Source: Natronomonas salsuginis (GTDB taxonomy: Archaea > Halobacteriota > Halobacteria > Halobacteriales > Haloarculaceae). Taken from it: 64,000 nt of DNA. Made by a program: the position numbers and the translations under genes. This document shows, one piece after another, positions 1-64,000 of this stretch (position 1 is the stretch's first letter; every line of letters begins with the position of its first letter). The notes below the pieces were generated by a model. That model was given only the letters and a program-made list of their open reading frames with translations. It made no database searches and was not told the DNA's origin. Location: positions 1 to 64,000 of the forward strand of contig NZ_QKNX01000001.1 of NCBI RefSeq assembly GCF_005239135.1. The letters run 5' to 3'.

Positions 1-2
1 GT

Positions 3-86
3 TCGGAGTGTAACCGTGGACGCCACGCCGACCTGAACGCGTCGGAGAATATCGCACAACGGGAGGGTGAACCATGCACGGCCTAA
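3..86 (+). CDS. tnpB: TnpB (IS200/IS605-type RNA-guided nuclease), C-terminal end only
   Basis: An open frame enters from the window edge and ends at TAA 84-86. Its last residues contain CNRGRHADLNASENIA, which is the second half of the TnpB zinc ribbon (second Cys pair) plus the HADxNAxxNIA signature that holds the last RuvC aspartate. TnpB proteins are RNA-guided DNA endonucleases carried by IS200/IS605/IS1341 elements. Only the last 27 codons are visible, so whether the rest of the gene is intact cannot be judged. The element's right end follows at about 330. Confidence 0.75.
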   Translation, partial: SECNRGRHADLNASENIAQREGEPCTA

Positions 87-326
<240 letters not shown>

Positions 327-330
<4 letters not shown>

Positions 331-494
331 TCGTCCTCGACGAACCAATCATCCGTCCGAGATCGCTCGAGCGCGTAGAGGAGCAAATACCCGACGAGTC
401 CCAACGCGAACAGCGTCGCCGGAATGAGAAACGGGCCGAACGTTCCGAACAGCCATTCGGCGGCCGCGAGCAACGGGGCGGCCGGCTGGAACAT
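327..494 (-). CDS. Small single-pass or hairpin membrane protein (55 aa), unknown function
   Basis: Begins MFQPAAPLLAAAEWLFGTFG and continues with a hydrophobic stretch (FLIPATLFALGLVGYLLLYAL) followed by the acidic tail TDDWFVEDD, typical of small haloarchaeal membrane proteins. A TATA-like GTTTAAGCC at 518-526 lies about 27 nt before the ATG, fitting a leaderless transcript. The stop codon (327-329) lies inside the sequence I assign to the right end of the neighbouring tnpB element, so the original C-terminus may have been longer. I do not recognise a named family with certainty. Confidence 0.6.
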
Positions 495-640
495 ACGACG
501 CAGTAGGTGGGCGACGGCTTAAACTACAGGCTTCGCGTCGTCGCTCGTTCCGAGTGACGCCGATCATGTCGACTGTTGGACCGGCAGTTCCAGTCGGCGA
601 TGTGGACGGGCAGCTCCGCACGCCGTGACGATAGTTCGCC

Positions 641-1546
641 TCAGAGCCACGGAGCGCGGTCTCCGTCGGAGACGCCGGGGGAGCCGCGCTCGGACTCCTC
701 GTTGGGTCCGACCTCCTCGTCGAGGAGTTCCTCGTCGTCGGCGTCGGGACCGCCGTCGGTCGCTGCCGCCGAGGCGTCGGGATCGGACACCGGGCCGCTG
801 ACGTCGATCGCGCCCTCGGGGTTGAACGCCAACAGGGCGGTCAACGCGAGGACGATGAGCGCCAGCGGCTCCTCGCCCGTGATCGGGCCGACCTCGAGGA
901 TGGTCAGCGGCAGGACGCCGAGCGCGACGGCGCTGCCGAAGCGGAAGCGGTCGATGTCGACGTTGCCGCGCAGCCACGGGCCCAAGAGGGCGACCGAGAG
1001 CGCGAAGCCGACGCCGATCATCGCGGCGCCCGTCCCGTAGAGGACGTACACCGGCTCGGAGATGAGCGCGATCTCGAAGCCGTTCGGCCGGAAGCTAGCG
1101 ATCAGTCCGAGGCCGATGACCACGCCGGGGCTCGGCAGGTACTCGCCGACAGTTGCGCTCGCGGTCTTGGCGGCGATCGCGAGGATGACCAGGGCAGCGA
1201 AGCGCTCGAAGATCTCCATCGCCAGCATCGACTCGATAGTCGGCGCGATGGCGGCCTGCACCGCCGCGAGCGGGACGACGATCGCCCCGACCAACAGGAC
1301 GTTGCGGGCGCGGTCGCGGCGGCTGCCCTCCATCTCGGCGAGGACGACGGCGAGCGTGGCGCTCCCGCCGAAGATCAACAGCCCGATCTCGATCATGCCG
1401 AGAATCGACGAGATCGCACCCGCGAGGACGAGCGCCGCGAAGATGCCGTCCAAGAGCGGCAGCGCCATGACGGTGGCGAGGAGCCGAGTGCCCTCGCCGA
1501 CGCGTCGCTCTAAGCGGAGTGCGACCGGGTGTCTGGACGTGCTCAT
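641..1546 (-). CDS. DUF5794-type multi-pass membrane protein
   Basis: A 301-aa protein with about seven hydrophobic segments (for example LLDGIFAALVLAGAISSILG near residue 30 and following) and an acidic, Ser/Asp-rich C-terminal tail of about 60 residues (GPVSDPDASAAATDGGPDAD). It matches the haloarchaea-specific family I know as DUF5794, whose function is unknown. Length and the short basic N-terminus (MSTSRHPVALRLERRVGEG) fit that family. It is likely a cytoplasmic-membrane protein with a cytosolic acidic tail. It is transcribed alone; the neighbours give no functional hint. Confidence 0.75.
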   Translation of the reverse strand: MSTSRHPVALRLERRVGEGTRLLATVMALPLLDGIFAALVLAGAISSILGMIEIGLLIFGGSATLAVVLAEMEGSRRDRARNVLLVGAIVVPLAAVQAAIAPTIESMLAMEIFERFAALVILAIAAKTASATVGEYLPSPGVVIGLGLIASFRPNGFEIALISEPVYVLYGTGAAMIGVGFALSVALLGPWLRGNVDIDRFRFGSAVALGVLPLTILEVGPITGEEPLALIVLALTALLAFNPEGAIDVSGPVSDPDASAAATDGGPDADDEELLDEEVGPNEESERGSPGVSDGDRAPWL

Positions 1547-1549
1547 CCG

Positions 1550-1738
1550 TCAGGCCAGCGGTCCCTCACCGTAGGAGCGGTGGTGACGATGGCGATACCC
1601 CCCCGGGCGGCATCCGGATTCGAACGATTTGAGGGTATTCTCCGCGTTTTTCGTCCGCATCGCAACTGTAAATGTAATGCCGGTGTCGAGGGCGTGCTCG
1701 CCGGCGATGCGCTGTGCGATGGGACTTGCGGAGTCCAT
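1550..1738 (-). CDS. Short hypothetical protein (62 aa)
   Basis: Open frame MDSASPIAQRIAGEHALDTG..., not recognised. The reason to list it is its promoter: a TTTATTATA element at about 1759-1770 centred 27 nt before the ATG, the classic spacing for a leaderless haloarchaeal transcript. The C-terminal third is rich in Arg, His and Gly and lacks the usual acidic bias, so the true 3' end or the reality of the protein is uncertain. The promoter could instead drive the DUF5794 gene 4 nt downstream, with this frame serving as a leader. Confidence 0.4.
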   Translation of the reverse strand: MDSASPIAQRIAGEHALDTGITFTVAMRTKNAENTLKSFESGCRPGGYRHRHHRSYGEGPLA

Positions 1739-2022
1739 ATCTATTGGTCTGTCCGAGACTATAATAAATGTTGTGTGGTCATCGTCCGCATACGGCTGAC
1801 GATCGGTGGCTCATTTCGCAAGGATGTTGACGATCGGGGCGTAAAATCTCGCGGCTAGCTACGAATGCGCAGAAGCGTCGAGTAATGTATGTCTCTGGAC
1901 GTTGCCGTCGAGATCCGACCGGCGAGACGGGGACGGCCGCGCTGAGCCCGCGAGCCGTGCCGGCGACCATCACGGAGTCGTGCTCTCGCAACGCTTTTGG
2001 GCCGGGGATTCCGACGGTTTAC

Positions 2023-3501
2023 ATGGCGAGCGACGAACCCTTCTCCGAAAAACTCCGCGTATCCGAGGCGCTGACGTTCGACGATGTATTGCTCAGACCG
2101 AAAGAGAGCCGCGTCGAACCGGACGACGCCGACATGGCAACCCGCGTGTCGACGAACGTCTCGCTGAACCTCCCGGTCCTATCGGCGGCGATGGACACCG
2201 TCACCGAGGCCGTTCTCGCGATCGAGATGGCCCGCGAGGGCGGCCTCGGCGTCCTCCACCGGAACATGACCGTCGAGGAGACCGCGGCACACGTCGAGCG
2301 AATCAAGCGCGCCGACGAGCTCATCATCCGCGATGTCGTCACGGCATCCCCCGAGCAGACGGTTCGTGAGGTCGACGCGATGATGGAGCGCGAGGGCGTC
2401 TCCGGGGCGCCCGTCGTCGACGAGGACGACGTCGTCCTCGGGATCATCTCCGGCACGGACATCCGGCCGTACCTCGAGGTCGGCGAGTACGATGCCGTCC
2501 GCGAGGCGATGACCGACGAGGTCGTCACCGCGAGCGAGGATGTGACGCCGCGCGAGGCGCTCGAGCTGATGTACGAACATAAGATCGAGCGCGTTCCGAT
2601 CGTCGACGAGGGGAACCGATTGACGGGGCTCGTCACGATGGCCGGCGTCCTCGCGCGCAGAGAGCACGACAACGCCGCCCGCGACGAGGACGGAGCGTTG
2701 GTGGCCGGCGTCGCCGTGGGGCCGTTCGAACGCGACCGCGCCAGAGCGGCGGACGACGCCGGCGCAGACGTGGTGTTCATCGACTGTGCGCACGCGCACA
2801 ATCTCAACGTTATCGACTCCGCCCGCGACATCAAAGCCGAGATCGACGCCGACGTGGTCGTCGGCAACGTCGGCACGCGCGAAGCCGCCGAGGCGATCGT
2901 CGACTTCGCCGACGGGATCAAGGTCGGCATCGGCCCCGGCTCGATCTGTACGACGCGGATCGTCTCCGGCTCCGGCATGCCCCAGATCACGGCCGTCTCG
3001 GAGGTCGCGGATGTCGCCGCTCGACACGACGTGCCGGTCATCGCTGACGGTGGTATTCGGTACTCCGGCGACGCGATCAAGGCGATCGCCGCGGGCGCGG
3101 ACGCGGTCATGCTCGGCTCGTACTTCGCCGGCACCGACGAGGCTCCCGGCCGCGTCATCACGATGAACGGCAAGCGATACAAGCAGTACCGCGGGATGGG
3201 ATCCGTCGGCGCGATGAACGACGGCGGCGGCGATCGCTACCTAAAAGAGGAGAGCGAAGACGAGGAGTTCGTCCCCGAGGGCGTCGAGGCCGCGACCCCG
3301 TACAAGGGGCCGCTCGCCTCCGAACTCCACCAACTCGTCGGCGGCATGCAGTCGGGGATGGGCTACGTCGGCGCGGCGACGATCCCGGAGTTCAAAGCGC
3401 GAAGCGAGTTCGTCCGCGTCTCCTCGGCGGGACAGACCGAAAGCCACGCCCACGACGTCGTGATCACCGACGAAGCGCCGAACTACAGCCCCGACAGCTG
3501 A
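2023..3501 (+). CDS. guaB: Inosine-5'-monophosphate dehydrogenase
   Basis: 492 aa from ATG 2023. It oxidises IMP to XMP with NAD+, the committed step of GMP synthesis, in the cytosol. An N-terminal barrel half (residues 1-95) is followed by two CBS domains (about 101-150 and 160-215) and the catalytic barrel with the active-site loop [11 protein letters not shown] (Cys309) and the flap region [12 protein letters not shown]. The open frame extends 46 codons upstream, but ATG 2023 gives the normal IMPDH N-terminus ([10 protein letters not shown] at about residue 17) and sits about 30 nt after an AT-rich CTTTTGG element. Full length and intact. Confidence 0.95.
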
Positions 3502-3568
3502 GGTGGACCGTCCGCACGTCCCGGCCGCAACGGTCAGGCTTAGGACCCTCCGGCGCGGGTGTACGGCC

Positions 3569-3793
3569 ATGGCCGACAATCGCGTCGTCGAGGGACGTAT
3601 GGTGACTCCGGAAAAGCTCGCCGAACTGATCGAGGGCGAGCGAGTGATGGACGCCGAGGCGATCGAGGACGCCGACCGAGAGTGCCCCGAGTGCGGCGGC
3701 AACGTGCTCTCGGTGGGCTACATGCCGAGCGTCACGGAGTTCGTCACGGGATACAAGTGCCAGGACTGCGAGTGGCGCGACACCGATCGGTAG
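3569..3793 (+). CDS. DUF5795-type small zinc-ribbon protein
   Basis: 74 aa from ATG 3569, starting MADNRVVEGRMVTPEKLAEL. Four cysteines form a CxxC...CxxC pair (CPECGG near residue 42 and CQDCEW near residue 66), a compact zinc ribbon. It matches a small haloarchaea-wide family (DUF5795 as I recall) of unknown role. An in-frame extension to about 3503 is possible but includes non-acidic sequence unlike the family. It lies 67 nt after guaB on the same strand and may be read through from it. Confidence 0.75.
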   Translation: MADNRVVEGRMVTPEKLAELIEGERVMDAEAIEDADRECPECGGNVLSVGYMPSVTEFVTGYKCQDCEWRDTDR

Positions 3794-3856
3794 TCCGACT
3801 GAAAAGAACATCCGAACCGCGCCGCGAGGGCAGCACGGAGTCCGTGGGCGACGACT

Positions 3857-4134
3857 TCACCCCGGGTCACGGACTAACACCGGCAGATCCGTGTCCGGCA
3901 TGACCTGCTGGCTGACGCTTCCGAACAGGGATTCCCGCGTCGGTGACCGTTTTCGACCGGCCACGACGAGCAGATCGGCACCGTACTCGTCCGTGAGTCG
4001 GAGGACGCCCTCGACCGGATCCTCGTGGCTGAACTCCTCAAAAATCACGTCAAATCCGGCATCTTCCAGCACCGAGCGCACCTGCTTGACGCCCGATCTC
4101 GGTGCTGATCGCCCCCGGCTACGATCGTGTACAT
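3857..4134 (-). pseudogene. Universal stress protein (UspA) remnant
   Basis: The ATG at 4134 begins MYTIVAGGDQ, a plausible Usp N-terminus, but that frame is lost within about 20 codons. In a second frame the C-terminal part of a Usp domain follows (VLEDAGFDVIFEEFSHEDP... then ADLLVVAGRKRS and SVSQQVMPDTDLPVLV). The nucleotide-binding loop is degraded (VVAGRKRSPTRESLFGSVS). Normal Usp domains are about 140 aa; fewer than 95 codons are left here, so this looks like an internal deletion plus frameshift. It lies 140 bp upstream of the tRNA-Trp gene, on the opposite strand. Confidence 0.65.
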
Positions 4135-4274
4135 GCCGCCTCGAACTTCGTTGATTAATAACATATATCTGCCGCGGGGCTTTCTCACCACGCCGTTCTC
4201 GGCGAGCGGTCGCGACGGCCTTCGGTACCGCGAATCGAAACCCCTTTACCCAAACCGGAGGTACGATGCATCGA

Positions 4275-4454
4275 GGGGACGTGGCCAAGCCAGGGATGGC
4301 GACTGACTCCAGAGGCCACGCGCCCGGTGACGAGACTCCAGACTGATATACCGAGCGGACGACTGATCATCGCTCCGCGTTGACGACCCTCTGGAGATCC
4401 GAGGCGCATACCGGAGATATCAGTAGACCGGGGGTTCAAATCCCTCCGTCCCCA
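4275..4454 (+). tRNA. tRNA-Trp (CCA) with about 106-nt intron
   Basis: The acceptor arm GGGGACG (4275-4281) pairs with CGTCCCC (4447-4453), with discriminator A4454. The anticodon stem ACTGA / TCAGT encloses a CTCCAGA-type loop with anticodon CCA. The D arm (GCC...GGC) and T arm (GGGGG TTCAAAT CCCTC) are present. The intron runs about 4313-4418, after anticodon-loop position 37, the site used in haloarchaeal pre-tRNA-Trp. In Haloferax this intron is a box C/D RNA guiding 2'-O-methylation of the tRNA itself. Here GTGACGA, CTGA and TGATCATC-like motifs are compatible with C, D' and C' boxes, but I have not folded it. Confidence 0.93.
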
Positions 4455-4750
4455 CTTCTCGGTCTTCGACCTCGAAAACCACCATACTGCGGAGCCGTGT
4501 GCAATTCCCCTTATAAGGGTACTACCGGGATCTCAGAACGGATCTGAACCCCTGATCGACTACGGCCCGCCGCCCTCTTGCGGTCAACCAGAGTCAATCG
4601 CTAACGGTATGGATCCATCGACGGCGCAAAATGGGCAAGAAGGAGGGCGGCTACTCTCCGAAGGGTTCCTTTGCGTTATATACCCGAGCAAGTTGTTGGC
4701 CAATTTGCTTCATAAAAAATGAACTCGCATTACCGTTTAGACGGCTGTTC
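4455..4750. other. Intergenic, about 296 bp, no gene seen
   Basis: AT-richer than its surroundings. It holds TATA-like stretches (CCTTATAAGG near 4511-4520 and GTTATATACC near 4675-4684) but no convincing coding frame in either direction. The first is a self-complementary CCTTATAAGG; the second could start an unrecognised short RNA. The pilin gene ends at its right border. Confidence 0.5.
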
Positions 4751-5140
4751 CTATGATTCAGCTAATGTAAATGTTCGTACGACAGTTTCTTTTCCGTCTT
4801 CGGCAACCGCGACAACTGAATAATCACCAGCTCCATCAGCACTGCTATTAAGACTCACTGAGCCACCGACATTTTCGATAGTCCCCACATGTGTTCCATT
4901 AGTAATATTTAGTTTCTCGGACGTTCCCTCACTTGTGTACGTCACGGTCACATTTGACGTTTCATCGCCTTCAATAGATGCTCCTGCTTGGACTTCGGAA
5001 TCAACGCTATCGCCGAGATTGAGCACGAAGGTCCCGATCACGGCTGCAAGAATCACGGTGATAGCGACCATGAGTATGACTCCTATGACAGGAGAAACTG
5101 CTCGATCGTCGTTTGTATCGAATAGCTTTTTAAGATTCAT
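4751..5140 (-). CDS. Type IV pilin (PilA-like)
   Basis: 129 aa. The N-terminus [20 protein letters not shown] is a class III signal peptide with the haloarchaeal H-domain [20 protein letters not shown], the site processed by prepilin peptidase PibD; cleavage after RA is expected. The remainder is a Ser/Thr/Asn-rich surface domain with Asn-X-Ser/Thr sites (for example NVT, NIT, NGT) that could be N-glycosylated. The role is as a subunit of adhesion pili assembled by PilB/PilC encoded elsewhere. A TATA element at 5221-5233 gives a leader of about 55 nt, and GGGTG five nt before the ATG is a good Shine-Dalgarno site, unusual among the mostly leaderless genes here. Confidence 0.88.
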
Positions 5141-5512
5141 TTTTTCACCCGCAGCCAGAGGCCAGGTAGTGTTATTACATACTGGCTAGTTCTAACTGCG
5201 CTGCTCAAAGATTATCCCATACATATATATTTAGCCGGAGTAACTCACGATTTGATTCGGACGCTGAGCCTGGTCTGCGATAACGAATCGTGAGGTTAGG
5301 ATTCGGGACCGTGTGACCGCAACGGGTCCAGCAGCTCCGATCACTCCAGGTCATCAACGAACAGGTCAGCTTTCAGATTCCACGACCACGGGGCCGCGTC
5401 GTCTGGATCGTAGCCCATGCCAGTCGGTTCGAGATCTTCGATATCACCGCCGAACAGCCGATCGGCCGGTGGGTCAGGCGCTGAGCGCCGAAACTGCGAC
5501 GACCGATCGAGA
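5141..5512. other. Intergenic region between pilin and dtxR remnant
   Basis: Contains the pilin promoter (TATA 5221-5233 read leftwards). A minus-strand frame 5341-5523 (60 codons, ending ...[20 protein letters not shown] and a few more residues) has haloarchaea-like acidic composition and may be a remnant of a larger gene, but it has no promoter I can see and overlaps the start of the dtxR remnant, so it is not called as a gene. Confidence 0.4.
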
Positions 5513-5930
5513 ATGAGGGGCACGACGCTCGAACCACTCCGGCGATGAATCGAGACCCTCGCCGACGAGGGAGTCGGATCGCGGATGCGGTCGGGAAGCC
5601 ACCATCGGCGACCACGGAGATGGTACAGCGCCTCGAATCCCGCGGACTGCTCACCTACGAGCCGTACGCGGGGCGGCGCTCACCGAGGAGGGACGTGAGA
5701 CGGCCGCGAAGCTGGCTAACACGTACGCGACGTTCGTGCGGCTCTTTCGAGACGTGCTGGAGCTCGAAGCTCCCCACCGCGAGACGTTGGCGGTTACGGG
5801 GCACGTCAGCCCGGAGATCGCCGACAGGCTCGCCGTATCGCTGCTCGATCCGTCCGCGGGAACTGATGCCGTTCTGAAAGCGGCTCCGTTCTCCATCCAC
5901 GCCGATCCGAACATCGACCGCAATGTGTGA
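5513..5930 (+). pseudogene. DtxR/SirR-family metal-dependent regulator, multiply broken
   Basis: Three frames together spell a DtxR-family protein: ATG 5513 [11 protein letters not shown], an in-frame TGA at 5546-5548, then [11 protein letters not shown]; a frame change at about 5575 into [20 protein letters not shown] and [13 protein letters not shown] (the winged-helix recognition region); and a second change at about 5671 into [14 protein letters not shown] ... VRLFRDVLELEAPH ... HVSPEIADRLAV, the dimerisation domain, to TGA at 5930. Intact members repress metal-uptake or storage genes when Fe or Mn is bound. At least one nonsense mutation and two frameshifts make this copy non-functional unless these are sequencing errors. 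Confidence 0.75.
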
Positions 5931-5966
5931 TGCTGACGCAGTTGTGCCGAACCGCATCCTTTTTGT

Positions 5967-5982
5967 TTTAGGCACGCCTAAA
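5967..5982. promoter_or_regulatory. DtxR/SirR-like operator (perfect inverted repeat) over a promoter
   Basis: TTTAGGCACGCCTAAA is a perfect 7-bp inverted repeat with a 2-nt centre. TTAGGC-type half sites are characteristic of DtxR/IdeR/SirR-family binding. It lies between a TTTTTGTTTTA box (5959-5970) and the ATG at 5991, where a bound repressor would block TBP/RNA polymerase. It sits directly downstream of a broken DtxR-family gene. The link to that family is inference. Confidence 0.6.
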
Positions 5983-5990
5983 TGGCAGTA

Positions 5991-6158
5991 ATGGCCGCCA
6001 GCACTCGACGCCGATCGGAGCGGACGACCGGCTCGACGTCCGATCGCTGTCCCGACATCACCCGCTGTGAGAGCTGTCCCGAGAAGTCGGTGTTCATCGA
6101 GTCCGGAAACACCGACGGATGGATCGCAAGCGACCTCACCGTCGACGTACGCCGATAA
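5991..6158 (+). CDS. Small Cys-containing protein (55 aa), probable metal-regulated
   Basis: Sequence MAASTRRRSE... then CPDITRCESCPEK, FIESGNTDGWIASDLTVDVRR. Three cysteines (C-x6-C-x2-C) suggest metal binding or a partial zinc ribbon. The conserved-looking SGNTDGWIASD tail recalls a family of short haloarchaeal proteins I cannot name. An ATG at 5982 would add three residues but overlaps the operator; ATG 5991 is about 27 nt from the TATA-like box. It is followed after 4 nt by the amphi-Trp gene, so the two are probably one operon. Confidence 0.6.
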   Translation: MAASTRRRSERTTGSTSDRCPDITRCESCPEKSVFIESGNTDGWIASDLTVDVRR

Positions 6159-6162
6159 CCCC

Positions 6163-6483
6163 ATGTCCGATACGCCCGACACGACGGAGGAGCCAGAGTC
6201 ACCCGAAGTCGATACCGATCGCACGGTGATTCGCGAGGGTCGAAACTTCGAAACGGAGTACCGACTGGACGCGCGCGAAGCCGGTGAGTTCCTCATCCGA
6301 CTGGGCGAACAGCTCCGCGACGGCGACGAACTCCGACTCGTCACCGACGAGTGGGAACTGCCCTTCGCGTTCGGCGAGCCGATCGAACTCGAGATAGACT
6401 TCGAGGGCGTCGACGAACCGGAACTTGAAATAGAACTCGAACTGCCGGGACGGACCGACGAGACGGCACCCGACGTCAGGTAG
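6163..6483 (+). CDS. Amphi-Trp domain protein
   Basis: 106 aa with the pattern of the haloarchaeal amphi-Trp domain: REGRNFETEYRLDAREAGEF, FLIRLGEQLRDGDELRL, then DEWELPFAFGEPIELEIDFE, alternating acidic/hydrophobic beta strands with a Trp. The family is small and of unknown function. The ATG at 6163 follows the upstream stop by 4 nt, indicating co-transcription from the operator-bearing promoter. It converges on dpsA, whose stop is 14 bp away. Confidence 0.8.
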   Translation: MSDTPDTTEEPESPEVDTDRTVIREGRNFETEYRLDAREAGEFLIRLGEQLRDGDELRLVTDEWELPFAFGEPIELEIDFEGVDEPELEIELELPGRTDETAPDVR

Positions 6484-6497
6484 ATTCGAACGTCACC

Positions 6498-7043
6498 TCA
6501 GCTTGTCGCGGATTCGAGGACGAGCGTGTCGTCCTCGAGGTAGTGTTCGATGTGGTGGGCGTGTTCTTCGATCGTTTCGAGCTGTTCGCGGAGCATCTCG
6601 CCCGTCGAGTAATCGCCGAGTCCGTCGGCGAGTTCGATGTGTTGACGGTAGCTCTCGATCATATCGCCCATCATCTCGAGGTCGTTCTCGAGGGAGGTGC
6701 GGACGTCGTAGACGTCCTCGTCCTCGGCTTCGACCGTCGCGTTTTCGGCGAGCGTCGTCATGCTGGCGTGCGGAACCCCGCCCAGCGCTTGGAGCCGTTC
6801 CGCGAGTTCGTCGGCCGCGTCCTCGACGTCCTCGTACACCTCCTGGAGGAACCGGTGGATCTCGAGGAACTCCGCGCCCTCGACGTTCCAGTGGTGTTTG
6901 TGTAGCTGGTGGTACAAGACGTAAGCGTCGGCGAGGTCTGTGTTCAGCGCGTCGACGATCTGTTCGGCCTTCTCGGTGTCGAGTCGCAGCGCGTTCTCTT
7001 CGACGGTGCCCGCTTTCTGTTGGGTCTCTTTTTGGGTGCTCAT
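6498..7043 (-). CDS. dpsA: DNA-protecting ferritin-like protein Dps
   Basis: 181 aa. A four-helix Dps/ferritin-like protein that oxidises and stores iron and protects DNA in starvation and peroxide stress. The helix A motif YHQLHKHHWNVEGAEFLEIH carries the Dps ferroxidase residues (H, and D/E in HRFLQEVYEDVEDAADELAE). The acidic N- and C-terminal extensions fit the haloarchaeal DpsA length. A TTATAAG box at 7072-7078 places the transcript start within a few nt of the ATG. A lone CTAGGC half-site (7107-7112) upstream of the TATA resembles half of the nearby DtxR-type operator; whether it acts is unknown. Confidence 0.9.
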   Translation of the reverse strand: MSTQKETQQKAGTVEENALRLDTEKAEQIVDALNTDLADAYVLYHQLHKHHWNVEGAEFLEIHRFLQEVYEDVEDAADELAERLQALGGVPHASMTTLAENATVEAEDEDVYDVRTSLENDLEMMGDMIESYRQHIELADGLGDYSTGEMLREQLETIEEHAHHIEHYLEDDTLVLESATS

Positions 7044-7334
7044 TGCAGTCGGTCATAGGAGCGCCACGCACTTATAACTTATCAATAATTCAATAATTTT
7101 CGTGTCGCCTAGAAATCCGATTCGTAATAAATCCTTGCCACTATCTCCGATAGAATTTATAAATATGTCATTTAATCATCATTGATTGATCCGAGGAGAG
7201 CGCGACCGCAGCGCCCGCGAATCGAGATGGGCTATCGTCGTCTGCCGGCACGTATGCGGCCCGTTCTTCGGCGGCGGCGCTCGGTTCCTCGTGGAGGGAG
7301 TGCATGGATCCCTTCGGCAATCCAGAGGAATTCT
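7044..7334. other. Intergenic between dpsA and aldehyde dehydrogenase
   Basis: Holds the dpsA promoter with an AATAATTCAATAATT direct repeat next to it, and a rightward-facing GAATTTATAAATATG TATA element near 7152-7166 with no convincing gene behind it. A minus-strand frame of 45 codons (7168-7305, MHSLHEEPSAAAEERAAYVP...) is acidic and could be a tiny gene downstream of the dehydrogenase, but nothing else supports it. Confidence 0.4.
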
Positions 7335-8852
7335 CTATCGAAGCGAGAGATTGATAGTCTTCGTCTGCTGATAATGGTCGAGCGTCTCCGCGCCGAGTTC
7401 GCGACCGATCCCGGACTGTTTGTATCCGCCGAACGGGAGCCCCGGGATGAGATCGTGGTAGCTGTTGATCCAGATGTATCCGGCCTCGATATCGCGAGCC
7501 GTCCGATTCGCCTTGGTGATGTCGTCCGTGATGACGCCGCCGGCCAGTCCGTACTCGACGTCGTTCGCCAGCCGGATCATCTCGTCGTACTCCTCCCACC
7601 GGAACACCGTGAGGACGGGGCCGAAGATCTCCTCTTGGGCGGCCGTCGAGCCGTGATCGAGCGCGTCGATGAGCGTGGGTTCGACGTAGCACCCCTCCGA
7701 AAGCGCCCCGTCGTCTGGCTGCCCGCCGCCCGTGAGGAACTCGCCGCCCTCCTCTCGGGCTCGCGTCAGATAGTCGAGCGTCCGGCCGACCTGTTCGCGT
7801 GACACCTTCGGACCGAGGTCGGTCTCCTCGCGCAACGGGTCTCCGATCGTCATGTCGTCGACCGATTCGACGAGTCCATCGAGCACGCCGTCGGCGATCC
7901 TTTCGTGTACGAAGAGCCGGGAGCCGGCCTCGCAGCACTCGCCCGTGTTATAGAAGATCGCCGTCGAGACGAGCGACACCGCCCTGTCGACGTCCACGTC
8001 CGGGAACACGACGACCGGGCTCTTGCCGCCGAGCTCCAACGTCACGTCCGTCACGGTGTCTGCGGCGCGCTTCATCACCTGCTTGCCGACCGCCGTGGAG
8101 CCGGTAAAGGCGAGCTTCCGGACGTCCGGGTGTCCACTCACCGCCGCCCCCGCCTCCTCGCCATAACCGGGGACGACGTTGACGACGCCGTCGGGAACGA
8201 TGTCGTCGATCAGTTCGGCAAGCCGAAGCGCCGACAGGGGCGTCTGTTCGGCCGGTTTGAGGACCGAACAGTTCCCCGCCGCCAGCGCGGGCGCGAGCTT
8301 CCAAGCGGCCATCATGAGCGGGAAGTTCCACGGGATGATCTGCCCGACGACGCCGTAGGGCTCCTTGACCACCTGACCGTACCGCGAGCCGCCGTTCATC
8401 GTCTCGCCCGGATTCTCCCGGACGATCCCCGCGAAGTACCGGAACTGCTCGGCCGCGCCTCGGACGTCGATCGTAGCCTCGGAGACGGGCTTGCCGTTGT
8501 CGAGCGTCTCCAACTGGGCGAGTTCCTCGGTGCGGGCCTCGATCGCGTCCGCGATGTCGGTCAGCACTCGCTGTCGGCGGCCGGCCGAGTACCCGGCCCA
8601 CGTCGACTCGAACGCCTCCCACGCGGCCTCGACCGCCCCGTCGACGTCCTCGTCTCGCCCGCGAGCGACCGCTGTGAGCACTTCGCCGGTCGTCGGATCG
8701 ATAGTCTCGAAGGTCTCGTCGGCCGCCGCCGGTACGAACTCGCCGCCGATGTAGATGCCGGTGTTCGACGGGCATACTTCGGCGGCGGTTTCGCGATGAC
8801 GCTCTCGGACCGTGTTTTGCGTTTCGGTCTCCGCATCGGATTCACTGGACAT
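7335..8852 (-). CDS. NAD(P)-dependent aldehyde dehydrogenase
   Basis: 505 aa from ATG 8852. Oxidises an aldehyde to the acid; substrate not deducible (the betaine- or retinal-aldehyde dehydrogenase branch is closest by eye). Family landmarks in order: GEFVPAAADETFETIDPTTG, IPWNFPLMMAAWKLAPALAA (cofactor site), AFTGSTAVGKQVM (Rossmann Gly loop), VTLELGGKSP (general base Glu) and NTGECCEAGSRLFV (catalytic Cys), then EEIFGPVL and the C-terminal PFGGYKQSGIGRELG. The longer reading frame upstream runs through a palindrome, TATA box and tRNA gene, so ATG 8852 (or 8888) is the real start. Confidence 0.9.
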   Translation of the reverse strand: MSSESDAETETQNTVRERHRETAAEVCPSNTGIYIGGEFVPAAADETFETIDPTTGEVLTAVARGRDEDVDGAVEAAWEAFESTWAGYSAGRRQRVLTDIADAIEARTEELAQLETLDNGKPVSEATIDVRGAAEQFRYFAGIVRENPGETMNGGSRYGQVVKEPYGVVGQIIPWNFPLMMAAWKLAPALAAGNCSVLKPAEQTPLSALRLAELIDDIVPDGVVNVVPGYGEEAGAAVSGHPDVRKLAFTGSTAVGKQVMKRAADTVTDVTLELGGKSPVVVFPDVDVDRAVSLVSTAIFYNTGECCEAGSRLFVHERIADGVLDGLVESVDDMTIGDPLREETDLGPKVSREQVGRTLDYLTRAREEGGEFLTGGGQPDDGALSEGCYVEPTLIDALDHGSTAAQEEIFGPVLTVFRWEEYDEMIRLANDVEYGLAGGVITDDITKANRTARDIEAGYIWINSYHDLIPGLPFGGYKQSGIGRELGAETLDHYQQTKTINLSLR

Positions 8853-8932
8853 GTCGTTAAATCGTGCGTCGACCCCAGCAGAAAACATTTCGGAACGCGC
8901 GCCGACGACGTAACTGTATGTAGTTTCTTCTA

Positions 8933-8946
8933 TTGGAAGCTTCCAA
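8933..8946. promoter_or_regulatory. Perfect palindrome beside the aldehyde dehydrogenase TATA box
   Basis: TTGGAAGCTTCCAA is a 14-bp perfect palindrome lying immediately downstream (in the leftward direction) of a TTATATTGG element at about 8947-8955. Occupation would interfere with initiation, so it is a candidate repressor site for the dehydrogenase gene. It implies a leader of about 60-70 nt before ATG 8852. No regulator gene is adjacent. Confidence 0.45.
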
Positions 8947-9074
8947 CCAATATAACTCGAAGTGGTTTCAACGAACTCGTGTCCATGTCGTACCCGCCGC
9001 CGGTCATCGTTCACCACGGCGCGCAATATCGCTCCGGCGCACCGGCTACGCGCCGATGCGTCCCGATAAAAGCA

Positions 9075-9205
9075 TGCCCGGGGAGGGCTCCGAACCCTCG
9101 ATCTCCGCATGTCCCAGGAACGAGGCGCAGGCAGCGCCTCAGGACATCGCGGTACCGCCTCGTACCCTATGAGTGCGGCGCTATGTCCAGCTAAGCCACC
9201 CGGGC
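9075..9205 (-). tRNA. Elongator tRNA-Met (CAT) with about 57-nt intron
   Basis: Read on the minus strand, the acceptor GCCCGGG (9205-9199) pairs with CCCGGGC, with discriminator A at 9075. The anticodon stem CCGCA / TGCGG encloses a loop with anticodon CAT. The T arm is GAGGG TTCGGAG CCCTC. The roughly 57-nt insert after anticodon-loop position 37 is the known intron of haloarchaeal elongator tRNA-Met, removed by the splicing endonuclease at a bulge-helix-bulge. The acceptor with 5' G1-C72 is that of an elongator, not an initiator. Confidence 0.9.
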
Positions 9206-9323
9206 TCATCTTCGGATTGCTCGCTCTCGCCCTTCAAGCTTCCTATCTCCGTCTGCCGATTAGGGGTGTCATCCGCCCGCACGATCACCCCATTTTATGC
9301 TTCGGTGCGAGGACAGCACAAGT

Positions 9324-10337
9324 ATGCACGACTTCCCGGATCTGCTGTCGGATAGCGTCGACGACGCGGCGGTCACTGACGTTATCGAGGTCGGCGGGGG
9401 CGATACGATCGCGGTGACCGACCACGCGACCCATCTCTATCGCTCCGAGGGCCTTCTGAAGGACGAATCCATCGAGACGTTCGATCACGCTGTCGAGCGC
9501 ATCACCGTCCGGACGAAACGCCGAAAGAGCTCGATCCACCTCGAAACGATCGACAGCGAGGCGAGTTTCACCGTCCCGTCGGAGATCACGGATTCCGTCG
9601 TCGAGTCGATGATGCGGGGCATTCTGCTGACGAACGGCGTCGTCTCCGACGACGAGGACATCGCGGCGATCTTCCGATTCAGCGAGCTGACCCTCATTGT
9701 CACCGATCAGCGTCTCTTCGAGCACGTCGGTAGCGCGGTCTGGGACGGCGATTTCGAGACCGTCGAGTACGCCGATCTGTCCGCCCTCGATTTCGAGCGC
9801 GGCAGCGTGGCCACACAGGTCGTCCTCGAGACGCGAGAGCGACGGCGGCGCGTCAAGGTCCCCAACGAACACGCGGGGACCGTCCGCCGCGTGATCCAAG
9901 ACGCGGTGTTCGGCTTTCACGACGTCGGATCGATCGAGGAACTCCGCACCGAACTCGCGGATCCGGACGTCGAAGATCCCTCGGGCGAATCGTCGCCTTC
10001 GATGGAGACCGATCGCGACGTGGACGCCGTCGCTACCGGGTCGGACCCGGTTGACGACGATTTCGTCTCCGCGGGATGGTCGCCCGCCTCCGACGCCGGG
10101 CCGGTTGCCTCCAGCGACCGTGACGACGATCGCGACGGCGCACTCCGGTCGACGGTCGCGTCGTCCTCGGGGGAGACGCCGTCCGCGCCAACTGCGAACG
10201 AGCCGAGTGCGGAACTCGACGCGCTGGTCGATCGCGTCGACGAACTTTCCGAACGCGTCGACCGACAGACCCGACTCATCGAATCCCAGCGCGAACTGAT
10301 CGAACAGCTCGTCGACGAACTCCGACGCGGCCGATAA
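9324..10337 (+). CDS. DUF7115-like haloarchaeal protein with C-terminal coiled coil
   Basis: 337 aa. The N-terminal 200 residues form an alpha/beta region of PH-like character (DTIAVTDHATHLYRSEG, LTLIVTDQRLFEHVG), followed by a roughly 90-residue acidic, Ser/Asp-rich linker and a C-terminal coiled coil (LDALVDRVDELSERVDRQTR, LIESQRELIEQLVDELRRGR). A CATTTTATG box 27 nt before ATG 9324 supports a leaderless start. It matches a conserved haloarchaeal family of unknown function (DUF7115 from memory). The coiled coil suggests oligomerisation or a partner protein. Confidence 0.75.
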   Translation: MHDFPDLLSDSVDDAAVTDVIEVGGGDTIAVTDHATHLYRSEGLLKDESIETFDHAVERITVRTKRRKSSIHLETIDSEASFTVPSEITDSVVESMMRGILLTNGVVSDDEDIAAIFRFSELTLIVTDQRLFEHVGSAVWDGDFETVEYADLSALDFERGSVATQVVLETRERRRRVKVPNEHAGTVRRVIQDAVFGFHDVGSIEELRTELADPDVEDPSGESSPSMETDRDVDAVATGSDPVDDDFVSAGWSPASDAGPVASSDRDDDRDGALRSTVASSSGETPSAPTANEPSAELDALVDRVDELSERVDRQTRLIESQRELIEQLVDELRRGR

Positions 10338-10349
10338 CCCAACTCGCTG

Positions 10350-10709
10350 TCATTCCCTCCCAGTCACCTTCCGAATACACGAAGATCCGAACGGCCCGTG
10401 CTCGCCCGCCTCGAGTTTCATAAAGTAGCCAGTCGAGATCGACGCCCCACACCGGCGACATTCGAACTCTCCCCCGCGGGTGACGACCTCGCTTTCGAAG
10501 CTGAGAAACTGACCCGAGACCGGTTTCACCGTCTCCCCGTCGCGGCTGATGTGGCCGCGTCGTTCCGCCTCTTCGAGGATTGCCCGCGTCGTCTCCGGGT
10601 GGGTGCTCACGGTTTCGATGCGGTCGATCAGCTCCGGTAGCGAGAGCTCCGCGTGCTCGAGTCGAGCGAGCAGTTGCACGCCGAGTTCGACCGGGTCGTC
10701 CGTCGACAC
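10350..10709 (-). CDS. DUF5830-type protein with winged helix and treble-clef-like Cys motif
   Basis: 119 aa. The first 65 residues look like a helix-turn-helix (LPELIDRIETVSTHPETTRA, ILEEAERRGHISRDG), followed by a zinc-binding-like segment with CRRCGASISTGYFMKLEAGE and a later Cys (GSSCIRKV). I recognise it as the haloarchaeal DUF5830 family; its role is unknown. It converges on the preceding gene with 12 bp between stops. Confidence 0.75.
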   Translation of the reverse strand: MSTDDPVELGVQLLARLEHAELSLPELIDRIETVSTHPETTRAILEEAERRGHISRDGETVKPVSGQFLSFESEVVTRGGEFECRRCGASISTGYFMKLEAGEHGPFGSSCIRKVTGRE

Positions 10710-10795
10710 ACGTCGGCTATGCGGCGGTACATCATAGGCCTACGGGTCCTCTCGGGACCACAAGAGGTTTGCCCCCCGAGGCGGATCGTCCGAGC

Positions 10796-11449
10796 GTGCA
10801 TCGCGCGACCGTCCGACAGCTGTTCGGGATCGTCCTCCTCGCTGCGATCGCCGCGATCGCGGCGATATCGACGTCGCCGGAGGCGATCCTCGGCAAGATG
10901 GACCTCCTCGCGGACCGACCGGCGTTGCTCGCGTTCGCGCTCGCCGCGCTCTACATCACGAGACCCGTGCTCGCGTGGCCGATCAGCGCCCTCTCTGTCC
11001 TTCTCGGCTACCTGTTCGGTCCTCCCGCCATCCCGGTGGCTCTCGCCGGCGCCGTCGTGACGACGTTTCCGCCGTACCTCCTCGCGCGGTACCTCGGTCA
11101 CGACGCCGGGCTTCTCGCTCGTATCGGCGACGCCGGGAGGACTGTTCGCCGAACGACCGGTGATCTCCGCGGGGTCGTCGCCGTCCGGTTGGCCCCGCTG
11201 CCGACCGATCCGGTTTCGTACGCCGCCGGGCTCGCCGGCGTCCCGATCCGCCCGTACGTCCTCGGGACCGCGGTCGGCGAAGCGCCGTGGGTCGGAACCG
11301 CCGTCCTGCTCGGCGCTTCTATGGGCCAGTTGGTGACCACCGGACCGTCGGCGAGCCCGCTCCTGATCGGGACGACAGTCGCGCTCGCGCTCCTCTCGGC
11401 GCTCTCGCGTCCGGCCTACGAGCGGCTGTCGGACGATGCGGCGATCTAA
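10796..11449 (+). CDS. TVP38/TMEM64 (SNARE-associated / DedA-like) membrane protein
   Basis: 217 aa from GTG 10796. Five or six membrane spans, with the family core VLAWPISALSVLLGYLFGPP, then TTFPPYLLARYLGHDAGLL and RLAPLPTDPVSYAAGLAGVP (re-entrant loop with conserved Arg/Pro). TVP38/TMEM64 proteins are lipid scramblase/transport-like membrane proteins; the substrate is unknown here. The longer frame upstream is not hydrophobic and overlaps the divergent DUF5830 gene, so the GTG is preferred. Confidence 0.8.
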   Translation: MHRATVRQLFGIVLLAAIAAIAAISTSPEAILGKMDLLADRPALLAFALAALYITRPVLAWPISALSVLLGYLFGPPAIPVALAGAVVTTFPPYLLARYLGHDAGLLARIGDAGRTVRRTTGDLRGVVAVRLAPLPTDPVSYAAGLAGVPIRPYVLGTAVGEAPWVGTAVLLGASMGQLVTTGPSASPLLIGTTVALALLSALSRPAYERLSDDAAI

Positions 11450-11575
11450 CTAGAACACGAACGGATCGCTACAATCGATTACGACCCCGTGCTGCGGACA
11501 GACGTACTTGCAGTGTCGCTTGTACATCTGTGTGTCGCACATCGGACACGGGCGGCCGTGAGACGCCTCGTCCAT
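11450..11575 (-). CDS. Short haloarchaeal zinc-finger protein (41 aa)
   Basis: Sequence MDEASHGRPCPMCDTQMYKR then HCKYVCPQHGVVIDCSDPFVF. CPxC and HCKYVCPxHG form a C-x2-C...C-x-x-H/C-type zinc site. It closely resembles the micro-zinc-finger proteins catalogued in Haloferax (HVO_2523-like, from memory), which are real, expressed proteins of unknown target. Its stop codon abuts the stop of the convergent TVP38 gene. ATG 11575 gives the family's length; a 22-codon upstream extension is possible but unlikely. Confidence 0.75.
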   Translation of the reverse strand: MDEASHGRPCPMCDTQMYKRHCKYVCPQHGVVIDCSDPFVF

Positions 11576-11658
11576 ACTACGTTGGGGACTGAGGCGGACA
11601 AAAATCCTCCGGGGCGTCGACGGGCTCCGGAGCTCTGTCACGGCGAATCGCTACCGAT

Positions 11659-14600
11659 TTAACACTCGGACCAGCCGCAGCTCTCGCAGGTCTTGCAGCC
11701 CTCCGAGTAGTACAGCGTCATGTTCCCGCAGTCGGGACACTCCGGCGATTCGCCGGCATCGATGAGCGACTGGGTGGTGTCGGTGTCGTCGTTGGGTGAC
11801 GGTGCCGGCTCGCCCGCCGACACCGCGCCGCCGTCGGTTTCCGGCGGCGTCATCTCGGTCTCGACGTTGGATTCGACGTCGGCATCGTCGGCGATCTCGG
11901 TGAGATTCTGCTGTTGTGGATACGCCTTGTCGACCTCGCCGTCGAGGTAGCGGCGCATCGCCGTCCCGATCGCGTCCGGGATCGAGTTGATCTGCTCGCC
12001 CTTGTCCCACGCGACCTTCGGCGAGCGGATGCCCTGCAGCTCGTCGGCGATCTCTTGGGGATCGACGCCGGACCGAAGCGCCGTCGAGATCGTCTTCGCG
12101 AGCGCCTCGGTGAACGAGGCGGTGAATCCGCCGGAGTTGCCGATGTTGGCGAACAGCTCGAACGGCCGGCCGTTCTCGGGGTTCTCGTTGATGTTGACGT
12201 AGAGCTTTCCGTAGCCGGTGTCGATCCGCTGGGTGACGCCGTGGAGCACGTCGGGGCGCGCCTGCTTCTTGCCGAGTCTCGGCGAGACGTCGAGGAGCTC
12301 TCGAACGTCCGTCTCGAGGACTGCCGCGACCTCATCGCTGTCGAGGAATCCTTCGATCCCGCCGAAGATCTCTTGGATGTTCTCGACGATGGCTTCGGCC
12401 GCCTCCGCCTCGCCCATGTCGGAGAATTCGGCGTTCTGCGCGCGCGTCGTGAGCACCTGCTTCGAGCGCGTGCCGTCGCGGTAGTAGGTGACGCCCTTGC
12501 CGCCGTGGTCGTAAATGTACTCGAAGACCTCCTTGGCGTCCTCCAACGTCGAGTCGTTCGGCGCGTTGACGGTCTTCGAGATGGCCGAGTCGACGCCCTC
12601 CTGGCAAGCGACCTGGACGCCCGCGTGATCTTTCGCGACGAGATCGCCGGTCGTTACGAACAGTTCGCCGATCGCGTCGGGAACCGTCGAGAGGCCGTCG
12701 ATGCCGTCGAACCGGTTGGTCGCCATTTGCTCTTGGGCTTCCTCTTTCACCGCCTCGACGTCGAGGCCGTTCTCCTCCAGTACGCGGAGGAAGTAATCGT
12801 CGAACTCGACGAGCATCTCGTCGCCCTGCACGTCGTCGGAGACGTTCTTGTAGTAGGCGACGTTGTAGATCGGCTCACAGCCGCCGGTCGTGTTGCCGAC
12901 CATCGACGTCGTGCCCGTTGGGGCGATCGTCGTCGTGTTGTGGTTCCGCATCTCGAAGCCGTCGGCCCACTCGTCGGCGTCGAGCCCGGTCTGCTTTTCG
13001 AACCACTCGCGGTACTCGGTCGGATCCGCGTACTTGCTCTTCTCGAACTCCTCGAAGGCACCGCGCTCCTCGGCGAGCTCGTGGGAGGCCCACTTCGACT
13101 CGTGGTTGATGTGGCGCATCACCTGTCGGGCGACCTCGTTACCCTCGTCGCTGCCGTATCTGATTCCGAGCTGGATGTACAACTGGGCCAGTCCCATCAC
13201 GCCGAGGCCGATCTTCCGCATCGCGCGCACTTTCTGTTCGATCTTCTCGACCGGGAAGTCCGACATCGTGACGACGTTCTCGAGGAACCGGGTCCCAAGT
13301 TCGATACGTTCGTCGAACTCCTCGAAGTCGATCGCTTCCTCGAGGAAGGCGTCGACAGCGTCCTCCATCCCGTCGTACTCGTCGCCGTGTTCGCCGTACC
13401 AGACCCGCCAGTCGGGGGCGTCTAGGTCGACGATCGTCGAGAGGTTGATGTGGCCGAGGTTACACGCCTCGTACTCCTCGAGCGGCTGCTCGCCGCACGG
13501 GTTCGTCGCCAAGATTCGGTGGTCAGGGTGTTTCTCGACGTCGAAGGAGTGTTCTTTGTTGATCCGCTCGAGATAGACGACGCCCGGTTCGCCGTTCTCG
13601 TGGGCGCCCTCGAGGATGTGCTCCCAGAGCTTTTCGGCGGGTACGGCGAGCACCTCGCCGACCTCGACGTGCTCTCCGAGTCCGAACATGTCGTAGAGCT
13701 CCTTCGTCTCGGGCGTGGCGACGTGCGGCTCTTCGGTTCGGGGGTTGGTGAAGACGAACTCCTCGCCCGCTTTGAGCGCTTCCATGAAGCCGTCGGTGAC
13801 GCCGACGGAGATGTTGAAGTTCGAGAGATGCCCCTCGACGGCGTTTCTGAGGTGCTCGGGGACCTTCCCGTCCTCGTCGATGAGCTCTCGAGCTTCGTCC
13901 AGCGCGTCGGCGAAGGAGGTGTGGGTGAAGTCGTCGGGATCGTTCAGCCGGAGCGTCTCGGCCAGCGACACGTCCTTGTTCTTCGCGTGGATGAACTGGA
14001 TGACGTCGGGGTGAGACACCCGCATGACGCCCATCTGTGCGCCGCGCCGCGCGCCGCCCTGGGCGATCGTCTCGCACATCTGATCGTACGTCCGCATGAA
14101 CGTGATCGGCCCGGAGGCGATCCCGCCCGTCGAGCCGACCGCGTCGCCGTAGGGGCGAAGTCGCCAGAACGCGTAGCCCATGCCGCCACCCGACTGGAAC
14201 ACCTGTGCGGCCTCCTTTGCCGTCTGGTGGATGTCGTCGATGTCGTCGTCCGGCGAGTCGACGAAGCAGGCCGAGAGCTGCTGGAGTTCGTCGCCGGCGT
14301 TCATCAGTGTCGGGGAGTTCGGGATGAACGAGAGCAGTTCCATCTGCTCTCGGAAGGCGTCCGCGGTCGCCTCGACGTGTGCCCGAACGTCCTTGGGAAG
14401 CTCCGGAACGACCGTCTCGTAGGCGAACTTGTTGACGTTGTACACCGACAGCGCCGTCTCGGCGTCGGCATCGGCGGTGACGCCCGCGCCGAAGACCTCG
14501 GCGGCGAGTTCGCCGCGTCGGGGGTGCCCCGGCTTGAGCTGTTCGGGCGTGACGGTGACCTCGACGCCCTGCTTTTCAGCCTCGAAGACCGCTTCGGCCA

Positions 14601-14796
14601 ACGCGACGTTCCGCGCGACGCGGACGAAGAGGTCCTCTTGGGTTTCGGTGAGCTCACCGTCGGCGTCCTTCCGGAGATACCGCGCCGGGAGAATGTTGTG
14701 ATACGCGTTCCCCGTGAGCCGGTCTTCCAGCGTATCTCCGGTCGTTCGTTTGATCGGAAGCGTAATTTCGTCCGCGGAGAGATCACTCCCGCTCAT
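11659..14796 (-). CDS. nrdJ: Adenosylcobalamin-dependent (class II) ribonucleoside-diphosphate reductase
   Basis: 1045 aa, single-chain B12-dependent reductase that converts ribonucleotides to deoxyribonucleotides aerobically or anaerobically. N-terminal active-site Cys in LQQLSACFVDSPDDDID; catalytic loop NPCGEQPLEEYEACNLGHIN (thiyl Cys, Glu, Asn); APTGTTSMVGNTTGGCEPIY substrate/phosphate loop. After about residue 850 comes a vitamin-B12-reductase C-terminal segment (GKLYVNINENPENGRPFELF, NIGNSGGFTASFTEALAK), and the protein ends with a zinc ribbon CPDCG...CKTCESCGWSEC that likely shuttles reducing equivalents. Full length, no intein. The upstream 0.5 kb carries its promoter (possible TATA GGTTATTTGG near 14900). 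Confidence 0.95.
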   Translation of the reverse strand: MSGSDLSADEITLPIKRTTGDTLEDRLTGNAYHNILPARYLRKDADGELTETQEDLFVRVARNVALAEAVFEAEKQGVEVTVTPEQLKPGHPRRGELAAEVFGAGVTADADAETALSVYNVNKFAYETVVPELPKDVRAHVEATADAFREQMELLSFIPNSPTLMNAGDELQQLSACFVDSPDDDIDDIHQTAKEAAQVFQSGGGMGYAFWRLRPYGDAVGSTGGIASGPITFMRTYDQMCETIAQGGARRGAQMGVMRVSHPDVIQFIHAKNKDVSLAETLRLNDPDDFTHTSFADALDEARELIDEDGKVPEHLRNAVEGHLSNFNISVGVTDGFMEALKAGEEFVFTNPRTEEPHVATPETKELYDMFGLGEHVEVGEVLAVPAEKLWEHILEGAHENGEPGVVYLERINKEHSFDVEKHPDHRILATNPCGEQPLEEYEACNLGHINLSTIVDLDAPDWRVWYGEHGDEYDGMEDAVDAFLEEAIDFEEFDERIELGTRFLENVVTMSDFPVEKIEQKVRAMRKIGLGVMGLAQLYIQLGIRYGSDEGNEVARQVMRHINHESKWASHELAEERGAFEEFEKSKYADPTEYREWFEKQTGLDADEWADGFEMRNHNTTTIAPTGTTSMVGNTTGGCEPIYNVAYYKNVSDDVQGDEMLVEFDDYFLRVLEENGLDVEAVKEEAQEQMATNRFDGIDGLSTVPDAIGELFVTTGDLVAKDHAGVQVACQEGVDSAISKTVNAPNDSTLEDAKEVFEYIYDHGGKGVTYYRDGTRSKQVLTTRAQNAEFSDMGEAEAAEAIVENIQEIFGGIEGFLDSDEVAAVLETDVRELLDVSPRLGKKQARPDVLHGVTQRIDTGYGKLYVNINENPENGRPFELFANIGNSGGFTASFTEALAKTISTALRSGVDPQEIADELQGIRSPKVAWDKGEQINSIPDAIGTAMRRYLDGEVDKAYPQQQNLTEIADDADVESNVETEMTPPETDGGAVSAGEPAPSPNDDTDTTQSLIDAGESPECPDCGNMTLYYSEGCKTCESCGWSEC

Positions 14797-15324
14797 TACT
14801 CGACTCTCCGGCTTGATACGATCATTCTATCCCCTCTCTGTCTCCCAACGACGTGTGCTGTGCGAATCATCTTGACGGAATCTGCGTACTGCTGCGTACC
14901 AAATAACCCTTGGCATCGGGGAATGTATCGGCGAATCGATGCTTTGCTGAGGGCACACGGTGCTGTGCTTTGTCTCTGCTGTGTGTGTGCCCCACGCGTA
15001 CGAACGATACGAACAAACGGAGTATATATAAGGATTTGCGGTCCGGAGTGAAAGTGAAATTAAGATCCGTCTAACCGAATGACAGAAGCAGTATTTCCAT
15101 TGGAAATATTCGGGGGTTCACCGCGGCACGATTCGGCACCGTATCGAGGCGGATGTCGCGACTCGACTGTCGAGGTGGCGTTCACTCGGCCGTCCGGTCG
15201 CAAAACGTCGCTGACGCTATCCGGCTGCCATGCTACTAGATGATTGACAGATCCATAATTCACGTATCTCAGATATTCCCCCCTCGAATCAGACGACCGT
15301 GCAGTCACCGCAGCCGACGGTCGG
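14797..15324. other. 528-bp gap between nrdJ and trpG
   Basis: Two leftward transcription units flank it. The left part holds the nrdJ promoter. A strong rightward TATA-like GTATATATAAGG (about 15019-15030) has no recognisable gene behind it. A 17-bp palindrome lies at 15092-15108. The only long frame (minus 15060-15308) lacks acidic bias and a ribosome site and is not called. A short RNA reading rightwards from about 15050 is possible. Confidence 0.45.
15092..15108. repeat. 17-bp palindrome
   Basis: TATTTCCATTGGAAATA has 8-bp perfect arms around one central T. It lies about 70 nt beyond the rightward TATA at 15019-15030, in DNA without a gene. It could be a protein-binding site or a hairpin in a short transcript. 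Confidence 0.5.
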
Positions 15325-15909
15325 CTACACGCTCCGCAAGAAATTCTCGATGATGTCGTGTCCGGCCGCCGTCAGCACCGATTCGGGGTGGAACTGCACA
15401 CACTCGATCGGGTACTCTCGGTGGCGGATCCCCATTACCAACGCTGTACCGTCGTGATCCGTCGTGGCGGTGATCTCGAAACAATCGGGGACGTCGAGCG
15501 CGACGAGAGAGTGATACCGACCGCCCTGGAATCCCTGTTCGAGGCCGCGGAAAACCCCCGATTCGTCGTGATCGACCGGGAACGCCTTGCCGTGTATCGG
15601 CTCCGGTGCGCGGTCGACCGTGCCGCCGTACTCGTAGACGGCCGCCTCGAGCCCCAGACAGATCCCAAGGGTCGGGACGTCCGGGCTCACCTGCCTGAGC
15701 ACGTCCATGGTCACGCCCACGTCGCGGTCGTTCTTGGGGTGTCCCGGTCCCGGCGAGATGACGATCGCGTCGGGATCGACCGCTCGAACCGCTTCGAGTT
15801 CGACGGTGTTCCGCAACACTTCGACCGTCGTCCCATCGTGTTGGCTGACGTACTCGACGATGTTGTACGTGAACGAATCGAAGTTATCGATGAACAGCAC
15901 CGTCGTCAT
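15325..15909 (-). CDS. trpG: Anthranilate synthase component II (glutamine amidotransferase)
   Basis: 194 aa. Releases ammonia from glutamine for TrpE. Oxyanion region SPGPGHPKND, nucleophile Cys84 in LGICLGLEAA, and the catalytic His/Glu in CVQFHPESVL. The residue two after Cys is Gly and the next is Leu where His is common in TrpG (usually GHxA); that position is not catalytic. It overlaps the end of trpE by 4 bp and is the last gene of trpD-F-E-G. Confidence 0.92.
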   Translation of the reverse strand: MTTVLFIDNFDSFTYNIVEYVSQHDGTTVEVLRNTVELEAVRAVDPDAIVISPGPGHPKNDRDVGVTMDVLRQVSPDVPTLGICLGLEAAVYEYGGTVDRAPEPIHGKAFPVDHDESGVFRGLEQGFQGGRYHSLVALDVPDCFEITATTDHDGTALVMGIRHREYPIECVQFHPESVLTAAGHDIIENFLRSV

Positions 15910-17489
15910 CGCGACACCTCCGGCGCGCCGGTTTGGATCTCCCGCAGGGCCGTGACGACGCCGTCCATCTTCTTCTCGGTCTCCTCGTACTCGCGCTCGG
16001 GATCGGAATCGGCAACGATCCCGGCCCCGGCTCGAACCGTCACCCGATCGGTTCCGTCCGCGCCCCCGCCGCGCTCGACCGTGGCGGTCCGGATCACGAT
16101 CGCGAAGTCAGCGTCGCCGCTCCAGGAGTAGTACCCGACGCCGCCCCCGTAGACGCCCCGCGGTCGCCGTTCGAGGTCGTCGATGATCTCCATCGCCCGG
16201 ATCTTTGGCGCACCAGAGAGCGTCCCGGCGGGGAACGATGCGCGCGTCGCGTCGAAGGCGTCGCAGTCGTCGGCAAGCAGTCCCGTGACCGTTGACTCGA
16301 TGTGCTGGACGTGGCTGTATTTCAGGACGTTCATGAACTCCTCGACGCGGACGCTCCCGGCCTCACTGACTCGACGAACGTCGTTGCGGGCGAGATCAAC
16401 CAACATCGTGTGTTCGGCCCGTTCCTTGTCGTCGGCGAGCATCTCGCCCGCGAGCCGTCGGTCCTCGACCGGGCTCGTTCCTCGGGCGCACGTGCCGGCG
16501 ATGGGGTTGCTCATAACTTCTCGCCCGCGGACGGAGACGAGCGTCTCCGGCGAGGCCCCGACCACCGCGAGGTCGTCGTAATCGAGGACGTACATGTACG
16601 GCGACGGGTTGATCGACCGCAGCGCCTCGTAGAGGCCGAGGGGATCGATATCGCCGTCGAGCTCTCTCGTTCGTGAGATTACGCCCTGATAGATGTCACC
16701 GTCGAGGACGTGCTCTTTCGCGCGCCGGACTGACGCCTCGTACTCGGCTTTCGGTCCCGCCCGCTCGTCGATCGGAGTGAAGCCGCCCGTCTCGAGCGGC
16801 TCCCGCGCCAAGAGCAGCGATTCGACGCGGTCGACTTCGGCTTCGAGTCCCCCGTAGATCTCGCGTGGGTCATCGTCGGGACGAACTAGCGGCGTGAATA
16901 CGAGCGACACGGTCTCCGCGGCGTCGTCGAAGACCAGCGTCTTGGTCGTCAACACGAACTGAGCGTTCGGCACCCGTGATTCGGGCTGTTCGATCCCGAC
17001 CTCCTCGAGCCAGAGATCGTAGACCGCGTCGTACGCCAAGAACCCGACGAGCCCGCCCTGTAGCTGCTGGCGCTCCGTCTCGGGAAAGTTGCGGAGCGAC
17101 GCGTCCGGAAGCGTCTCCCGAAGCGTCGCGACCGTGTCGCCGCCGTTCGGCTCGAAGGCGCCCTCGTACCGATCGTCGAGGACGTCGACCGTCGCGCTCG
17201 CGTCGCCGTCGACGGTCACGACGGCGGCGGGATCGTAGCCGACGAACGAGTACCGCGCGTGGCGGTCGGCCCCGTCCCCGGCTCGAAACGCGCCATCTGG
17301 ATCGCTCGATGCGACCTTGCCGGCGCTCTCGAGAAGGAACGTGTGGTCCGCAGGTGTCGCGTCCGTCGTTCGGCCGGTCAATGCCGCGTACGCATCTAGC
17401 GGCTCCGGCTCGACGCCCAACTCGGCGACGGTTCGGATCACGGCTGGCCCGTCGGCGGCCAACTCGACGAACTCCGATTCGGCGATCAC
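15906..17489 (-). CDS. trpE: Anthranilate synthase component I
   Basis: 527 aa. Converts chorismate plus ammonia to anthranilate, with TrpG. FLLESAGK near residue 50 is the tryptophan feedback-site motif (LLES), so the enzyme is probably Trp-inhibited. The chorismate site includes NPSPYMYVLD, NPIAGTCARG (Cys where Arg is usual in PIAGTRPRG), ERAEHTMLVDLARND, FPAGTLSGAPKIRAMEIID and GVYGGGVGYYSW. It overlaps trpF and trpG by 4 bp each, which implies translational coupling. Confidence 0.94.
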   Translation of the reverse strand: MIAESEFVELAADGPAVIRTVAELGVEPEPLDAYAALTGRTTDATPADHTFLLESAGKVASSDPDGAFRAGDGADRHARYSFVGYDPAAVVTVDGDASATVDVLDDRYEGAFEPNGGDTVATLRETLPDASLRNFPETERQQLQGGLVGFLAYDAVYDLWLEEVGIEQPESRVPNAQFVLTTKTLVFDDAAETVSLVFTPLVRPDDDPREIYGGLEAEVDRVESLLLAREPLETGGFTPIDERAGPKAEYEASVRRAKEHVLDGDIYQGVISRTRELDGDIDPLGLYEALRSINPSPYMYVLDYDDLAVVGASPETLVSVRGREVMSNPIAGTCARGTSPVEDRRLAGEMLADDKERAEHTMLVDLARNDVRRVSEAGSVRVEEFMNVLKYSHVQHIESTVTGLLADDCDAFDATRASFPAGTLSGAPKIRAMEIIDDLERRPRGVYGGGVGYYSWSGDADFAIVIRTATVERGGGADGTDRVTVRAGAGIVADSDPEREYEETEKKMDGVVTALREIQTGAPEVSR

Positions 17490-18112
17490 GGTCGATCACC
17501 CGCCCGTGCGACGAAGGACGAAACGGCGCTCGGGTCCTTCCGCCCCGGCCACGCCTCGACCCCGCTCGCGACGTCGACGCCGAAGGGGACGACATTCTCG
17601 ACCGCGTCGGCGACGTTCTCGGGCGTCAATCCCCCCGCCAGCACGATCGGCGAAGCGAGAGTCGCCACGAGTTCGCGGGTCCGCGTCCAGTCGTGACGCT
17701 CGCCGGTTCCGCCCGCCCCCGACGCGTCGAGCGAGTCGACGAGCAGCGCGTCGGCGGCCGTATCGTACCGTTCGGCGTCGTCGGGCGAGACGGCCTTTAT
17801 TACGTCCGCTCGAACCGTCGCCGCGAAGTCGGCCAGCTCGTCCGGCGTCAGATCGCCGTGAATCTGCACGACGTCCGGCCGGACCGTCTCGACCAATTCG
17901 ATCGTTCGCCCGATCGCCGTCGGCATCGTCACCAGGACCGTCGTGACGAACGGCGGCGTCGCGTCGACGAGTTCGGCAGCCAGATCGGCGTCGATCTTCC
18001 TCGGCGTCTCCACGGGAACGTCGACGGTGAACCCGACGGCGTCGGCCCCCGCATCGACGACGGCGTCGAGGTCCTCCCGCGTCGTGATCCCGCAGATCTT
18101 CACCCGGGTCAT
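17486..18112 (-). CDS. trpF: Phosphoribosylanthranilate isomerase
   Basis: 208 aa TIM barrel converting PRA to CdRP. Catalytic Cys in TRVKICGITTREDLDAV and catalytic Asp in FGVDVASGVEAWPGRKD; the phosphate loop is VLAGGLTPENV. The start ATG 18112 overlaps the trpD stop by 4 bp. The gene order D-F-E-G is common in haloarchaea, with trpC/B/A elsewhere (not in this window). Confidence 0.93.
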   Translation of the reverse strand: MTRVKICGITTREDLDAVVDAGADAVGFTVDVPVETPRKIDADLAAELVDATPPFVTTVLVTMPTAIGRTIELVETVRPDVVQIHGDLTPDELADFAATVRADVIKAVSPDDAERYDTAADALLVDSLDASGAGGTGERHDWTRTRELVATLASPIVLAGGLTPENVADAVENVVPFGVDVASGVEAWPGRKDPSAVSSFVARAGDRP

Positions 18113-19110
18113 GGCGCGAACTCGCGGAGCGATTCCAACTGCCGTCTCGCCGCTCCGGAGTCGATCGCCTCCCGCGCCGCGTCGACGCCGGCTTCGATGC
18201 TCTCGGCGGATCCGGAGACGTAGATCGCCGCGCCCGCGTTCGCGAGGATGATCGCCCGCTTTGCGCCGTCGACCGATCCGTCCAGGATCCCGCGCATGTC
18301 GTCGGCGTTCTCTGAGGGCGACCCACCGGCGACCTCCGAGAGATCGTATCGCTCGAGGCCGATGTCGTCCGGTTCGACCGTGTATCGCTCGACGGAATCG
18401 CCGTCGACTTCGGCGACCGTCGATTCGCCGTGGATGCCGAACTCGTCGAGCCCGGAGCCGTGGACGACGATCGCTCGTTCGACGGCCATCCGAGAGAGCG
18501 CGTCGGCCAACACCGGGACCAGCTCGGGATCGTAGACGCCGACGACCTGTGCGTCAGCCCCCGCCGGATTCGTCAGCGGGCCGAGGACGTTGAAGATCGT
18601 CCGCATGCCGAGCTCTTTCCGCGGTCCTATCACCGCTTTCATCGCCGGATGGAACACGGGGGCGAGCATGAACCCCATCCCTGTCGTCTCGATGCAACGC
18701 TCAACGGCCGGCGGCTCGGCGTCGATGGTGACACCGACCTCTTCGAGCACGTCGGCGCTCCCAGAGGACGACGAGACCGAGTAGTTCCCGTGTTTCGCGA
18801 TCGGCACGCCGGCTCCGGCGGCGACGAACGCGCTCGTCGTCGAGACGTTGATGGTGTCGTGGCCATCCCCGCCCGTCCCGCAGGTGTCGACTAGCGGCGC
18901 TCGATCCGGATCGATCGTTCGCGCGGCGGCACGCATTCCCCCGGCGAACCCGGCGATCTCGGCCTCCGTTTCGCCCTTCGCCCGGAGGCCGGCGAGGAGC
19001 GCGCCGACCTGCGCTTCGGTTGCGTTCTCGAACACGGCCGCTGCTGCTTCACGCGCCGCCGTTTGCGTGAGATCCTCGCCGTCGGTCACTCGTCGAATGT
19101 ATGTTTTCAT
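18109..19110 (-). CDS. trpD: Anthranilate phosphoribosyltransferase
   Basis: 333 aa from ATG 19110 (an ATG at 19122 would add four residues). Transfers phosphoribose from PRPP to anthranilate. Glycine-rich PRPP loop DTCGTGGDGHDTINVSTTSA, anthranilate-site KHGNYSVSSSSGSADVLE and the Mg-binding DE region later (GLDEFGIHGES). First gene of the operon; TATA TTATAAA at 19161-19167 and a palindrome at 19142-19159 control it. Confidence 0.93.
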   Translation of the reverse strand: MKTYIRRVTDGEDLTQTAAREAAAAVFENATEAQVGALLAGLRAKGETEAEIAGFAGGMRAAARTIDPDRAPLVDTCGTGGDGHDTINVSTTSAFVAAGAGVPIAKHGNYSVSSSSGSADVLEEVGVTIDAEPPAVERCIETTGMGFMLAPVFHPAMKAVIGPRKELGMRTIFNVLGPLTNPAGADAQVVGVYDPELVPVLADALSRMAVERAIVVHGSGLDEFGIHGESTVAEVDGDSVERYTVEPDDIGLERYDLSEVAGGSPSENADDMRGILDGSVDGAKRAIILANAGAAIYVSGSAESIEAGVDAAREAIDSGAARRQLESLREFAP

Positions 19111-19141
19111 AGTGATCAACAATGATCAAGACTGCGTTACA

Positions 19142-19159
19142 ATGTACAAATAAGTACAT
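19142..19159. promoter_or_regulatory. Operator-like palindrome of the trpDFEG promoter
   Basis: ATGTACAAATAAGTACAT has 6-bp inverted arms and a 6-nt centre and directly follows the TATA box (19161-19167, read leftwards), covering the expected start region. It contains TGTACA, which is the TRP-box sequence bound by TrpY in Methanothermobacter; relevance to haloarchaea is my inference. A second repeat, two TGATCA copies (19113-19128), lies between it and the ATG. Confidence 0.55.
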
Positions 19160-19309
19160 CTTTATAACGGTGTCGTTGCATCGGAATCCGTCGTACGAGT
19201 ACGGACGGCCCCTCTCCGGTCGCGTGTTTTCCACCCACAGATCGGAACGCATTTCGAAAGGTTCAACTACGTCACCGGGGTACCGTAGAGTGCAGACAAG
19301 TGCCAGCGA

Positions 19310-19384
19310 GGGTTCGTGGTCTAGGCTGGTTATGACACCTCCTTGACATGGAGGAGGTCGGCAGTTCAAATCTGCCCGAACCCA
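19310..19384 (+). tRNA. tRNA-Val (GAC)
   Basis: Acceptor GGGTTCG (19310-19316) pairs with CGAACCC (19377-19383), discriminator A19384. The anticodon stem CCTCC/GGAGG has loop TTGACAT with anticodon GAC. T arm GGCAG TTCAAAT CTGCC. No intron; no encoded CCA. Confidence 0.95.
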
Positions 19385-19537
19385 CTTCTTCACGCCCTCA
19401 ATTCCCACAGTCGCCACTTTTGTCGACGCTCCTGCGTGATCCATCCCCCCTGACCGCTTCGACTCACCCGTCGAGTTCGAGCGAATTATAAAACCGGTCC
19501 GTCTCCGAGAATCGGATACGAACGATCGTTCCATCAT

Positions 19538-19867
19538 ATGATACGGGTCCCAAACGAGTTACGCGACGCGTGTGTCGGTTCGACGGTGAACCTCTTCGTC
19601 TCCGTCGGCACGACCTCGCGACGGCTGAAAGGCGAGGTCTACGAGACCAGAGACCGCGGGGAGAACGGCGACGTACTCGAGGTTCGAATCAGCGAGGACG
19701 TTCCCGGTGAGTCCGATATCCGCTTTTGGTTGGGAGTCGCCGACGAGTCGACCTACCTGTTGCCGTTAGACGCCTACGACGACCGACTCGTCTACGTCGA
19801 GTATCGCCACAATGGAGCCCGAATCGGCCTCAACGTGCGTGACGTCCGCGAAGTGGGTCTCCGTTGA
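19538..19867 (+). CDS. Hypothetical haloarchaeal beta-rich protein (109 aa)
   Basis: MIRVPNELRDACVGSTVNLF ... TSRRLKGEVYETRDRGENGD ... IRFWLGVADESTYLLPLDAY. Acidic, predicted all-beta by eye, with no cysteines except one and no membrane span. AATTATAAAACC at about 19484 is the TATA box; the leader would be about 25-30 nt. I do not recognise a named family. It lies between tRNA-Val and another small conserved gene on the same strand. Confidence 0.65.
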   Translation: MIRVPNELRDACVGSTVNLFVSVGTTSRRLKGEVYETRDRGENGDVLEVRISEDVPGESDIRFWLGVADESTYLLPLDAYDDRLVYVEYRHNGARIGLNVRDVREVGLR

Positions 19868-19931
19868 GCGCGCGACCGGCAGAGAGATCGCCTGCCGCAC
19901 GCCTTTTGTCTGCACTCTGCGTAGGTCGTGT

Positions 19932-20276
19932 ATGCTTCGGATTCGCGGGTCGGCAGGCGGGACGGCGTTGACCGGTACGCTGTATGCACCCGGCGAGGAG
20001 CCGCCGACGTTCCGCGGCGCGCCCGATGACGACGCTCCGTACGTCTGGATCTGCGATTCGTTCTACGAGGTCGAAAGCGGCGGCCAGATCCAACGGATCG
20101 GCGGCGAGGAGATACGGGTCGCCTTCGAATCGCCCATGCCGCGCGGGTTTGCCGATCGCGACCGGGCGATCGAGGCCGCTCGCGAGCACATCAGGACGCA
20201 GTTTGCCCGCCTCGGCGTTCCCGAATCGGACGTCGAGATCGAACTGCTTGACGCGGTCGACGATCCGCTTCTGTGA
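19932..20276 (+). CDS. Conserved haloarchaeal protein (114 aa), DUF7113-like
   Basis: MLRIRGSAGGTALTGTLYAP ... EEPPTFRGAPDDDAPYVWIC ... REHIRTQFARLGVPESDVEI. Acidic and soluble, with one Cys; possibly the family called DUF7113, but I am not certain. ATG 19932 is preferred because the longer upstream frame (from 19812) overlaps the previous gene and is not acidic. Function unknown. Confidence 0.65.
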   Translation: MLRIRGSAGGTALTGTLYAPGEEPPTFRGAPDDDAPYVWICDSFYEVESGGQIQRIGGEEIRVAFESPMPRGFADRDRAIEAAREHIRTQFARLGVPESDVEIELLDAVDDPLL

Positions 20277-20294
20277 GGACGACGACGCCTCTCC

Positions 20295-21539
20295 TCAGAC
20301 GACGAGTCCCCACCGCTCGTCGTCGTACGTTCGATCGCGCTCCGCGTCGAAACGCTGCTCTATCGCCCGCGTCAGGGCGGCCTTCTCCTCGCGGTTGATG
20401 CGCGCCAGCTCGTCGGCCTTCGCCACCGCGAGCGGCGGTCCGATTTCGTGGGCGACGTCGCGCAGGATCTGCATCGTCAGCGCCTCACGTGTCTCGGGAT
20501 CGCGCGTGAACACCGCCGGGGATTCGACGCGGAACAGGAGTTCGTTTCGCGGCTCGTACACGCAGAAGAACGTCACTTCGTAGTCCTCGAGCGTACGCGA
20601 ACGCTCCAATCCGAGCGCGTCGCCGTGAGCCGATAGCGGTTCGTCGACGCCGCACCGGGAGACGAACCAGTTGGTGAACGTCAGCTGATCGGTCAGCGTC
20701 TCGCCGTCGTCGTCGGTGCGTCGGAGGACGCGCTTAAACAGGGCCGCATCGTCGGCCCATGGCGCGCGCGCTTTGCTGCGGACGGCGCGCGTGATTGCTT
20801 TCGAGCCGCCGTTTTTGATGAATCCACAGAGCGGAACGTTGCGCGCCGCGAACCGTTCGACCAGTTCGATGTAGCGCGCGATCACGTCCCGCGGACGCTC
20901 CTCCTCGACGAGGAGGTCTGCGAGTTCCGGATGACGGTCCGCCCACGCCAGCAGTCCCTTCGGATAGATTGGCCCGTCGAGGATCAACAGATCGTCGACG
21001 ACTTCCGCCTGTAGCGTGGCGTGGGATACCTCCGCGAGATACAGCGAGAGGGCATGGACAACGGCCTCCTCGTAACGGTTGACGCGGGGGGCTTGGAGGA
21101 CGCGCCCGCGGGAGTAGCCGCTGTCGAACCCCGTCCACTCGTCCTCGTCGCAATCGACCGTCGGGTCGTTCGAGTGCGCCGTTGTGACCACGGAGCGAGA
21201 GCGGTGCAGTTCGAGATCCGACGGCACCGCGGCCATCGCCGCCTGCGCCACGTCGAGGACGAGGCCGTTGGTGAACGTCGTTGGGTTGATCGTCCCCGAA
21301 TCGAGGCCGTGTTGGGTCGAAAAAGGCGCTTCCTGTAGGGCGGCATCTTCGATGTCGATCTGCCGCCGTCGAACCTCATCGATCGGTTCGAGGATCGTCC
21401 GCCCGTCGTACCGCAACGGATCGAGGAAGTTCGAAAAGACCGTCTCGGCGAACGCGCCGTGGTCCGTCGTATCGACGTGCTGGTTGATCCGGCCCGCGAG
21501 TCGCGCGATGCCGTCGAAGTGGACCGGGTCGAGGGTCAT
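20295..21539 (-). CDS. nurA: NurA-family nuclease
   Basis: 414 aa from ATG 21539. NurA is the 5'-3' nuclease that works with HerA/Mre11/Rad50 in resection of double-strand breaks. The NurA signature segment VVDDLLILDGPIYPKGLLAW carries the conserved DGP, RNVPLCGFIKNGGSKAI is the second conserved block, and the C-terminal region FRVESPAVFTRDP... EIGPPLAVAKADELARI contains the final conserved block. No herA is visible next to it in this window. Confidence 0.82.
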   Translation of the reverse strand: MTLDPVHFDGIARLAGRINQHVDTTDHGAFAETVFSNFLDPLRYDGRTILEPIDEVRRRQIDIEDAALQEAPFSTQHGLDSGTINPTTFTNGLVLDVAQAAMAAVPSDLELHRSRSVVTTAHSNDPTVDCDEDEWTGFDSGYSRGRVLQAPRVNRYEEAVVHALSLYLAEVSHATLQAEVVDDLLILDGPIYPKGLLAWADRHPELADLLVEEERPRDVIARYIELVERFAARNVPLCGFIKNGGSKAITRAVRSKARAPWADDAALFKRVLRRTDDDGETLTDQLTFTNWFVSRCGVDEPLSAHGDALGLERSRTLEDYEVTFFCVYEPRNELLFRVESPAVFTRDPETREALTMQILRDVAHEIGPPLAVAKADELARINREEKAALTRAIEQRFDAERDRTYDDERWGLVV

Positions 21540-21711
21540 ACCCGGTGTCCGGCGCACTGTCGTATAAAACGTTGGCTACCCGGTGTCTGGTGCGCCGACA
21601 GCGCGCCGTCCCCAGTGAGGAACGGCCACCGGCCGGTCTGTACTCATTTTTCATGCAAAATCCGCCGCGATAGCGGTACGCCTTTGGCTGGCCCCCTCGA
21701 ACGCGCTCAAT

Positions 21712-22968
<1,257 letters not shown>

Positions 22969-22983
22969 TCGGCCGAAAGGCGC

Positions 22984-23322
22984 TTACTCGGCCCAGTTGG
23001 GATCGGTTCGAGGCGGTGAGAACACGTCGATGCCCCGAACCGGAACGTCACCCGTATTCTTTGCCGAATGTGACTCGTCACTGGGGATGCAAAATGAGTC
23101 TCCGGCTTCAATAACGACCTCTTCGCCCTCGGAAACGAACGTCAACTCGCCCTCGTAGACGAAACCGGTCTGTTCGTGGTGATGACTGTGTTCGGGGACC
23201 GTTGCTCCGGGTTCGATCTCGAAGTGTTGCATGCTCGTCCTTTCACCGGAGGACAGCAGTTCGAGAGACACGTCTTCGACCGGTTCCGCTGCGTCGACAT
23301 CGGACGATCTGACTCGGTCCAT
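22984..23322 (-). CDS. Cupin-fold protein
   Basis: 112 aa from ATG 23322. A single cupin domain: motif 1 PEHSHHHEQTGFVYEGELTF (His cluster plus Glu) and motif 2 FCIPSDESHSAKNTGDVPV (His), so a metal-binding site is likely. Substrate unknown; such proteins include isomerases, dioxygenase-like enzymes and sensors. It converges on icd (15 bp between stops). Confidence 0.8.
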   Translation of the reverse strand: MDRVRSSDVDAAEPVEDVSLELLSSGERTSMQHFEIEPGATVPEHSHHHEQTGFVYEGELTFVSEGEEVVIEAGDSFCIPSDESHSAKNTGDVPVRGIDVFSPPRTDPNWAE

Positions 23323-23377
23323 GACTGGCTTTCGCGCTCCGGGTAATAAAAATCGGTGCCAAAGCGGGACGCGGGCG

Positions 23378-24826
23378 TCAGTACGACTTGGCGAAGTAGG
23401 CGGTCTCCTCGGCCTCGTCGTGGCAGATCCCGCAGGTGTCGTGGACCGCCCCCTCGTCGTCGTCCAGCGGGAGCATGACGATCTCGGCGGCGATCTCGTC
23501 TTTGATGACGGCTTCACAGTCCTCGTCGCCGCACCAGCCGGTCTTGACGTAGCCGCCGTAGCGGCCGATCGTCCCCAGGATATCGCCGCGACCGTGGGCC
23601 TCGCGGACGTTCTCCGCCAAGTTCTCCTCGGCGGCCGCGTACAGTTTGGCGTAGACGGTGTCGAGGGCGTCGTCGACCGCATCGCCGATCTCGGCGCGCG
23701 AGGCGACCTCGCTTTCGCCGTCTGGCCGGTGGACCAACGTCGCCTCGCCGTCGTCGACCTCGTGGGGGCCGATCTCGATGCGGAGCGGAACGCCGTTGAG
23801 TTCGTGTTCGTTGAACTTGAAGCCGGGGTTGCGCTCGTCGCGATCGTCGTACTCGACGCGGAACTCCCCGTCGAGTTCGGCCGCGAGATCCGCCGCGTAC
23901 TCCTTGACCGCGTCTTCGGTGTCTGCCTGCCAGATCGGGACGACGACGACCTGCGTCGGCGCGAGTGCGGGGGGGAGGACGAGCCCCTGATCGTCCGAGT
24001 GGGTCATGATGAGCGCGCCGAGCGCGCGCCAAGAAAGCCCCCACGAGGTGGTGTGGGCCGTTCGCTCGATCTCGTCCTCGTCGGTGTACTCGATGCCGAA
24101 CGCCTCGGCGAAGGAAGTGCCGAGGTGGTGGCTCGTCCCCGCTTGGACGGACTTGCCGTCGGGCATCAACGCCTCGATAGTCGTCGTCGTGTGCGCGCCG
24201 GGGAACTTGTCGTGGTCGGGCTTTCGACCGAGCATGCCCGGTATCGCCATCACCTCCTCGTAGAGGCGCTCGTACTGGTGGAGTCGCGTCATCGTCTCCT
24301 CCCAGGCGTCCTCGTGGGTCGCGTGGGCGGTGTGGCCCTCCTGCCAGAGGAACTCCTTGGTCCGGAAGAACGGCTTCGTCTCCGTCGCCTCCCAGCGGAC
24401 GACCGAACACCACTGGTTAAGCCGCATCGGGAGGTCGCGGTGGCTGCGGACCCACTGGGCGATGAAGGGCGTGATGATCGACTCGGAGGTCGGCCGGACG
24501 GCGAGGCGCTCCTCGAGTTCGTCGTGGCCGCCGTGGGTCACCCACGCGACCTCGGGGTCGAACCCCTCGACGATGTCCTTCTCGCGTTCGAGGTACGACT
24601 CGGGGATGAACATCGGGAAGTAGCTGTTCTGGACGCCGGTCTCTTTGAACCAGCCGTCGAGATGGTTCTGCAGACGCTCCCAGAGCGCGTAGCCGCGGGG
24701 GCGCGTAACGATGAAGCCGCCCATCGGCGCGTAGTCGGCCAGTCCTGACTTCTGTACGACCTCGGCGTACCACTCGCCGGGGTTGTGCTCTTTGCTTTCG
24801 GTGATTCCGAGTTCTTGTTCGGTCAT
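23378..24826 (-). CDS. proS: Prolyl-tRNA synthetase (archaeal/eukaryotic type)
   Basis: 482 aa class II aminoacyl-tRNA synthetase. Motif 2 region RWEATETKPFFRTKEFLWQE and motif 3-like GTSHHLGTSFAEAFGIEYTD are present. The anticodon-binding domain is followed by the archaeal zinc-binding C-terminus with CGDEDCEAVIKDE and HDTCGICHDEAEETAYFAKSY, ending in Tyr as usual for this branch. Full length. Confidence 0.94.
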   Translation of the reverse strand: MTEQELGITESKEHNPGEWYAEVVQKSGLADYAPMGGFIVTRPRGYALWERLQNHLDGWFKETGVQNSYFPMFIPESYLEREKDIVEGFDPEVAWVTHGGHDELEERLAVRPTSESIITPFIAQWVRSHRDLPMRLNQWCSVVRWEATETKPFFRTKEFLWQEGHTAHATHEDAWEETMTRLHQYERLYEEVMAIPGMLGRKPDHDKFPGAHTTTTIEALMPDGKSVQAGTSHHLGTSFAEAFGIEYTDEDEIERTAHTTSWGLSWRALGALIMTHSDDQGLVLPPALAPTQVVVVPIWQADTEDAVKEYAADLAAELDGEFRVEYDDRDERNPGFKFNEHELNGVPLRIEIGPHEVDDGEATLVHRPDGESEVASRAEIGDAVDDALDTVYAKLYAAAEENLAENVREAHGRGDILGTIGRYGGYVKTGWCGDEDCEAVIKDEIAAEIVMLPLDDDEGAVHDTCGICHDEAEETAYFAKSY

Positions 24827-25012
24827 GTGTTGTCTCGTGGTCGCGCTCGGTCTTCGCTGGTAATCGAACGGACGCGCGTCGGTGCCCGTTCGGCGGCGCG
24901 CCTTTATATTCTGTCGGGATTCGTCGGCGACGTGTAGGTACCAGACGCGGCGCGCGGTGTCGAGTCACCGCTCGACGCCGCACTGGGCGAACCCGAAACG
25001 CACTTTACTCCA

Positions 25013-25030
25013 GTAATTATATGTAATTAC
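25013..25030. promoter_or_regulatory. Palindrome overlapping the PAPS-reductase-like gene promoter
   Basis: GTAATTATATGTAATTAC has 7-bp perfect inverted arms around TATG and ends 6 nt before the ATG at 25036. It overlaps the AT-rich core promoter region, so a bound protein would block initiation. AT-rich palindromes of this kind are typical of small dimeric archaeal regulators; which one is unknown. Confidence 0.45.
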
Positions 25031-25035
25031 ACATC

Positions 25036-26004
25036 ATGAGCGAGTTCCCGGAGTACGTCGACGTATCGTACACCGACGGCGAGGGTGAATCCGCCGCGGA
25101 CTACCCCGAACTGGAGGACAAGATCGAGAAGGCGATCGAGGTAGTCGCGACCGGGCTCGAGGAGTACGAGACCCCCGCGATCATGTGGACCGGCGGCAAG
25201 GACTCGACGCTGACGCTGTACTTCGTCAAGGAGGTTGCCGAGGAGTACGGGCTCGATCTCCCGCCCGCGGTGTTCATCGATCACTACCAGCACTTCGACG
25301 AGCTCCTCGAGTTCGTCGATCGGTGGGCCGACGAGTGGGATCTCGAGGTCGTGTTCGCGCGCAACGACGATGTCGGCGCGTACGTCGACGAACACGACCT
25401 CGAACCGGGCGACGACATCGAAATCGACGCGCTGAGCGAGCACAACCAACACCACGTCCGAAACATCCTCGAATACGAAGAGGAGACGTTCCCCTTCCTG
25501 CTCGACACGTACGTCGGGAACCACCTCCTGAAGACGGTCGCGCTGAACAACACGCTGGAAGCGCACGACATCGACGGGATCATCTCGGGCATCCGCTGGG
25601 ACGAACAGGAGGCTCGCGCCGACGAGACGTTCTTCTCGCCGCGACACGATCCCGACATCTACCCGCCGCACGACCGGATTCAGCCGATCCTGCAGTTCGA
25701 CGAGGGCGACGTCTGGGACGCTTTCTGGTACTACGTCGTTCCCGAAACCGTTCCCGAGTTCCCCGACGAGGGGTACGTGCCGCAGGACTACGACGATCTG
25801 CCGAACGGCCTCACGCACGACGACATCCCGGTTTCGCCGAAGTACTTCGCCGGCTTCCGCTCGCTCGGCAGCGAGATCTCGACCGAAAAGAGCGACGAGG
25901 AACCCGCCTGGCTGCAGGACCTCGACAACACGACCGAGCGCGCCGGGCGCGCTCAGGACAAAGAGGACCTGATGGAGCGCCTGCGCGACCTCGGCTACAT
26001 GTAA
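25036..26004 (+). CDS. PAPS-reductase / CysD-like PP-loop ATPase family protein
   Basis: 322 aa. The PP-loop is IMWTGGKDSTLTLYFVKE (SGGKDS type), followed by the adenylation-domain conserved blocks VFIDHYQHFDELLEFVDRWA and GIISGIRWDEQEARADETFF, and the C-terminal QPILQFDEGDVWDAFWYYVV. Members activate sulfate or reduce PAPS/APS, or act in thiolation; no Cys pair for an iron-sulfur APS reductase is evident, so the exact reaction is open. A palindrome over the promoter suggests regulation, perhaps by sulfur status. Confidence 0.82.
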   Translation: MSEFPEYVDVSYTDGEGESAADYPELEDKIEKAIEVVATGLEEYETPAIMWTGGKDSTLTLYFVKEVAEEYGLDLPPAVFIDHYQHFDELLEFVDRWADEWDLEVVFARNDDVGAYVDEHDLEPGDDIEIDALSEHNQHHVRNILEYEEETFPFLLDTYVGNHLLKTVALNNTLEAHDIDGIISGIRWDEQEARADETFFSPRHDPDIYPPHDRIQPILQFDEGDVWDAFWYYVVPETVPEFPDEGYVPQDYDDLPNGLTHDDIPVSPKYFAGFRSLGSEISTEKSDEEPAWLQDLDNTTERAGRAQDKEDLMERLRDLGYM

Positions 26005-26017
26005 CCGTCGTCGATCG

Positions 26018-26350
26018 CTACTCGTTCTCCGAGCCGCCGGTGATCGTCCGCTGACTCGCGAGGAGGGCAAGCCCACTGAGAAGCAAGAGCGCGAACGCCG
26101 CGAGGTACAGCGCGTTCGCCGCCGGATCGACGAGTGCGACGAGTCCCAGCGCCGCCCCGAAGACGAGCCAGCCGGCACCGGCTCTCGGTTCGTCGCCGTA
26201 GAAGTGAACTCCGGCGGCGGCGGCCATGACGACCGCACCGCCGCCGACAAAGACCCCGTCGGGAAGTCCGGCGAACAGGTCCGCGAGCAACAGCGGTACC
26301 AGCCCAGCGAGGACGAGCAATCGGCTGTAGTGGGTGGGTTGGCGTTTCAT
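26018..26350 (-). CDS. Small four-helix membrane protein
   Basis: 110 aa from ATG 26350. Four hydrophobic segments (RLLVLAGLVPLLLADLFAGL, DGVFVGGGAVVMAAAAGVHF, GWLVFGAALGLVALVDPAAN, ALYLAAFALLLLSGLALLAS) and a short acidic tail. No catalytic motif. A haloarchaea-only family of unknown role. It converges on the PAPS-reductase-like gene. Confidence 0.65.
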   Translation of the reverse strand: MKRQPTHYSRLLVLAGLVPLLLADLFAGLPDGVFVGGGAVVMAAAAGVHFYGDEPRAGAGWLVFGAALGLVALVDPAANALYLAAFALLLLSGLALLASQRTITGGSENE

Positions 26351-26412
26351 GCGCTTTCTGGGGGCGAGCCCCTCAAATGGACACCGGATCGTCAACGGCG
26401 GTCAGTCGCCGC

Positions 26413-26826
26413 TCAGGTCGACCGCCACGTCATCACCACCAACGAGAGAGCCCCGAGCAGCAACACGCCACCGCCGGCCACTAGCGCGGTCCGGTTCGAG
26501 AAGGCGGTGCCGACGACGAGCAGCAGCCAGCCCAACGATCCGGCGGCGTGCACGAGTCCGAGCCGGCGCTTTCCCTTTCGGATGTAGATTCCGCTGCCGA
26601 CGAACAGTCCGACCGCGAACACGACGGCCGCGAGGACGCCGAGTTCGACCGCCGTCCCGGAGACGGTGATCGGGTCGACGAGGGGATCGGCGAGAAACAA
26701 CACGAGGCCGACGCCGAGGCAGGCCACGATGATCAGCGGGGCGGGGTCGAGCTCCCGCTGGGTCGGGTCGTTCCCGTTCTCGAAGTCCTCCGGGTAGAAC
26801 TGGTATCCGTCGTCGCGGTCGCTCAC
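26413..26826 (-). CDS. Four-helix membrane protein with acidic N-terminus
   Basis: 137 aa. Begins MSDRDDGYQFYPEDFENGND, about 25 acidic cytosolic residues, then four hydrophobic helices (LIIVACLGVGLVLFLADPLV, AVELGVLAAVVFAVGLFVGS, GLVHAAGSLGWLLLVVGTAF, ALVAGGGVLLLGALSLVVM). No motif recognised. On the same strand as the next small membrane protein, 63 bp away, possibly a paralogous pair. Confidence 0.65.
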   Translation of the reverse strand: MSDRDDGYQFYPEDFENGNDPTQRELDPAPLIIVACLGVGLVLFLADPLVDPITVSGTAVELGVLAAVVFAVGLFVGSGIYIRKGKRRLGLVHAAGSLGWLLLVVGTAFSNRTALVAGGGVLLLGALSLVVMTWRST

Positions 26827-26869
26827 GACCGACGCACCCCGTAGACCGCCGTCGACGCGTGTTCGGACA

Positions 26870-27373
26870 TTACAGTCTGCGATAGACGCCCTCGGACCGA
26901 GTCACCTCACCCGCCAGGCGGAGCTTTTCGAGGGTTCGTTCGGCGTACGATTCGGGAACGCCGGCTGCGTTCGCGTACTCGAGAACGTCCTGTTCGGTCG
27001 GCGCTTCGAGCTCGGTCAGTCCGTCGAGAACTACTTGTTTCCGGCTTCGCGAGGGCTGTCCGCGTTCGGAGCGGTTTCCGGCGGCCGACACCGCTTCCGA
27101 GTCGATCCCGGACGCGGAGAGAAACTCGTCGTCGTCTATCCCGACCGCATCCACGTCGATCGACTCGGGGTCGACGAACTCGCCGTCGTCGGCACGCTCT
27201 GCGAGCATCGAACTCCTGACGCGCGTCGCCGCCTCGGAGCTGTCGGTCTCCGCGAACGTTCGTAGCTTCCCGAACTGATGGCGGCGCTGACAGCGCGGGC
27301 ACTCCGTCGTCTCCGGCCGTCCCTCGACGATCCAGAGGGCGTGACAGTCCCGGCAGCCGACCACCGAATACAT
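26870..27373 (-). CDS. DUF5817-type zinc-ribbon / winged-helix protein
   Basis: 167 aa from ATG 27373. N-terminal zinc ribbon CRDCHALWIVEGRPETTECP with a CxxC ... CPRC pair, an acidic linker (SIDVDAVGIDDDEF), and a C-terminal winged-helix (APTEQDVLEYANAAGVPESY, AERTLEKLRLAGEVTRSEG). The layout suggests a small DNA- or RNA-binding regulator. It matches the family I know as DUF5817; function unknown. Confidence 0.75.
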   Translation of the reverse strand: MYSVVGCRDCHALWIVEGRPETTECPRCQRRHQFGKLRTFAETDSSEAATRVRSSMLAERADDGEFVDPESIDVDAVGIDDDEFLSASGIDSEAVSAAGNRSERGQPSRSRKQVVLDGLTELEAPTEQDVLEYANAAGVPESYAERTLEKLRLAGEVTRSEGVYRRL

Positions 27374-27568
27374 GTCCACACGTTCGTCGCCCGACAGTTG
27401 AATCTGCCGCTCGCGAGCCGAGCTACCTACCGCGGTTTCCGATACGCCGTCGGATCCATAACGATCCTTTATATTTACATCAATTACATAATATGTCCTT
27501 GCATGGAATAAACCTGCCATTATACTTTGAGGGGAAGCCTCTTGGTACAGCATCCACTACTCTGGCGT

Positions 27569-30500
27569 ATGTCTGAGCCAACTGACCACCCCGCGGGCAC
27601 CGCCGGGCTCGCGGATCCCGACGACTATCGCGCCAACTGCGGCGTCGGCGTCGTCATGGACCTCGACGGCGACCGGACCCATGGGACGGTGGCCGACGGT
27701 GTCGAACTCCTCGAAAACCTCGAACACCGCGGCACGACCGGTGCGGACGAAAACACCGGCGACGGTGCTGGCATTCTCCTGCAGACGCCGCACGAGTTCT
27801 TCGCCGACGAAATAGACGATCTCCCGGCCGCGGGCGAATACGCCGTCGGTTCGATTTTCATGCCGAAGGACGCTGACGCCGCCGCCCACTTGCAGGATCT
27901 CACCGAACGCGTCCTCTCTGATCACGGACTGGACGTGTTCGCATGGCGTGACGTTCCGACGGACCCCGAACCGCTCGGCGAGACTGCCACGGAGTCCGAA
28001 CCCGCCGTCGTCCAGTGTTTTGTTCGCTCCGATCTGGACGACGACGCCTTCGATCGAGCGCTCTACGTCGGTCGTCGCGACCTCGAAACGACGCTCGAGG
28101 ATCGGAACCCTGAGGGCGCGGCTCGGTTCTACATCTGCTCGCTCGACCGCAAAACGGTCGTCTACAAGGGGCTCCTGACGGCCGAACAGCTCCCGAGCTA
28201 CTACCCGGATCTACTGGACGAACGCGTCCGATCGACGTTCGCGATGGTTCACGCCCGCTTCTCGACGAACACGCTCGGCGCGTGGCACCTCGCCCACCCC
28301 TACCGGACGATCATCCACAACGGCGAGTTCAACACTATCCAGGGCAACATCAACTGGATGCGGGCCCGCGAGAACGACCTCGAACACGCCGATTTCGGCG
28401 ACGACATCGACACCCTCCGGCCGATCATCAACGATCCCGACCAGTCCGACACCGCCTCCGTCGACAACGCGCTCGAACTCTTGATGGCCGGCGGCCGTGA
28501 GATGCCACACGCGCTCCGCATGCTGATCCCCGAGGCGTGGCGCGTCGACGCCAACCGCGTCTCCGAGGACCGACGCGAGTGGTACGACTACCACGCCTCG
28601 CTCGTCGAGCCGTGGGACGGTCCCGCCCTGGTCGCCGCGACCGACGGCGATCGGATCGGTGCCGTCCTCGACCGGAACGGCCTCCGCCCCTGCCGGTACG
28701 ACGTGACGAGCGACAACACGCTCGTGATGGCCAGCGAGGCCGGCGCGCTCGAGTACGATTTCGGCGAGATCGAACGCCGCGACCGCCTCCAGCCCGGTCA
28801 GCTGTTCGTTGCCGACCCCGAGGAGGGACGCGTCATCCCCGACGAGGAAATCTTCGACGACCTCGTCGACGAGAAGTACGGCCAGTGGGTCGCGAGCGAA
28901 CAGGTCGGGATCGACGACATCGCGGACGACGCGGACGCCGAACCCCGTGGCTCGACCCCGTCGCTCCGCTCGCATCAGGCGCTGTACGGCTACACCGAAG
29001 ACGAGATGAAACACCTCATCGAGCCGATGGCGAGAGACGGGAAGGACCCCGTCGGTTCGATGGGCGACGATACGCCGCTCAGCGTGCTTTCGCAGTTCAA
29101 CCGACCGCTTTTCACCTACTTCAAGCAGCTGTTCGCACAGGTCACGAACCCGCCGCTCGACTACATCCGCGAGGAGCTCGTGACCTCGCTCGAATCGCGG
29201 CTCGGCTTCCAGCGAAACCTGCTCGACGAGACGCCCGAACACGCCCGACAACTGGTCCTCGACTCGCCGATCCTCACGGACGCACAGACGAGCGCGATCA
29301 AGGAACTCGACGGCGATCTCTCGACGTACGTTCTGGACATCACGTTCGATCCGGAATCGGATCTCGAAACGGCCGTCGAGGACGTTCGCGCGGAAGCCAC
29401 GGAGGCCGCGCGCGAACACGACATCATCGTCCTCTCCGACCGCGACGCCGGCCCCGACGCGATCCCGATCCCGGCGCTGCTCGCGACGGCCGGCGTCCAC
29501 CACCACCTCGTCCGAAACGGGCTCCGAAACCACGTCGGTATGGTGCTCGAATCCGGCGATCCGCGGGCGGTCCACCACGTTGCGACCTGCATCGGCTACG
29601 GGGCCGGCGCGGTCAATCCGTATCTCGCCTACCAGTCGATCGCCGACATCGTCGCCGGCCCCGACGGAGCCGACGAACAGCGCGCAATCAGAGCGTACGT
29701 CAAGGCCGTCGAGGACGGCCTCCTGAAGACGATGGCGAAGATGGGTATCTCGACGGTCGAGTCCTACCAGGGCGCGCAGATCTTCGAGGCGGTCGGGCTC
29801 AGTTCGGACTTCGTCGCCGAGTACTTCGAGGGAACGACGGCCCGGACGGAGGGCATCGACATCGAAGACGTCGAATCCGACCTCAGAACGCGCTACGAGG
29901 TCGCCTTCGGCGAAAATCCCGAACTCGAGTACCAAGGCGAGTACGAGCACCGCTCCTCGGGGATGTTCCACGAGTGGAACCCCCAAACGGTCGGCACGCT
30001 CCAGAAGGCGGTCCGGCAGGGCAACTACGAGGAGTATCTCGAGTTCGCCGAGATGATGAACGACCAGACGGAGAACCTCCAGACGCTCCGGGGGCTGCTC
30101 GAGTTCGACTCGGATCGCGACCCCGTCGACGTCGAGGACGTCGAGCCGATCGAGGAGATCGTCGAGCGCTTCTCGACGGCCGCGATGAGCCTCGGCAGCA
30201 TCTCGCCGGAGGCGCACGAAAACAACTCCATCGCGATGAACCGCCTCGGCGGCAAGTCGAACACCGGTGAGGGTGGCGAACCGCCCGAGCGGTTCGACAC
30301 CGAGAAGAAGTGCAACGTCAAGCAGGTCGCCTCCGGCCGATTCGGCGTCACGTCGACGTACCTGACGAGCGCCGACGAACTGCAGATAAAGATGGCGCAG
30401 GGGTCGAAGCCTGGCGAGGGCGGCCACCTGCCCGGCAAGAAGGTCAACGAGATGATCGCCCACGTCCGATACTCGACGCCGGGCGTGGGGCTCATCTCGC

Positions 30501-32092
30501 CGCCGCCGCTGCACGACATCTATTCGATCGAGGATCTCAAGCAGCTCATTCACGATCTGAAGGCCTCGAACCCGGAGGCCGACATCAACGTCAAACTCGT
30601 CTCGGAGGCCGGCATCGGCACGATCGCCGCCGGCGTCGCGAAGGCCAACGCCGACGTGGTCCACATCTCCGGGCACTCCGGCGGGACCGGCGCGTCGCCG
30701 AAGACCTCGATCAAGAACGCGGGCCTGCCCTGGGAGCTCGGGCTCGCGGAGGCCAATCAGATGCTCCGCTCGACCGGCCTCCGATCCCGGATTCGCGTCA
30801 GCGTCGACGGCGGGATGAAGACCGGATACGACGTGGCCGTCGGCGCGCTCCTCGGCGCCGAGGAGTACGTCTTCGGCACGTCGCCGCTCGTCACCTCTGG
30901 CTGTGTGATGGCCCGACAGTGTCACGAGAACACCTGTCCGGTCGGGGTTGCCACTCAGCGTGAGGACCTCAGAAAGCGTTTCCCCGGCGAACCGCAGCAC
31001 GTCATCAACTACATGACGTTCATCGCCCAGGAGCTGCGCGAGATCATGGCCGAACTCGGATTCGAGAGCGTCGAGGAGATGATCGGCCACGTCGAGGTAC
31101 TCAAACAGCGCGAGGACATCCAACAGGAGAAGGCGCGAAAGCTCGACCTCTCCGCGGTGCTGGCCGAGCCGGCCGGCGACGCCCGGCATAAGACCGAGCC
31201 ACAGACCCACGAAATCGACGACGCGCTCGATTGGGAGCTCATCGACGAGGCCGCCGAAGCGATCGAAACCGGCGAACCGGTCCACATCGACCGGGACATC
31301 TCGACGGTCAACCGCGCCGTCGGCGCGACGCTCTCGAACCGCATCTCGAAGCGCTACGGCATCGATGGCCTGTCCGAGGACACGATCCGGGTCGACTTCG
31401 GCGGCACCGCCGGGCAGAGCTTCGGCGCGTTCCTCCAAGACGGCGTCACGATGCAGCTCACCGGCACCGCGAACGACTACGTCGGCAAGGGACTCTCCGG
31501 CGGCAAACTCGTGATCAACACGCCCAACGACGCCCCCTACGAGCCCGAGAAGAACATCCTCATCGGCAACGTCGCCCTCTACGGCGCGACGCAGGGCGAG
31601 GCCTACATCAACGGGATGGCGGGCGAGCGCTTTGCCGTCCGGAACTCCGGCGTCAAGGCCGTCGTCGAGTCGGTCGGCGACCACGGCTGTGAGTACATGA
31701 CCGGCGGCGTCGTCGCCTGTCTCGGCCGGACCGGGAAGAACTTCGCCGCGGGGATGTCCGGCGGCGTCGCCTACGTCCTCGACCGGGACGGCGACTTCGA
31801 GGAGAAGGTGAACCACGGCATGGTCTCGACGAGTGACGAACTCGATCGCAGAGACCAGGAGATGCTCCGACGGCTCGTCGAAAACCACGTCGCACACACC
31901 GACTCGGATCGGGGCGAGTACATCCTCGACAACTGGGACGAGGAGCTCGAGAAGTTCGTAAAGGTGATGCCGGACGCCTACGCCGATATCATCGAAGAAC
32001 ACGAGGAAGCCGACGTTCGAACCGAACTTCCGAACTCGGCGACGCCGACAGTCGGACACGATGCGGCCGGCCACGTCGTCTCGGACGACTGA
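27569..32092 (+). CDS. gltB: Glutamate synthase, large (ferredoxin-type) subunit
   Basis: 1507 aa from ATG 27569. Makes two glutamates from glutamine plus 2-oxoglutarate. A short propeptide precedes the nucleophile Cys24 (YRANCGVGVVMDLDG), the class II amidotransferase start. The central domain follows, then the FMN-binding barrel (SHGEN-like SPEAHENNSIAMNRLGGKSN, HISGHSGGTGASPKTSIKNA) with a 3Fe-4S ligand set CVMARQCHENTCPVGVATQ (C-x5-C-x4-C), and the C-terminal GXGXG beta-helix. No small subunit is adjacent, so ferredoxin is the likely donor. TATA CATTATACTT near 27519. Confidence 0.95.
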   Translation: MSEPTDHPAGTAGLADPDDYRANCGVGVVMDLDGDRTHGTVADGVELLENLEHRGTTGADENTGDGAGILLQTPHEFFADEIDDLPAAGEYAVGSIFMPKDADAAAHLQDLTERVLSDHGLDVFAWRDVPTDPEPLGETATESEPAVVQCFVRSDLDDDAFDRALYVGRRDLETTLEDRNPEGAARFYICSLDRKTVVYKGLLTAEQLPSYYPDLLDERVRSTFAMVHARFSTNTLGAWHLAHPYRTIIHNGEFNTIQGNINWMRARENDLEHADFGDDIDTLRPIINDPDQSDTASVDNALELLMAGGREMPHALRMLIPEAWRVDANRVSEDRREWYDYHASLVEPWDGPALVAATDGDRIGAVLDRNGLRPCRYDVTSDNTLVMASEAGALEYDFGEIERRDRLQPGQLFVADPEEGRVIPDEEIFDDLVDEKYGQWVASEQVGIDDIADDADAEPRGSTPSLRSHQALYGYTEDEMKHLIEPMARDGKDPVGSMGDDTPLSVLSQFNRPLFTYFKQLFAQVTNPPLDYIREELVTSLESRLGFQRNLLDETPEHARQLVLDSPILTDAQTSAIKELDGDLSTYVLDITFDPESDLETAVEDVRAEATEAAREHDIIVLSDRDAGPDAIPIPALLATAGVHHHLVRNGLRNHVGMVLESGDPRAVHHVATCIGYGAGAVNPYLAYQSIADIVAGPDGADEQRAIRAYVKAVEDGLLKTMAKMGISTVESYQGAQIFEAVGLSSDFVAEYFEGTTARTEGIDIEDVESDLRTRYEVAFGENPELEYQGEYEHRSSGMFHEWNPQTVGTLQKAVRQGNYEEYLEFAEMMNDQTENLQTLRGLLEFDSDRDPVDVEDVEPIEEIVERFSTAAMSLGSISPEAHENNSIAMNRLGGKSNTGEGGEPPERFDTEKKCNVKQVASGRFGVTSTYLTSADELQIKMAQGSKPGEGGHLPGKKVNEMIAHVRYSTPGVGLISPPPLHDIYSIEDLKQLIHDLKASNPEADINVKLVSEAGIGTIAAGVAKANADVVHISGHSGGTGASPKTSIKNAGLPWELGLAEANQMLRSTGLRSRIRVSVDGGMKTGYDVAVGALLGAEEYVFGTSPLVTSGCVMARQCHENTCPVGVATQREDLRKRFPGEPQHVINYMTFIAQELREIMAELGFESVEEMIGHVEVLKQREDIQQEKARKLDLSAVLAEPAGDARHKTEPQTHEIDDALDWELIDEAAEAIETGEPVHIDRDISTVNRAVGATLSNRISKRYGIDGLSEDTIRVDFGGTAGQSFGAFLQDGVTMQLTGTANDYVGKGLSGGKLVINTPNDAPYEPEKNILIGNVALYGATQGEAYINGMAGERFAVRNSGVKAVVESVGDHGCEYMTGGVVACLGRTGKNFAAGMSGGVAYVLDRDGDFEEKVNHGMVSTSDELDRRDQEMLRRLVENHVAHTDSDRGEYILDNWDEELEKFVKVMPDAYADIIEEHEEADVRTELPNSATPTVGHDAAGHVVSDD

Positions 32093-32111
32093 TAAAAAGC
32101 GGACCGAATCT

Positions 32112-32495
32112 TTATTGCGTCTGTGCTTCGTACTCGTCGGGCGAGATGAGGTCGTCGAACTCGGCCTCCTCGGTCGGCTCGACTTCGAGCATCCAGCCGT
32201 CGCCGAACGGGTCGTCGTTGACGAGTTCGGGCGCGTCCACGAGGTCGTCGTTGACCGCGACGACTTCCCCCGAAACCGGTGCGTACAGGTCCGAGACCGC
32301 CTTAATCGATTCGACGACGCCGAACTCGGTGCCCGCCTCGACGGTCTCTCCCACGGCCGGAAGTTCGATGAAGACGATATCGCCGAGCTCGTCCTGTGCG
32401 AAATCAGTGATGCCGATGTGGACGCTGTCGCCGTCACGACGGGCCCACTCGTGAGTTTCCATATACCGACAGTCTTCAGGTATTTCGAAGCGCAT
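32112..32495 (-). CDS. gcvH: Glycine cleavage system H protein
   Basis: 127 aa. Lipoyl-carrying shuttle of the glycine cleavage complex: the lipoylation Lys lies in [15 protein letters not shown], with the typical N-terminus [20 protein letters not shown]. It converges on gltB (20 bp between stops). gcvT is 240 bp upstream on the same strand with a broken kinase fragment between; gcvPA/gcvPB are not in the window. Confidence 0.93.
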
Positions 32496-32522
32496 GACTG
32501 TTGTATTCACTGTGGGGATTGT

Positions 32523-32741
32523 ATGGTTATCGGCTTCCCCGAGGGCGCGAGGATCCCCGAATCCAAACGCAAATCGGTGTTCGAGAGCGGTTATTCGACC
32601 GACGTCGACGGTACCGGGTTCGGCCTCAGCATCGCCCGGGAGGCCGCCGACGCCCACGGGTGAACTATCGCCGCTGTCGAGAGGAACGACGGCGGCGCAC
32701 GGTTCGAGATTCGCGGTGTCGACGTGGTCGACGATCAGTAG
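32523..32741 (+). pseudogene. Histidine kinase HATPase-domain fragment
   Basis: A plus-strand frame contains the ATP-lid part of a sensor kinase: [36 protein letters not shown] (G2 box), an in-frame TGA (32661-32663) exactly where Trp is usual in HGW, then [20 protein letters not shown] to TAG 32741. Everything upstream (sensor, HisKA, N and G1 boxes) is missing. It is antisense to, and wedged between, gcvH and gcvT, so it is a decayed insertion or a leftover of a larger gene. Confidence 0.6.
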
Positions 32742-33814
32742 AACGGGAGCTCCTCGACGACGGCCCGTTTCGATTCGCCGCGGATGACGATCCCGAGTTC
32801 GGTCCCGGGATCGCTGTGGGATTCTGGCACGTAGCCGAGCCCGATCGGCTCCCCAAGCGTCGGACTCATCGTTCCGCTCGTGACGGTTCCGATCGACTCG
32901 CCGTCGGCGACGATGTCGTATCCGTGGCGGGCGATCCCCCGCTCTGCGAGTCGGAAGCCGACGAGTCGCTCCTCGGGGTCGGTCGCGGCCGCCAGCGCGT
33001 CCCGACCGACGAACCCCGTGTCGAGATCGACGACGAAGCCGATCCCGGCCTCGTAGGGGGTTCGCGGGTTCGTCTCCGGGTGGAAGTCCTCTCCGGAGAG
33101 GAGAAAGCCCGCTTCGAGTCGGAGCGTGTCGCGTGCGCCGAGTCCGCAAGGCTGACACTCGAGCGCGTCCCAGATCTCCGTCGACTCGTTTGCGTCGAAA
33201 AGCAACTCCACGCCATCTTCGCCCGTGTAGCCCGTGCGGGCGAGGAAACAGTCGACGCCGACGATCGTTCGGGGCTCGACGGTGAACCGCGAGACTGTCC
33301 CCGGATCGTCACAGCGCGCTCCGAGGTGTTCGATCGCGTCCGGCCCCTGGACCGCGATCATCCCGTAGTCTTCGGTGGCGTTCTCGACGACCGCGTCGAG
33401 CCCCCACCGATCGGCGTGCTCCGCCCACCGATCGGCCATCGCCTCGTCGTGGCCGGCGTTGGGGATGAACAGGTAGTCGGCTGCCGTTCCGTCCCACGCT
33501 GGGAGGCGATATACCACGGTGTCGTCGAGGATGACCCCGTCGGAATCGGTGATCGTCGAGTACTGCGCGTCGCCGGGATCGAGCTCGGCGACGTCGTTCG
33601 TCGTGAGTCGATCCATCAGCTCGGCGGCGTCGGGGCCGGAAACCTCTAGTTCGCCCATGTGGGAGACGTCGAACTTCCCGACCGACTCACGTACTGCGCG
33701 GTGTTCGGTCCGGATCGAATCGAATTCGACGGGCATCTCCCAACCGCCGAAGGCGGTCATCTTTGCCCCGGCGTCGGCGTGCCGCCGTCCGAGCGGCGGC
33801 GTTCGGTGTGACAT
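32735..33814 (-). CDS. gcvT: Aminomethyltransferase (glycine cleavage T protein)
   Basis: 359 aa. Transfers the methylene of aminomethyl-H to a folate/pterin carrier, releasing ammonia. Family blocks: [60 protein letters not shown] (folate-binding Asp region), [17 protein letters not shown] and [20 protein letters not shown]. The divergent NYN gene shares the 60-bp promoter region, with TATA elements for both in 33838-33850. Confidence 0.94.
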
Positions 33815-33875
33815 GCGAACTCATCGGTGACCCCGATGTAAGTATTTATTTGTCGAGGGGACGCCGATTCGACGT

Positions 33876-34328
33876 ATGGGACTAGTCGAGCGACTCGTCG
33901 GCCGCGGTCGCGACCGCGGAACGCGGGTCGGAATCTTTGTCGACGGTCCGAACGTCTTTCGCCCCGAATTCGACGTCGATCTCGACGAACTTCGGGACAT
34001 CGCACGGGAAGAGGGAACGGTTTCGGTCGCGCGTGTGTACGTGGACGCCAACGCCGGTTCCGGGCTGATCCAGGCCGCCGAGGCCCGCGGGTTCGAGGTC
34101 GTCACGACGAGCGGTGATGTGGACGTGAAACTCGCGATCGAGGCCGTCGAAGCCGCCGTCGACGAGCAGATCGACACCGTGATCGTCGTCTCCCGCGACA
34201 CGGATTTCAAACCCGTCCTGGAGATCGCCGCCAAGCGCGGGCTTCGAACGATCGCGGTCGCCCCCGGAACCCACGGTCGATCGGACGCGCTTAGAAACGC
34301 GGCGCACCACGAGATCACCCTGGAGTAA
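33876..34328 (+). CDS. NYN-domain (PIN-like) nuclease, TIGR00288 type
   Basis: 150 aa. GIFVDGPNVFRPEFDVDLDE gives the first catalytic Asp; DVDVKLAIEAVEAAVDEQID and IVVSRDTDFKPVLEIAAKRG give the further metal-binding Asp cluster of NYN/PIN RNases. Likely an RNA-processing or RNA-decay enzyme in the cytosol; substrate unknown. The antiporter gene begins 3 nt after its stop, so the two are probably co-transcribed. Confidence 0.83.
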   Translation: MGLVERLVGRGRDRGTRVGIFVDGPNVFRPEFDVDLDELRDIAREEGTVSVARVYVDANAGSGLIQAAEARGFEVVTTSGDVDVKLAIEAVEAAVDEQIDTVIVVSRDTDFKPVLEIAAKRGLRTIAVAPGTHGRSDALRNAAHHEITLE

Positions 34329-34331
34329 CAC

Positions 34332-35342
34332 ATGGCAAGTGTTCCCCTTCTGCTCGGTCTCGGACTTGTCGGGACGATCGTCGTGTGGATCGGCTCCTCG
34401 GGGCTCGAACGTGGCTCCGGTGTACTCGCGCGTCACTACGGTCTCCCCCGGTTGGTACAGGGAGCAATCCTCGCGGCCGTCGGCTCTTCGGCACCGGAGA
34501 TCGCGAGCACGATCATCGCGACGCTGCGATACGGCGAGTTCGAACTCGGTGTCGGCGTCATCGTCGGCTCGGCGGTGTTCAATATCCTCGTCATCCCCGC
34601 ACTGTCGGCGCTTTTAGCTGACGGACCGCTCGACACCGGCCGAGACGTGGTTTACAAGGAGGCGCAGTTTTACATGCTGTCGGTCGCCGCCCTGTTCCTC
34701 ATCTTCGCGCTCGCGGTGATCTACTACCCGATCGAGGGCGCGGGGCTTCGGGGGAACGTCACTCGACCGCTGGCGCTGTCGCTTCTGTTGTTGTACGCGC
34801 TGTACGTCTTCGTGCAGTATCTCGACGTGAGCGACGCCAACGCGCCGAGCACGACGCTCGACCGTCGATCACTCCTGGTCGAGTGGGGGGTCATGTTGGG
34901 GGGCGTCGCGCTCATCATCGTCGGCGTGGAGGCGCTCGTGTTCTCCGCGATCGGACTCGGCGATGCGTTCGGAACGCCGTCGTTCCTGTGGGGACTCACC
35001 GTCGTCGCCGCGGCCACCAGCCTCCCGGATGCGCTGATAAGCGTCGCCGCCGCGCGGATCGACGAACCCGCAGTTTCGCTGGGGAACGTCTTGGGGAGCA
35101 ACGTCTTCGATCTCCTCGTGGCGATTCCGGCCGGCGTCATCCTCGCGGGTGCGACGCCGGTGTCGTTCACCGCCGCGGTCCCGATGATGGCGTTTCTCGT
35201 CGTCGCGACGATCATCCTCTTTGCGTTCGCCCGGACCGGCATGGAGATCTCGAATCACGAGGCCGGTACCATGCTCGTCCTCTACGGCGCGTTCGTCGGC
35301 TGGTTGCTGCTCGAAAGTATCGGCGCCGTCGACGTGATATAG
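34332..35342 (+). CDS. Sodium/calcium antiporter (CaCA family)
   Basis: 336 aa, about ten membrane spans. The two inverted alpha repeats are visible: AILAAVGSSAPEIASTIIAT...VGSAVFNILVIPALSALL, and VVAAATSLPDALISVAAARI...LGNVLGSNVFDLLVAIPAG. The acidic residues in GSSAPE and TSLPD form the cation site. It likely exports Ca2+ against Na+ or H+ in the cytoplasmic membrane. Confidence 0.87.
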   Translation: MASVPLLLGLGLVGTIVVWIGSSGLERGSGVLARHYGLPRLVQGAILAAVGSSAPEIASTIIATLRYGEFELGVGVIVGSAVFNILVIPALSALLADGPLDTGRDVVYKEAQFYMLSVAALFLIFALAVIYYPIEGAGLRGNVTRPLALSLLLLYALYVFVQYLDVSDANAPSTTLDRRSLLVEWGVMLGGVALIIVGVEALVFSAIGLGDAFGTPSFLWGLTVVAAATSLPDALISVAAARIDEPAVSLGNVLGSNVFDLLVAIPAGVILAGATPVSFTAAVPMMAFLVVATIILFAFARTGMEISNHEAGTMLVLYGAFVGWLLLESIGAVDVI

Positions 35343-35379
35343 CGGTGCGGTTTTCAAACAGGCGGTCGAACTGTCGGGC

Positions 35380-36219
35380 ATGTACGACGGTCCGGTTCTC
35401 GACAACCACCTTCACCTCGATCCGGTCAACGGTCGCGGCGTCGAGGCTGCCGAGGAGTTCGCGCGCGCCGGCGGAACGCACCTCAACGTCCTCAACAAAC
35501 CCTCCTGGCATCTCGTCGGCGACGTCGACGACGAGGACGGTTTCCGCGAGACGTTCGAGCTGACGATCGACGTGACCGAGAAAGCTGACGAACGACTCCC
35601 CGGGCGCGCGTGGCCCGTCCTCGGCGTGCATCCGGCGCTCATCTCGCAGTTGCTCGATCGGGGCTACGACCCGGACGAGGCCGCCGAACTGATGCAAGCC
35701 GGGATCGACGTCGCCGCGGCGCACGTCGCCACCGGTCCGGCGCTCGCGATCAAATCCGGTCGGCCGCACTACGAGGTCGACGACGCGGTCTGGGAGGCGT
35801 CGAACGCGGTCATGCGTCACGCGTTCGCCCGCGCCAGCGAGGTCGGCTGCGCCGTCCAACTCCACGCCGAGGAGGGCGAGGACTTCGAACCCGTCGCCGA
35901 GTGGGCCGAAGCCGAGGGCCTCCCTCGCGAGCGCGTCGTCAAACACTACTCCGGCGGGTACGTCGAGGGCGTGATCCCGAGCGTCATCTCGCACAGAGAC
36001 GAGCTCGAACGCGCCTGCGAGGGCGAGTGGCCGTTCTTCATGGAGACCGACTTCATCGACGATCCGGACCGTCCCGGCGCGGTGTTGGGTCCGAAGACCG
36101 TCCCCAAGCGGACCCGGTGGCTCGCCGAGGCGGGCCACGAGGAAGCACTCCGACGGGCGCACGTCGAGACGCCGGCGCGGGTGTACGGGGTCGACACGGA
36201 GGCGACGTTGCGTCGATAG
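35380..36219 (+). CDS. TatD-related metal-dependent hydrolase
   Basis: 279 aa TIM-barrel amidohydrolase-like enzyme. Metal-ligand motifs: DNHLHLDPVN (HxH), VQLHAEEGEDFEP (His), RVVKHYSGGYVEG (His) and FMETDFIDDPD (Asp). It belongs to the archaeal branch of TatD-like hydrolases; TatD proteins are DNases in bacteria, but the substrate here is open. It lies 37 bp after the antiporter on the same strand. Confidence 0.83.
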   Translation: MYDGPVLDNHLHLDPVNGRGVEAAEEFARAGGTHLNVLNKPSWHLVGDVDDEDGFRETFELTIDVTEKADERLPGRAWPVLGVHPALISQLLDRGYDPDEAAELMQAGIDVAAAHVATGPALAIKSGRPHYEVDDAVWEASNAVMRHAFARASEVGCAVQLHAEEGEDFEPVAEWAEAEGLPRERVVKHYSGGYVEGVIPSVISHRDELERACEGEWPFFMETDFIDDPDRPGAVLGPKTVPKRTRWLAEAGHEEALRRAHVETPARVYGVDTEATLRR

Positions 36220-36263
36220 CTCGTTTGACGGGTCGGTTCAATCCAGTATTCTCCCGACTGACG

Positions 36264-37607
36264 CTACTCGAAATACGGCATCACCCGTTCGGCGAACGCA
36301 TCGAGTTGTTCGTCCGCTTCCTCCCCGGTGAGCCCGACGCTTTCGAACGCGATGTCGAACGCGATAGCTTCCCCGCCAAGCACTTCTGAGATGTGCGCGA
36401 GCCGGTCGATAATGTCCTCGGCGTCGCCGGCGACGTAGAGGTCCCGTTCCACCAACACCGCCGGATCGAGCTCTCGGAGCTGCTCGATCGGGTGTCGACC
36501 CTCCGCTCCCGGCAGTCCCTCGGCGAAGCCGAAGAATCCCAGATACTGCCAGTACGCTTTGATGCCTTGCAGCCACCGCTCGTACGTTTCTTCGTCGGCG
36601 ACTTCGGTGTTGAACACGGGCACGTAGATCGAAAATCCGCGCTGCCGCGTTTCGTCCCACGGACGCTCGAACGGCTCCCCGTCGTATTCCGGCCGACGAT
36701 CGGGCCATCCTGCCTCCTCGGCGGCCGAGTAATACATGTCGACAACCTTCTTGATGTCCGTCGGGTCGCGCGCACCCGCCAGGTACGGATTGATGCCGTT
36801 CCGCGCGGCGAAGTTGATCGAGCGCGGCGATCCGACGGGTTCCCACAGTTGGGGATGCGGCTCCTGAACGGGGCGCGGGAACACCGAGATGGCCCGAAGC
36901 GTCGATCCCCCGGCGGTGACGACGTTCGGGTACGCGGGATCAAGATCCGTCTCTGTCACGGATCCGTCCTCCCAGTCGATGAAATCCTCAACGTCGTACT
37001 CGCTGACCGAATCGTCGAGGTAGGCCCGTTCTTGAGGGTGGTGCCAGCGGGTCCACGTCGGCGGCACGTCGTGAAACTGATCGTGGTGCGTTAGCACGTC
37101 TTCGGTCCACGCTCGGCGGAGGATATCAAGCTTCTCTTCGAACGAGGCCCGGTTCTTTTCGTCGTCCTGTACCGTGCCGCCCCAGTACTGTCCGAGCGTC
37201 TCGTTCTCTCGACCCTGATAGCCGCGACCGACGCCGACTTCGACCCGACCGTCCGAGATGACGTCGAGCAGCGCGGTCTGTTCGGCCAACCGAACCGGAT
37301 CGTGCCAGCTGAGAATGTTGGCGACCTGTCGAAGTTTGATCTCTTCCGTCCGTGCGGCGATCGCAGTCTGCGATTGGAGGGGGTTCGGCGAGAGCTCTAT
37401 CCCGGTGAGAACGAAGTGGTGTTCGGTGAACGTCAGTCGTTCAAAGCCGCGTCGTTCCGCCAGCACCCCGTGTTCAATGCGTTCTCTCGTGACTCGTTGA
37501 CGATCTCGGTGCAGTCCGCGCACTGACGCATCGGGGATGACGAGCCCCTCGTCCGTCTCCTTCAGTGGCACGTCGGTTGTTCCATTGTGCCATATGCCAA
37601 ATTTCAT
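36264..37607 (-). CDS. LLM-class flavin-dependent oxidoreductase
   Basis: 447 aa from ATG 37607; a 26-codon upstream extension is open, but GTTTATCAA at -28 from ATG 37607 supports the shorter, leaderless form. Bacterial-luciferase-like barrel: MKFGIWHN start, RLTFTEHHFVLTGIELSPNP, LRQVANILSWHDPVRLAEQT, LLDVISDGRVEVGVGRGYQG, and GGSTLRAISVFPRPVQEPHP. Uses FMN or F420. Substrate unknown. Longer than the 330-350 aa standard because of an inserted segment around residues 195-240. Confidence 0.83.
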   Translation of the reverse strand: MKFGIWHNGTTDVPLKETDEGLVIPDASVRGLHRDRQRVTRERIEHGVLAERRGFERLTFTEHHFVLTGIELSPNPLQSQTAIAARTEEIKLRQVANILSWHDPVRLAEQTALLDVISDGRVEVGVGRGYQGRENETLGQYWGGTVQDDEKNRASFEEKLDILRRAWTEDVLTHHDQFHDVPPTWTRWHHPQERAYLDDSVSEYDVEDFIDWEDGSVTETDLDPAYPNVVTAGGSTLRAISVFPRPVQEPHPQLWEPVGSPRSINFAARNGINPYLAGARDPTDIKKVVDMYYSAAEEAGWPDRRPEYDGEPFERPWDETRQRGFSIYVPVFNTEVADEETYERWLQGIKAYWQYLGFFGFAEGLPGAEGRHPIEQLRELDPAVLVERDLYVAGDAEDIIDRLAHISEVLGGEAIAFDIAFESVGLTGEEADEQLDAFAERVMPYFE

Positions 37608-37649
37608 ATCAGTAACAGGAAGGTGCATTTGATAAACGCTTCGTCGTTT

Positions 37650-37814
37650 GAGATCTGCCTCGACCGTCGGCGCGATCGTCTTCACCGTCGACGTCGGCGG
37701 AGCGTCCGGGGCCCAGACCTCGTCTCGGCGATCCTCATCGCCGGGCCCGTCTATCCGGTCGCGTTCGGAGCGATCGGCGGCGTGATCGCGTCGGTGACCT
37801 CATCGAATCGGTGA
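37650..37814 (+). pseudogene. Fragment of a small membrane protein, frameshifted
   Basis: Two plus-strand frames carry membrane-protein-like sequence: ASTVGAIVFTVDVGGASGA, then after a shift near 37710 DLVSAILIAGPVYPVAFGAI and GGVIASVTSSNR to TGA 37814. No start codon or promoter is obvious. I read this as the C-terminal remains of a decayed glycine-rich membrane protein. Confidence 0.35.
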
Positions 37815-37842
37815 CGATCGGTCGGCTGACGACCGCCTCGGA

Positions 37843-38508
37843 TCACTCCTCCCGGCTGAGGGGCGTCTGCAACCGCTTTGCCGCGAGCGCGAACGCGCCC
37901 GTGAGAACGACGTACAGCTGCCACCCTCCAACGGCGATCGGAAACCGTCGATCGACCGGTCCGGGTTCGGGGTCCGGCGAGGGCTGGGCGGGGTTGGACA
38001 CGTGCGTCTCGACCCGCGTCCCGCCCCGGCCCGCATCGATTACGCTCGACCCCGTCTCCGGATTCCGCGAAATCTCGACAAACGTCTGGACGAACCCCTC
38101 CGTCGCGGAGAGGTACAACTCGCCGTCGAGCGTGTAAAAGCGGTCGGTGAACGGCCAGAAGACGTTGATCCCCGCGAGGTGTGACCAATCGAGCGCGACG
38201 TGTGCGAACGTGTGGACGAAGAGCCCGACCCACGCGATCCGGACGCCTCGCTCGCCCCACCGCCCTCGAATAATCGAGCCGTCGCGCGTCGTCTCCCAGT
38301 ACAGCAGCGGGGTCGCGACGACGGAGAGCATCATCGTGTGGAGGACCGTCCGGTGCGCGCCGGCCATGACCCACCCGATCGCGGTGTCCACCTCCGGGAG
38401 GAGGACGATCGCGAGGACGACGACGAGCGCCCGGCGATCATAGTATCGCCCGAGTAGCCCGACCGCGAGCAGCAACGCGAGCGCGGCGTGGACGACCGAC
38501 GAGGGCAT
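37843..38508 (-). CDS. Membrane-bound metal-dependent hydrolase (YdjM/DUF457-like)
   Basis: 221 aa with four or more spans. Conserved putative metal ligands are present: His7, Asp41, His52, His57 (AGAHRTVLH), His99, His103 and Asp107 (FVHTFAHVALDW). The C-terminal half is an extracytoplasmic loop (about residues 115-195) followed by a final span. The substrate of the family is not known. It overlaps the upstream paralog by an ATGA. Confidence 0.75.
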   Translation of the reverse strand: MPSSVVHAALALLLAVGLLGRYYDRRALVVVLAIVLLPEVDTAIGWVMAGAHRTVLHTMMLSVVATPLLYWETTRDGSIIRGRWGERGVRIAWVGLFVHTFAHVALDWSHLAGINVFWPFTDRFYTLDGELYLSATEGFVQTFVEISRNPETGSSVIDAGRGGTRVETHVSNPAQPSPDPEPGPVDRRFPIAVGGWQLYVVLTGAFALAAKRLQTPLSREE

Positions 38509-39152
38509 CAGTCGGTCCTCCCCCGCGACCGACCGGCGCGCTCGATCAGGCGTTTCGCTGGGACGGCGGCGGCCGCGGTCGCGACGAGGGCCGCCTGCCA
38601 GCCGGATTCGACGAGCCTGACTCGCCGCGTTCCGTCCCGCGATGCGAGCGGCGATTCGACGACGTACGTCCCGACCGTGCCGGGGGACTCGACCTCCAAA
38701 CCCCCGCTGCCGAGTGTGACGTACGTCTGGACGAGTCCGTCCTGCGTCGAGACAACGAGCCGCCCGAGGATCGCGTAGTACCGATCGGAGACCGGATACA
38801 GCAGCGCGACGGTTTCGGTGCTGAACGCGTCGAGGCCGATTCCCGCGACGGCGTAGGCGGCGATCGCCACCCAGACGACCCTGACGCCGTAGGCACCGTA
38901 TCGATCCACGAGCCACGACCGCTCTCGAATCCGGGTGTCGCAATACAGCGCCACCGCCGCCACGATCGGAATGATGACCGAGTGAAATGCGGCGTTCGTC
39001 ACGCTGACGCCGATGAGTACGAAGAGGGCGTCCAGATCGGGGAGCGCCGCCGCCACGGCGACGACCACGAGCGATCGACGGTCGAAGGCCGCACCGAGGA
39101 GAACGACGCCGAGGAGAACGCCGACCGCGACGGTGACGGGTGTCGGCGGCAT
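38508..39152 (-). CDS. Paralog of the YdjM-like membrane protein, metal ligands mostly lost
   Basis: 214 aa with the same topology and alignable sequence as the neighbour (FDRRSLVVVAVAAALPDLDA vs. YDRRALVVVLAIVLLPEVDT; WVAIAAYAVAGIGLDAF vs. WVGLFVHTFAHVALDW). Four putative ligands are changed: His7 to Val, His52 to Thr, His99 to Tyr, His103 to Gly; Asp41, His57 and the last Asp remain. So it arose by tandem duplication and probably is not a hydrolase; it may be a partner of its neighbour. The start overlaps no upstream gene. Confidence 0.72.
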   Translation of the reverse strand: MPPTPVTVAVGVLLGVVLLGAAFDRRSLVVVAVAAALPDLDALFVLIGVSVTNAAFHSVIIPIVAAVALYCDTRIRERSWLVDRYGAYGVRVVWVAIAAYAVAGIGLDAFSTETVALLYPVSDRYYAILGRLVVSTQDGLVQTYVTLGSGGLEVESPGTVGTYVVESPLASRDGTRRVRLVESGWQAALVATAAAAVPAKRLIERAGRSRGRTD

Positions 39153-39271
39153 TGTCGTCCACTCGGGGGAGGGTGAGCATAAATTCGGCGGCGATCCGGG
39201 GGCCGCACACGGACGATCGCCGCCTCTCCTCCGGACGGACCGTTTATACCGACCGACCTCGACGTTCGGAT

Positions 39272-39976
39272 ATGCGCGATCCGCGTGCGGAACTCGCCGA
39301 GCGAATCGCCGGCGAGGTGACGCTGTCCGACGACCCGGGAGCGACGCTCCGGAAGTGGCGCGAGGAGTTCGACGTAGCACAGACGACGCTCTCGAACGAA
39401 CTTGGCGTCTCCGCCTCAGTCGTCTCCGACTACGAGAGCGGCCGCCGGGAGAATCCCGGGATACGCGTCGTCAGCCGCGTCGTCCGGGGGCTGTTGAACA
39501 TCGACGAACGACGCGGGGGCGACCGCGTCCGCCAACACGCCCGAGTCCTCTCCGCAGGCTTCGATCAGGACGTCGTCTACGATCTCCGCGAGTATTCGGC
39601 GACCGTTCCGCTCTCGCGGTTGTACGCTGCGATCGGGGCGAACACCATAGTTCAGGGGAGCGCGGAGACGATTGCCGGCCACACCGTCATCAACAGCGTC
39701 GAGGCGATCAAACGCCTCTCGAGCGAGGAGTTCTACCGCCTCTACGGGCAATCCACCAACCGGGCGCTCGTTTTCACCGACGTGACGCGCGGCGAATCCC
39801 CACTCGTGGCGCTGCGAGTCGTCACGCCCACGCCGTCGGCGGTCGTCCTCCACGGGCTCGATCCCGACGATCTCTGGGAACACGCGCCCGCCTTGGCCCG
39901 CGCCGACGGCGTCTCGCTCGCGACGACGATTGAGCCGATCGACTCGCTCCTCGACTCGCTGCGGGAGTTCCCCTAA
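39272..39976 (+). CDS. XRE-type helix-turn-helix regulator with C-terminal ligand-like domain
   Basis: 234 aa. HTH at residues 25-70: LRKWREEFDVAQTTLSNELG, VSASVVSDYESGRRENPGI. The C-terminal 150 residues (LREYSATVPLSRLYAAIGAN, VVTPTPSAVVLHGLDPDDLW) resemble the archaeal family in which a regulatory domain follows the HTH. TATA CGTTTATACC at 39241-39250 fits a leaderless ATG 39272. Targets unknown; it is divergent from the membrane hydrolase pair. Confidence 0.8.
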   Translation: MRDPRAELAERIAGEVTLSDDPGATLRKWREEFDVAQTTLSNELGVSASVVSDYESGRRENPGIRVVSRVVRGLLNIDERRGGDRVRQHARVLSAGFDQDVVYDLREYSATVPLSRLYAAIGANTIVQGSAETIAGHTVINSVEAIKRLSSEEFYRLYGQSTNRALVFTDVTRGESPLVALRVVTPTPSAVVLHGLDPDDLWEHAPALARADGVSLATTIEPIDSLLDSLREFP

Positions 39977-40003
39977 ACACAGCGTTATGCCGCGTGCGTC
40001 CGT

Positions 40004-40843
40004 ATGCCAGGTATGGAAACGACGACCGTCAGCGGCGTCGAAATCCCGTCCATCGGGCTCGGAACGTGGCGGCTGACCGGCGACGCCTGCGTCGACTCGG
40101 TCCGGACCGCTCTCGACCTCGGTTACCGGCACCTCGACACGGCACAGGAGTACGGCAACGAACGCCAGGTCGGTGACGCCCTCCGAGCGAGCGACGTCGA
40201 CCGCGAGGACGTGTTCGTGACGACGAAACTCGGGAGTCGAAATCGGACGTACGACGACGTGGTGCGCTCCGTCGACGAGAGCCTCGCCAAGCTCGACACG
40301 GCGTACGTCGATCTCCTCTTGATCCACTGGCCGAACGTGACGACGCCGCTTCGGGAGACACTCGCCGCGATGAACGAGCTCGTCGACGAGGGAAAGGTCA
40401 GACACCTCGGCGTCTCGAACTTCGGGATCGACCGTCTGTCGCGCGCTCGCGAACTCTCCGAACACGGGGTCGCGACCGATCAGGTCCAGTACAACCCCTA
40501 CTGGTCCCAGACGGAACTGCTCGATTACTGTCGGATTCACGGCATCGTACTGACCGCTTACTCGCCGCTCGCTCACGGCGGCGTGCTGGACGATCCGGTC
40601 CTCGAATCGATCGGCGACGCCCACGGCAAGAGCGCGGCCCAAGTCGCGTTGCGGTGGCTCGTCCAGCAGGCAAACGTCGTTACGGTCCCGAAAGCGACCA
40701 GTCGAGACCACCTCGAAGCAAATCTCGACGTCTTCGACTTCGAATTGACCGACAGGGAGATGGCTCGGATCTATCGCCCCTCGAAACCTCGCGCGCTCGC
40801 CGGCTTCGTCCGGAGCCGCGCCCGAGAGATCGGCTGTCTGTAA
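40004..40843 (+). CDS. Aldo/keto reductase
   Basis: 279 aa (ATG 40013 is an alternative). NADPH-dependent TIM-barrel reductase. Catalytic tetrad visible: Asp and Tyr in HLDTAQEYGNE, Lys in VTTKLGSRN, His in LLLIHWPNV. C-terminal cofactor segment VVTVPKATSRDHLEANLDV. Substrate unknown; likely 2,5-diketo-gluconate-reductase-like aldehydes. Confidence 0.9.
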   Translation: MPGMETTTVSGVEIPSIGLGTWRLTGDACVDSVRTALDLGYRHLDTAQEYGNERQVGDALRASDVDREDVFVTTKLGSRNRTYDDVVRSVDESLAKLDTAYVDLLLIHWPNVTTPLRETLAAMNELVDEGKVRHLGVSNFGIDRLSRARELSEHGVATDQVQYNPYWSQTELLDYCRIHGIVLTAYSPLAHGGVLDDPVLESIGDAHGKSAAQVALRWLVQQANVVTVPKATSRDHLEANLDVFDFELTDREMARIYRPSKPRALAGFVRSRAREIGCL

Positions 40844-40907
40844 CCGCGAGTCGGGACACGGTCGCTCGGAGCGTCCTTCTTATGCGCCCGGCGACCGAAC
40901 GGGCGGT

Positions 40908-41525
40908 ATGTCACTCACCGACGACGAGCGATCCGAGATCGATAGGAACCTCTTCATCACGGTCTCGGGGCCGCCGGGGTGCGGTGCGACCGCCCTCTGC
41001 ATCCGCCTGTCGGAGGCGATGGAGTGCCCGTACGTCTCCGGCGGCGACATTTTCCGCGACCTCGCGGAGGATCGCGATATGACGCTGACGCAACTCTCGG
41101 CGAAGGCCCAAGAGTCCGACGCGATCGACCGCGCGCTCGATCGCCGACTGCTCTCGATCGCAGAGACGTGGGGGACGACGAACGCGCCGTTCATTCTCGA
41201 ATCGCGGCTGGCCGGCTGGCTCGCCGGCAACCGTGCGGATCTGCGAATCTGGCTCGACGCGCCCGAAGAGGTGCGGAAAGCGCGGATCGGCGATCGAGAG
41301 GAGACAGCCGCCGAGATGAGCGTCAGGGAGGTCAACGAGACCGGTCGCTACCAGTCATACTACGACATCGACCTCGATGATCGGACGTTCTACGACCTGC
41401 AGATCAACACTGCCCGATGGAGCAAGGAGGGCGTCTTCGAGATCGCCCGAACGGCGATCGAGGCGTACGATTCCGAGGAAGACGAGGGCGCATTCGAGAC
41501 TGCGGCGGTCGAACTCTCCGAGTAG
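40908..41525 (+). CDS. Cytidylate-kinase-like P-loop protein with altered Walker A
   Basis: 205 aa, clearly related to archaeal (d)CMP kinase: CPYVSGGDIFRDLAEDRDMT, FILESRLAGWLAGNRADLRI, IWLDAPEEVRKARIGDREET, YYDIDLDDRTFYDLQINTAR. But the P-loop is SGPPGCGATAL: Ala27 stands where the invariant Lys of GPPGSGKST should be. Haloarchaeal Cmk proteins I know have GSGKST. So this is either a paralog with another role or a weakened kinase; a canonical cmk would be expected elsewhere. Not named cmk for that reason. Confidence 0.8.
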   Translation: MSLTDDERSEIDRNLFITVSGPPGCGATALCIRLSEAMECPYVSGGDIFRDLAEDRDMTLTQLSAKAQESDAIDRALDRRLLSIAETWGTTNAPFILESRLAGWLAGNRADLRIWLDAPEEVRKARIGDREETAAEMSVREVNETGRYQSYYDIDLDDRTFYDLQINTARWSKEGVFEIARTAIEAYDSEEDEGAFETAAVELSE

Positions 41526-41584
41526 TCCGGCCGTCGTTCACGCTATCGGATGATCGAGAAACGCAAAGATCGGGGCCACTCGGA

Positions 41585-41956
41585 TTACTCGTCGAGGAGA
41601 ACGGCGTTGACCTGCCCGTCCTGTCCGGGTCGCGACGTGACGCGCGCACGGCCGAGGTCGGTCTCGATGATCGCGCCCTTCGTGATGATGTTCCGCCGGA
41701 CGTAGTTCGGGTTCGAGGCGTTCTCGACGACGTCCTCGATGGTCGCGCTCTCGACGCCGCCGTTGGTGGAGACGCTCGCGACGTCCGTCGTGACGGCGCG
41801 TACCTTCGTGTTCCCGCCCTGCGTCTCGACGGTTTTCAGCTTCTGATCGCCGACCTGCGTCTCCGTCGGTGCGGAGCCGAGTTCGTGCTTGCGCTTCTTG
41901 CGGACCGCCCGCCGTCGACCACCCGTTCGCTTCTTCGTGGACCGAGCGTGGTTCAT
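41585..41956 (-). CDS. rps8e: 30S ribosomal protein S8e
   Basis: 123 aa. Typical S8e: HARSTKKRTGGRRRAVRKKR KHELGSAPTETQVG, then VENASNPNYVRRNIITKGAI and ETDLGRARVTSRPGQDG. Archaeal/eukaryotic small-subunit protein binding 16S rRNA. Monocistronic; the promoter lies in the 76-bp gap upstream. Confidence 0.96.
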   Translation of the reverse strand: MNHARSTKKRTGGRRRAVRKKRKHELGSAPTETQVGDQKLKTVETQGGNTKVRAVTTDVASVSTNGGVESATIEDVVENASNPNYVRRNIITKGAIIETDLGRARVTSRPGQDGQVNAVLLDE

Positions 41957-42032
41957 AGAGGCAAATGTCCGGGCGCGTACTTCAATGGCTCGGGTTGGAG
42001 CCGTCCGAACCGTCGGATCGAGCCGGTGACAC

Positions 42033-42758
42033 CTACCTCTCGCCGCGGTGTCGACGGAGCGCCTCCGGGATGGACAACTCGCCGAGCGCGACCTGTCTGG
42101 CGAGCGACTCGTCGATCGTCCGTCCGCCGTCGCTTCGCTCCCGCGAGCGGCGCTGTATCGTTCTGAGCTCGCCGACTGTCGGCTCTATCTCGCGGGATTC
42201 GATCTCCTCGCCCTCGGTTCGAGCGATGTTGACCGCCGCGAGCACGTCCCCCATCCCGCGGACGCCTTCGCCCTGATACGGCGTCGTCCCCGTCTCGTCG
42301 ACGAGCTCGATCCGGCGCGCGTCGAGCGCGTCGATGATCCGCGCGCCGCGGAGCCGCGCACCGTCGCCGATCCGAACGACCGGATCGCTCGCCCCGTCGA
42401 GTTCGCGCTCGACGACCGCGGCCGTCCGTTCGATCGGCACCTGAAACGTCGACACAATCGCTCCCCCGGAGAGGACGGCGATCCCCGGCCGATCCCCGGG
42501 ATCGATCCCGACGATCGTCCCCCCGTCCGCCCCACGAAAGATGGCCAACGCCTCCTCAACCGCCCGTCGGGGGTGATCCGGGCTCGCGCGAACCGTCGGC
42601 ACGTCGCGCCGAGGGTCCTCGGGACCGACGACAACGATTCGCGCGGCCTCCGGCAGATCCTCGTCCGGTTCGATGGTGGTGAAGCGAACGTCTCGGTCGC
42701 GTAACTCACCTACGACACCGTGATACACCTTGAAGTCGGACGTTGCGACGACGATCAC
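42033..42758 (-). CDS. Conserved haloarchaeal protein with RuvC/RNase-H-like motif
   Basis: 241 aa. Residues 1-95 carry a phosphate- or nucleotide-binding-like start (MIVVATSDFKVYHGVVGELR, RIVVVGPEDPRRDVPTVRAS). The centre has GTIVGIDPGDRPGIAVLSGG, the first-strand motif of RNase-H-fold (RuvC-like) nucleases, comparable with VVVGIDPGTTTAVALTDLDG in the DUF460 gene of this window. No clear second and third acidic catalytic residues were identified by eye. It is divergent from radB (110 bp apart), which hints at a DNA-metabolism role; this is inference. Confidence 0.7.
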   Translation of the reverse strand: MIVVATSDFKVYHGVVGELRDRDVRFTTIEPDEDLPEAARIVVVGPEDPRRDVPTVRASPDHPRRAVEEALAIFRGADGGTIVGIDPGDRPGIAVLSGGAIVSTFQVPIERTAAVVERELDGASDPVVRIGDGARLRGARIIDALDARRIELVDETGTTPYQGEGVRGMGDVLAAVNIARTEGEEIESREIEPTVGELRTIQRRSRERSDGGRTIDESLARQVALGELSIPEALRRHRGER

Positions 42759-42868
42759 TGCGCTCGGGTACGCGGCTCGGAGATTTAACGGCGACGTTTG
42801 AACTGACGCTGCCGTCTTCGTCCGATACCTTGCGTGGGTTTTTAACCGAACGCGCCGAACGGATCGGT

Positions 42869-43570
42869 GTGAGTGAGCCGATTCCGACGGGATGTGGGTC
42901 GATCGACGCGCTGCTCGGCGGTGGCACCGAACGCGGTGTCGTCACCCAGATTTACGGGCCGCCGGCGTCGGGAAAGACGAACATCGCGCTGTCGTCGGCG
43001 ATCCGGACGGCCGCCGCCGGCGGAATGGCGCTGTACATCGATACGGAGGGGATCTCGCTCGATCGATTCGAGGCGCTCGCGACGGCGGCGGCCGACGGCG
43101 ACGAGATCGACGCGATCACGAGTCGCGTCATCGTCTCCGACGCGGTCGATTTCGACGAACAGCGCGAGGCGGTCCGCGACGCCGGCGACCTCGCCGAACG
43201 GCTCGACCTCATCGTCCTCGACAGCGCCACGGGCTTCTATCGGCTCGAACGCGACAACGACGACGACGGCCGAACGCTCCGGACGGTCGCCAAGCAGATC
43301 ACGCACCTGCTCGCGTTGGCTCGCAGACACGACATCGCGGTTCTCATCACGAACCAGGTGTACGCCGACCCCGAAGCTGATTCGGAACGCCCCCGACCGC
43401 TCGGCGGACACACGCTGACACACTGGTCCGGCGTCGTTCTTCGACTCGAACGGTTCCGAGGCGGAAACCGGCGGGCGACGCTCGAAAAGCACCGTTCGAA
43501 AGCCGCCGGGGAGACGGCGCGCTTCCGGATCACGGCCACCGGCCTCGAGGGAATCGAGGACGCGAGTTAG
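42869..43570 (+). CDS. radB: DNA repair and recombination protein RadB
   Basis: 233 aa from GTG 42869, leaderless with TTTTTAA at 42839-42845. RecA-fold paralog of RadA that assists homologous recombination. Walker A QIYGPPASGKTNIALSSA, Walker B LIVLDSATGFYRL, and VLITNQVYADPEADSERPRP, GGHTLTHWSGVVLRLERFRG. Lacks the N-terminal HhH domain of RadA as expected. The longer upstream frame is not used. It shares its 3' end (4-bp overlap) with the convergent RNase HI gene. Confidence 0.93.
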   Translation: MSEPIPTGCGSIDALLGGGTERGVVTQIYGPPASGKTNIALSSAIRTAAAGGMALYIDTEGISLDRFEALATAAADGDEIDAITSRVIVSDAVDFDEQREAVRDAGDLAERLDLIVLDSATGFYRLERDNDDDGRTLRTVAKQITHLLALARRHDIAVLITNQVYADPEADSERPRPLGGHTLTHWSGVVLRLERFRGGNRRATLEKHRSKAAGETARFRITATGLEGIEDAS

Positions 43571-44232
43571 TCCGACGCCGGTTCGCCGCCGCGAGCACCG
43601 GAACGGTTCCGATTCGCGCGAGAGGGCGGCGGATACTGTTCACCGAGTGACGGCTCGGACGCGTCGTCGATGGATGGACGCACACAACGATCCTGCTCGC
43701 GGTTGACGTGCGCGTACTGGTCCGGCGTGTTCGCGAGCGGGTGCGCCGGGTTCTCGCCGCTGTCGATCCGGGCCGCTCGAAGTTCGTCGAATCCGGCGAT
43801 CCGCGCACGGATCCCCCGCCAGTGACGGGCCGTCCCCTCGGGGATCGAAACGGGGTGCGGCGGTCGAGCGTCCGGGCCGCGCGCCGCGAGGATTGCCCGG
43901 TTGACGTTCGCCGCGAGGTCGTCGTGGTCGACGAGGATTCCGACGCGGGCGCGCTGCGGCGCGCGGACCGCGAGGACGTCCAACCCGAGGTGGAGCGCCC
44001 GATACTCGGCGACGTTGTTGTTCGGCACCGAATCTGGGACCGAAAGCCGAGCGACGCTCTCGCCGTCGCGCGTCTCGATGACGACACCCAGCCCGCCGTC
44101 GCCGTCGTGACGATACGAGCCGTCCGTGGCGATATAAAGGTCCCGACAATGCGTGTGCGGAGGATGCGCGATGTGCGGGGTGGGCGACTCGTCGAACAGG
44201 TTCCGCAGCGCCGGCCGGCGGTAGGCGGCCAT
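43567..44232 (-). CDS. rnhA: Ribonuclease HI family protein
   Basis: 221 aa. RNase H fold with the D-E-D-D set: Asp in LYIATDGSYRHDGDGGLGVV, Glu in NNNVAEYRALHLGLDVLAV, Asp in VGILVDHDDLAANVNRAI, and a late Asp in HVNREQDRCVRP. Degrades RNA in RNA-DNA hybrids. The N-terminal 30 residues and the C-terminal 55-residue basic/acidic tail are extensions beyond the 140-aa core. TATA GATTTATATACTG about 27 nt upstream. Convergent with radB. Confidence 0.88.
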   Translation of the reverse strand: MAAYRRPALRNLFDESPTPHIAHPPHTHCRDLYIATDGSYRHDGDGGLGVVIETRDGESVARLSVPDSVPNNNVAEYRALHLGLDVLAVRAPQRARVGILVDHDDLAANVNRAILAARGPDARPPHPVSIPEGTARHWRGIRARIAGFDELRAARIDSGENPAHPLANTPDQYAHVNREQDRCVRPSIDDASEPSLGEQYPPPSRANRNRSGARGGEPASD

Positions 44233-44365
44233 ACGATCAGTTCGGTATCGTCAGTATATAAATCCACGGTCGATCCCCGCCGCGTACGACGCCCCGTCTC
44301 AGCCACCGTAGTCGTGCCGCCGCACAAACACCTAAGGTATTTCACGTCGTATGAGCCGATGGTAA

Positions 44366-45322
44366 ATGGTCGACTCGACTCAGCTTGCGGAAAGCAAATC
44401 CATACACCGAGAGACCGGGAAGACCTTCTATTACGCGACGCGGCTCCTCCCCGAACGCGTTCGACATCCGACGTACGTCCTGTACGCGTTCTTCCGAGTC
44501 GCGGACGAGGTCGTCGACGATCCGGACGGGTCGAGTCCCGTCGAGCAACACGAGCAACTGATCGAGATTAGGGATGCCGCGCTCGGCCGCGAACCGACCG
44601 ACGATCCCGTGTTGGCGGCGTTCTCGGAGGTCAGAGATCGGTACGGAATCCCCGACGAGGAGATCGTTCAGTTCATCGACGCGATGCGGACGGACATAGA
44701 GAAGTCGCGGTACGAGACGTACGACGAACTGGAGGCGTACATGCGCGGCTCAGCGGCCGCGGTCGGCGTCATGATGACGATCATCATGGACGCCGACGAC
44801 GCCGATTCGGCGATCCCGAAGGCTCGGCGTCTCGGCGAGGCGTTCCAGTTGACCAACTTCCTCCGCGATGTCGGTGAGGACATCGCCGACCGCGACCGGA
44901 TCTACCTCCCAGAGGCGACCCTCGAAGCGTGCGGGGCCGCCCCGGCAGACATCGAACGTCGCCGCTTCACCGCCGAGATCGGGGCCGCGGTCGAACGAGA
45001 GATGAAGCGTGCGGAGGGGCTGTATCGGGAGGGCGTTTCGGGGATCAAATATCTCCCGGTCGATTGTCAGCTCCCCGTTCTCACCGCCGCGATCCTCTAT
45101 GCGGATCATCACCGGCTCATCCGTCAGCTCGACTACGACACGATCACCGAAACGCCCTCGATCGGCACCGTCCGAAAGCTCGTGCTGGTCGCGAAGACGC
45201 GGTGGTACTGGGCGTGGAACAAAGACCCCGAAGCGGTGTTCGCGAAGGTGAGCGAGATCCCGATGGTCGAGGACGGGCCAACGCCGAGATCTCATCCCGA
45301 TGATCCGCTTCCCATGGGCTGA
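44366..45322 (+). CDS. crtB: Phytoene synthase
   Basis: 318 aa. Condenses two geranylgeranyl-PP to phytoene. The two Asp-rich motifs are RVADEVVDDPDGSS and NFLRDVGEDIADRDRIYLPE. Conserved AYMRGSAAAVGVMM. Leaderless: AAGGTATTTCACG lies about 27 nt before ATG 44366. It starts the carotenoid cluster and converges on cruF (28 bp apart), so it is a separate transcript from cruF-lyeJ-crtD. Confidence 0.93.
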   Translation: MVDSTQLAESKSIHRETGKTFYYATRLLPERVRHPTYVLYAFFRVADEVVDDPDGSSPVEQHEQLIEIRDAALGREPTDDPVLAAFSEVRDRYGIPDEEIVQFIDAMRTDIEKSRYETYDELEAYMRGSAAAVGVMMTIIMDADDADSAIPKARRLGEAFQLTNFLRDVGEDIADRDRIYLPEATLEACGAAPADIERRRFTAEIGAAVEREMKRAEGLYREGVSGIKYLPVDCQLPVLTAAILYADHHRLIRQLDYDTITETPSIGTVRKLVLVAKTRWYWAWNKDPEAVFAKVSEIPMVEDGPTPRSHPDDPLPMG

Positions 45323-45349
45323 GGCGATCATCGAGTGCGCTATTGACCG

Positions 45350-46177
45350 TCACCGAGCCGGGATGTCGAACCGGTCGGTCATCCACAGCCCGTATCCGAA
45401 GGCGGCGGCCAACGCCACTGGAACCCAGTTCCCGAAGTAGGCGTTGACGACGCCCCACAGGATGACGAAACTGACGAGATCGTCGAGCATGAACCGACAG
45501 CGATCGAGTCGCGCGAAGACTGCCTTGCGATCGAAGCTGGCGTCCAACACCGTCACCGCGACCGTCGCCGACAGGATCCAACCGGCGTAGTTCATCCAGG
45601 GAACGCCGTAGTAGCTCCCGCCGCCGTCGTACGCCCAAAAGCCGAGGGAGACGGCCGCGGGGTCGAGCGCAAGGTCCATGCCGACCACCGCGAGGACGAC
45701 GATCGGGACGCGAACGAGCGCCCGGCGGGCGCGTCCACCCAACAGCAACAGACACAGTAGATACGCGTTCACGACGAGCGGCAGGAAAAACAGCGGTAAC
45801 GCCGCCGGAACGTGCCCGCCGATCATCGGCCCGAGATCGATACCGTACTCGAACGAGCCGTACGGGTATCCGGTGAACACCCCGACGAACTCGATCGCGT
45901 AGGTGTACGCACAGAGGATGACGACCCCTGCCGCGGCCTTTCTGGTGAGAAGCGGTGCGACGCCGGCGACGAGCGGCAGTCGCATCACGGCGATCCCGAA
46001 GAGCAGCAGGTACGGGTTGAATCGTAGCGGCTCGGGGAAAAGCGCCTCCGCGGAGGCGAGAAGCGCCACCGCGCCGATCGCTGGAAAGACGACGGCGATG
46101 GTGAACCGGTTCTCCGTGACGATCCCGTCGAGGTGTCGTTCGAGGCGGCCCCTCGCCGGTAACTCGACGCTAGCCAT
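45350..46177 (-). CDS. cruF: Bisanhydrobacterioruberin hydratase (C-2',3' hydratase)
   Basis: 275 aa membrane protein, about seven spans, matching haloarchaeal CruF. Adds water to the C50 carotenoid in the last step to bacterioruberin. Marks: YTYAIEFVGVFTGYPYGSFE, YGIDLGPMIGGHVPAALPLF, GMDLALDPAAVSLGFWAYDG (acidic residues in the membrane), and SYYGVPWMNYAGWILSATVA. It overlaps lyeJ by 8 bp, indicating coupled translation. Confidence 0.9.
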   Translation of the reverse strand: MASVELPARGRLERHLDGIVTENRFTIAVVFPAIGAVALLASAEALFPEPLRFNPYLLLFGIAVMRLPLVAGVAPLLTRKAAAGVVILCAYTYAIEFVGVFTGYPYGSFEYGIDLGPMIGGHVPAALPLFFLPLVVNAYLLCLLLLGGRARRALVRVPIVVLAVVGMDLALDPAAVSLGFWAYDGGGSYYGVPWMNYAGWILSATVAVTVLDASFDRKAVFARLDRCRFMLDDLVSFVILWGVVNAYFGNWVPVALAAAFGYGLWMTDRFDIPAR

Positions 46178-47042
46178 ACAGCATCACCCACAGCGCGCCG
46201 AGCGTGAGCGTCGCGCCGGCGGCGGTGTTGAGCGCCGGGAACCACCAGTAGGCGCGGTCGACGTCGACGTTCGAGAGCGCGACGCCCCCGACGAACACCG
46301 GGTAGATCCCCAAAACAGCGGCGAAAAACGGGTGGACCGTCCCGAATGCGACCGCAGCTGCGAGCCAACACAGTCCGCAGTAGACGTACGTCCGGAACTC
46401 ACCAAGCACCGTCGCCGTCGTGTCGATCCCCGCCGCTTGGTCGGATTCGATGTCGGGGATCGCGGAGAAGGTGTGCATGCCCATCGTCCAGAGCCACCCG
46501 GCGGCAACCGCTGCCGTCGGTGGCGCGATGCCAGCGACCGCGACGTAGGCGACGACGCCCGGGAGGACGTACAGCCCATTCGAGATCGAATCGAGAAACG
46601 GCGTCGTCTTGAATCGCAGTGGTGGGGCGCTGTACTCGATCGACAGGAGCAAGAATGCGACCATCGCCGCCGCCCCTGCTGTCGGCAAAGCCGGGAGGAA
46701 CGCGAGCCCAGCGAGTCCCGACAGCGCGACGAGTCCGGGGACGAGTCGGTCACGTCGGTAGCGGACCTCGGGACCCTCTTTTTTCGGGTTCTCAGCGTCG
46801 ATGTCGGCGTCGAAGACGTCGTTGACACCGTAGAGGAACACGTTCGCGGGGACGAGAAAGTACGCGAACAGCGCGAGCGCTGCGGGCGCGAACAGTTCCG
46901 ACGGCACGTCGGCCGCGTAGGCGACGCCGACGACGACTGGGCCGGCCAGATACAGCCAAAAGCGCGGTCGAGAGAGGCGGAGCAGATAGCCGACCGTGGT
47001 TTCTCTCGCCGGCAGTGCGCGATCGATGGCTGACTCGGTCAT
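46170..47042 (-). CDS. lyeJ: Lycopene elongase / hydratase (UbiA-type prenyltransferase)
   Basis: 290 aa, nine-span UbiA-superfamily enzyme that adds two C5 units to lycopene in bacterioruberin biosynthesis. First Asp motif VNDVFDADIDAENPKKEGPE, second SAIPDIESDQAAGIDTTATV. Starts one nucleotide after the crtD stop and overlaps cruF, so crtD-lyeJ-cruF is one operon, the same order as described in Haloarcula japonica. Confidence 0.92.
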   Translation of the reverse strand: MTESAIDRALPARETTVGYLLRLSRPRFWLYLAGPVVVGVAYAADVPSELFAPAALALFAYFLVPANVFLYGVNDVFDADIDAENPKKEGPEVRYRRDRLVPGLVALSGLAGLAFLPALPTAGAAAMVAFLLLSIEYSAPPLRFKTTPFLDSISNGLYVLPGVVAYVAVAGIAPPTAAVAAGWLWTMGMHTFSAIPDIESDQAAGIDTTATVLGEFRTYVYCGLCWLAAAVAFGTVHPFFAAVLGIYPVFVGGVALSNVDVDRAYWWFPALNTAAGATLTLGALWVMLYG

Positions 47043-47043
47043 G

Positions 47044-48522
47044 CTACACCGTATCGTCGATGAGCGCGTTCGCGGTGTGTTCGCCGCTGATCAGACACAT
47101 CGGGACGCCGATTCCCGGCGTCGTGTACGATCCCGTGTAGTACAGCCCCGGACAGGCATCCGAGCGGCGGGCCGGGCGAAACAGCGCGGTCTGTCGGAGC
47201 GTGTGCGCGAGGCCGAGCGCCGTCCCCTGCATGCTGTTGTACCGATCAGCGAACTCCGAGACGGTGAACTGCTCCTCGAAGACGATCCGATCGCGCAGGT
47301 CGACTCCGGTGTGGTCGGCGATGTCGTCGAGGACGAGGTCGCGGTACCAGGTCCGGACCTCGTCGGTGTCGTCGAGGCCGGGCGCGATCGGGACGAGCGC
47401 GAAGAGGTTCGAGTGGCCCGCCGGTGCCACGCTGTCGTCCGTCTTCGAGGGGACACAGAGGTAGTAGGCGGGGTCTTCGGGCCACGTCGGATCGTCGAAG
47501 ATCTGTTCGAAGTGCTCGTCCCAGTCGGTCGGCAGGACGAGCGTGTGGTGTTCGAGCGGCTCGACGTCGCCCTCGACGCCGAGATACAGGAGGAACGCCG
47601 AGGGCGAGTACGTCCGCGACTCCCAGTAGTCGTCGTCGTACTGCCGTTCGTGCTCGGGGAGCAACTCGCGTTCGGTGTGGGCGTAGTCGGCGTTGCTGAC
47701 GACGTAGTCGGCGTCGACGTCGCCGGCTTCGGACTCGACGCGGAAGCCCTCGCGCCGGTTGACGATCTCCGTGACCTCGGCGTCGGTGACGTACTCCACG
47801 CCCAGTTCCTCACCCAACTCAATGCAGGCGTCGACGACGGACCGGAGTCCGTTCTCGGGGTAGTGGACGCCGAGGTTGAAGTCGACGTGCCCCATCATGT
47901 TGTAGATCGCGGGCGTGTTGTGCGGCGCACCGCCGAGGAAGACGAGCGTGTACTGCATGATCTGGCGCAGTTTCGGGTGGTCGAAGTAGCCGGAGACGTA
48001 GTCGTCCATCGTCCCGAGCAGCTGGAGCCCGATCGGCGCGGCGCGCATCACGTCGAGGTCGACCCAATCGCGCATTCGGGGGCGATCGGTGTAGATGAAC
48101 TGCTCCATTGCGACCTCGTAGTGCGACTCGGAGGTCTCGAGGTAGTCGTCGAGCGCCTCGCCCGCCCCCGGCTCGTAGGACTCGAACAGCTCGCGCATCT
48201 CCTCGCGATCGGTAGTGACCTCGGCCACGTCGCCGTCCTTGAAGAAGATACGATAGTGTGGATCGAGTCGTTCGAGTTCGTAGAAGTCGCTCGGTTCGCG
48301 GTCGAAGTGCCCAAAGAATCGTTCGAACACGTCGGGCATCAGATACCAAGAGGGGCCCATGTCGAATCGGAATCCTTCTGTTTCCAGCACCGACGCGCGT
48401 CCACCCAACTGTCTGTTCTTTTCGAGGACCGTCACATCGAAGCCGGCGTCGGCGAGATAACACGCCGAGGAGAGCCCGCCGAAGCCGGAGCCGACGACCG
48501 CGACGGAACGGGGGTCAGACAT
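47044..48522 (-). CDS. crtD: Carotenoid 3,4-desaturase (phytoene desaturase family)
   Basis: 492 aa (ATG 48528 gives 494). FAD-dependent desaturase: RSVAVVGSGFGGLSSACYLA dinucleotide fold, VLEKNRQLGGRASVLETEGF, GPSWYLMPDVFERFFGHF, and the C-terminal GLYYTGSYTTPGIGVPMCLI. Position before lyeJ and cruF identifies it as CrtD rather than CrtI. TATA ATTTAATG (48548-48556) about 25 nt from the start; it diverges from the SDR gene. Confidence 0.88.
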   Translation of the reverse strand: MSDPRSVAVVGSGFGGLSSACYLADAGFDVTVLEKNRQLGGRASVLETEGFRFDMGPSWYLMPDVFERFFGHFDREPSDFYELERLDPHYRIFFKDGDVAEVTTDREEMRELFESYEPGAGEALDDYLETSESHYEVAMEQFIYTDRPRMRDWVDLDVMRAAPIGLQLLGTMDDYVSGYFDHPKLRQIMQYTLVFLGGAPHNTPAIYNMMGHVDFNLGVHYPENGLRSVVDACIELGEELGVEYVTDAEVTEIVNRREGFRVESEAGDVDADYVVSNADYAHTERELLPEHERQYDDDYWESRTYSPSAFLLYLGVEGDVEPLEHHTLVLPTDWDEHFEQIFDDPTWPEDPAYYLCVPSKTDDSVAPAGHSNLFALVPIAPGLDDTDEVRTWYRDLVLDDIADHTGVDLRDRIVFEEQFTVSEFADRYNSMQGTALGLAHTLRQTALFRPARRSDACPGLYYTGSYTTPGIGVPMCLISGEHTANALIDDTV

Positions 48523-48614
48523 ATTCATACGTATGGCGGGATGCCACATTAAATCGGGTGTGGTTGACGCTGCCACGGGGAAACGACCTTGGCCCCGCCG
48601 ATCGAAACGTCCGC

Positions 48615-49310
48615 ATGGACACGGCAGTCATCACGGGAGCTTCGCGCGGCATCGGTCGCGCCGTCGCAACCGAATTCGCTCAGCAGGGGGTCCACGTGGT
48701 CGCGTGCGCTCGGGACGGGGAGGCCATCGACGATGTCGCGGTGCGCATCGAACGCGACGGCGGATCGATAACGGCGATACGGGCCGACGTTCGCGATGAG
48801 TTCGATCTCGAACGGTTGATGGAAACCGCCGCCCGCGTGGGTGACAGCGGCGGTATCGGCTGCGTCGTCGCGAACGCGGGCGTCTACCACGGCACGCCCG
48901 GAGAGACCCCGATCGATGGCGTCTCCTACTCGGCGTTCGACGACATGATCCGAACGAACGTCAGAGGCGTGTTCGGTACGATTCGAGAGTCGATACCGCA
49001 CCTGCGCGCCGACGCGCGGGTGCTCGTCCCGTCGGGATCGATCGCTCGCCAAGCGATCGCCGGCTACGGCGCGTACGCCGTCTCCAAGGCGGCTGCCGAA
49101 GCGGTCGTCCGGCAGTTCACCGCCGACACTCCGCTGACGGCCGCCGTTCTCGATATCGGGCAGGTAGCGACCGAACTGACGGATCACGCGGGCGGACGTA
49201 CGCCCGAAGATATCGCCCCGATGTTCTGGTGGGCGGCGACCGAAGCCGATGCAGACGCGATTCGCGGGACCGTCGTCGAGGTGACCGAGTGGCGGGAAGT
49301 AACACGATGA
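48615..49310 (+). CDS. Short-chain dehydrogenase/reductase
   Basis: 231 aa. Rossmann motif AVITGASRGIGRAVATEFAQ, NAG motif VVANAGVYHG, catalytic Ser (VPSGSIA) and YGAYAVSKAAAEA (YxxxK). NAD(P) oxidoreductase of unknown substrate. Divergent from crtD; linkage to the carotenoid pathway is unproven. Confidence 0.87.
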   Translation: MDTAVITGASRGIGRAVATEFAQQGVHVVACARDGEAIDDVAVRIERDGGSITAIRADVRDEFDLERLMETAARVGDSGGIGCVVANAGVYHGTPGETPIDGVSYSAFDDMIRTNVRGVFGTIRESIPHLRADARVLVPSGSIARQAIAGYGAYAVSKAAAEAVVRQFTADTPLTAAVLDIGQVATELTDHAGGRTPEDIAPMFWWAATEADADAIRGTVVEVTEWREVTR

Positions 49311-49613
49311 GACCGTGTTCGACTCGCCGATATAAATGAACAATATTTTACAAATATATGGTAGGGTTTTGTTTATATACTATGGAGAAAACGATAAACT
49401 GGTATCAATAGGTTTTTTCTTCCGATACGTCTTCGGAATACGCTTTATAAATCGACTATCGCACGATATATTTGGATATTAGCTCACTACAGCCGTCGCT
49501 TTTTATAATTTTTCTTACTAATAATATTAATATATACTGTCATTACTATTCTCGAAGCCGGGGAATCCGATACACGATTATCGGCCGACACGCCGTCATT
49601 TGAGCGAGACGCG
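49311..49613. other. AT-rich 303-bp gap with several TATA-like elements
   Basis: A region rich in A/T (for example GTTTATATACTATG near 49373, CTTTATAAATCG near 49443, GATATATTTGG near 49466, TTTTTATAATTTTTC near 49500) between the SDR and a small hypothetical gene. No coding frame of haloarchaeal character. TCCGATACGTCTTCGGA forms a short imperfect hairpin near 49422-49438. It may contain an unannotated short RNA or a horizontally acquired segment. Confidence 0.45.
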
Positions 49614-49958
49614 ATGACTTCGGCACCCGAACTCCACTGGGAACGGCTGAAGCTCGGATTGGACGCGCTGTCGCCCATCGAGCGATCAGTCGACGACGGA
49701 CGATTGCGCGAGACACGCGAATTTCGCGGAATGACGCTCGAGCAGGCCATCGGATATCTCGAAAACCTCGGCGGGAACCGCACCGGAACGCACGAGATCG
49801 ACGGCGACCGGTGGCACGCGAGGCTCTCGGCTCGAAAAGTCCCTGTCGGCCCGTCGTATCGATTGACCGAGATCAGGATCACGTGGACCGGAGAACGCGA
49901 CGTCCTCGAGCCAATAATCTATCGGTTTCGACTCAAGACGTTCAGAGCCTCGGGGTGA
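49614..49958 (+). CDS. Conserved haloarchaeal protein (114 aa)
   Basis: MTSAPELHWERLKLGLDALS ... TREFRGMTLEQAIGYLENLG ... SYRLTEIRITWTGERDVLEP. Acidic N-terminus, mixed alpha/beta, no Cys. Sequence character (WERLK, LENLGG) suggests a real haloarchaeal family of unknown function. It faces the sph3 operon's 3' end (70 bp apart). Confidence 0.65.
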   Translation: MTSAPELHWERLKLGLDALSPIERSVDDGRLRETREFRGMTLEQAIGYLENLGGNRTGTHEIDGDRWHARLSARKVPVGPSYRLTEIRITWTGERDVLEPIIYRFRLKTFRASG

Positions 49959-50027
49959 CACACTCGAACCGTTACTCGGCATGTGATTCCGAGTGAATCA
50001 CTCACCTCGCCCGCGCGACGGTCTCCG

Positions 50028-51977
50028 TTAGATGTTGGAGATCCGGCGATATTCGTCGGACAGTGCCGACGCGTCCTCGGGCAAGAGCGCGACGACCAGA
50101 TACTCGCTGAACCCCTCGACGTACTCGATCAGCGCGGCGATCCGGTCGGAGTCGATCGCTTCGAGTGAGTCCAACAGCATGAACGGGACCGACTCGTACA
50201 CCCCGTGGGCCAGATAGCCGGCCAATGCGAAGACGAGGCCGGTGACCTCGCGCTCGCTCTCGCTGAGGTGGTCGATCGTGTCCTCGTACGTCACGCCGCC
50301 GTCGGTCTGGCGGATGATGTGAAGTTCGAAGACGCTCTTTGTGACCTTGCGGCGACCCTCTCTGACCTCGCGTTCGACCCGTTCGAGCCAGATCCGTTCA
50401 AGATTACTGTAGCCGAGGATATCGAGCACGGAGTCCATGTGTTCGTTGAACCCCTCGATCGCCTGCTCTTCGATCCGGTCGATCTTGGTCCGCAGATCCT
50501 CGACGTCGGCGCGGATCTCCTCGCGCCGCTCGTTGAGTTCCGACTCGGCATCGAGGCGCTGTTCGATCCGTGTGATTTCCGACTCGACGTCGTCGAACTT
50601 GCTCTCCAGGCGGCCGAGTTCGTACTCGAGTTGATTGGCCTCCTTGTGGATGCCCAACACCTCTTCGTAGCTGTCGTCTTCGAGTTCCTCGATCTCCGAT
50701 TCGAGTCCCTCTATTTCCGCCTGCAGATCCCCCCGTCGGTCCGTGAGGCGTTCGATCGACGATTCGATCCGATCGACCTCGTCGTCGAGGCTGGATCGGC
50801 GACGCTGTAACTGCTCTCGCCGTCGCTGTTTTTGTCCGAGCTCCCGAACGTCGTCGGTGAGCGTGTCCAACTGCGTCTCGATGTCGCTTATTTCGCCGAG
50901 TTTGCTCTGACTGAGTTCTCGTAGTCGGGAGACGGTTGTCTCGATCTGCTCGTGGGGGACCTCGCTGCCACAGGTCCAACAGGTGACCTGATCGCCCCCG
51001 AGGAGCTCGTCAGTGAGTTCGCTCTCCCCATCTTCGGCGGGTGTTTCGAGCGCTTCGAGGAGGTCCGCGTCGTCACCGTCGAGCATGTCCTGATTGAATC
51101 TGATGACGCTTTGGACCTCGTTGATCTCCGACTCCAGCGCCCGCTTTTGCTCTCTGAGCCGGTCGATCTTCGCCTCCAACTCCTCTATCTCCCCGACCGG
51201 AGCGTCCGGCAGTTCGTCGAACTCCTCGTCGAGTTCTCGCTTCTGCGTTCGCGTCGAATCGAGGCTCTCGCGTTCGGTTTCGAGCTCGTAGCGGATGTCC
51301 TCCAACTCGGAGCGCTTCGACCGGAGTTCGGCGAGCCGTTCCTCGAGGTCGGCCTTCTCTTCGCGGCTCTGCTCGACGTTCGCGTCGCGATCCTCCAGCT
51401 CCGCCTCCTTCTCGGCGAGGTCCTCTTTTGCCTCCTCGATCTCCCCTTTGAGGCGGGTTCGGTCCTCCTCGAGGGCGGGGAGTCGGTTTTTCAGCTGGTC
51501 CAACTCCTCCAACTCCGATTCGATCTTGTCTCGCTTCCGAAGCCGTCGGTCGATCTTCGCCTGTATCTCGTCGGTATCGACCGGACGCATGATGAGGTCG
51601 CGGAGATCGGCGTTGGTCGCAACGGCGCGGCGCGCCTCGTTCGACTCGAGGAGAAACGCGAACAGTTCCGCGAGCGTGGGGTCTTCCAGGTACGGCTCCC
51701 CCTCGGACGTGATGCTCGTCCCCTGTCTGGTGAGTTCTCGTTCGTGCGTTTCGCCGTCGATCGTCAGTTCGACAGTCGCGCTGTCCGCGTCGCCTTTCAT
51801 AGAGACGTTGTCGCTTCCGAGTGCGGCCATGATAGCCTGCAAGAGGGACGTTCGATTCGTCGCGTTTTCCCCCGCGAGAATTGTCACCCCCGGCTCGAAT
51901 TCCACCGACGTCTCGTCGATCCCGCCGATGTTTCGGACGGATAGTTGGGCCTGCGCTACTGTCTGCTCCGTGTTCAT
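50028..51977 (-). CDS. sph3: Archaea-specific SMC-related protein (Sph3-type)
   Basis: 649 aa. SMC/Rad50-like layout: N-terminal ATPase lobe (1-130), long coiled coil (about 140-300), zinc hook CWTCG (Cys333, Cys336), returning coiled coil (345-530), and C-terminal lobe with signature SHLS-like HLSESEREVTGLVFALAGYL and Walker B FMLLDSLEAIDSD. The Walker A is degenerate: GENATNRTSLLQAI (residues 36-49), with Asn-Arg-Thr in place of Gly-Lys-Ser/Thr. It pairs divergently with rdfA, as in Haloferax, where Sph3 and RdfA affect cell shape (from memory). ATPase activity is questionable. Confidence 0.85.
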   Translation of the reverse strand: MNTEQTVAQAQLSVRNIGGIDETSVEFEPGVTILAGENATNRTSLLQAIMAALGSDNVSMKGDADSATVELTIDGETHERELTRQGTSITSEGEPYLEDPTLAELFAFLLESNEARRAVATNADLRDLIMRPVDTDEIQAKIDRRLRKRDKIESELEELDQLKNRLPALEEDRTRLKGEIEEAKEDLAEKEAELEDRDANVEQSREEKADLEERLAELRSKRSELEDIRYELETERESLDSTRTQKRELDEEFDELPDAPVGEIEELEAKIDRLREQKRALESEINEVQSVIRFNQDMLDGDDADLLEALETPAEDGESELTDELLGGDQVTCWTCGSEVPHEQIETTVSRLRELSQSKLGEISDIETQLDTLTDDVRELGQKQRRREQLQRRRSSLDDEVDRIESSIERLTDRRGDLQAEIEGLESEIEELEDDSYEEVLGIHKEANQLEYELGRLESKFDDVESEITRIEQRLDAESELNERREEIRADVEDLRTKIDRIEEQAIEGFNEHMDSVLDILGYSNLERIWLERVEREVREGRRKVTKSVFELHIIRQTDGGVTYEDTIDHLSESEREVTGLVFALAGYLAHGVYESVPFMLLDSLEAIDSDRIAALIEYVEGFSEYLVVALLPEDASALSDEYRRISNI

Positions 51978-52121
51978 GATTGCGCCATTGAACGTCTCGG
52001 GAAATAAATATGATGAAACACGGCGATCCTGCCTTCAATGGTACTCCCCGTGTAGAGCCAAAGACGGGTCTCGCTACCATTCGAACACAAAATACTAACA
52101 CACACCCGCCGTTTCTGGCCC

Positions 52122-52742
52122 ATGAACGACGCTGACGACCGCCCTGGATCGGGACGGGGGCGGCGAAGCAAGGTCGCTCGTCTGCTTCAGGAGTACGATA
52201 TCGAGGACCTCGGGGCCGAACTCGAGCGACGTTGGACCGCCGACGAAGACCGCCAGAGCCTCAGGGAACTGGCGGCGTATTTCAACCAACGGATCCTCGA
52301 ACGCGCCCTCGAAGACGCCGACGTTCGGCCGCTCGACGGGGAAGTAGAGAACATTTACCGGCTCCTCACCGACGACTCCAGCGGCGCGGATCGAACGCGC
52401 ATCCGTCGTCGCCTCGAGCGCGACGGACTCGACGTCGACGCGATCGAGACTGACTTCGTCACGTATCAAGCGATCAGGACCTACCTGAAGAAACACCGCG
52501 GCGCGGAGTATACCCCGGACGAAACCGACCCGGTCGAACGCGAGATCACGAACATTCAACAGCTCCGCGGTCGTGTAGACTCCGTCACCGAGGGAAAACT
52601 CGAGCAGTTGCGCGCCAGCGGCCACCTCGAACTCGGGACGTTTCGGACGCTGGTCGACGTCCGCGTCGTCTGTGAGGACTGTAACACGCAGTTCAGCGCC
52701 GTCGAACTGCTCGAACGCGGCCACTGTAACTGCTCGGAGTGA
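52122..52742 (+). CDS. rdfA: Rod-determining factor RdfA
   Basis: 206 aa. N-terminal basic/Ser patch then VARLLQEYDIEDLGAELERR ... LRELAAYFNQRILERALEDA (conserved YFN), a winged-helix-like middle, and a C-terminal half zinc finger CEDCNTQFSAVELLERGHCNC (C-x2-C ... C-x-C). I recognise the haloarchaeal RdfA family, needed for the rod-cell state in Haloferax. It is divergent from sph3, with 145 bp between starts carrying both promoters, so they are likely co-regulated. Confidence 0.85.
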   Translation: MNDADDRPGSGRGRRSKVARLLQEYDIEDLGAELERRWTADEDRQSLRELAAYFNQRILERALEDADVRPLDGEVENIYRLLTDDSSGADRTRIRRRLERDGLDVDAIETDFVTYQAIRTYLKKHRGAEYTPDETDPVEREITNIQQLRGRVDSVTEGKLEQLRASGHLELGTFRTLVDVRVVCEDCNTQFSAVELLERGHCNCSE

Positions 52743-53173
52743 TCCGGCCGTCCGATTTCGTAACATGACTAAATGTGTTATGAGCACCACCGCGCGGCGT
52801 CCGTTCGACCGCGGCGATCATCGCTCGACGGGCTCGTCCGAACATTATATTTTCCGTACCGTTAAAATATACTATTTGTTATATATTGCGGTCGCTGAGA
52901 TCGGCTCCAACGCCGTCTCAGTCCGCCCGATTCGGTCGTCGGTGGGGATCCTCGTCTCGGATCGCCGCGCGTAGCGTTCGGAGCGTTTCTGCATGGCTTT
53001 TATTCTCTATTTCGCGCCATCGGCGACGAGCCGACGTTCACGAGTCGCTCGGATATCGTCGTCATCGTCGGTCCGCAGCCGCACGCTCGTCGCGATCACG
53101 CTTGGGACACAGCCCGTAATCGGACGTTATATTCTATCGATATATTTTATATTTTTATCTTTATATATAGGCG
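52743..53173. other. 431-bp gap, AT-rich at both ends, no gene seen
   Basis: Contains two AT-rich blocks (52845-52890 and 53115-53170) with TATA-like elements, the second of which probably serves the Nudix-like gene. Frames across the middle are neutral in composition and lack acidic bias; a 41-codon minus-strand frame near 52865-52990 cannot be supported. Confidence 0.45.
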
Positions 53174-53674
53174 TTGACTCCCGCGTTGCACCCTCCGACC
53201 TCGGACAATACCGCAGGTTTATCATCGTGCTGGTTATTCGGCCCCCACGGACTGTTCGCTCTCGGGGAATGCATCCGAATACCTCGATGCGCTCTACGGG
53301 AGTACGAGGACTTCGACGTCCAGCAAACGACGCTCGGCGTCGATTCGGACGAATTTGCCGTCATCGAGGATCGTCTCGAGGGGGTCGCGGGGCGTGTCAG
53401 AATCGATAGCGACGACGGCGTACTGGCAGTCCCCGATGGCGACGGATGGGCGCTCCCTGGTGGGGTCGTCACCGCTGATCCGACCCGCGAAACCGTCTCG
53501 ACGTTTGCCGAGGGGTGGACAGGCGTCGAGTGCGCCATCGACGGTCTCGAATGCGTCTCTCTCGTCTGTCTCCAGTGCGATCCTTCCGCCGAGGAACTGT
53601 GGACGGTATCGGCGGAGTTCTCCGCCACGGCAACCGGTGAGTCCCCGGAGAACGGCGTCGTCTGGTGTGACTGA
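53174..53674 (+). CDS. Nudix-fold-like protein with degenerate Nudix box
   Basis: About 166 aa; the start is uncertain (TTG 53174; residues 1-38 are not Nudix-like). The domain core RIDSDDGVLAVPDGDGWALPGGVVT aligns with Nudix enzymes (VLLVRxxGxWxLPGG). The following Nudix box GX5EX7REUXEEXGU reads GGVVTADPTRETVSTFAEGWTGV: the REUxEE core is replaced by TFAEG, so the metal-binding Glu residues are mostly absent. Probably a non-catalytic binding protein or a decaying gene. It ends 117 bp before nth. Confidence 0.55.
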   Translation: MTPALHPPTSDNTAGLSSCWLFGPHGLFALGECIRIPRCALREYEDFDVQQTTLGVDSDEFAVIEDRLEGVAGRVRIDSDDGVLAVPDGDGWALPGGVVTADPTRETVSTFAEGWTGVECAIDGLECVSLVCLQCDPSAEELWTVSAEFSATATGESPENGVVWCD

Positions 53675-53790
53675 TCGGTGCAGATAGCCGCTCCGTCGGC
53701 GCTGTAGGATCTCGAACACGGACGCTTGGCGGCCTCGGCGGGCGACTGCGTACCCGACATAGCCAAGGAGCTCCCGTCCCGAATCCGGAC

Positions 53791-54474
53791 ATGGGTACGC
53801 TGCTCGATACACGCGACGAACAGGTTGCCGAGACGCTCGACCGACTCTACGACCGCTATCCCGATCCCGAAATCTCGCTCGACTTCTCGAACCGACTCGA
53901 ACTGCTCATCGCCGTGATCCTCTCCGCGCAGTGCACCGACGAACGCGTCAACGGCGTGACGGCCTCGCTCTTCGAAACCTACGACAGCGCCGAGGCGTTC
54001 GCCGAGGCCGACGAGTCCGACCTCGCCGAGGCGATCAGCTCGATCACGTACTACAACAGCAAGGCGGGGTACATCAAATCCGCCTGCGGAGACATCGTCG
54101 ATCTGCACGGCGGTGAGGTCCCGGATACGATGTCCGAACTCACCGATCTCGCTGGCGTCGGGCGAAAGACGGCCAACGTCGTGCTGCAGCACGGCCACGA
54201 GGTCGTCGAGGGAATCGTCGTCGACACGCACGTCCAGCGGATCTCGCGTCGGCTCGGACTGACCGAGGAGCGATCGCCGGAGCGAATCGAATCCGATCTC
54301 ATGGGGATCGTCCCCGAAGACGATTGGAAGGAGTTCACCCACTTGCTGATCAGCCACGGCCGCGAAACCTGTACCGCCCGAAATCCGGACTGCTCGGACT
54401 GCGTCCTCGAAGACATCTGTCCGTCGTCGAAGCTCGATAGCGAGATCGATCTCGCCGACGGGAGCGAGTGGTAG
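53791..54474 (+). CDS. nth: Endonuclease III (DNA glycosylase/AP lyase)
   Basis: 227 aa. Base-excision repair of oxidised pyrimidines. HhH motif LAGVGRKTANVVLQ with the catalytic Lys, Asp in VDTHVQRISRRLGL, and 4Fe-4S ligands CTARNPDCSDCVLEDIC (C-x6-C-x2-C-x5-C). Helix signature LIAVILSAQCTDERVNGV. Complete. Confidence 0.95.
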   Translation: MGTLLDTRDEQVAETLDRLYDRYPDPEISLDFSNRLELLIAVILSAQCTDERVNGVTASLFETYDSAEAFAEADESDLAEAISSITYYNSKAGYIKSACGDIVDLHGGEVPDTMSELTDLAGVGRKTANVVLQHGHEVVEGIVVDTHVQRISRRLGLTEERSPERIESDLMGIVPEDDWKEFTHLLISHGRETCTARNPDCSDCVLEDICPSSKLDSEIDLADGSEW

Positions 54475-54531
54475 CTCGTCCGGGCGTTCGCGACCCACGA
54501 CCTTTTATTCGGATCCGCCCGAGGTCGGGGT

Positions 54532-55467
54532 ATGGAAAGTCTCAATCGGATGGCCGTCGAGTTGGTCGACGAGGCGATCGATTTCGCCGACGAACTCGCG
54601 ATCGAGGTCCACGAGCTCGACAACGGGGCCGTCGTCTGCGATTTCGGCGTCGACGCCGTCGGCGGGGTCGAAGCCGGATTGCTGCTGACCGAGATCCAGA
54701 CCGGCGGTTTGGCGACCGTCCAGACGGGCGTCGGGGAGCTCGACGGGACGCCTCGAACCCACGTCGAGGTCTCGACCGATCACCCCGCGATGGCGTTTCT
54801 GGCCGCACAGAAGGCCGGCTGGGAGCTCTCCGTCGACGGCTTCGAGGGACTCGGTAGCGGCCCGGCCCGCGCGCTCGTCGCCGAAGAGGAAGAGTACCAG
54901 CGGATGGGTTACCGCGACGCATCTGACTTCGCCGTGTTGGCCATCGAGAGCGACGAACTCCCCACCGAGGCGGTCGCAGAGCACGTCGCGGATCGGGCGG
55001 GCGTGCCGGCCTCGGGCGTCTTCTTGCCGACGTTCTCGACGGCGAGCATCACCGGCAGCGTCGCGCTCGCGGCGCGGGGCGGCGAACTCGCCGCCTTCCG
55101 GCTCTCCGAACTCGGCTACGACCCGCTCGATATGTTGACCGCCACCGGCTCCGCCCCGGTCGCCCCGGTTCCAGACACGGACGACGTGGCGATGGCGCGG
55201 ACGAACGACGCGCTCGCGTATGGCGCTCGCGTGCACATGACCGTGGACGAACCGTTCGAACGGTTCGACGAGGTCGCCTCGACGGCCGGCGAGACGTTCG
55301 GCACGCCGTTCGAAGCGATCTTCGAGGAACACGACTGGGACTTCTACGAGCTTCCGGTCGACGTGTTCGCGCCGGCCCACGTCACGTTCGACGTCGTCGG
55401 TGGCGGCGTCGAGGTCGCCGGTCGAACCGACGACTCGATGCTCGCTGGGAGTTTCGGACTGCGATAG
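54532..55467 (+). CDS. mch: Methenyltetrahydromethanopterin cyclohydrolase
   Basis: 311 aa. Hydrolyses methenyl- to formyl-tetrahydropterin in C1 metabolism. Begins MESLNRMAVELVDEAIDFAD and has FGVDAVGGVEAGLLLTEIQT and the conserved VEVSTDHPAMAFLAAQKAGW; typical length. Haloarchaea keep Mch although not methanogenic; it probably links to folate-dependent C1 pools, relevant to the gcvT-dependent pathway elsewhere in the window. Confidence 0.92.
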   Translation: MESLNRMAVELVDEAIDFADELAIEVHELDNGAVVCDFGVDAVGGVEAGLLLTEIQTGGLATVQTGVGELDGTPRTHVEVSTDHPAMAFLAAQKAGWELSVDGFEGLGSGPARALVAEEEEYQRMGYRDASDFAVLAIESDELPTEAVAEHVADRAGVPASGVFLPTFSTASITGSVALAARGGELAAFRLSELGYDPLDMLTATGSAPVAPVPDTDDVAMARTNDALAYGARVHMTVDEPFERFDEVASTAGETFGTPFEAIFEEHDWDFYELPVDVFAPAHVTFDVVGGGVEVAGRTDDSMLAGSFGLR

Positions 55468-55548
55468 GTTTTCGCGCTCGCGACTGAAACAGCGGCCCGC
55501 TCGCGGATATCCAAACCGTTTATACTGCGCCGACGGGAACCGGTGGGT

Positions 55549-55923
55549 ATGCCGAAACAGCAGAGTGAAGTCCGAGATCTTCAGGAAGGAAACTACGTGA
55601 TGATCAACGACGTCCCCTCGAAGATCACGTCCTACAGCACCTCGAAGCCCGGAAAACACGGTAGCGCGAAGGCCCGCGTCGAGGGGACTGGCGTCTTCGA
55701 CGGCCAGAAGCGAAACTTCACCCAGCCGGTCGACGCAAAGATCTGGGTGCCGATCATCAACCGCAAACAAGGACAGGTCGTTTCGGTTTCCGGAAGCGAT
55801 ATGCAGGTCATGGACCTCGAAACCTACGAGACGATCACGATGCGCATCCCGGAGGATCTCGAGCCCAGCCCCGACGACGAGATCGAGTACCTCGAGTTCG
55901 AAGGCCAGCGTAAGGTCGTCTGA
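55549..55923 (+). CDS. eif5A: Translation initiation factor aIF5A
   Basis: 124 aa from ATG 55549. SH3-like plus OB-fold protein that rescues stalled ribosomes at polyproline. The modified lysine (deoxyhypusine/hypusine) is in [20 protein letters not shown]. Typical archaeal ending ([15 protein letters not shown]). The agmatinase gene starts 11 bp after its stop, likely co-transcribed. Confidence 0.96.
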
Positions 55924-55934
55924 TCGAGCGGCCG

Positions 55935-56735
55935 ATGACCGATTTTCCTGGCGCGAATGCGGCGTTGGACACCGCCGCGTACGCGATCGTGGGCGCGCCG
56001 CTGGACGTTTCGACGACGTTTCGTCCCGGCGCGAGGTTCGGGCCCGACCGGATTCGGACGTTCGGCCAACCTTTCGACGAGTACGATCGCCGGACGGGAA
56101 CGCACTTCGGTGCACTCGTCGCCGACGACGGCGACCTCCCCGCCTGGGACGACGCCGCCGAGTATCTCTCGTTTCTCGAGGGCGACCTCGCCGAGCACCA
56201 CACAGCCGGCCGAATCCCATTGCTCGTCGGGGGCGAACACACCGTCACCGTCGCCGGCGTTCGAGCCGCAGCCCCGGACGTGTATGTCTGTCTCGACGCC
56301 CACCTCGATCTGTACGACGCCTACGCCGGCAACGAGCTCTCACACGCGACAGTCACGAGACGCGCGCTCGAAACCGTCGACGAGGCGATACTGCTCGGCG
56401 TTCGGACGGGCAGCGAAGACGAGTGGAATCGGGCGGCAGCGGCTGACGTGACCGTCGTCGAGGCGGATGACGTCGGTTCGTGGGAGCCGACGTTCGACGG
56501 CGACGCGTATCTGAGCGTCGACATCGACGCCGCTGATCCGGGCTTCGCGCCGGGGACCGGAACGCCCGCGCCGTTCGGACTGTCCCCGAGAGCGCTTCGG
56601 AACGTCGTTCGGGCGGTCGCGCCGAAGTCGGTCGGGTTCGACGTCGTCGAGGTGAACGACCGCGACGACGGACAGGCGGCTGCGCTCGGGGCCAAACTGC
56701 TCCAGGAGTTCGTCTTCTCGCACGCCGACGCCTGA
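55935..56735 (+). CDS. speB: Agmatinase
   Basis: 266 aa ureohydrolase. Agmatine to putrescine plus urea; Mn2+ site GGEHTVTVAG, CLDAHLDLYDAY (DAHxD), SVDIDAADPGFAPGTGTPAP. In archaea, polyamines made from agmatine feed deoxyhypusine synthesis, so its position right after aIF5A is functional. N-terminal APLDVSTTFRPGARFGPDRI is the usual ureohydrolase block. Confidence 0.9.
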   Translation: MTDFPGANAALDTAAYAIVGAPLDVSTTFRPGARFGPDRIRTFGQPFDEYDRRTGTHFGALVADDGDLPAWDDAAEYLSFLEGDLAEHHTAGRIPLLVGGEHTVTVAGVRAAAPDVYVCLDAHLDLYDAYAGNELSHATVTRRALETVDEAILLGVRTGSEDEWNRAAAADVTVVEADDVGSWEPTFDGDAYLSVDIDAADPGFAPGTGTPAPFGLSPRALRNVVRAVAPKSVGFDVVEVNDRDDGQAAALGAKLLQEFVFSHADA

Positions 56736-56770
56736 GTTTATATACGGAGGCGGGGCCACCTCGGTGTGTC

Positions 56771-57385
56771 ATGCCCGGACGCACCCTCAATCGACGGACA
56801 ATGCTCACGCGCGGAACCGCTTTTGCGGCCAGCCTCACGGCCGCGTTGGGGCTCGGATACGCGGGATCTCGTCCCGCGGCAGCGATCGAAACCGACGGCC
56901 GGTTTCTCGCCGACGACGTACGCGTCGAGCGCAACGACGGCGAGCTTCGGGCGGTCACCGTCGAACCGACGGTCGACCTTCGATGGGTGGATTTCGGCGG
57001 CGGCGTCGCCTCGATCGACGTGACGATCTCCGCCGCACTCGTCGGAACGCCTGGCTTCGACGTGTTGTTCGACGCTTCGGTCGCCGACGATTCGATCGCC
57101 GTCGAGACGGACGGATTCGACGCGACCGCTGGGACCGCGTCGCTCACCTTCGATCGCCTCGACGTGACCGCGATCGGAACGCACGTGACGCTCGACGATT
57201 TCGGCGGCGACCTCGCCCCCGGCGAGTCCGCGACGACTGAGGTCGAGTTGACGATGCGGATCGACGTCGTCGGGACCCAAGACGAGACGGTGACGACCGT
57301 GGAGACGGCCCGGTTTGGCGTCACCGTCCACAACCCCGAGGGTCGAGCGACCACGAGCGGACGGGCGAACACCCACGCCGAGTGA
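56771..57385 (+). CDS. Tat-exported haloarchaeal surface/secreted protein
   Basis: 204 aa. Signal peptide with twin-Arg motif: TLNRRTMLTRGTAFAASLTA then ALGLGYAGSRPAAA; RRTML fits the Tat consensus RRxFL loosely, and haloarchaea export mainly via Tat. The mature part is beta-rich, Asp/Thr-rich (DVTISAALVGTPGFDVLFDA ...), about 165 residues. No catalytic motif. Likely a secreted or membrane-attached structural protein. Confidence 0.7.
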   Translation: MPGRTLNRRTMLTRGTAFAASLTAALGLGYAGSRPAAAIETDGRFLADDVRVERNDGELRAVTVEPTVDLRWVDFGGGVASIDVTISAALVGTPGFDVLFDASVADDSIAVETDGFDATAGTASLTFDRLDVTAIGTHVTLDDFGGDLAPGESATTEVELTMRIDVVGTQDETVTTVETARFGVTVHNPEGRATTSGRANTHAE

Positions 57386-57433
57386 GGTGTCCCGGTCGTC
57401 GCATACAAGTCGATGCCGTGAGTCGGTCAGAGC

Positions 57434-58204
57434 ATGCAGCTAGCCGACTTCGTCGATCGACTGAATGATCGTCTCGACCACGACGCGTACGCGACAGTCG
57501 ACGCCAGTTCGAACGGGTTACAGGTCGGGGCAGGCGGGACCGAGCGCCCGATCGACCGCGCCGCGTTCGCGGTCGACGGCGTTGAGGCGACCGTTCGCGA
57601 AGCCGCGGCGTTCGACGCCGACGTGCTCGTCGTCCACCACGGCTTCGTCTGGGGAGGGCTGGATCGCGTCACCGGGATCGAGTACGACCGCGTCGCGGCC
57701 TGCATCGAGAACGACGTGGCACTGTACGTGTCGCACCTCCCGCTCGACGGGCACGAGACGCTGGGCAACGCTGCGAGACTGGCGTCGTTTCTCGACGCCG
57801 AACGTCGCGGTTCCTTCGGCGATCACGGCGGCGTCACCATCGGACAGCGCGCGCGCCTGCCGTCTCCCCGGTCGGCCGAGGAGATCGAGGCGCGCCTCTC
57901 GAAACTGGACACCGGTGATCGTTCCGTACGGACGCTCGATTTCGGCCCCGATTCGATCGAGGAGTTCGCCATCGTCACCGGTTCCGGCACCGATTGGATC
58001 CGCGAGGCCGCCGACGCGGGCGTCGACGCGCTCGTGACCGGCGAGGGAAAACAGCAGGCCTACCACGAGGCTCGCGAGGCGGGACTCACCGTTTTCATGG
58101 CCGGGCATTACGCGACGGAGACGTTCGGGGTCCGAGCGCTCTGCGATCTCGCCGACGAGTGGGGGATCGAAACGACGTTCCTCGACCGTCCGACAGGGCT
58201 GTAA
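57434..58204 (+). CDS. Nif3/DUF34-type dinuclear metal-binding protein
   Basis: 256 aa. Metal-binding motifs: VLVVHHGFVWGGLDRVTGIE (HH), VSHLPLDGHETLGNAARLAS (second site) and C-terminal FMAGHYATETFGVRALCDLA (His, Glu). Members bind two metals in a hexameric barrel; cellular role unclear (GTP cyclohydrolase-like or stress related). Complete. Confidence 0.88.
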   Translation: MQLADFVDRLNDRLDHDAYATVDASSNGLQVGAGGTERPIDRAAFAVDGVEATVREAAAFDADVLVVHHGFVWGGLDRVTGIEYDRVAACIENDVALYVSHLPLDGHETLGNAARLASFLDAERRGSFGDHGGVTIGQRARLPSPRSAEEIEARLSKLDTGDRSVRTLDFGPDSIEEFAIVTGSGTDWIREAADAGVDALVTGEGKQQAYHEAREAGLTVFMAGHYATETFGVRALCDLADEWGIETTFLDRPTGL

Positions 58205-58222
58205 GCGTCACCGGCCGTCCGA

Positions 58223-59281
58223 TTAGAGGACGCCAGTCATCGTCGCCGCCTCGATCGCCGCGGACTCCTCGATGCCGTCGCCGAGGATCGTGTATCGGTC
58301 GCGGATTTCGTGGGCACTCGTCATCGCGCAGACGAACTGCTCGTCGTCAATCCCCAGCCCGGCGGCGGTCGTCGGCGCTTCGATCCCGGCCAGCGCGTTC
58401 CTGACTCGCTTCCACTCGCCGCCCTCGCCGCTGTGGAGGTACTCGGTGACGATCGACGCGACGCCGACCTGGTGGCCGTGGAGCGCAGTGCCGGGCGCGA
58501 GCCGGTCGAGTTGGTGTGAGATGAGGTGTTCGGCCCCGGATGCGGGCCGCGACGACCCCGCGATCGACATCGCGACCCCGGAGGAGACGAGTGCCTTCAT
58601 CACGACCCACGCCGACTCCTCCAGCCCGCGCTTGATCGAATCCGACCGCTCGACCAGCATCTCCGCGGTCATCTGTGAGAGCGCCCCCGCGTACTCGCTG
58701 TACTCGACGTTCTTCAGCCGGTGGGCGAGTTGCCAGTCCTTGACCGCGGTGTAGTTCGAGATGATGTCCGCACAGCCCGCCGTCGTCAGCCGCCACGGCG
58801 ATTCGGCGATGAGTTCGGTGTCGGCGACGACTGCCAGCGGTGGGTGGGCAGCGACGGAGTGCCGCGTGTCTCCGTCGGGGACCGATCCGCGCCCCGAGAC
58901 GATCCCGTCGTGACTGGCGGCCGTCGGGACGGATATGAGTCCGCAGCCCCGCTCGTCCGCCGCCATCTTCGCGATGTCGATCGGCTTGCCGCCCCCGAGT
59001 CCGATGAGGTAGCCCGCGTCGGCGGCGTCGGCGGCCGCCAGCACGTCCTCGACGGCCGAAAAGGTAGCCTCCTCGACGATCGTCACCGCGGGGTCGGCTC
59101 CGATAGCCTCGAACCCCGCGCGAAGCCGATCCGCGGCGAGGTGGCTGGGCGTCGGGCTCGTGACGATGAGGGGTCGCCCGTCGAGGTACAGCTCCTCGAC
59201 GACGTCGAAGACCCGATCGAGCACCCCGTGGCCGACGACGACGCTCCGGGGAAGCCGGATCCACGTCGATTTGTCGAACAT
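58223..59281 (-). CDS. egsA: Glycerol-1-phosphate dehydrogenase (NAD(P)+)
   Basis: 352 aa from ATG 59281. Makes sn-glycerol-1-phosphate, the backbone of archaeal ether lipids. Zinc-binding His residues and the family glycine-rich motif GYLIGLGGGKPIDIAKMAAD; VPTAASHDGIVSGRGSVPDG; ASGAEHLISHQLDRL; TALHGHQVGVASIVTEYL. Full length. A longer upstream frame (67 extra codons, basic) is not used. Confidence 0.94.
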   Translation of the reverse strand: MFDKSTWIRLPRSVVVGHGVLDRVFDVVEELYLDGRPLIVTSPTPSHLAADRLRAGFEAIGADPAVTIVEEATFSAVEDVLAAADAADAGYLIGLGGGKPIDIAKMAADERGCGLISVPTAASHDGIVSGRGSVPDGDTRHSVAAHPPLAVVADTELIAESPWRLTTAGCADIISNYTAVKDWQLAHRLKNVEYSEYAGALSQMTAEMLVERSDSIKRGLEESAWVVMKALVSSGVAMSIAGSSRPASGAEHLISHQLDRLAPGTALHGHQVGVASIVTEYLHSGEGGEWKRVRNALAGIEAPTTAAGLGIDDEQFVCAMTSAHEIRDRYTILGDGIEESAAIEAATMTGVL

Positions 59282-59349
59282 ACCGCCTCTGCGTGAGGCG
59301 GAGGTAAAACCGTTCTCCCCTGTCTCGTTCCCTGGCGCGGTGATGGCGA

Positions 59350-60345
59350 CTACGCCACGGTTTCGAGGATCTCTATCAGCCGCGTCTCGGCCTCCCGCTC
59401 CGGTCCGAGTTCCCGCCCGGTTCGATCCGCGTTCCGGTGCTCGGCGACGGTTGGGGGAATCGTCTCCGCGTGCGGCGTCGGCTCCCATCCGAGCCCTCGG
59501 AGCTTCGTGGTATCGAGGAGGTGCGGATAGCCGCGGTAGAGCGGAAACTCGTCCGTCGAGAGTCCCACCGTCCCCAGTTCACGTTCGCTCGCGAACACCG
59601 TCTCGACCGCCGTCTCGCACGCCGCGGCGACGAGATCGACCCACTCACGGAGAACGGGGGCGTGGCCGTCGCCGACGTTGTACGCCTCGCCGGCCGTCCC
59701 GCGCTCGGCGACGATGCGGAGCGCGCTGGCGACGTCGTCGACGTACGCGAGGTGCCACAGATCCGAGCCGTCGCCGGGAACGACGATCCGGTCGTGGCTC
59801 TCGACGCGGTCGACCCAGTAGGCGAACCGCTCCGTGTAATCGTGGGGGCCGTACACGACGGGCGGCCGGACGGCCATCGCGTTAACGCCGCGGTCGGCGG
59901 CGGCGAAGACGGCGCGGTCGCCCTCCGCTTTGCGCGCGCCGTAACTCCCCTCGGAGTCGTCCGTCGCCTGCTCGACGGAGCACGATTCGAGCGGCGTTTC
60001 GCCCTCGCGTTTCGGGATTCGCTCCTCGCCGTAGGCGGCCCCGGAGGAGACGTACACGTACGCGTCTGCGTCGGCGAAGATCTCCGTGGCGGCGTGCACG
60101 TCTCGCGGTTTGTACGCGACGCAGTCGATGACGACGTCGGGGTCGACCCGCAGCCCCGCCCGACGGAGGTCCGACTCGCTGGTCCTGTCGCCCTCGATGT
60201 GTGCGACGCGGTCGTCGTCGGCAAACGGGTTGTCGTGGTCTCCGCGGTTGAGTATCGTGACGTCGTAGCCGGCGTCGAGGAACTCGCTGACGGCGTGACG
60301 ACCGATGAAGCGAGTCCCGCCGATGACGAGCGCGTGAGTTGGCAT
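59350..60345 (-). CDS. NAD-dependent epimerase/dehydratase family protein
   Basis: 331 aa extended SDR. Rossmann motif ALVIGGTRFIGRHAVSEFLD, catalytic YGARK (SYGARKAEGDRAVF), VYVSSGAAYGEERIPKREG and YNVGDGHAPVLREWVDLV. Resembles the RNA-binding / sugar-epimerase-like group; no sugar-nucleotide substrate is implied. Complete. Confidence 0.85.
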   Translation of the reverse strand: MPTHALVIGGTRFIGRHAVSEFLDAGYDVTILNRGDHDNPFADDDRVAHIEGDRTSESDLRRAGLRVDPDVVIDCVAYKPRDVHAATEIFADADAYVYVSSGAAYGEERIPKREGETPLESCSVEQATDDSEGSYGARKAEGDRAVFAAADRGVNAMAVRPPVVYGPHDYTERFAYWVDRVESHDRIVVPGDGSDLWHLAYVDDVASALRIVAERGTAGEAYNVGDGHAPVLREWVDLVAAACETAVETVFASERELGTVGLSTDEFPLYRGYPHLLDTTKLRGLGWEPTPHAETIPPTVAEHRNADRTGRELGPEREAETRLIEILETVA

Positions 60346-60421
60346 ACGACGACTTCGAAAGCCACGGCGAAAAGTAGTGTGGAGATCGGGCGACGCCCCG
60401 CGGTTCGATCGCCGAATCGAT

Positions 60422-61132
60422 TCACTCGCAGATCCGGGGACGCTCGCCCCGATGGATCTCGAGCAACGTTTCGGTTCCGGCCCGATCGAACTTCATCGGC
60501 CGTCGCCACCACGGTCCCTTCCCCGAATCACCCGATAGCTCCGTCACCAACGGATTGGCGTCGACGCCGCCGTCGGGGCTCGAAAGCGGGATCGCCGTCT
60601 CGTAGATGGTCGATCCGTCGGGGTCGCCGCGGAGGAGCACCTCGGCGTCGAACGGGTCGCGCTTGAGGTGTGCGTTCTCCGCGAAGGACGATCGCTCGTC
60701 GGCGGAGAGTTCGGAAAACGCGTCCGCATCCAGCGGCTCACGCGCGAGTCGGAAGTGGCCGATGACGTACGCGCCCCACTCCGGCGCGATCCACTCGGCC
60801 GAATCGTCGTCGACCGTCGACAGCGTCGCGTAGAAGAAGACGACGTCGCCCTCATCCAACTCGAGGAGCGGGCGTGCCTTCACCCCGTGTGGGTCCCCGT
60901 AGGTGTACGACGAACGATCGTGCACGCCCGCGAACGTCGGATCGAGGTGCACGGGCGTCTCGGCGACGGTGCCCACGTCGGTTTCGAGCTCGAGGTCCGC
61001 GTACGTCGGTACGTCGGCGTTCGAGCGGGTCGGCTCCGATTCGGGGATCGGGATGTATTCGAAGCTCCCGTCGTCGAAGATCGGGCCTCGAAAGCCGGGT
61101 TGATTCGTGTTCGCCCCGACGTTGATCGCCAC
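60422..61132 (-). CDS. Nmad3-like protein (nucleotide modification associated domain 3)
   Basis: 236 aa from GTG 61132. VAINVGANTNQPGFRGPIFD at the start, GSFEYIPIPESEPTRSNADV, DPHGVKARPLLELDEGDVVF, APEWGAYVIGHFRLAREPLD and WWRRPMKFDRAGTETLLEI. This matches my memory of the Nmad3 family, proposed from genome context to act on modified nucleotides in DNA. In haloarchaea it is chromosomal and widespread. Function unproven; neighbours give no extra support. Confidence 0.65.
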   Translation of the reverse strand: MAINVGANTNQPGFRGPIFDDGSFEYIPIPESEPTRSNADVPTYADLELETDVGTVAETPVHLDPTFAGVHDRSSYTYGDPHGVKARPLLELDEGDVVFFYATLSTVDDDSAEWIAPEWGAYVIGHFRLAREPLDADAFSELSADERSSFAENAHLKRDPFDAEVLLRGDPDGSTIYETAIPLSSPDGGVDANPLVTELSGDSGKGPWWRRPMKFDRAGTETLLEIHRGERPRICE

Positions 61133-61145
61133 GCTTCGCACGCAG

Positions 61146-61364
61146 TTACCAGTACGAGCGGGGGTTCGCGAGCCAGCGTCGGTTCCGCGCGCCGACGGCG
61201 ATCGCAGCGAGGAGCACGACCACAAGCAGGGCAACCGTCACCATGGCGGGCGTCACGTTCGCGCCGACCGAGAAGGTCGTCACGAACAACTCGACAGTCG
61301 CGCCCGCGCTCCAGAGAACGACGAGCACCACCAGCGCGGCCGACAGCGGTCTGATCCGGTCCAT
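61146..61364 (-). CDS. Small two-span membrane protein (72 aa)
   Basis: MDRIRPLSAALVVLVVLWSA ... TVELFVTTFSVGANVTPAMV ... TVALLVVVLLAAIAVGARNR. Two hydrophobic helices with a short loop and a basic, Trp/Tyr-ending tail (RRWLANPRSYW). TATA TTTTTATATGG at about 61386-61394 supports a leaderless ATG 61364. Unknown function; it precedes the Nmad3-like gene by 13 bp and is likely co-transcribed with it. Confidence 0.65.
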   Translation of the reverse strand: MDRIRPLSAALVVLVVLWSAGATVELFVTTFSVGANVTPAMVTVALLVVVLLAAIAVGARNRRWLANPRSYW

Positions 61365-61485
61365 ACCGGATGCTGCACACGGCTCCATATAAAAACCACT
61401 ACCTTGCAGCGTGCCACGTGCCGATGGCTGTCTCGCCGCACCTGCTTTCGCAGGGCCGATATAACGGGCCGACGAACACCCGTGC

Positions 61486-62226
61486 ATGACCACTGTCGCC
61501 GTGCTCGCTGACCCGCCGCATCCCGACGTAGCCCTGCCCGATCTCGTCGCATCGTCGCCGCTGTCCGGCTCTGAGGCGGCCGATCTCTACACCGCCCTCC
61601 TCCGGGACACGGTGCTCGCGGTCGATCGAAGCGGCGGCGAACTCCTCGTGAACTACCGACCGGCCGACGCGCTCGGCCTCGACGTCGACTCGGAGGCACA
61701 GATCCGATCGGCGCTTGACGGCGTCGTCGACGCCGACTCGCCGCGATTCGAAGTGCAGGTCGGCGAGACGTTCGCCGGACGGGCCGGGAACACGGCGACG
61801 CACCTCCTCGAAACCGAAGGCGTCGGCTCGGTGGGGGTTGTCCGCCCCGAGGCCGCGCTCCTCGCGCGCACTGACATCGATGGGGCGGCGATGAAACTTC
61901 GGAGTTCGCCAGTCGTGCTCGGTCCCGCCCCGGGCGGGCGAGTCACCTACGCGGCGTTCGCGGAGCCGATCGACTACGCCGATTGCTACGCGCCGCCGGC
62001 GCTCGAAACGCTCACGGATCGCGCGCTCGACCGCGGCTTCGACGTCGATTTCCTCGATACCAAGCCGTTTCTTCGGACCGCGACGGATCTCGCGGAAATC
62101 CTCGTTCGGGTCCGAACTCGGTCGAAAGCGGAGGCGATCGTCCCGCCACACCTCGCGTCGTGGGTCGCCGACTCGGACCTTGCGGTGACGGCCCACGCCG
62201 ACGGGTCCCTGACGCTCCGTCGATAA
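61486..62226 (+). CDS. Conserved archaeal protein, nucleotidyl-/glycosyltransferase-A-like
   Basis: 246 aa. TTVAVLADPPHPDVALPDLV, TGSEAADLYTALLRDTVLAV-like, GNTATHLLETEGVGSVGVVR, MKLRSSPVVLGPAPGGRVTY and AFAEPIDYADCYAPPALETL. The VVLGPAPGG turn recalls GT-A-fold transferases (DUF2064/CofC-like), but the DxD metal motif is not evident, so function is only suggested. Well conserved in haloarchaea. Confidence 0.65.
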   Translation: MTTVAVLADPPHPDVALPDLVASSPLSGSEAADLYTALLRDTVLAVDRSGGELLVNYRPADALGLDVDSEAQIRSALDGVVDADSPRFEVQVGETFAGRAGNTATHLLETEGVGSVGVVRPEAALLARTDIDGAAMKLRSSPVVLGPAPGGRVTYAAFAEPIDYADCYAPPALETLTDRALDRGFDVDFLDTKPFLRTATDLAEILVRVRTRSKAEAIVPPHLASWVADSDLAVTAHADGSLTLRR

Positions 62227-62267
62227 CCGACAGATCTTATACGGTGTCGGCGACAATCTCGTGACGT

Positions 62268-62349
62268 GGTGGGATGGCAGAGTGGACTATTGCGTCTGCC
62301 TTGAAAGCAGATGGCGCAAGCCTCCTGGGTTCGAATCCCAGTCCCACCG
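62268..62349 (+). tRNA. tRNA-Ser (TGA)
   Basis: Acceptor GGTGGGA (62268-62274) pairs with TCCCACC (62342-62348), discriminator G62349. Anticodon stem TCTGC/GCAGA, loop CTTGAAA, anticodon TGA. Long class II variable arm (TGGCGCAAGCC) and T arm CTGGG TTCGAAT CCCAG. No intron. It is followed directly by tandem repeats of its own 3' end. Confidence 0.95.
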
Positions 62350-62546
62350 TTGCTGTCTCGTTAGTTGTGGATTCGAGCCCTGAGAGTCGCAGCCCCGAGC
62401 GAAGCGAGGGGATCGTCTCTCTCCGGTTCGAATCCCAGTCCCACCGTCGCTGTCTCGTTAGCTGTGGATTCGAGCCCTGAGAGTCGCAGCCCCCGAGCGA
62501 AGCGAGGGGGATCGTCTCTCTCCGGTTCGAATCCCAGTCCCACCGT
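62328..62546 (+). repeat. Three tandem copies of the tRNA-Ser 3' end in two ~98-bp units
   Basis: A 23-bp sequence equal to the T-arm and 3' acceptor half of tRNA-Ser occurs at 62328-62350 (inside the tRNA), 62425-62447 and 62524-62546. The intervening DNA (about 74-76 bp) is nearly identical in the two units. Each unit includes a hairpin of Cs and Gs around GAGCGAAGCGA; unit 1 has 4+4, unit 2 has 5+5, a compensating change. The arrangement is that of attachment-site duplications left at a tRNA by integration and excision, or of a repeated RNA element. Confidence 0.8.
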
Positions 62547-62629
62547 CTCTCGACGTACGGCTGACGTACCACGGCCACAAATCGGCCCCCGGCACGGACT
62601 TTATCACCGCTGAATCCGTACTATCGGCC

Positions 62630-64000
62630 GTGAGTACGCGAACGAGCGCCCTCGATGACCTCATCTTCGGCGTCGACATCCAAAGCGGCGATATCCGCGG
62701 TGACGCACCCGCATACGCCGTCGTCGCCTACGACGGGGAGTCGATCGACCGGGACGTCGTTTCGTTGCGGAAACTGCACCGCCGCATCGACGGCGAGCAG
62801 CCGGCGATCGTCGCGACGGACAACACCTTCGAGCTGGCCGAAGACAAAGCCGCACTCGTCCACTTCCTGCGGGGACTTCCTTCCGGAACGAAACTCGTGC
62901 AGGTGACCGGCGACGAACGGCCGGAGCCGCTCTCTCGGGTCGCCGCCCGACACGGCGTTCCCTACGGCAAGGCGCCGATGAAGGAGGCCGAGGCGGCCGC
63001 CAGACTCGCGGCGCGAAACGTCGGCTACGAGGTCTCGGCGTTCACGAACACGACGACCGTCAAGGTCTCCCGAGGGCGCTCGACGGGGAGCGGCGGGTGG
63101 AGCGAGGACCGATTTACGCGCCGCATCCACGGCTCGGTCAAGACGACTGCCCGAGATGTCGAATCGAAACTCGACGAGGCCGCACTGGAGTACGAGCGCG
63201 AGGTGACCGAGAAGTACGGCGGCTACTCGCGGGCCGTCTTCGAGGTCGAGGCGACGCCCGACGAGATCCCTGTCTCGGCGCGCCGGTCCGGCGACACCCG
63301 CATCGAGATCGAGCGCGAGCGCCGCGACGGGATCGAGTACCGCCCGCTCGCGAAGCGGCGCGATCACGTCGTGGTCGGCATCGATCCCGGCACGACCACG
63401 GCGGTCGCGCTGACCGATCTCGACGGGACGGTGCTCGACGTGTGGTCGAGCCGAACCGCCGACACCGCGACCGTGATCGAGTGGATCATCGAACACGGTC
63501 GACCGATCGTCGTCGCGGCCGACGTCGAACCGATGCCCGAGACCGTCGAGAAGATCCGTCGGAGCTTCGACGCGGCGGGGTGGATCCCCCAGCGCGATCT
63601 CTCGGTGGACAAGAAGCTCCATCGGACGCGCGAGGAGGCCTACGACAACGATCACGAGCGGGACGCGATGGCCGCCGCGCTGTTCGCCTTCGACGACCAC
63701 GAGGATCAGTTCGAACGGATCGCTGCGAAGGTCCCACCGCAGTTCGATCGCGGGGAGGTCATCGCCCGTGTCGTTGCCGGCGAGGAGAGCGTCGAGGCCG
63801 TCTTGAATGCGATGCGCGACGATGACGACTCCGAGGAGGAATCGACGGCGCACGATCCTCGCGAGCTGACCGACGAGGAGCGAACGATCAAGCGGCTCAA
63901 GACGAGGGTCGAACGGCTCGAAGGGCACGTCGATCGGTTGAACGACACCGTCTCGCGGAAGGACGACCGGATCGCCGAGCTGGAGTCAGAACTGTCGGAC
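62630..64000 (+). CDS. DUF460-domain protein (RNase-H-fold-like), C-terminally cut by the window
   Basis: Partial: 457 codons from GTG 62630 to the window end. FGVDIQSGDIRGDAPAYAVV start; central GIDPGTTTAVALTDLDGTVL is an RNase-H-fold first-strand motif, followed by VIEWIIEHGRPIVVAADVEP and RREEAYDNDHERDAMAAALF-like (Asp-rich) which could supply further acidic residues. From about residue 415 the protein becomes a coiled coil (RTIKRLKTRVERLEGHVDRL). DUF460 is a conserved archaeal family of unknown role. TATA GGACTTTATC near 62597. Confidence 0.8.
   Translation, partial: MSTRTSALDDLIFGVDIQSGDIRGDAPAYAVVAYDGESIDRDVVSLRKLHRRIDGEQPAIVATDNTFELAEDKAALVHFLRGLPSGTKLVQVTGDERPEPLSRVAARHGVPYGKAPMKEAEAAARLAARNVGYEVSAFTNTTTVKVSRGRSTGSGGWSEDRFTRRIHGSVKTTARDVESKLDEAALEYEREVTEKYGGYSRAVFEVEATPDEIPVSARRSGDTRIEIERERRDGIEYRPLAKRRDHVVVGIDPGTTTAVALTDLDGTVLDVWSSRTADTATVIEWIIEHGRPIVVAADVEPMPETVEKIRRSFDAAGWIPQRDLSVDKKLHRTREEAYDNDHERDAMAAALFAFDDHEDQFERIAAKVPPQFDRGEVIARVVAGEESVEAVLNAMRDDDDSEEESTAHDPRELTDEERTIKRLKTRVERLEGHVDRLNDTVSRKDDRIAELESELSD

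Follow-up and report, generated by a model that had tools for sequence, protein, structure and literature searches.

The haloarchaeal ASRPs (archaea-specific SMC-related proteins, here of the Sph type) examined in this analysis lack the catalytic glutamate of the Walker B motif, and in the large majority of them the Walker A lysine has been exchanged along with it. Taken together with the shape phenotypes described in the literature, a site devoid of both catalytic residues makes a static, stoichiometric scaffold the simplest reading, and on balance we favor the view that these proteins are SMC-shaped scaffolds that no longer hydrolyze ATP and work with RdfA. The point of departure was a gene pair in the window, by which we mean the whole stretch of 64,000 nucleotides of Natronomonas salsuginis DNA analyzed here. 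It lies on contig C1 of a genome of 2.90 Mb in 12 contigs, and the pair comprises these features:

50028..51977, minus strand: ASRP/Sph-type SMC-like protein, 649 aa (open reading frame; NF045487, 686.9 bits; Rad50-head-like model, Z 18.8)
51846..51872, minus strand: Walker A site GENATNRTS, residues 36-44, with R42 at the lysine position (alignment columns)
50970..50981, minus strand: zinc hook, residues 333-336, motif CWTC (both cysteines, C333 and C336, unchanged in 34/34)
50250..50267, minus strand: ABC signature LSESER, residues 571-576 (LSGGE in the genome's own Rad50; alignment)
50151..50183, minus strand: Walker B FMLLDSLEAID, residues 599-609, with S604 at the position of the catalytic glutamate (alignment, codons)
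51978..52121, no strand: divergent intergenic region, 144 bp (sequence inspection)
52122..52742, plus strand: RdfA, 206 aa (PF21811, 255 bits)
52170..52496, plus strand: RdfA helical N-terminal domain, residues 17-125 (model, mean pLDDT 87.7; without clear fold match)
52530..52616, plus strand: RdfA long helix, residues 137-165 (model)
52662..52733, plus strand: RdfA C-terminal four-Cys motif C184, C187, C202, C204 (invariant in 34/34; strands 181-183 and 190-192 in the model)

Both genes are present where the initial annotation had located them and are transcribed divergently from the 144 bp that separate the ASRP (minus strand) and RdfA (plus strand) reading frames. Judged by eye, TATA-like A+T-rich stretches lie about 25-35 bp upstream of each ATG; a sigma-70 promoter scan, a type of scan unsuited to archaea, gave no match. 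A phytoene/3,4-desaturase gene, CrtID (NF058655, 766.8 bits), is found at 47044-48528, about 1.5 kb beyond the pair. The same genome encodes a second, convergent pair on contig C5 (RdfA 61125-61733, ASRP 61899-63824), whose ASRP likewise carries arginine and serine at sites 42 and 604. A third pair, also on contig C5 (8810-13074, L150), is degraded: fragments of an ASRP are left there together with a remnant of RdfA, with in-frame stops.

The 649-residue protein is an ASRP, as it covers the NF045487 profile completely (1-593 of 593) and far exceeds the curated cut-off of 300 bits. It clusters with haloarchaeal Sph proteins in two trees, its closest relatives being Natronomonas proteins with 79% and 73% identity. 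An AlphaFold2 model with a mean pLDDT of 77.8, less reliable around the hook and in parts of the heads, has an SMC/Rad50 head fold (best Foldseek E value 4.1e-17) and, among the chains compared, matches ATPgammaS-bound Rad50 best (VIA-align Z 18.8, 307 residues, 4.1 A). The arms of the modeled coiled coil comprise about 165-180 residues each, and the zinc hook with its invariant cysteines is situated between the coiled coils. The ASRP retains the SMC/Rad50 body, in which the coiled coil is antiparallel, the hook is of the CxxC type and the head consists of two lobes; coiled coils, hook and lobes had been noticed from the sequence at the outset, and the unusual P-loop reported then is indeed read at residues 36-44. 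The glutamine of the Q-loop was not placed by the alignment. One ASRP in PLSDB (CP002989.1, 334324-336234) is labelled 'Kinetochore-Ndc80 complex, subunit Spc25', probably a misannotation due to its coiled coil.

The neighboring protein is RdfA, covering the Pfam profile PF21811 from end to end (1-195 of 195) at a score well above the gathering cut-off of 27. Its model, of good confidence (mean pLDDT 87.7), begins with a helical domain that is followed by a long helix; the small element with four cysteines at the C terminus, the Cys-rich end already noted earlier, is probably a zinc ribbon. The fold of RdfA found no match at E ≤ 0.001 with Foldseek, a second structural comparison did not exceed Z 4.5, and a sequence search of the PDB returned nothing under E 0.4.

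In ABC-type ATPases the Walker A lysine grips the phosphates, normally contacting the beta and gamma phosphates, the Walker B glutamate activates water, and the residues at the positions of Thr43 and Asp603 hold magnesium. Alignment of the window ASRP with Rad50 from the same genome opposes GENATNRTS to GVNGSGKSS in Walker A, LSESE to LSGGE in the signature and LDS to LDE in Walker B. The Walker A lysine has accordingly become R42 and the catalytic glutamate S604, and the likely magnesium ligands Thr43 and Asp603 are retained. The exchange in Walker B (DS for DE) is an additional change that the initial annotation had not recorded. Since the genome's own Rad50 (GVNGSGKSS, DE) and SMC (GPNGSGKS, DE) are canonical, the altered motifs do not reflect a general haloarchaeal habit. 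Degenerate ABC sites such as that of CFTR NBD1 hold ATP without hydrolysis and possess serine at the Walker B glutamate position; they keep the Walker A lysine, however, and are paired with an active site, whereas the window ASRP is presumably a homodimer.

A census of 392 Halobacteriota genomes yielded 121 ASRP places in 77 genomes, for which sites 42 and 604 were read from one alignment. Among the 110 haloarchaeal proteins, 88 combine R42 with S604, seven K42 with A604, and 15 K42 with glycine, arginine, glutamine or serine at 604. Every protein with R42 thus also carries S604, and glutamate at site 604 does not occur in any of the 110. All of the 11 non-haloarchaeal ASRPs possess the lysine, combined with glutamate in eight, aspartate in one and asparagine in two. 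In the extended set, which adds to the census 42 proteins from named species (from 46 loci, the rest being fragments) and 30 proteins chosen by motif, glutamate at site 604 was found in none of the 180 readable haloarchaeal ASRPs, two truncated rows being unreadable at this site. Sph2 of Hbt. salinarum (GRNATGRTS, DSLEAID) and the plasmid copies of Hfx. gibbonsii and Hfx. mediterranei (GRNATNRTS, DSLEAID) are of the arginine/serine type, and an ASRP of Hfx. lucentense reads ASNWQGKSS and DRLGG. A normal GxGKS loop in close homologs had been named at the start as the observation that would speak for a peculiarity of this one protein; with arginine in 88 of 110 haloarchaeal census ASRPs, a local mutation as the source of the odd P-loop is ruled out, and, judged from the alignment, the degenerate Walker A is clade-defining in haloarchaeal ASRPs. 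The initial annotation was right in speaking of an altered site, and its wording of modified nucleotide binding proved too narrow, because lysine and Walker B glutamate are replaced jointly, which argues for loss of hydrolysis more than for a change in binding.

One may object that arginine can sometimes bind phosphate, that E606, which is invariant in the DSLEAID motif of arginine/serine and lysine/alanine ASRPs, might in principle take the place of the missing glutamate, and that strong conservation could also fit an active but unusual enzyme. In such an ATPase of altered chemistry, Arg42 would stand in for the lysine and E606 or a similar acid would act as the base in a cycle that is slow and adapted to potassium at molar concentration. 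The nearly invariant replacements are compatible with it, as are the preserved Thr43, Asp603 and LSxSE signature. We nevertheless regard this as unlikely: a second haloarchaeal clade (DGLG type) also lacks E606, the glutamate position is occupied by Ser, Ala, Gly, Arg or Gln depending on the clade, a pattern more consistent with loss than with the adoption of another base, and Rad50 and SMC of the same organism are canonical in the same salt. The kept magnesium-ligand positions and signature would suit a sensor or switch, too, in which the heads engage on binding ATP or some other ligand, and release is brought about by RdfA, the usual partner, or by ligand level instead of hydrolysis. As 88 of 110 proteins lack the lysine that holds the phosphates and nucleotide binding is putative, this alternative also appears improbable.

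The replaced residues bear the marks of selection. Across 129 sequences with R42 all six arginine codons are in use, 15 of the codons being AGA or AGG, one step from lysine, and G36, N38, A39, T40 and S44 are identical in all of these sequences; S604 is likewise encoded by all six serine codons across 127 sequences. The use of every codon indicates that both residues are under selection and are not decaying, and decay of the active site is thereby ruled out. In a tree built with the motif columns left out, a Sph superclade of 155 proteins stands beside the non-haloarchaeal ASRPs, and within it the pairing is exact: all 127 proteins with arginine have serine, and all 28 with lysine have alanine. 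Two further haloarchaeal clades combine lysine with serine (9) or with G, R, Q or S (16), the deep order of the haloarchaeal clades being poorly supported (0.22). The lysine/alanine proteins are split into two groups, 11 inside the clade of 155 and 17 near its base. When they are constrained to a single clade, the log-likelihood for the full-length proteins drops by 70.5 units (p-AU 0.0067; 52 rows, including 19 of the 28 lysine/alanine and 30 of the 127 arginine/serine proteins), a rejection that fits two concordant switches; with the head lobes alone a single clade is not rejected (p-AU 0.051), and the group tested had been defined after inspection of the tree.

A strict coupling of K42 with A604 in proteins with N41-K42, predicted beforehand, was assessed on 31 regions, one of which (L269) was without ASRP and was dropped; it held in 21 of 30 new sequences and failed in nine, and is rejected. 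The nine failures constitute the separate lysine/serine clade. Together with the exact pairing in the clade of 155 they indicate that the link between arginine and serine is strong and that the link between lysine and alanine is confined to one clade. The lysine/serine proteins (L239, L240, L245, L249-L251, L260, L261, L268) comprise about 610-630 residues, with one reading frame of 890, mostly possess the motifs NASNKTS and LAESE together with DS.G..D, and in seven of nine cases lie near RdfA.

The proposal that the two proteins act as a unit is borne out by the census, as a Pfam RdfA match occurs no more than 1 kb from 98 of 121 ASRPs (95 of 110 in haloarchaea), with at most 337 bp between the matched stretches, and as the trees of the partners match. 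Their face-to-face arrangement, by contrast, is not a general feature: 56 pairs are co-directional with RdfA first, 18 co-directional with ASRP first, 14 convergent and only 10 divergent. Even among Natronomonas relatives, two share the divergent form (L004, L007) and two are co-directional (L005, L006). Adjacency that persists through all four orientations points to a joint function beyond co-transcription. ASRP and RdfA trees agree with a Mantel r of 0.893 for 133 pairs, the best of 999 permutations reaching 0.223; because shared species history inflates this value, paralogous pairs were compared within genomes, and the right partner was kept in 75 of 80 comparisons. The association is not without exceptions, since an ASRP within 1 kb is missing for 51 of 149 RdfA matches, and 15 of 110 haloarchaeal ASRPs lack an RdfA match within the same distance, which counts against a scaffold that works with RdfA.

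Outside the haloarchaea, four ASRPs of family f11 with lysine and glutamate (L131, L133, L134, L136) directly adjoin an RdfA-like gene. These matches were obtained with an HMM built for this analysis (E 8e-30 to 3e-10); two of the four genes (G354, G022) are above the Pfam RdfA cut-off, one (G176) scores 25.3 against the 27 required and one (G221) is not listed. A fifth member of the family (L132), with lysine and aspartate, has no RdfA-like gene beside it. From the description of the Sph sister group in the available part of Yoshinaga 2022 (PMC9389158), the f11 proteins would be those of methanogens. The occurrence of RdfA-like genes next to ASRPs with normal catalytic residues means that the partnership is probably older than the loss of the catalytic glutamate. 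Two further non-haloarchaeal genomes (f33), in which the census found no ASRP, encode proteins that resemble RdfA and carry a Cys motif at the C terminus (L142, 1529-2113; L143, 4976-5668).

Clustering of the flanking reading frames of 76 loci revealed no universal gene that could represent a third conserved partner, most clusters being unannotated. Only IclR-type regulators stood out in this sequence clustering, occurring within 3.5 kb of 26 of the 76 loci, e.g. near contig C5 56000-70000 (L151) and at L146, L147, L153, L154, L159 and others. Eight of 72 IclR genes lie near 31 ASRP/RdfA loci, compared with 0.41 expected by even spacing, and regulator-rich plasmid islands could explain this recurrence. 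ASRPs themselves are found in 117 PLSDB records at E 1e-40, at 148 places in all, which would suit a module for the maintenance of haloarchaeal megaplasmids. Such a role is very improbable, however, given that the window copy and many others reside on chromosomes or large contigs, that the phylum sample of 392 genomes includes 315, some of them haloarchaeal, in which no match is obtained at 1e-60, and that the phage collection records contain no match.

The gene pair, both families and the role in cell shape are already known. The rdfA-sph3 pair of Haloferax volcanii, in which the two gene families of the pair in the window are likewise adjacent, was described by Schiller 2024 (PMC10869688), and the link to shape made in the initial annotation is thus correct: one rdfA-sph pair is needed for rod shape in Haloferax, and deletion of either gene leads to disk-only, non-motile cells with unimpaired growth. 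The same article reports that 42 of 50 SMC-like genes adjoin RdfA in 24 genomes; in its available text the word Walker is absent and RdfA outside haloarchaea is not reported. Deletion of sph2 has the opposite, rod-rich phenotype, and overproduction of Sph gives rise to very long rods (PMC11276520), which could fit a dose-dependent scaffold. According to the accessible part of another report (PMC13286277), Sph3 maintains plate shape and its deletion yields rods only, in contradiction to the absence of rods upon sph3 deletion in PMC10869688 and PMC11276520. The window protein agrees with the Sph clade of the ASRP family (Yoshinaga 2022, PMC9389158; NF045487) in HMM membership, zinc hook and the layout of head, coil and hook. 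In the portion of that paper available, Sph proteins and ASRPs are treated as members of an ATPase superfamily, Walker A and B are described as present, and neither the arginine nor the lost glutamate is mentioned. In the literature covered by our search, which excludes Ruepp 1997, Herrmann 2002 and older articles behind subscription, we found no paper that describes lysine and glutamate as lost together in haloarchaeal ASRPs, and none that reports an RdfA-like partner in non-haloarchaeal genomes.

In Haloferax, gene conversion is influenced by all four Sph proteins, and each deletion lowers survival in the respective assay (PMC11276520), a finding that suits work on DNA better than a scaffold for shape. 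Rad50 is the nearest fold, and the ASRPs could accordingly be clamps for DNA repair or gene conversion whose influence on cell shape is secondary. We consider this quite unlikely, as the sph3 and rdfA mutants display a clean disk-only, non-motile phenotype and no growth defect (PMC10869688) and no Mre11-like gene was recognized among the 18 recurrent flanking clusters listed, most of which are unannotated. The window ASRP shares the head fold with Rad50 and SMC proteins and the hook with Rad50, but differs from both in its short coiled coil and in three replaced elements, namely the lysine of Walker A, the glutamate of Walker B and the signature, which is not of the LSGGE form. Arcadin-4, as cited in PMC9389158, is likewise SMC-like and tied to the archaeal cytoskeleton and shape; the tree of that study, as far as available, places it with Rad50 and not with the ASRPs.

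Returning to the scaffold working with RdfA, we propose that haloarchaeal ASRPs would have lost hydrolysis and kept the interface between the heads. The protein would form rods or rings that are joined by the hooks and by the heads and stay put, the heads being permanently engaged in place of a hydrolysis cycle. Such a scaffold would be stoichiometric and either locked by nucleotide or independent of it, and RdfA, presumably in direct contact with the ASRP, would be a dedicated adaptor that targets or regulates it. A broader evolutionary account is more tentative: haloarchaeal ASRPs may be an entire SMC lineage in which the ATPase was switched off by fixed and co-changing residues of the active site, which strong selection has since preserved as a non-hydrolyzing scaffold, which multiplied into paralogous pairs with RdfA that exert separate or even opposite effects on shape, and which took over its partnership from a hydrolyzing ancestor shared with methanogens. 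SMC proteins are commonly regarded as machines driven by ATP. If a set of SMC-shaped haloarchaeal proteins operates without the catalytic residues, cell shape in Haloferax could be controlled without an ATPase cycle.

Follow-up and report, generated by a model that had tools for sequence, protein, structure and literature searches.

Why does the 3' end of a tRNA-Ser gene occur three times in a row in the genome of Natronomonas salsuginis? In the window, that is, the whole stretch of 64,000 nucleotides that we analysed, the sequence GGTTCGAATCCCAGTCCCACCG (nt 52-73 of tRNA-Ser) lies inside the gene at 62328-62349 and is found twice more downstream, first at 62425-62446, 97 nt further on, and then at 62524-62545, after another 99 nt. 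The initial annotation had reported repeats of the tRNA-Ser 3' end starting at 62328, 62425 and 62524 with the same spacings, and this is confirmed, with an exact repeat of 22 nt and a T after it. Chance cannot account for two perfect 22-mers in the same register with a further 70 nt or so of identity at their flanks.

Two tandem units behind tRNA-Ser(TGA)

We divided the locus into the tRNA gene and two units, each consisting of a spacer, a hairpin (HP2) and a tail:

62267-62350, + strand: tRNA-Ser(TGA) gene (ARAGORN; Rfam RF00005, 58.7 bits at 62268-62349)
62328-62349, + strand: the copied segment, nt 52-73 of tRNA-Ser(TGA), inside the tRNA gene
62350-62367, + strand: short spacer of unit 1 at the position of hairpin HP1, 18 nt, degenerate here
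62368-62437, + strand: hairpin HP2 of unit 1 (model R1, E = 4.0e-20, 84.3 bits; fold), made of the left arm TGGATTCGAGCC (inverted T-arm copy), the family core and a right arm that is the T-arm copy
62425-62446, + strand: tail of unit 1, the first copy of tRNA nt 52-73, exact match
62447-62464, + strand: spacer of unit 2 at the HP1 position
62465-62536, + strand: hairpin HP2 of unit 2 (model R1, E = 6.4e-23, 93.9 bits)
62524-62545, + strand: tail of unit 2, the second copy of tRNA nt 52-73, exact match

The two units (97 and 99 nt) are 97-98% identical to each other, and the tail of unit 1 overlaps the right arm of its HP2. Since GGATTCGAGCC at the left end of the unit pairs with GGTTCGAATCC, the T-arm copy at its end (fold, z = -3.9), each whole unit folds on itself into one long imperfect hairpin. 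In this fold, the T-arm of the tRNA is present on both sides of HP2 in the window's units, inverted on the left and direct on the right, and the two copies clamp the hairpin. The inner stem reads CCCCGAGCGAAGCGAGGGG in unit 1 and CCCCCGAGCGAAGCGAGGGGG in unit 2, such that one C and its partner G have been gained. The earlier remark that the hairpin had gained a C on one side and a G on the other is therefore correct, and the hairpin is larger than was noted at the time.

A BLAST search of the 219-nt stretch against the own genome gave no second match. Using a structural model of HP2 (R1, see below), we find about a dozen related units in this genome, nearly all of them at other tRNA genes (13 matches with E < 0.001). 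A count of the word GAGCGAAGCGAG against its mirror was uninformative as a control, since this word is its own mirror image. In a search of Rfam at the tRNA-Ser locus, the tRNA was the sole significant family. We note that open frames cross the tRNA and the units on both strands, at 62237-62578 (-) and 62274-62613 (+); one minus-strand frame through the units has, for example, 113 aa, and automatic annotation could call such frames genes. We also note that ARAGORN reports a tRNA-Pro at 45349-45443 (-) of the window, which is missing from the Rfam tRNA list of the genome and is probably a false call.

A haloarchaeal family of hairpin units

Are these units a peculiarity of one assembly? When the tRNA and its units were used as a BLAST query, 88 haloarchaeal relatives out of 97 gave matches. 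A part of these matches is due to the tRNA alone, and many others cover the unit only and lie at tRNA-Leu, -Arg, -Val, -Gly, -Gln and other tRNAs. The same search gave further matches to the 5' half of tRNA-Ser. For example, a duplicate of this 5' half is seen about 1-4 kb 5' of the intact gene at two loci (L006 and L007, in genomes G005 and G043), where the start of an integrase-like gene, as we read it, is close to the 5' end of tRNA-Ser.

We built an alignment (A1) and a covariance model (R1) from 26 HP2 cores, which were picked by their likeness to the unit in the window, with rarer subtypes being under-sampled. In the alignment, 93.6% of the cells are paired on the named structure. There are 67 cells with double changes, compared with a mean of 21.4 after shuffling and 26 for the best slid version of the structure. 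In the inner helices we see exchanges between GC, CG, AU and UA at one and the same pair. The suggestion that the hairpin is maintained as a structure is thus borne out by covariation. The covariation fits a structured RNA and fits equally well a DNA hairpin or the correction of a palindrome, and the content of G-U or G-T pairs is not decisive.

The R1 model finds matches in 55 of 58 near-complete haloarchaeal genomes (the own genome included), with up to 33 matches per genome. In an even draw of the phylum, 17 of 18 Halobacteriales genomes were positive and none of the 82 others; within the phylum, the family is restricted to Halobacteriales. Examples of genomes that have no units are G042, G065, G066 and G174. 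Furthermore, a search of 84,980 species genomes with an exact core pattern matched 28 stretches, all haloarchaeal, one of them in Natronomonas aquatica. This census of the genomes rests on searches. Had the units been unique to this assembly, they would, according to the initial annotation, have been an artefact or a plain local duplication; they are found clade-wide. The proposed search of haloarchaeal genomes and plasmids thus shows units that are widespread in genomes, with a single plasmid match on the Natronorubrum bangense megaplasmid. As read by eye, this unit lies directly 3' of a tRNA-Gly and rebuilds the 3' end of its own tRNA-Gly. Neither phages nor viral contigs had a unit match in scans with exact consensus patterns, which are hence not exhaustive.

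Next, we asked where the units lie. In three genomes, 49 of the 73 R1 matches are on the same strand as, and 3' of, a tRNA detected by Rfam, and several other matches adjoin tRNAs that Rfam has missed. The units that are linked to a tRNA are always on its strand and on its 3' side, the distance from the tRNA to the start of the first unit being mostly 19-91 nt. At least one unit is present at 8 of 40, 15 of 43 and 20 of 42 tRNA genes in the three genomes (20-48%), and the set of tRNAs that bear units varies among genomes.

Two observations concern copies elsewhere. In one genome (G080), the HP2 core occurs without the T-arm arms at about a dozen non-tRNA places (L150-L157, L160, L163, L164), nested in other large palindromic intergenic repeats; at these core-only sites, copies of upstream DNA are not above shuffles. 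In another genome (L168, G022:C1:693217-693291) a unit is found 3' of a gene that reads as aspartyl-tRNA synthetase, and its tail can be aligned by eye with the 3' end of that gene at about 25 of 31 positions, which is one weak case.

To describe what is copied from the tRNA, we analysed 106 units from 44 genomes and 27 tRNA types. The tail is 84-100% identical to the local tRNA at every position of nt 52-73, and at most of the variable positions its identity to other tRNAs is 24-51%. Outside of this block the identity falls to 28% at nt 51, 53% at nt 74 and 33% at nt 75. Because nt 52-56 are nearly universal in tRNAs, the left boundary can be placed somewhere in nt 52-57. The segment nt 63-73 is exact in 70 of the 106 units, and for 89 of the 106 the local tRNA is the strict best match over all other tRNA types. 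Hence the tRNA 3' end, which had been proposed as the anchor of the repeats, is indeed rebuilt from nt 52-73 of the local tRNA.

The left arm of HP2 is in turn complementary to the local tRNA (95% at nt 57, others 48%; 67% at nt 63, others 39%), as in tRNA-His, where GAGAATCGAACC goes with GGTTCGATTCTCG, or tRNA-Lys(CTT), where GCGATTTGCACC goes with GGTTCAAATCGCG. The arms of HP2 are local to each tRNA, and the inner core is common to the family. In the typical order, HP1 is nearest to the tRNA, followed by HP2 and by the direct copy of nt 52-73, the first part of which is the right arm of HP2. The whole unit is about 100-160 nt long and has no gene inside. In most relatives HP1, which usually precedes HP2, is a hairpin of 30-50 nt, often with the tip GCGAAC..GTGAGC. 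We considered HP1 as a part of one mobile piece and rejected this, as HP1 does not travel together with the HP2 core in pairs of units that share a core across different tRNAs. In these pairs, every unit retains the tail of its own tRNA.

Gain and loss of units and their possible role in the host

The reading that we favour, with a probability of about one half, is that the units in the window are a tandem pair from a haloarchaea-wide family of small non-coding cassettes that are anchored at tRNA 3' ends. Potentially, a cassette would enter by recombination at the T-arm, at nt 52-57, which form a natural dyad. We propose this site because attachment sites of the T-loop type (PMC8371274) share two features with the copied block, the dyad in the T-arm and a limit precisely at the tRNA 3' end. 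With entry at the T-arm, the tRNA would stay intact and the distal end of the cassette would be marked by the 22-bp tail. The local tail is harder to explain, since an ordinary integrase would carry in the donor's acceptor strand. Such a tail requires gene conversion or copying of the target, the latter either as a long duplication of the target or through a switch of templates on the palindrome. As the units are non-autonomous (no gene, about 100-160 nt), any enzyme would have to act in trans. Either selection acting on the hairpin or correction of the palindrome through template switching could maintain the complementarity of the arms, and some units may persist in the tRNA trailer as parts under constraint. 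Against mobile cassettes we count that no candidate for an enzyme mobilising the units was found and no movement was seen, that HP1 does not accompany the HP2 core across tRNAs, that hardly any units are found on plasmids, phages and viral contigs, and that at Arg(CCT) the unit is strongly conserved (see below).

Gain and loss of whole units can be seen directly. In two pairs of genomes (G093 and G067, G020 and G053) the tRNA-Ser arrays differ by whole units, the upstream DNA being about 95-98% identical, and the boundaries of these differences are the 22-nt tail. Since several types of HP2 are mixed in the G093 array, it resembles a row of cassettes and not a simple tandem repeat. Recombination between identical tails may lengthen and shorten the arrays, and it is also the probable origin of the second copy in the window. 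Two successive integration or excision events, one of the readings in the initial annotation, are not supported: one unit duplicated between identical 22-bp tails explains the tRNA-Ser locus best, and such whole-unit differences are seen directly in the other species pairs. In two further genomes (G003 and G019), with the same gene downstream, tRNA-Ser seems by eye to be followed by remnants of units only. We had considered such 'empty' loci of the same genus as clean empty sites, and rejected them as they appear to carry decayed remnants.

Does the same family spread within a genome? The nearest core belongs to another tRNA of the same genome for 10.8 of the 106 units (shuffles 2.9, maximum 8.5), and to the same tRNA of another genome for 19 (shuffles 7.7, maximum 18). 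As both counts are above the shuffles, descent and within-genome spreading or gene conversion both act. The earlier idea of a small hopping element comes closest to what we see, as far as a structured unit with a rebuilt tRNA end is concerned. Hopping itself is not proved by the excess likeness of units at different tRNAs of one genome, to which gene conversion could contribute.

The main rival is that the units are a functional RNA of the host, i.e. trailer elements of the tRNA (for processing, termination or as a decoy T-arm) that are under selection, and that their spread is due to vertical descent and gene conversion in polyploid cells. We regard this as rather unlikely to be the explanation on its own; it is compatible with cassettes, and the two do not exclude each other. 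The covariation in the core and the constant placement of tRNA-linked units on the strand and 3' side of the tRNA speak for it, as does the likeness of units at the same tRNA across genomes (19 against 7.7). The strongest case of constraint is a single locus, Arg(CCT) in the genomes G001, G009 and G015: of the sites in the 111-nt unit, 0.9% are variable, and the unit is as conserved as the tRNA (1.3%), compared with 11-15% in the coding flanks and 25% in the downstream intergenic region. This argues for a host function at that locus. Moreover, among 77 arrays, 8 have a run of five T behind the last tail and 1 has such a run before the unit, a placement which hints that the units may be transcribed together with the tRNA. 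On the other hand, the tRNAs that bear units differ among genomes (20-48% of the tRNA genes in three genomes), close species gain or lose whole units, orthologous loci seem to decay, and G080 has core-only copies away from tRNAs. An exact copy of the acceptor strand is, furthermore, of no evident need to a trailer hairpin. In sum, the anatomy of the units and their distribution are shown, and what we say on the mechanism of insertion and on a host function is inferred.

Relation to integrative elements and other known systems

Alternatively, the units could be remnants of ordinary integrative elements that target tRNAs, the tail being the duplicate of the attachment site left after integration and internal deletion or excision. 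Such remnants would account for a T-loop-type block of identity that stops exactly at the tRNA 3' end. They are also suggested by two loci at tRNA-Phe. In G080 (L166, G080:C1:2713400-2714600) an integrase gene adjoins a displaced 3' fragment of tRNA-Phe, which is followed by a unit. In the own genome, at L129 (G000:C8, 6263-10191), a 114-nt repeat (97%) consisting of the tRNA-Phe end, a unit and its tail flanks 3.7 kb, which is possibly cargo lodged between two copies of the unit. Both loci also speak for the cassettes, as a link to integration. But scars of different elements would not have one structured core behind 27 tRNA types, nor would a left arm in them be complementary to the T-arm of the local tRNA, and the units contain neither an integrase nor any other gene. 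We find remnants improbable, already weakened as they are by the covariation, the left arm and the sharing of the core. The initial annotation had likewise held that units of this size are not a typical prophage scar; with about 100-160 nt, no integrase inside and a core common to 27 tRNA types, we agree.

Some details of these loci may be added. The 3.7 kb in the own genome encode an MMR_HSR1-type GTPase, a weak DUF697 match and an ATPase_2/DUF234 protein, and no integrase was seen among these genes. In the tRNA-Phe fragment at L166, two further small hairpins are inserted in the T-arm, immediately before nt 52. A 3.6-kb stretch of G080 (L199) was considered as a second composite and rejected, as its tRNA is Arg(TCG), without a link to the tail of the unit.

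A plain local tandem duplication or an assembly artefact is very improbable and as a full explanation refuted. The 97-98% identity of the window's units would point to it, and the second copy itself most likely arose by tandem duplication. But units with this core and a rebuilt tRNA end also occur singly, behind tRNAs that are unrelated, in dozens of assemblies made independently, some of which are genomes in a single contig. The tails follow the local tRNA in 106 units, and slippage cannot make an inverted left arm or a common core.

How do the cassettes compare with systems that are already known? Our search of the literature, which did not extend to subscription journals and supplements, found no description of this family. 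In Escherichia coli, the tyrT (rtT) repeats are tandem repeats of about 178 bp located 3' of tRNA-Tyr, and 19 bp of the tRNA 3' end recur in every one of them. They are the closest analogue, as both are tandem, lie directly 3' of a tRNA gene and contain a copy of the tRNA 3' end in each unit. The rtT repeats are known from one tRNA of enterobacteria, whereas the haloarchaeal units are found at 27 tRNA types across an order. The latter also have a shared hairpin core and an inverted T-arm copy, and the sole Rfam match at the locus is the tRNA.

Elements with a tyrosine integrase of the T-loop class (PMC8371274) have, like the units, a duplicate of the 3' part of a tRNA, a limit at its 3' end and a dyad in the T-arm. 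However, these elements carry their integrase inside, for which the units (about 100-160 nt) are too small, and we see an integrase beside one unit locus only. They are specific to one tRNA target, whereas one family of cores with local tails stands behind 27 tRNA types, and in the units the left arm is the complement of the T-arm of the local tRNA. REP and MITE sequences are likewise short, non-coding, palindromic and present in many copies per genome, but have their own fixed terminal inverted repeats, whereas the arms of the units follow the local tRNA and the units are fixed at tRNA 3' ends. Membership in the integrative elements, the rtT repeats or the MITE/REP sequences in each case fails or stays open on a defining feature.

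The direct repeat of 22 nt would fit the long target duplication of a casposon-type insertion, which a Cas1-type integrase makes at a tRNA 3' end, but the HP1 insert is not shared in pairs across tRNAs. By analogy only, the arrays resemble those of integrons (attC hairpins) and CRISPR in that mixed units are parted by an identical short repeat, and integron attC sites in their imperfect hairpins with a variable tip. The units differ from both, with no cassette genes, no link to an integron integrase or to Cas found, and a repeat that is the 3' end of the tRNA itself. The partial-tRNA remnants of H. gibbonsii may be such units seen singly.

Could the cassettes be a new class of genetic unit? 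Its members would be folded hairpin cassettes that take the template for both termini from the tRNA gene which they join in the host: one terminus would be the T-arm in inverted orientation, and the other would repeat nt 52-73 directly. We put this forward tentatively, as possible but less than probable. If it were true, one family would colonise many tRNA genes without breaking them, and the repeat of its arrays would be the tRNA's own 3' end.

If our reading of the units is right, about a fifth to half of the tRNA genes in three haloarchaeal genomes carry a structured 3' appendage. Such appendages appear to be undescribed and have probably been passed over as 'partial tRNA' remnants. They bear on the question of why tRNA 3' ends are hotspots of integration, on the way in which a non-autonomous element can exploit many tRNAs and yet leave them functional, and on a possible function of tRNA trailers in haloarchaea. 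Furthermore, the gain and loss of whole units at defined 22-bp tails in culturable archaea would offer a testable system.
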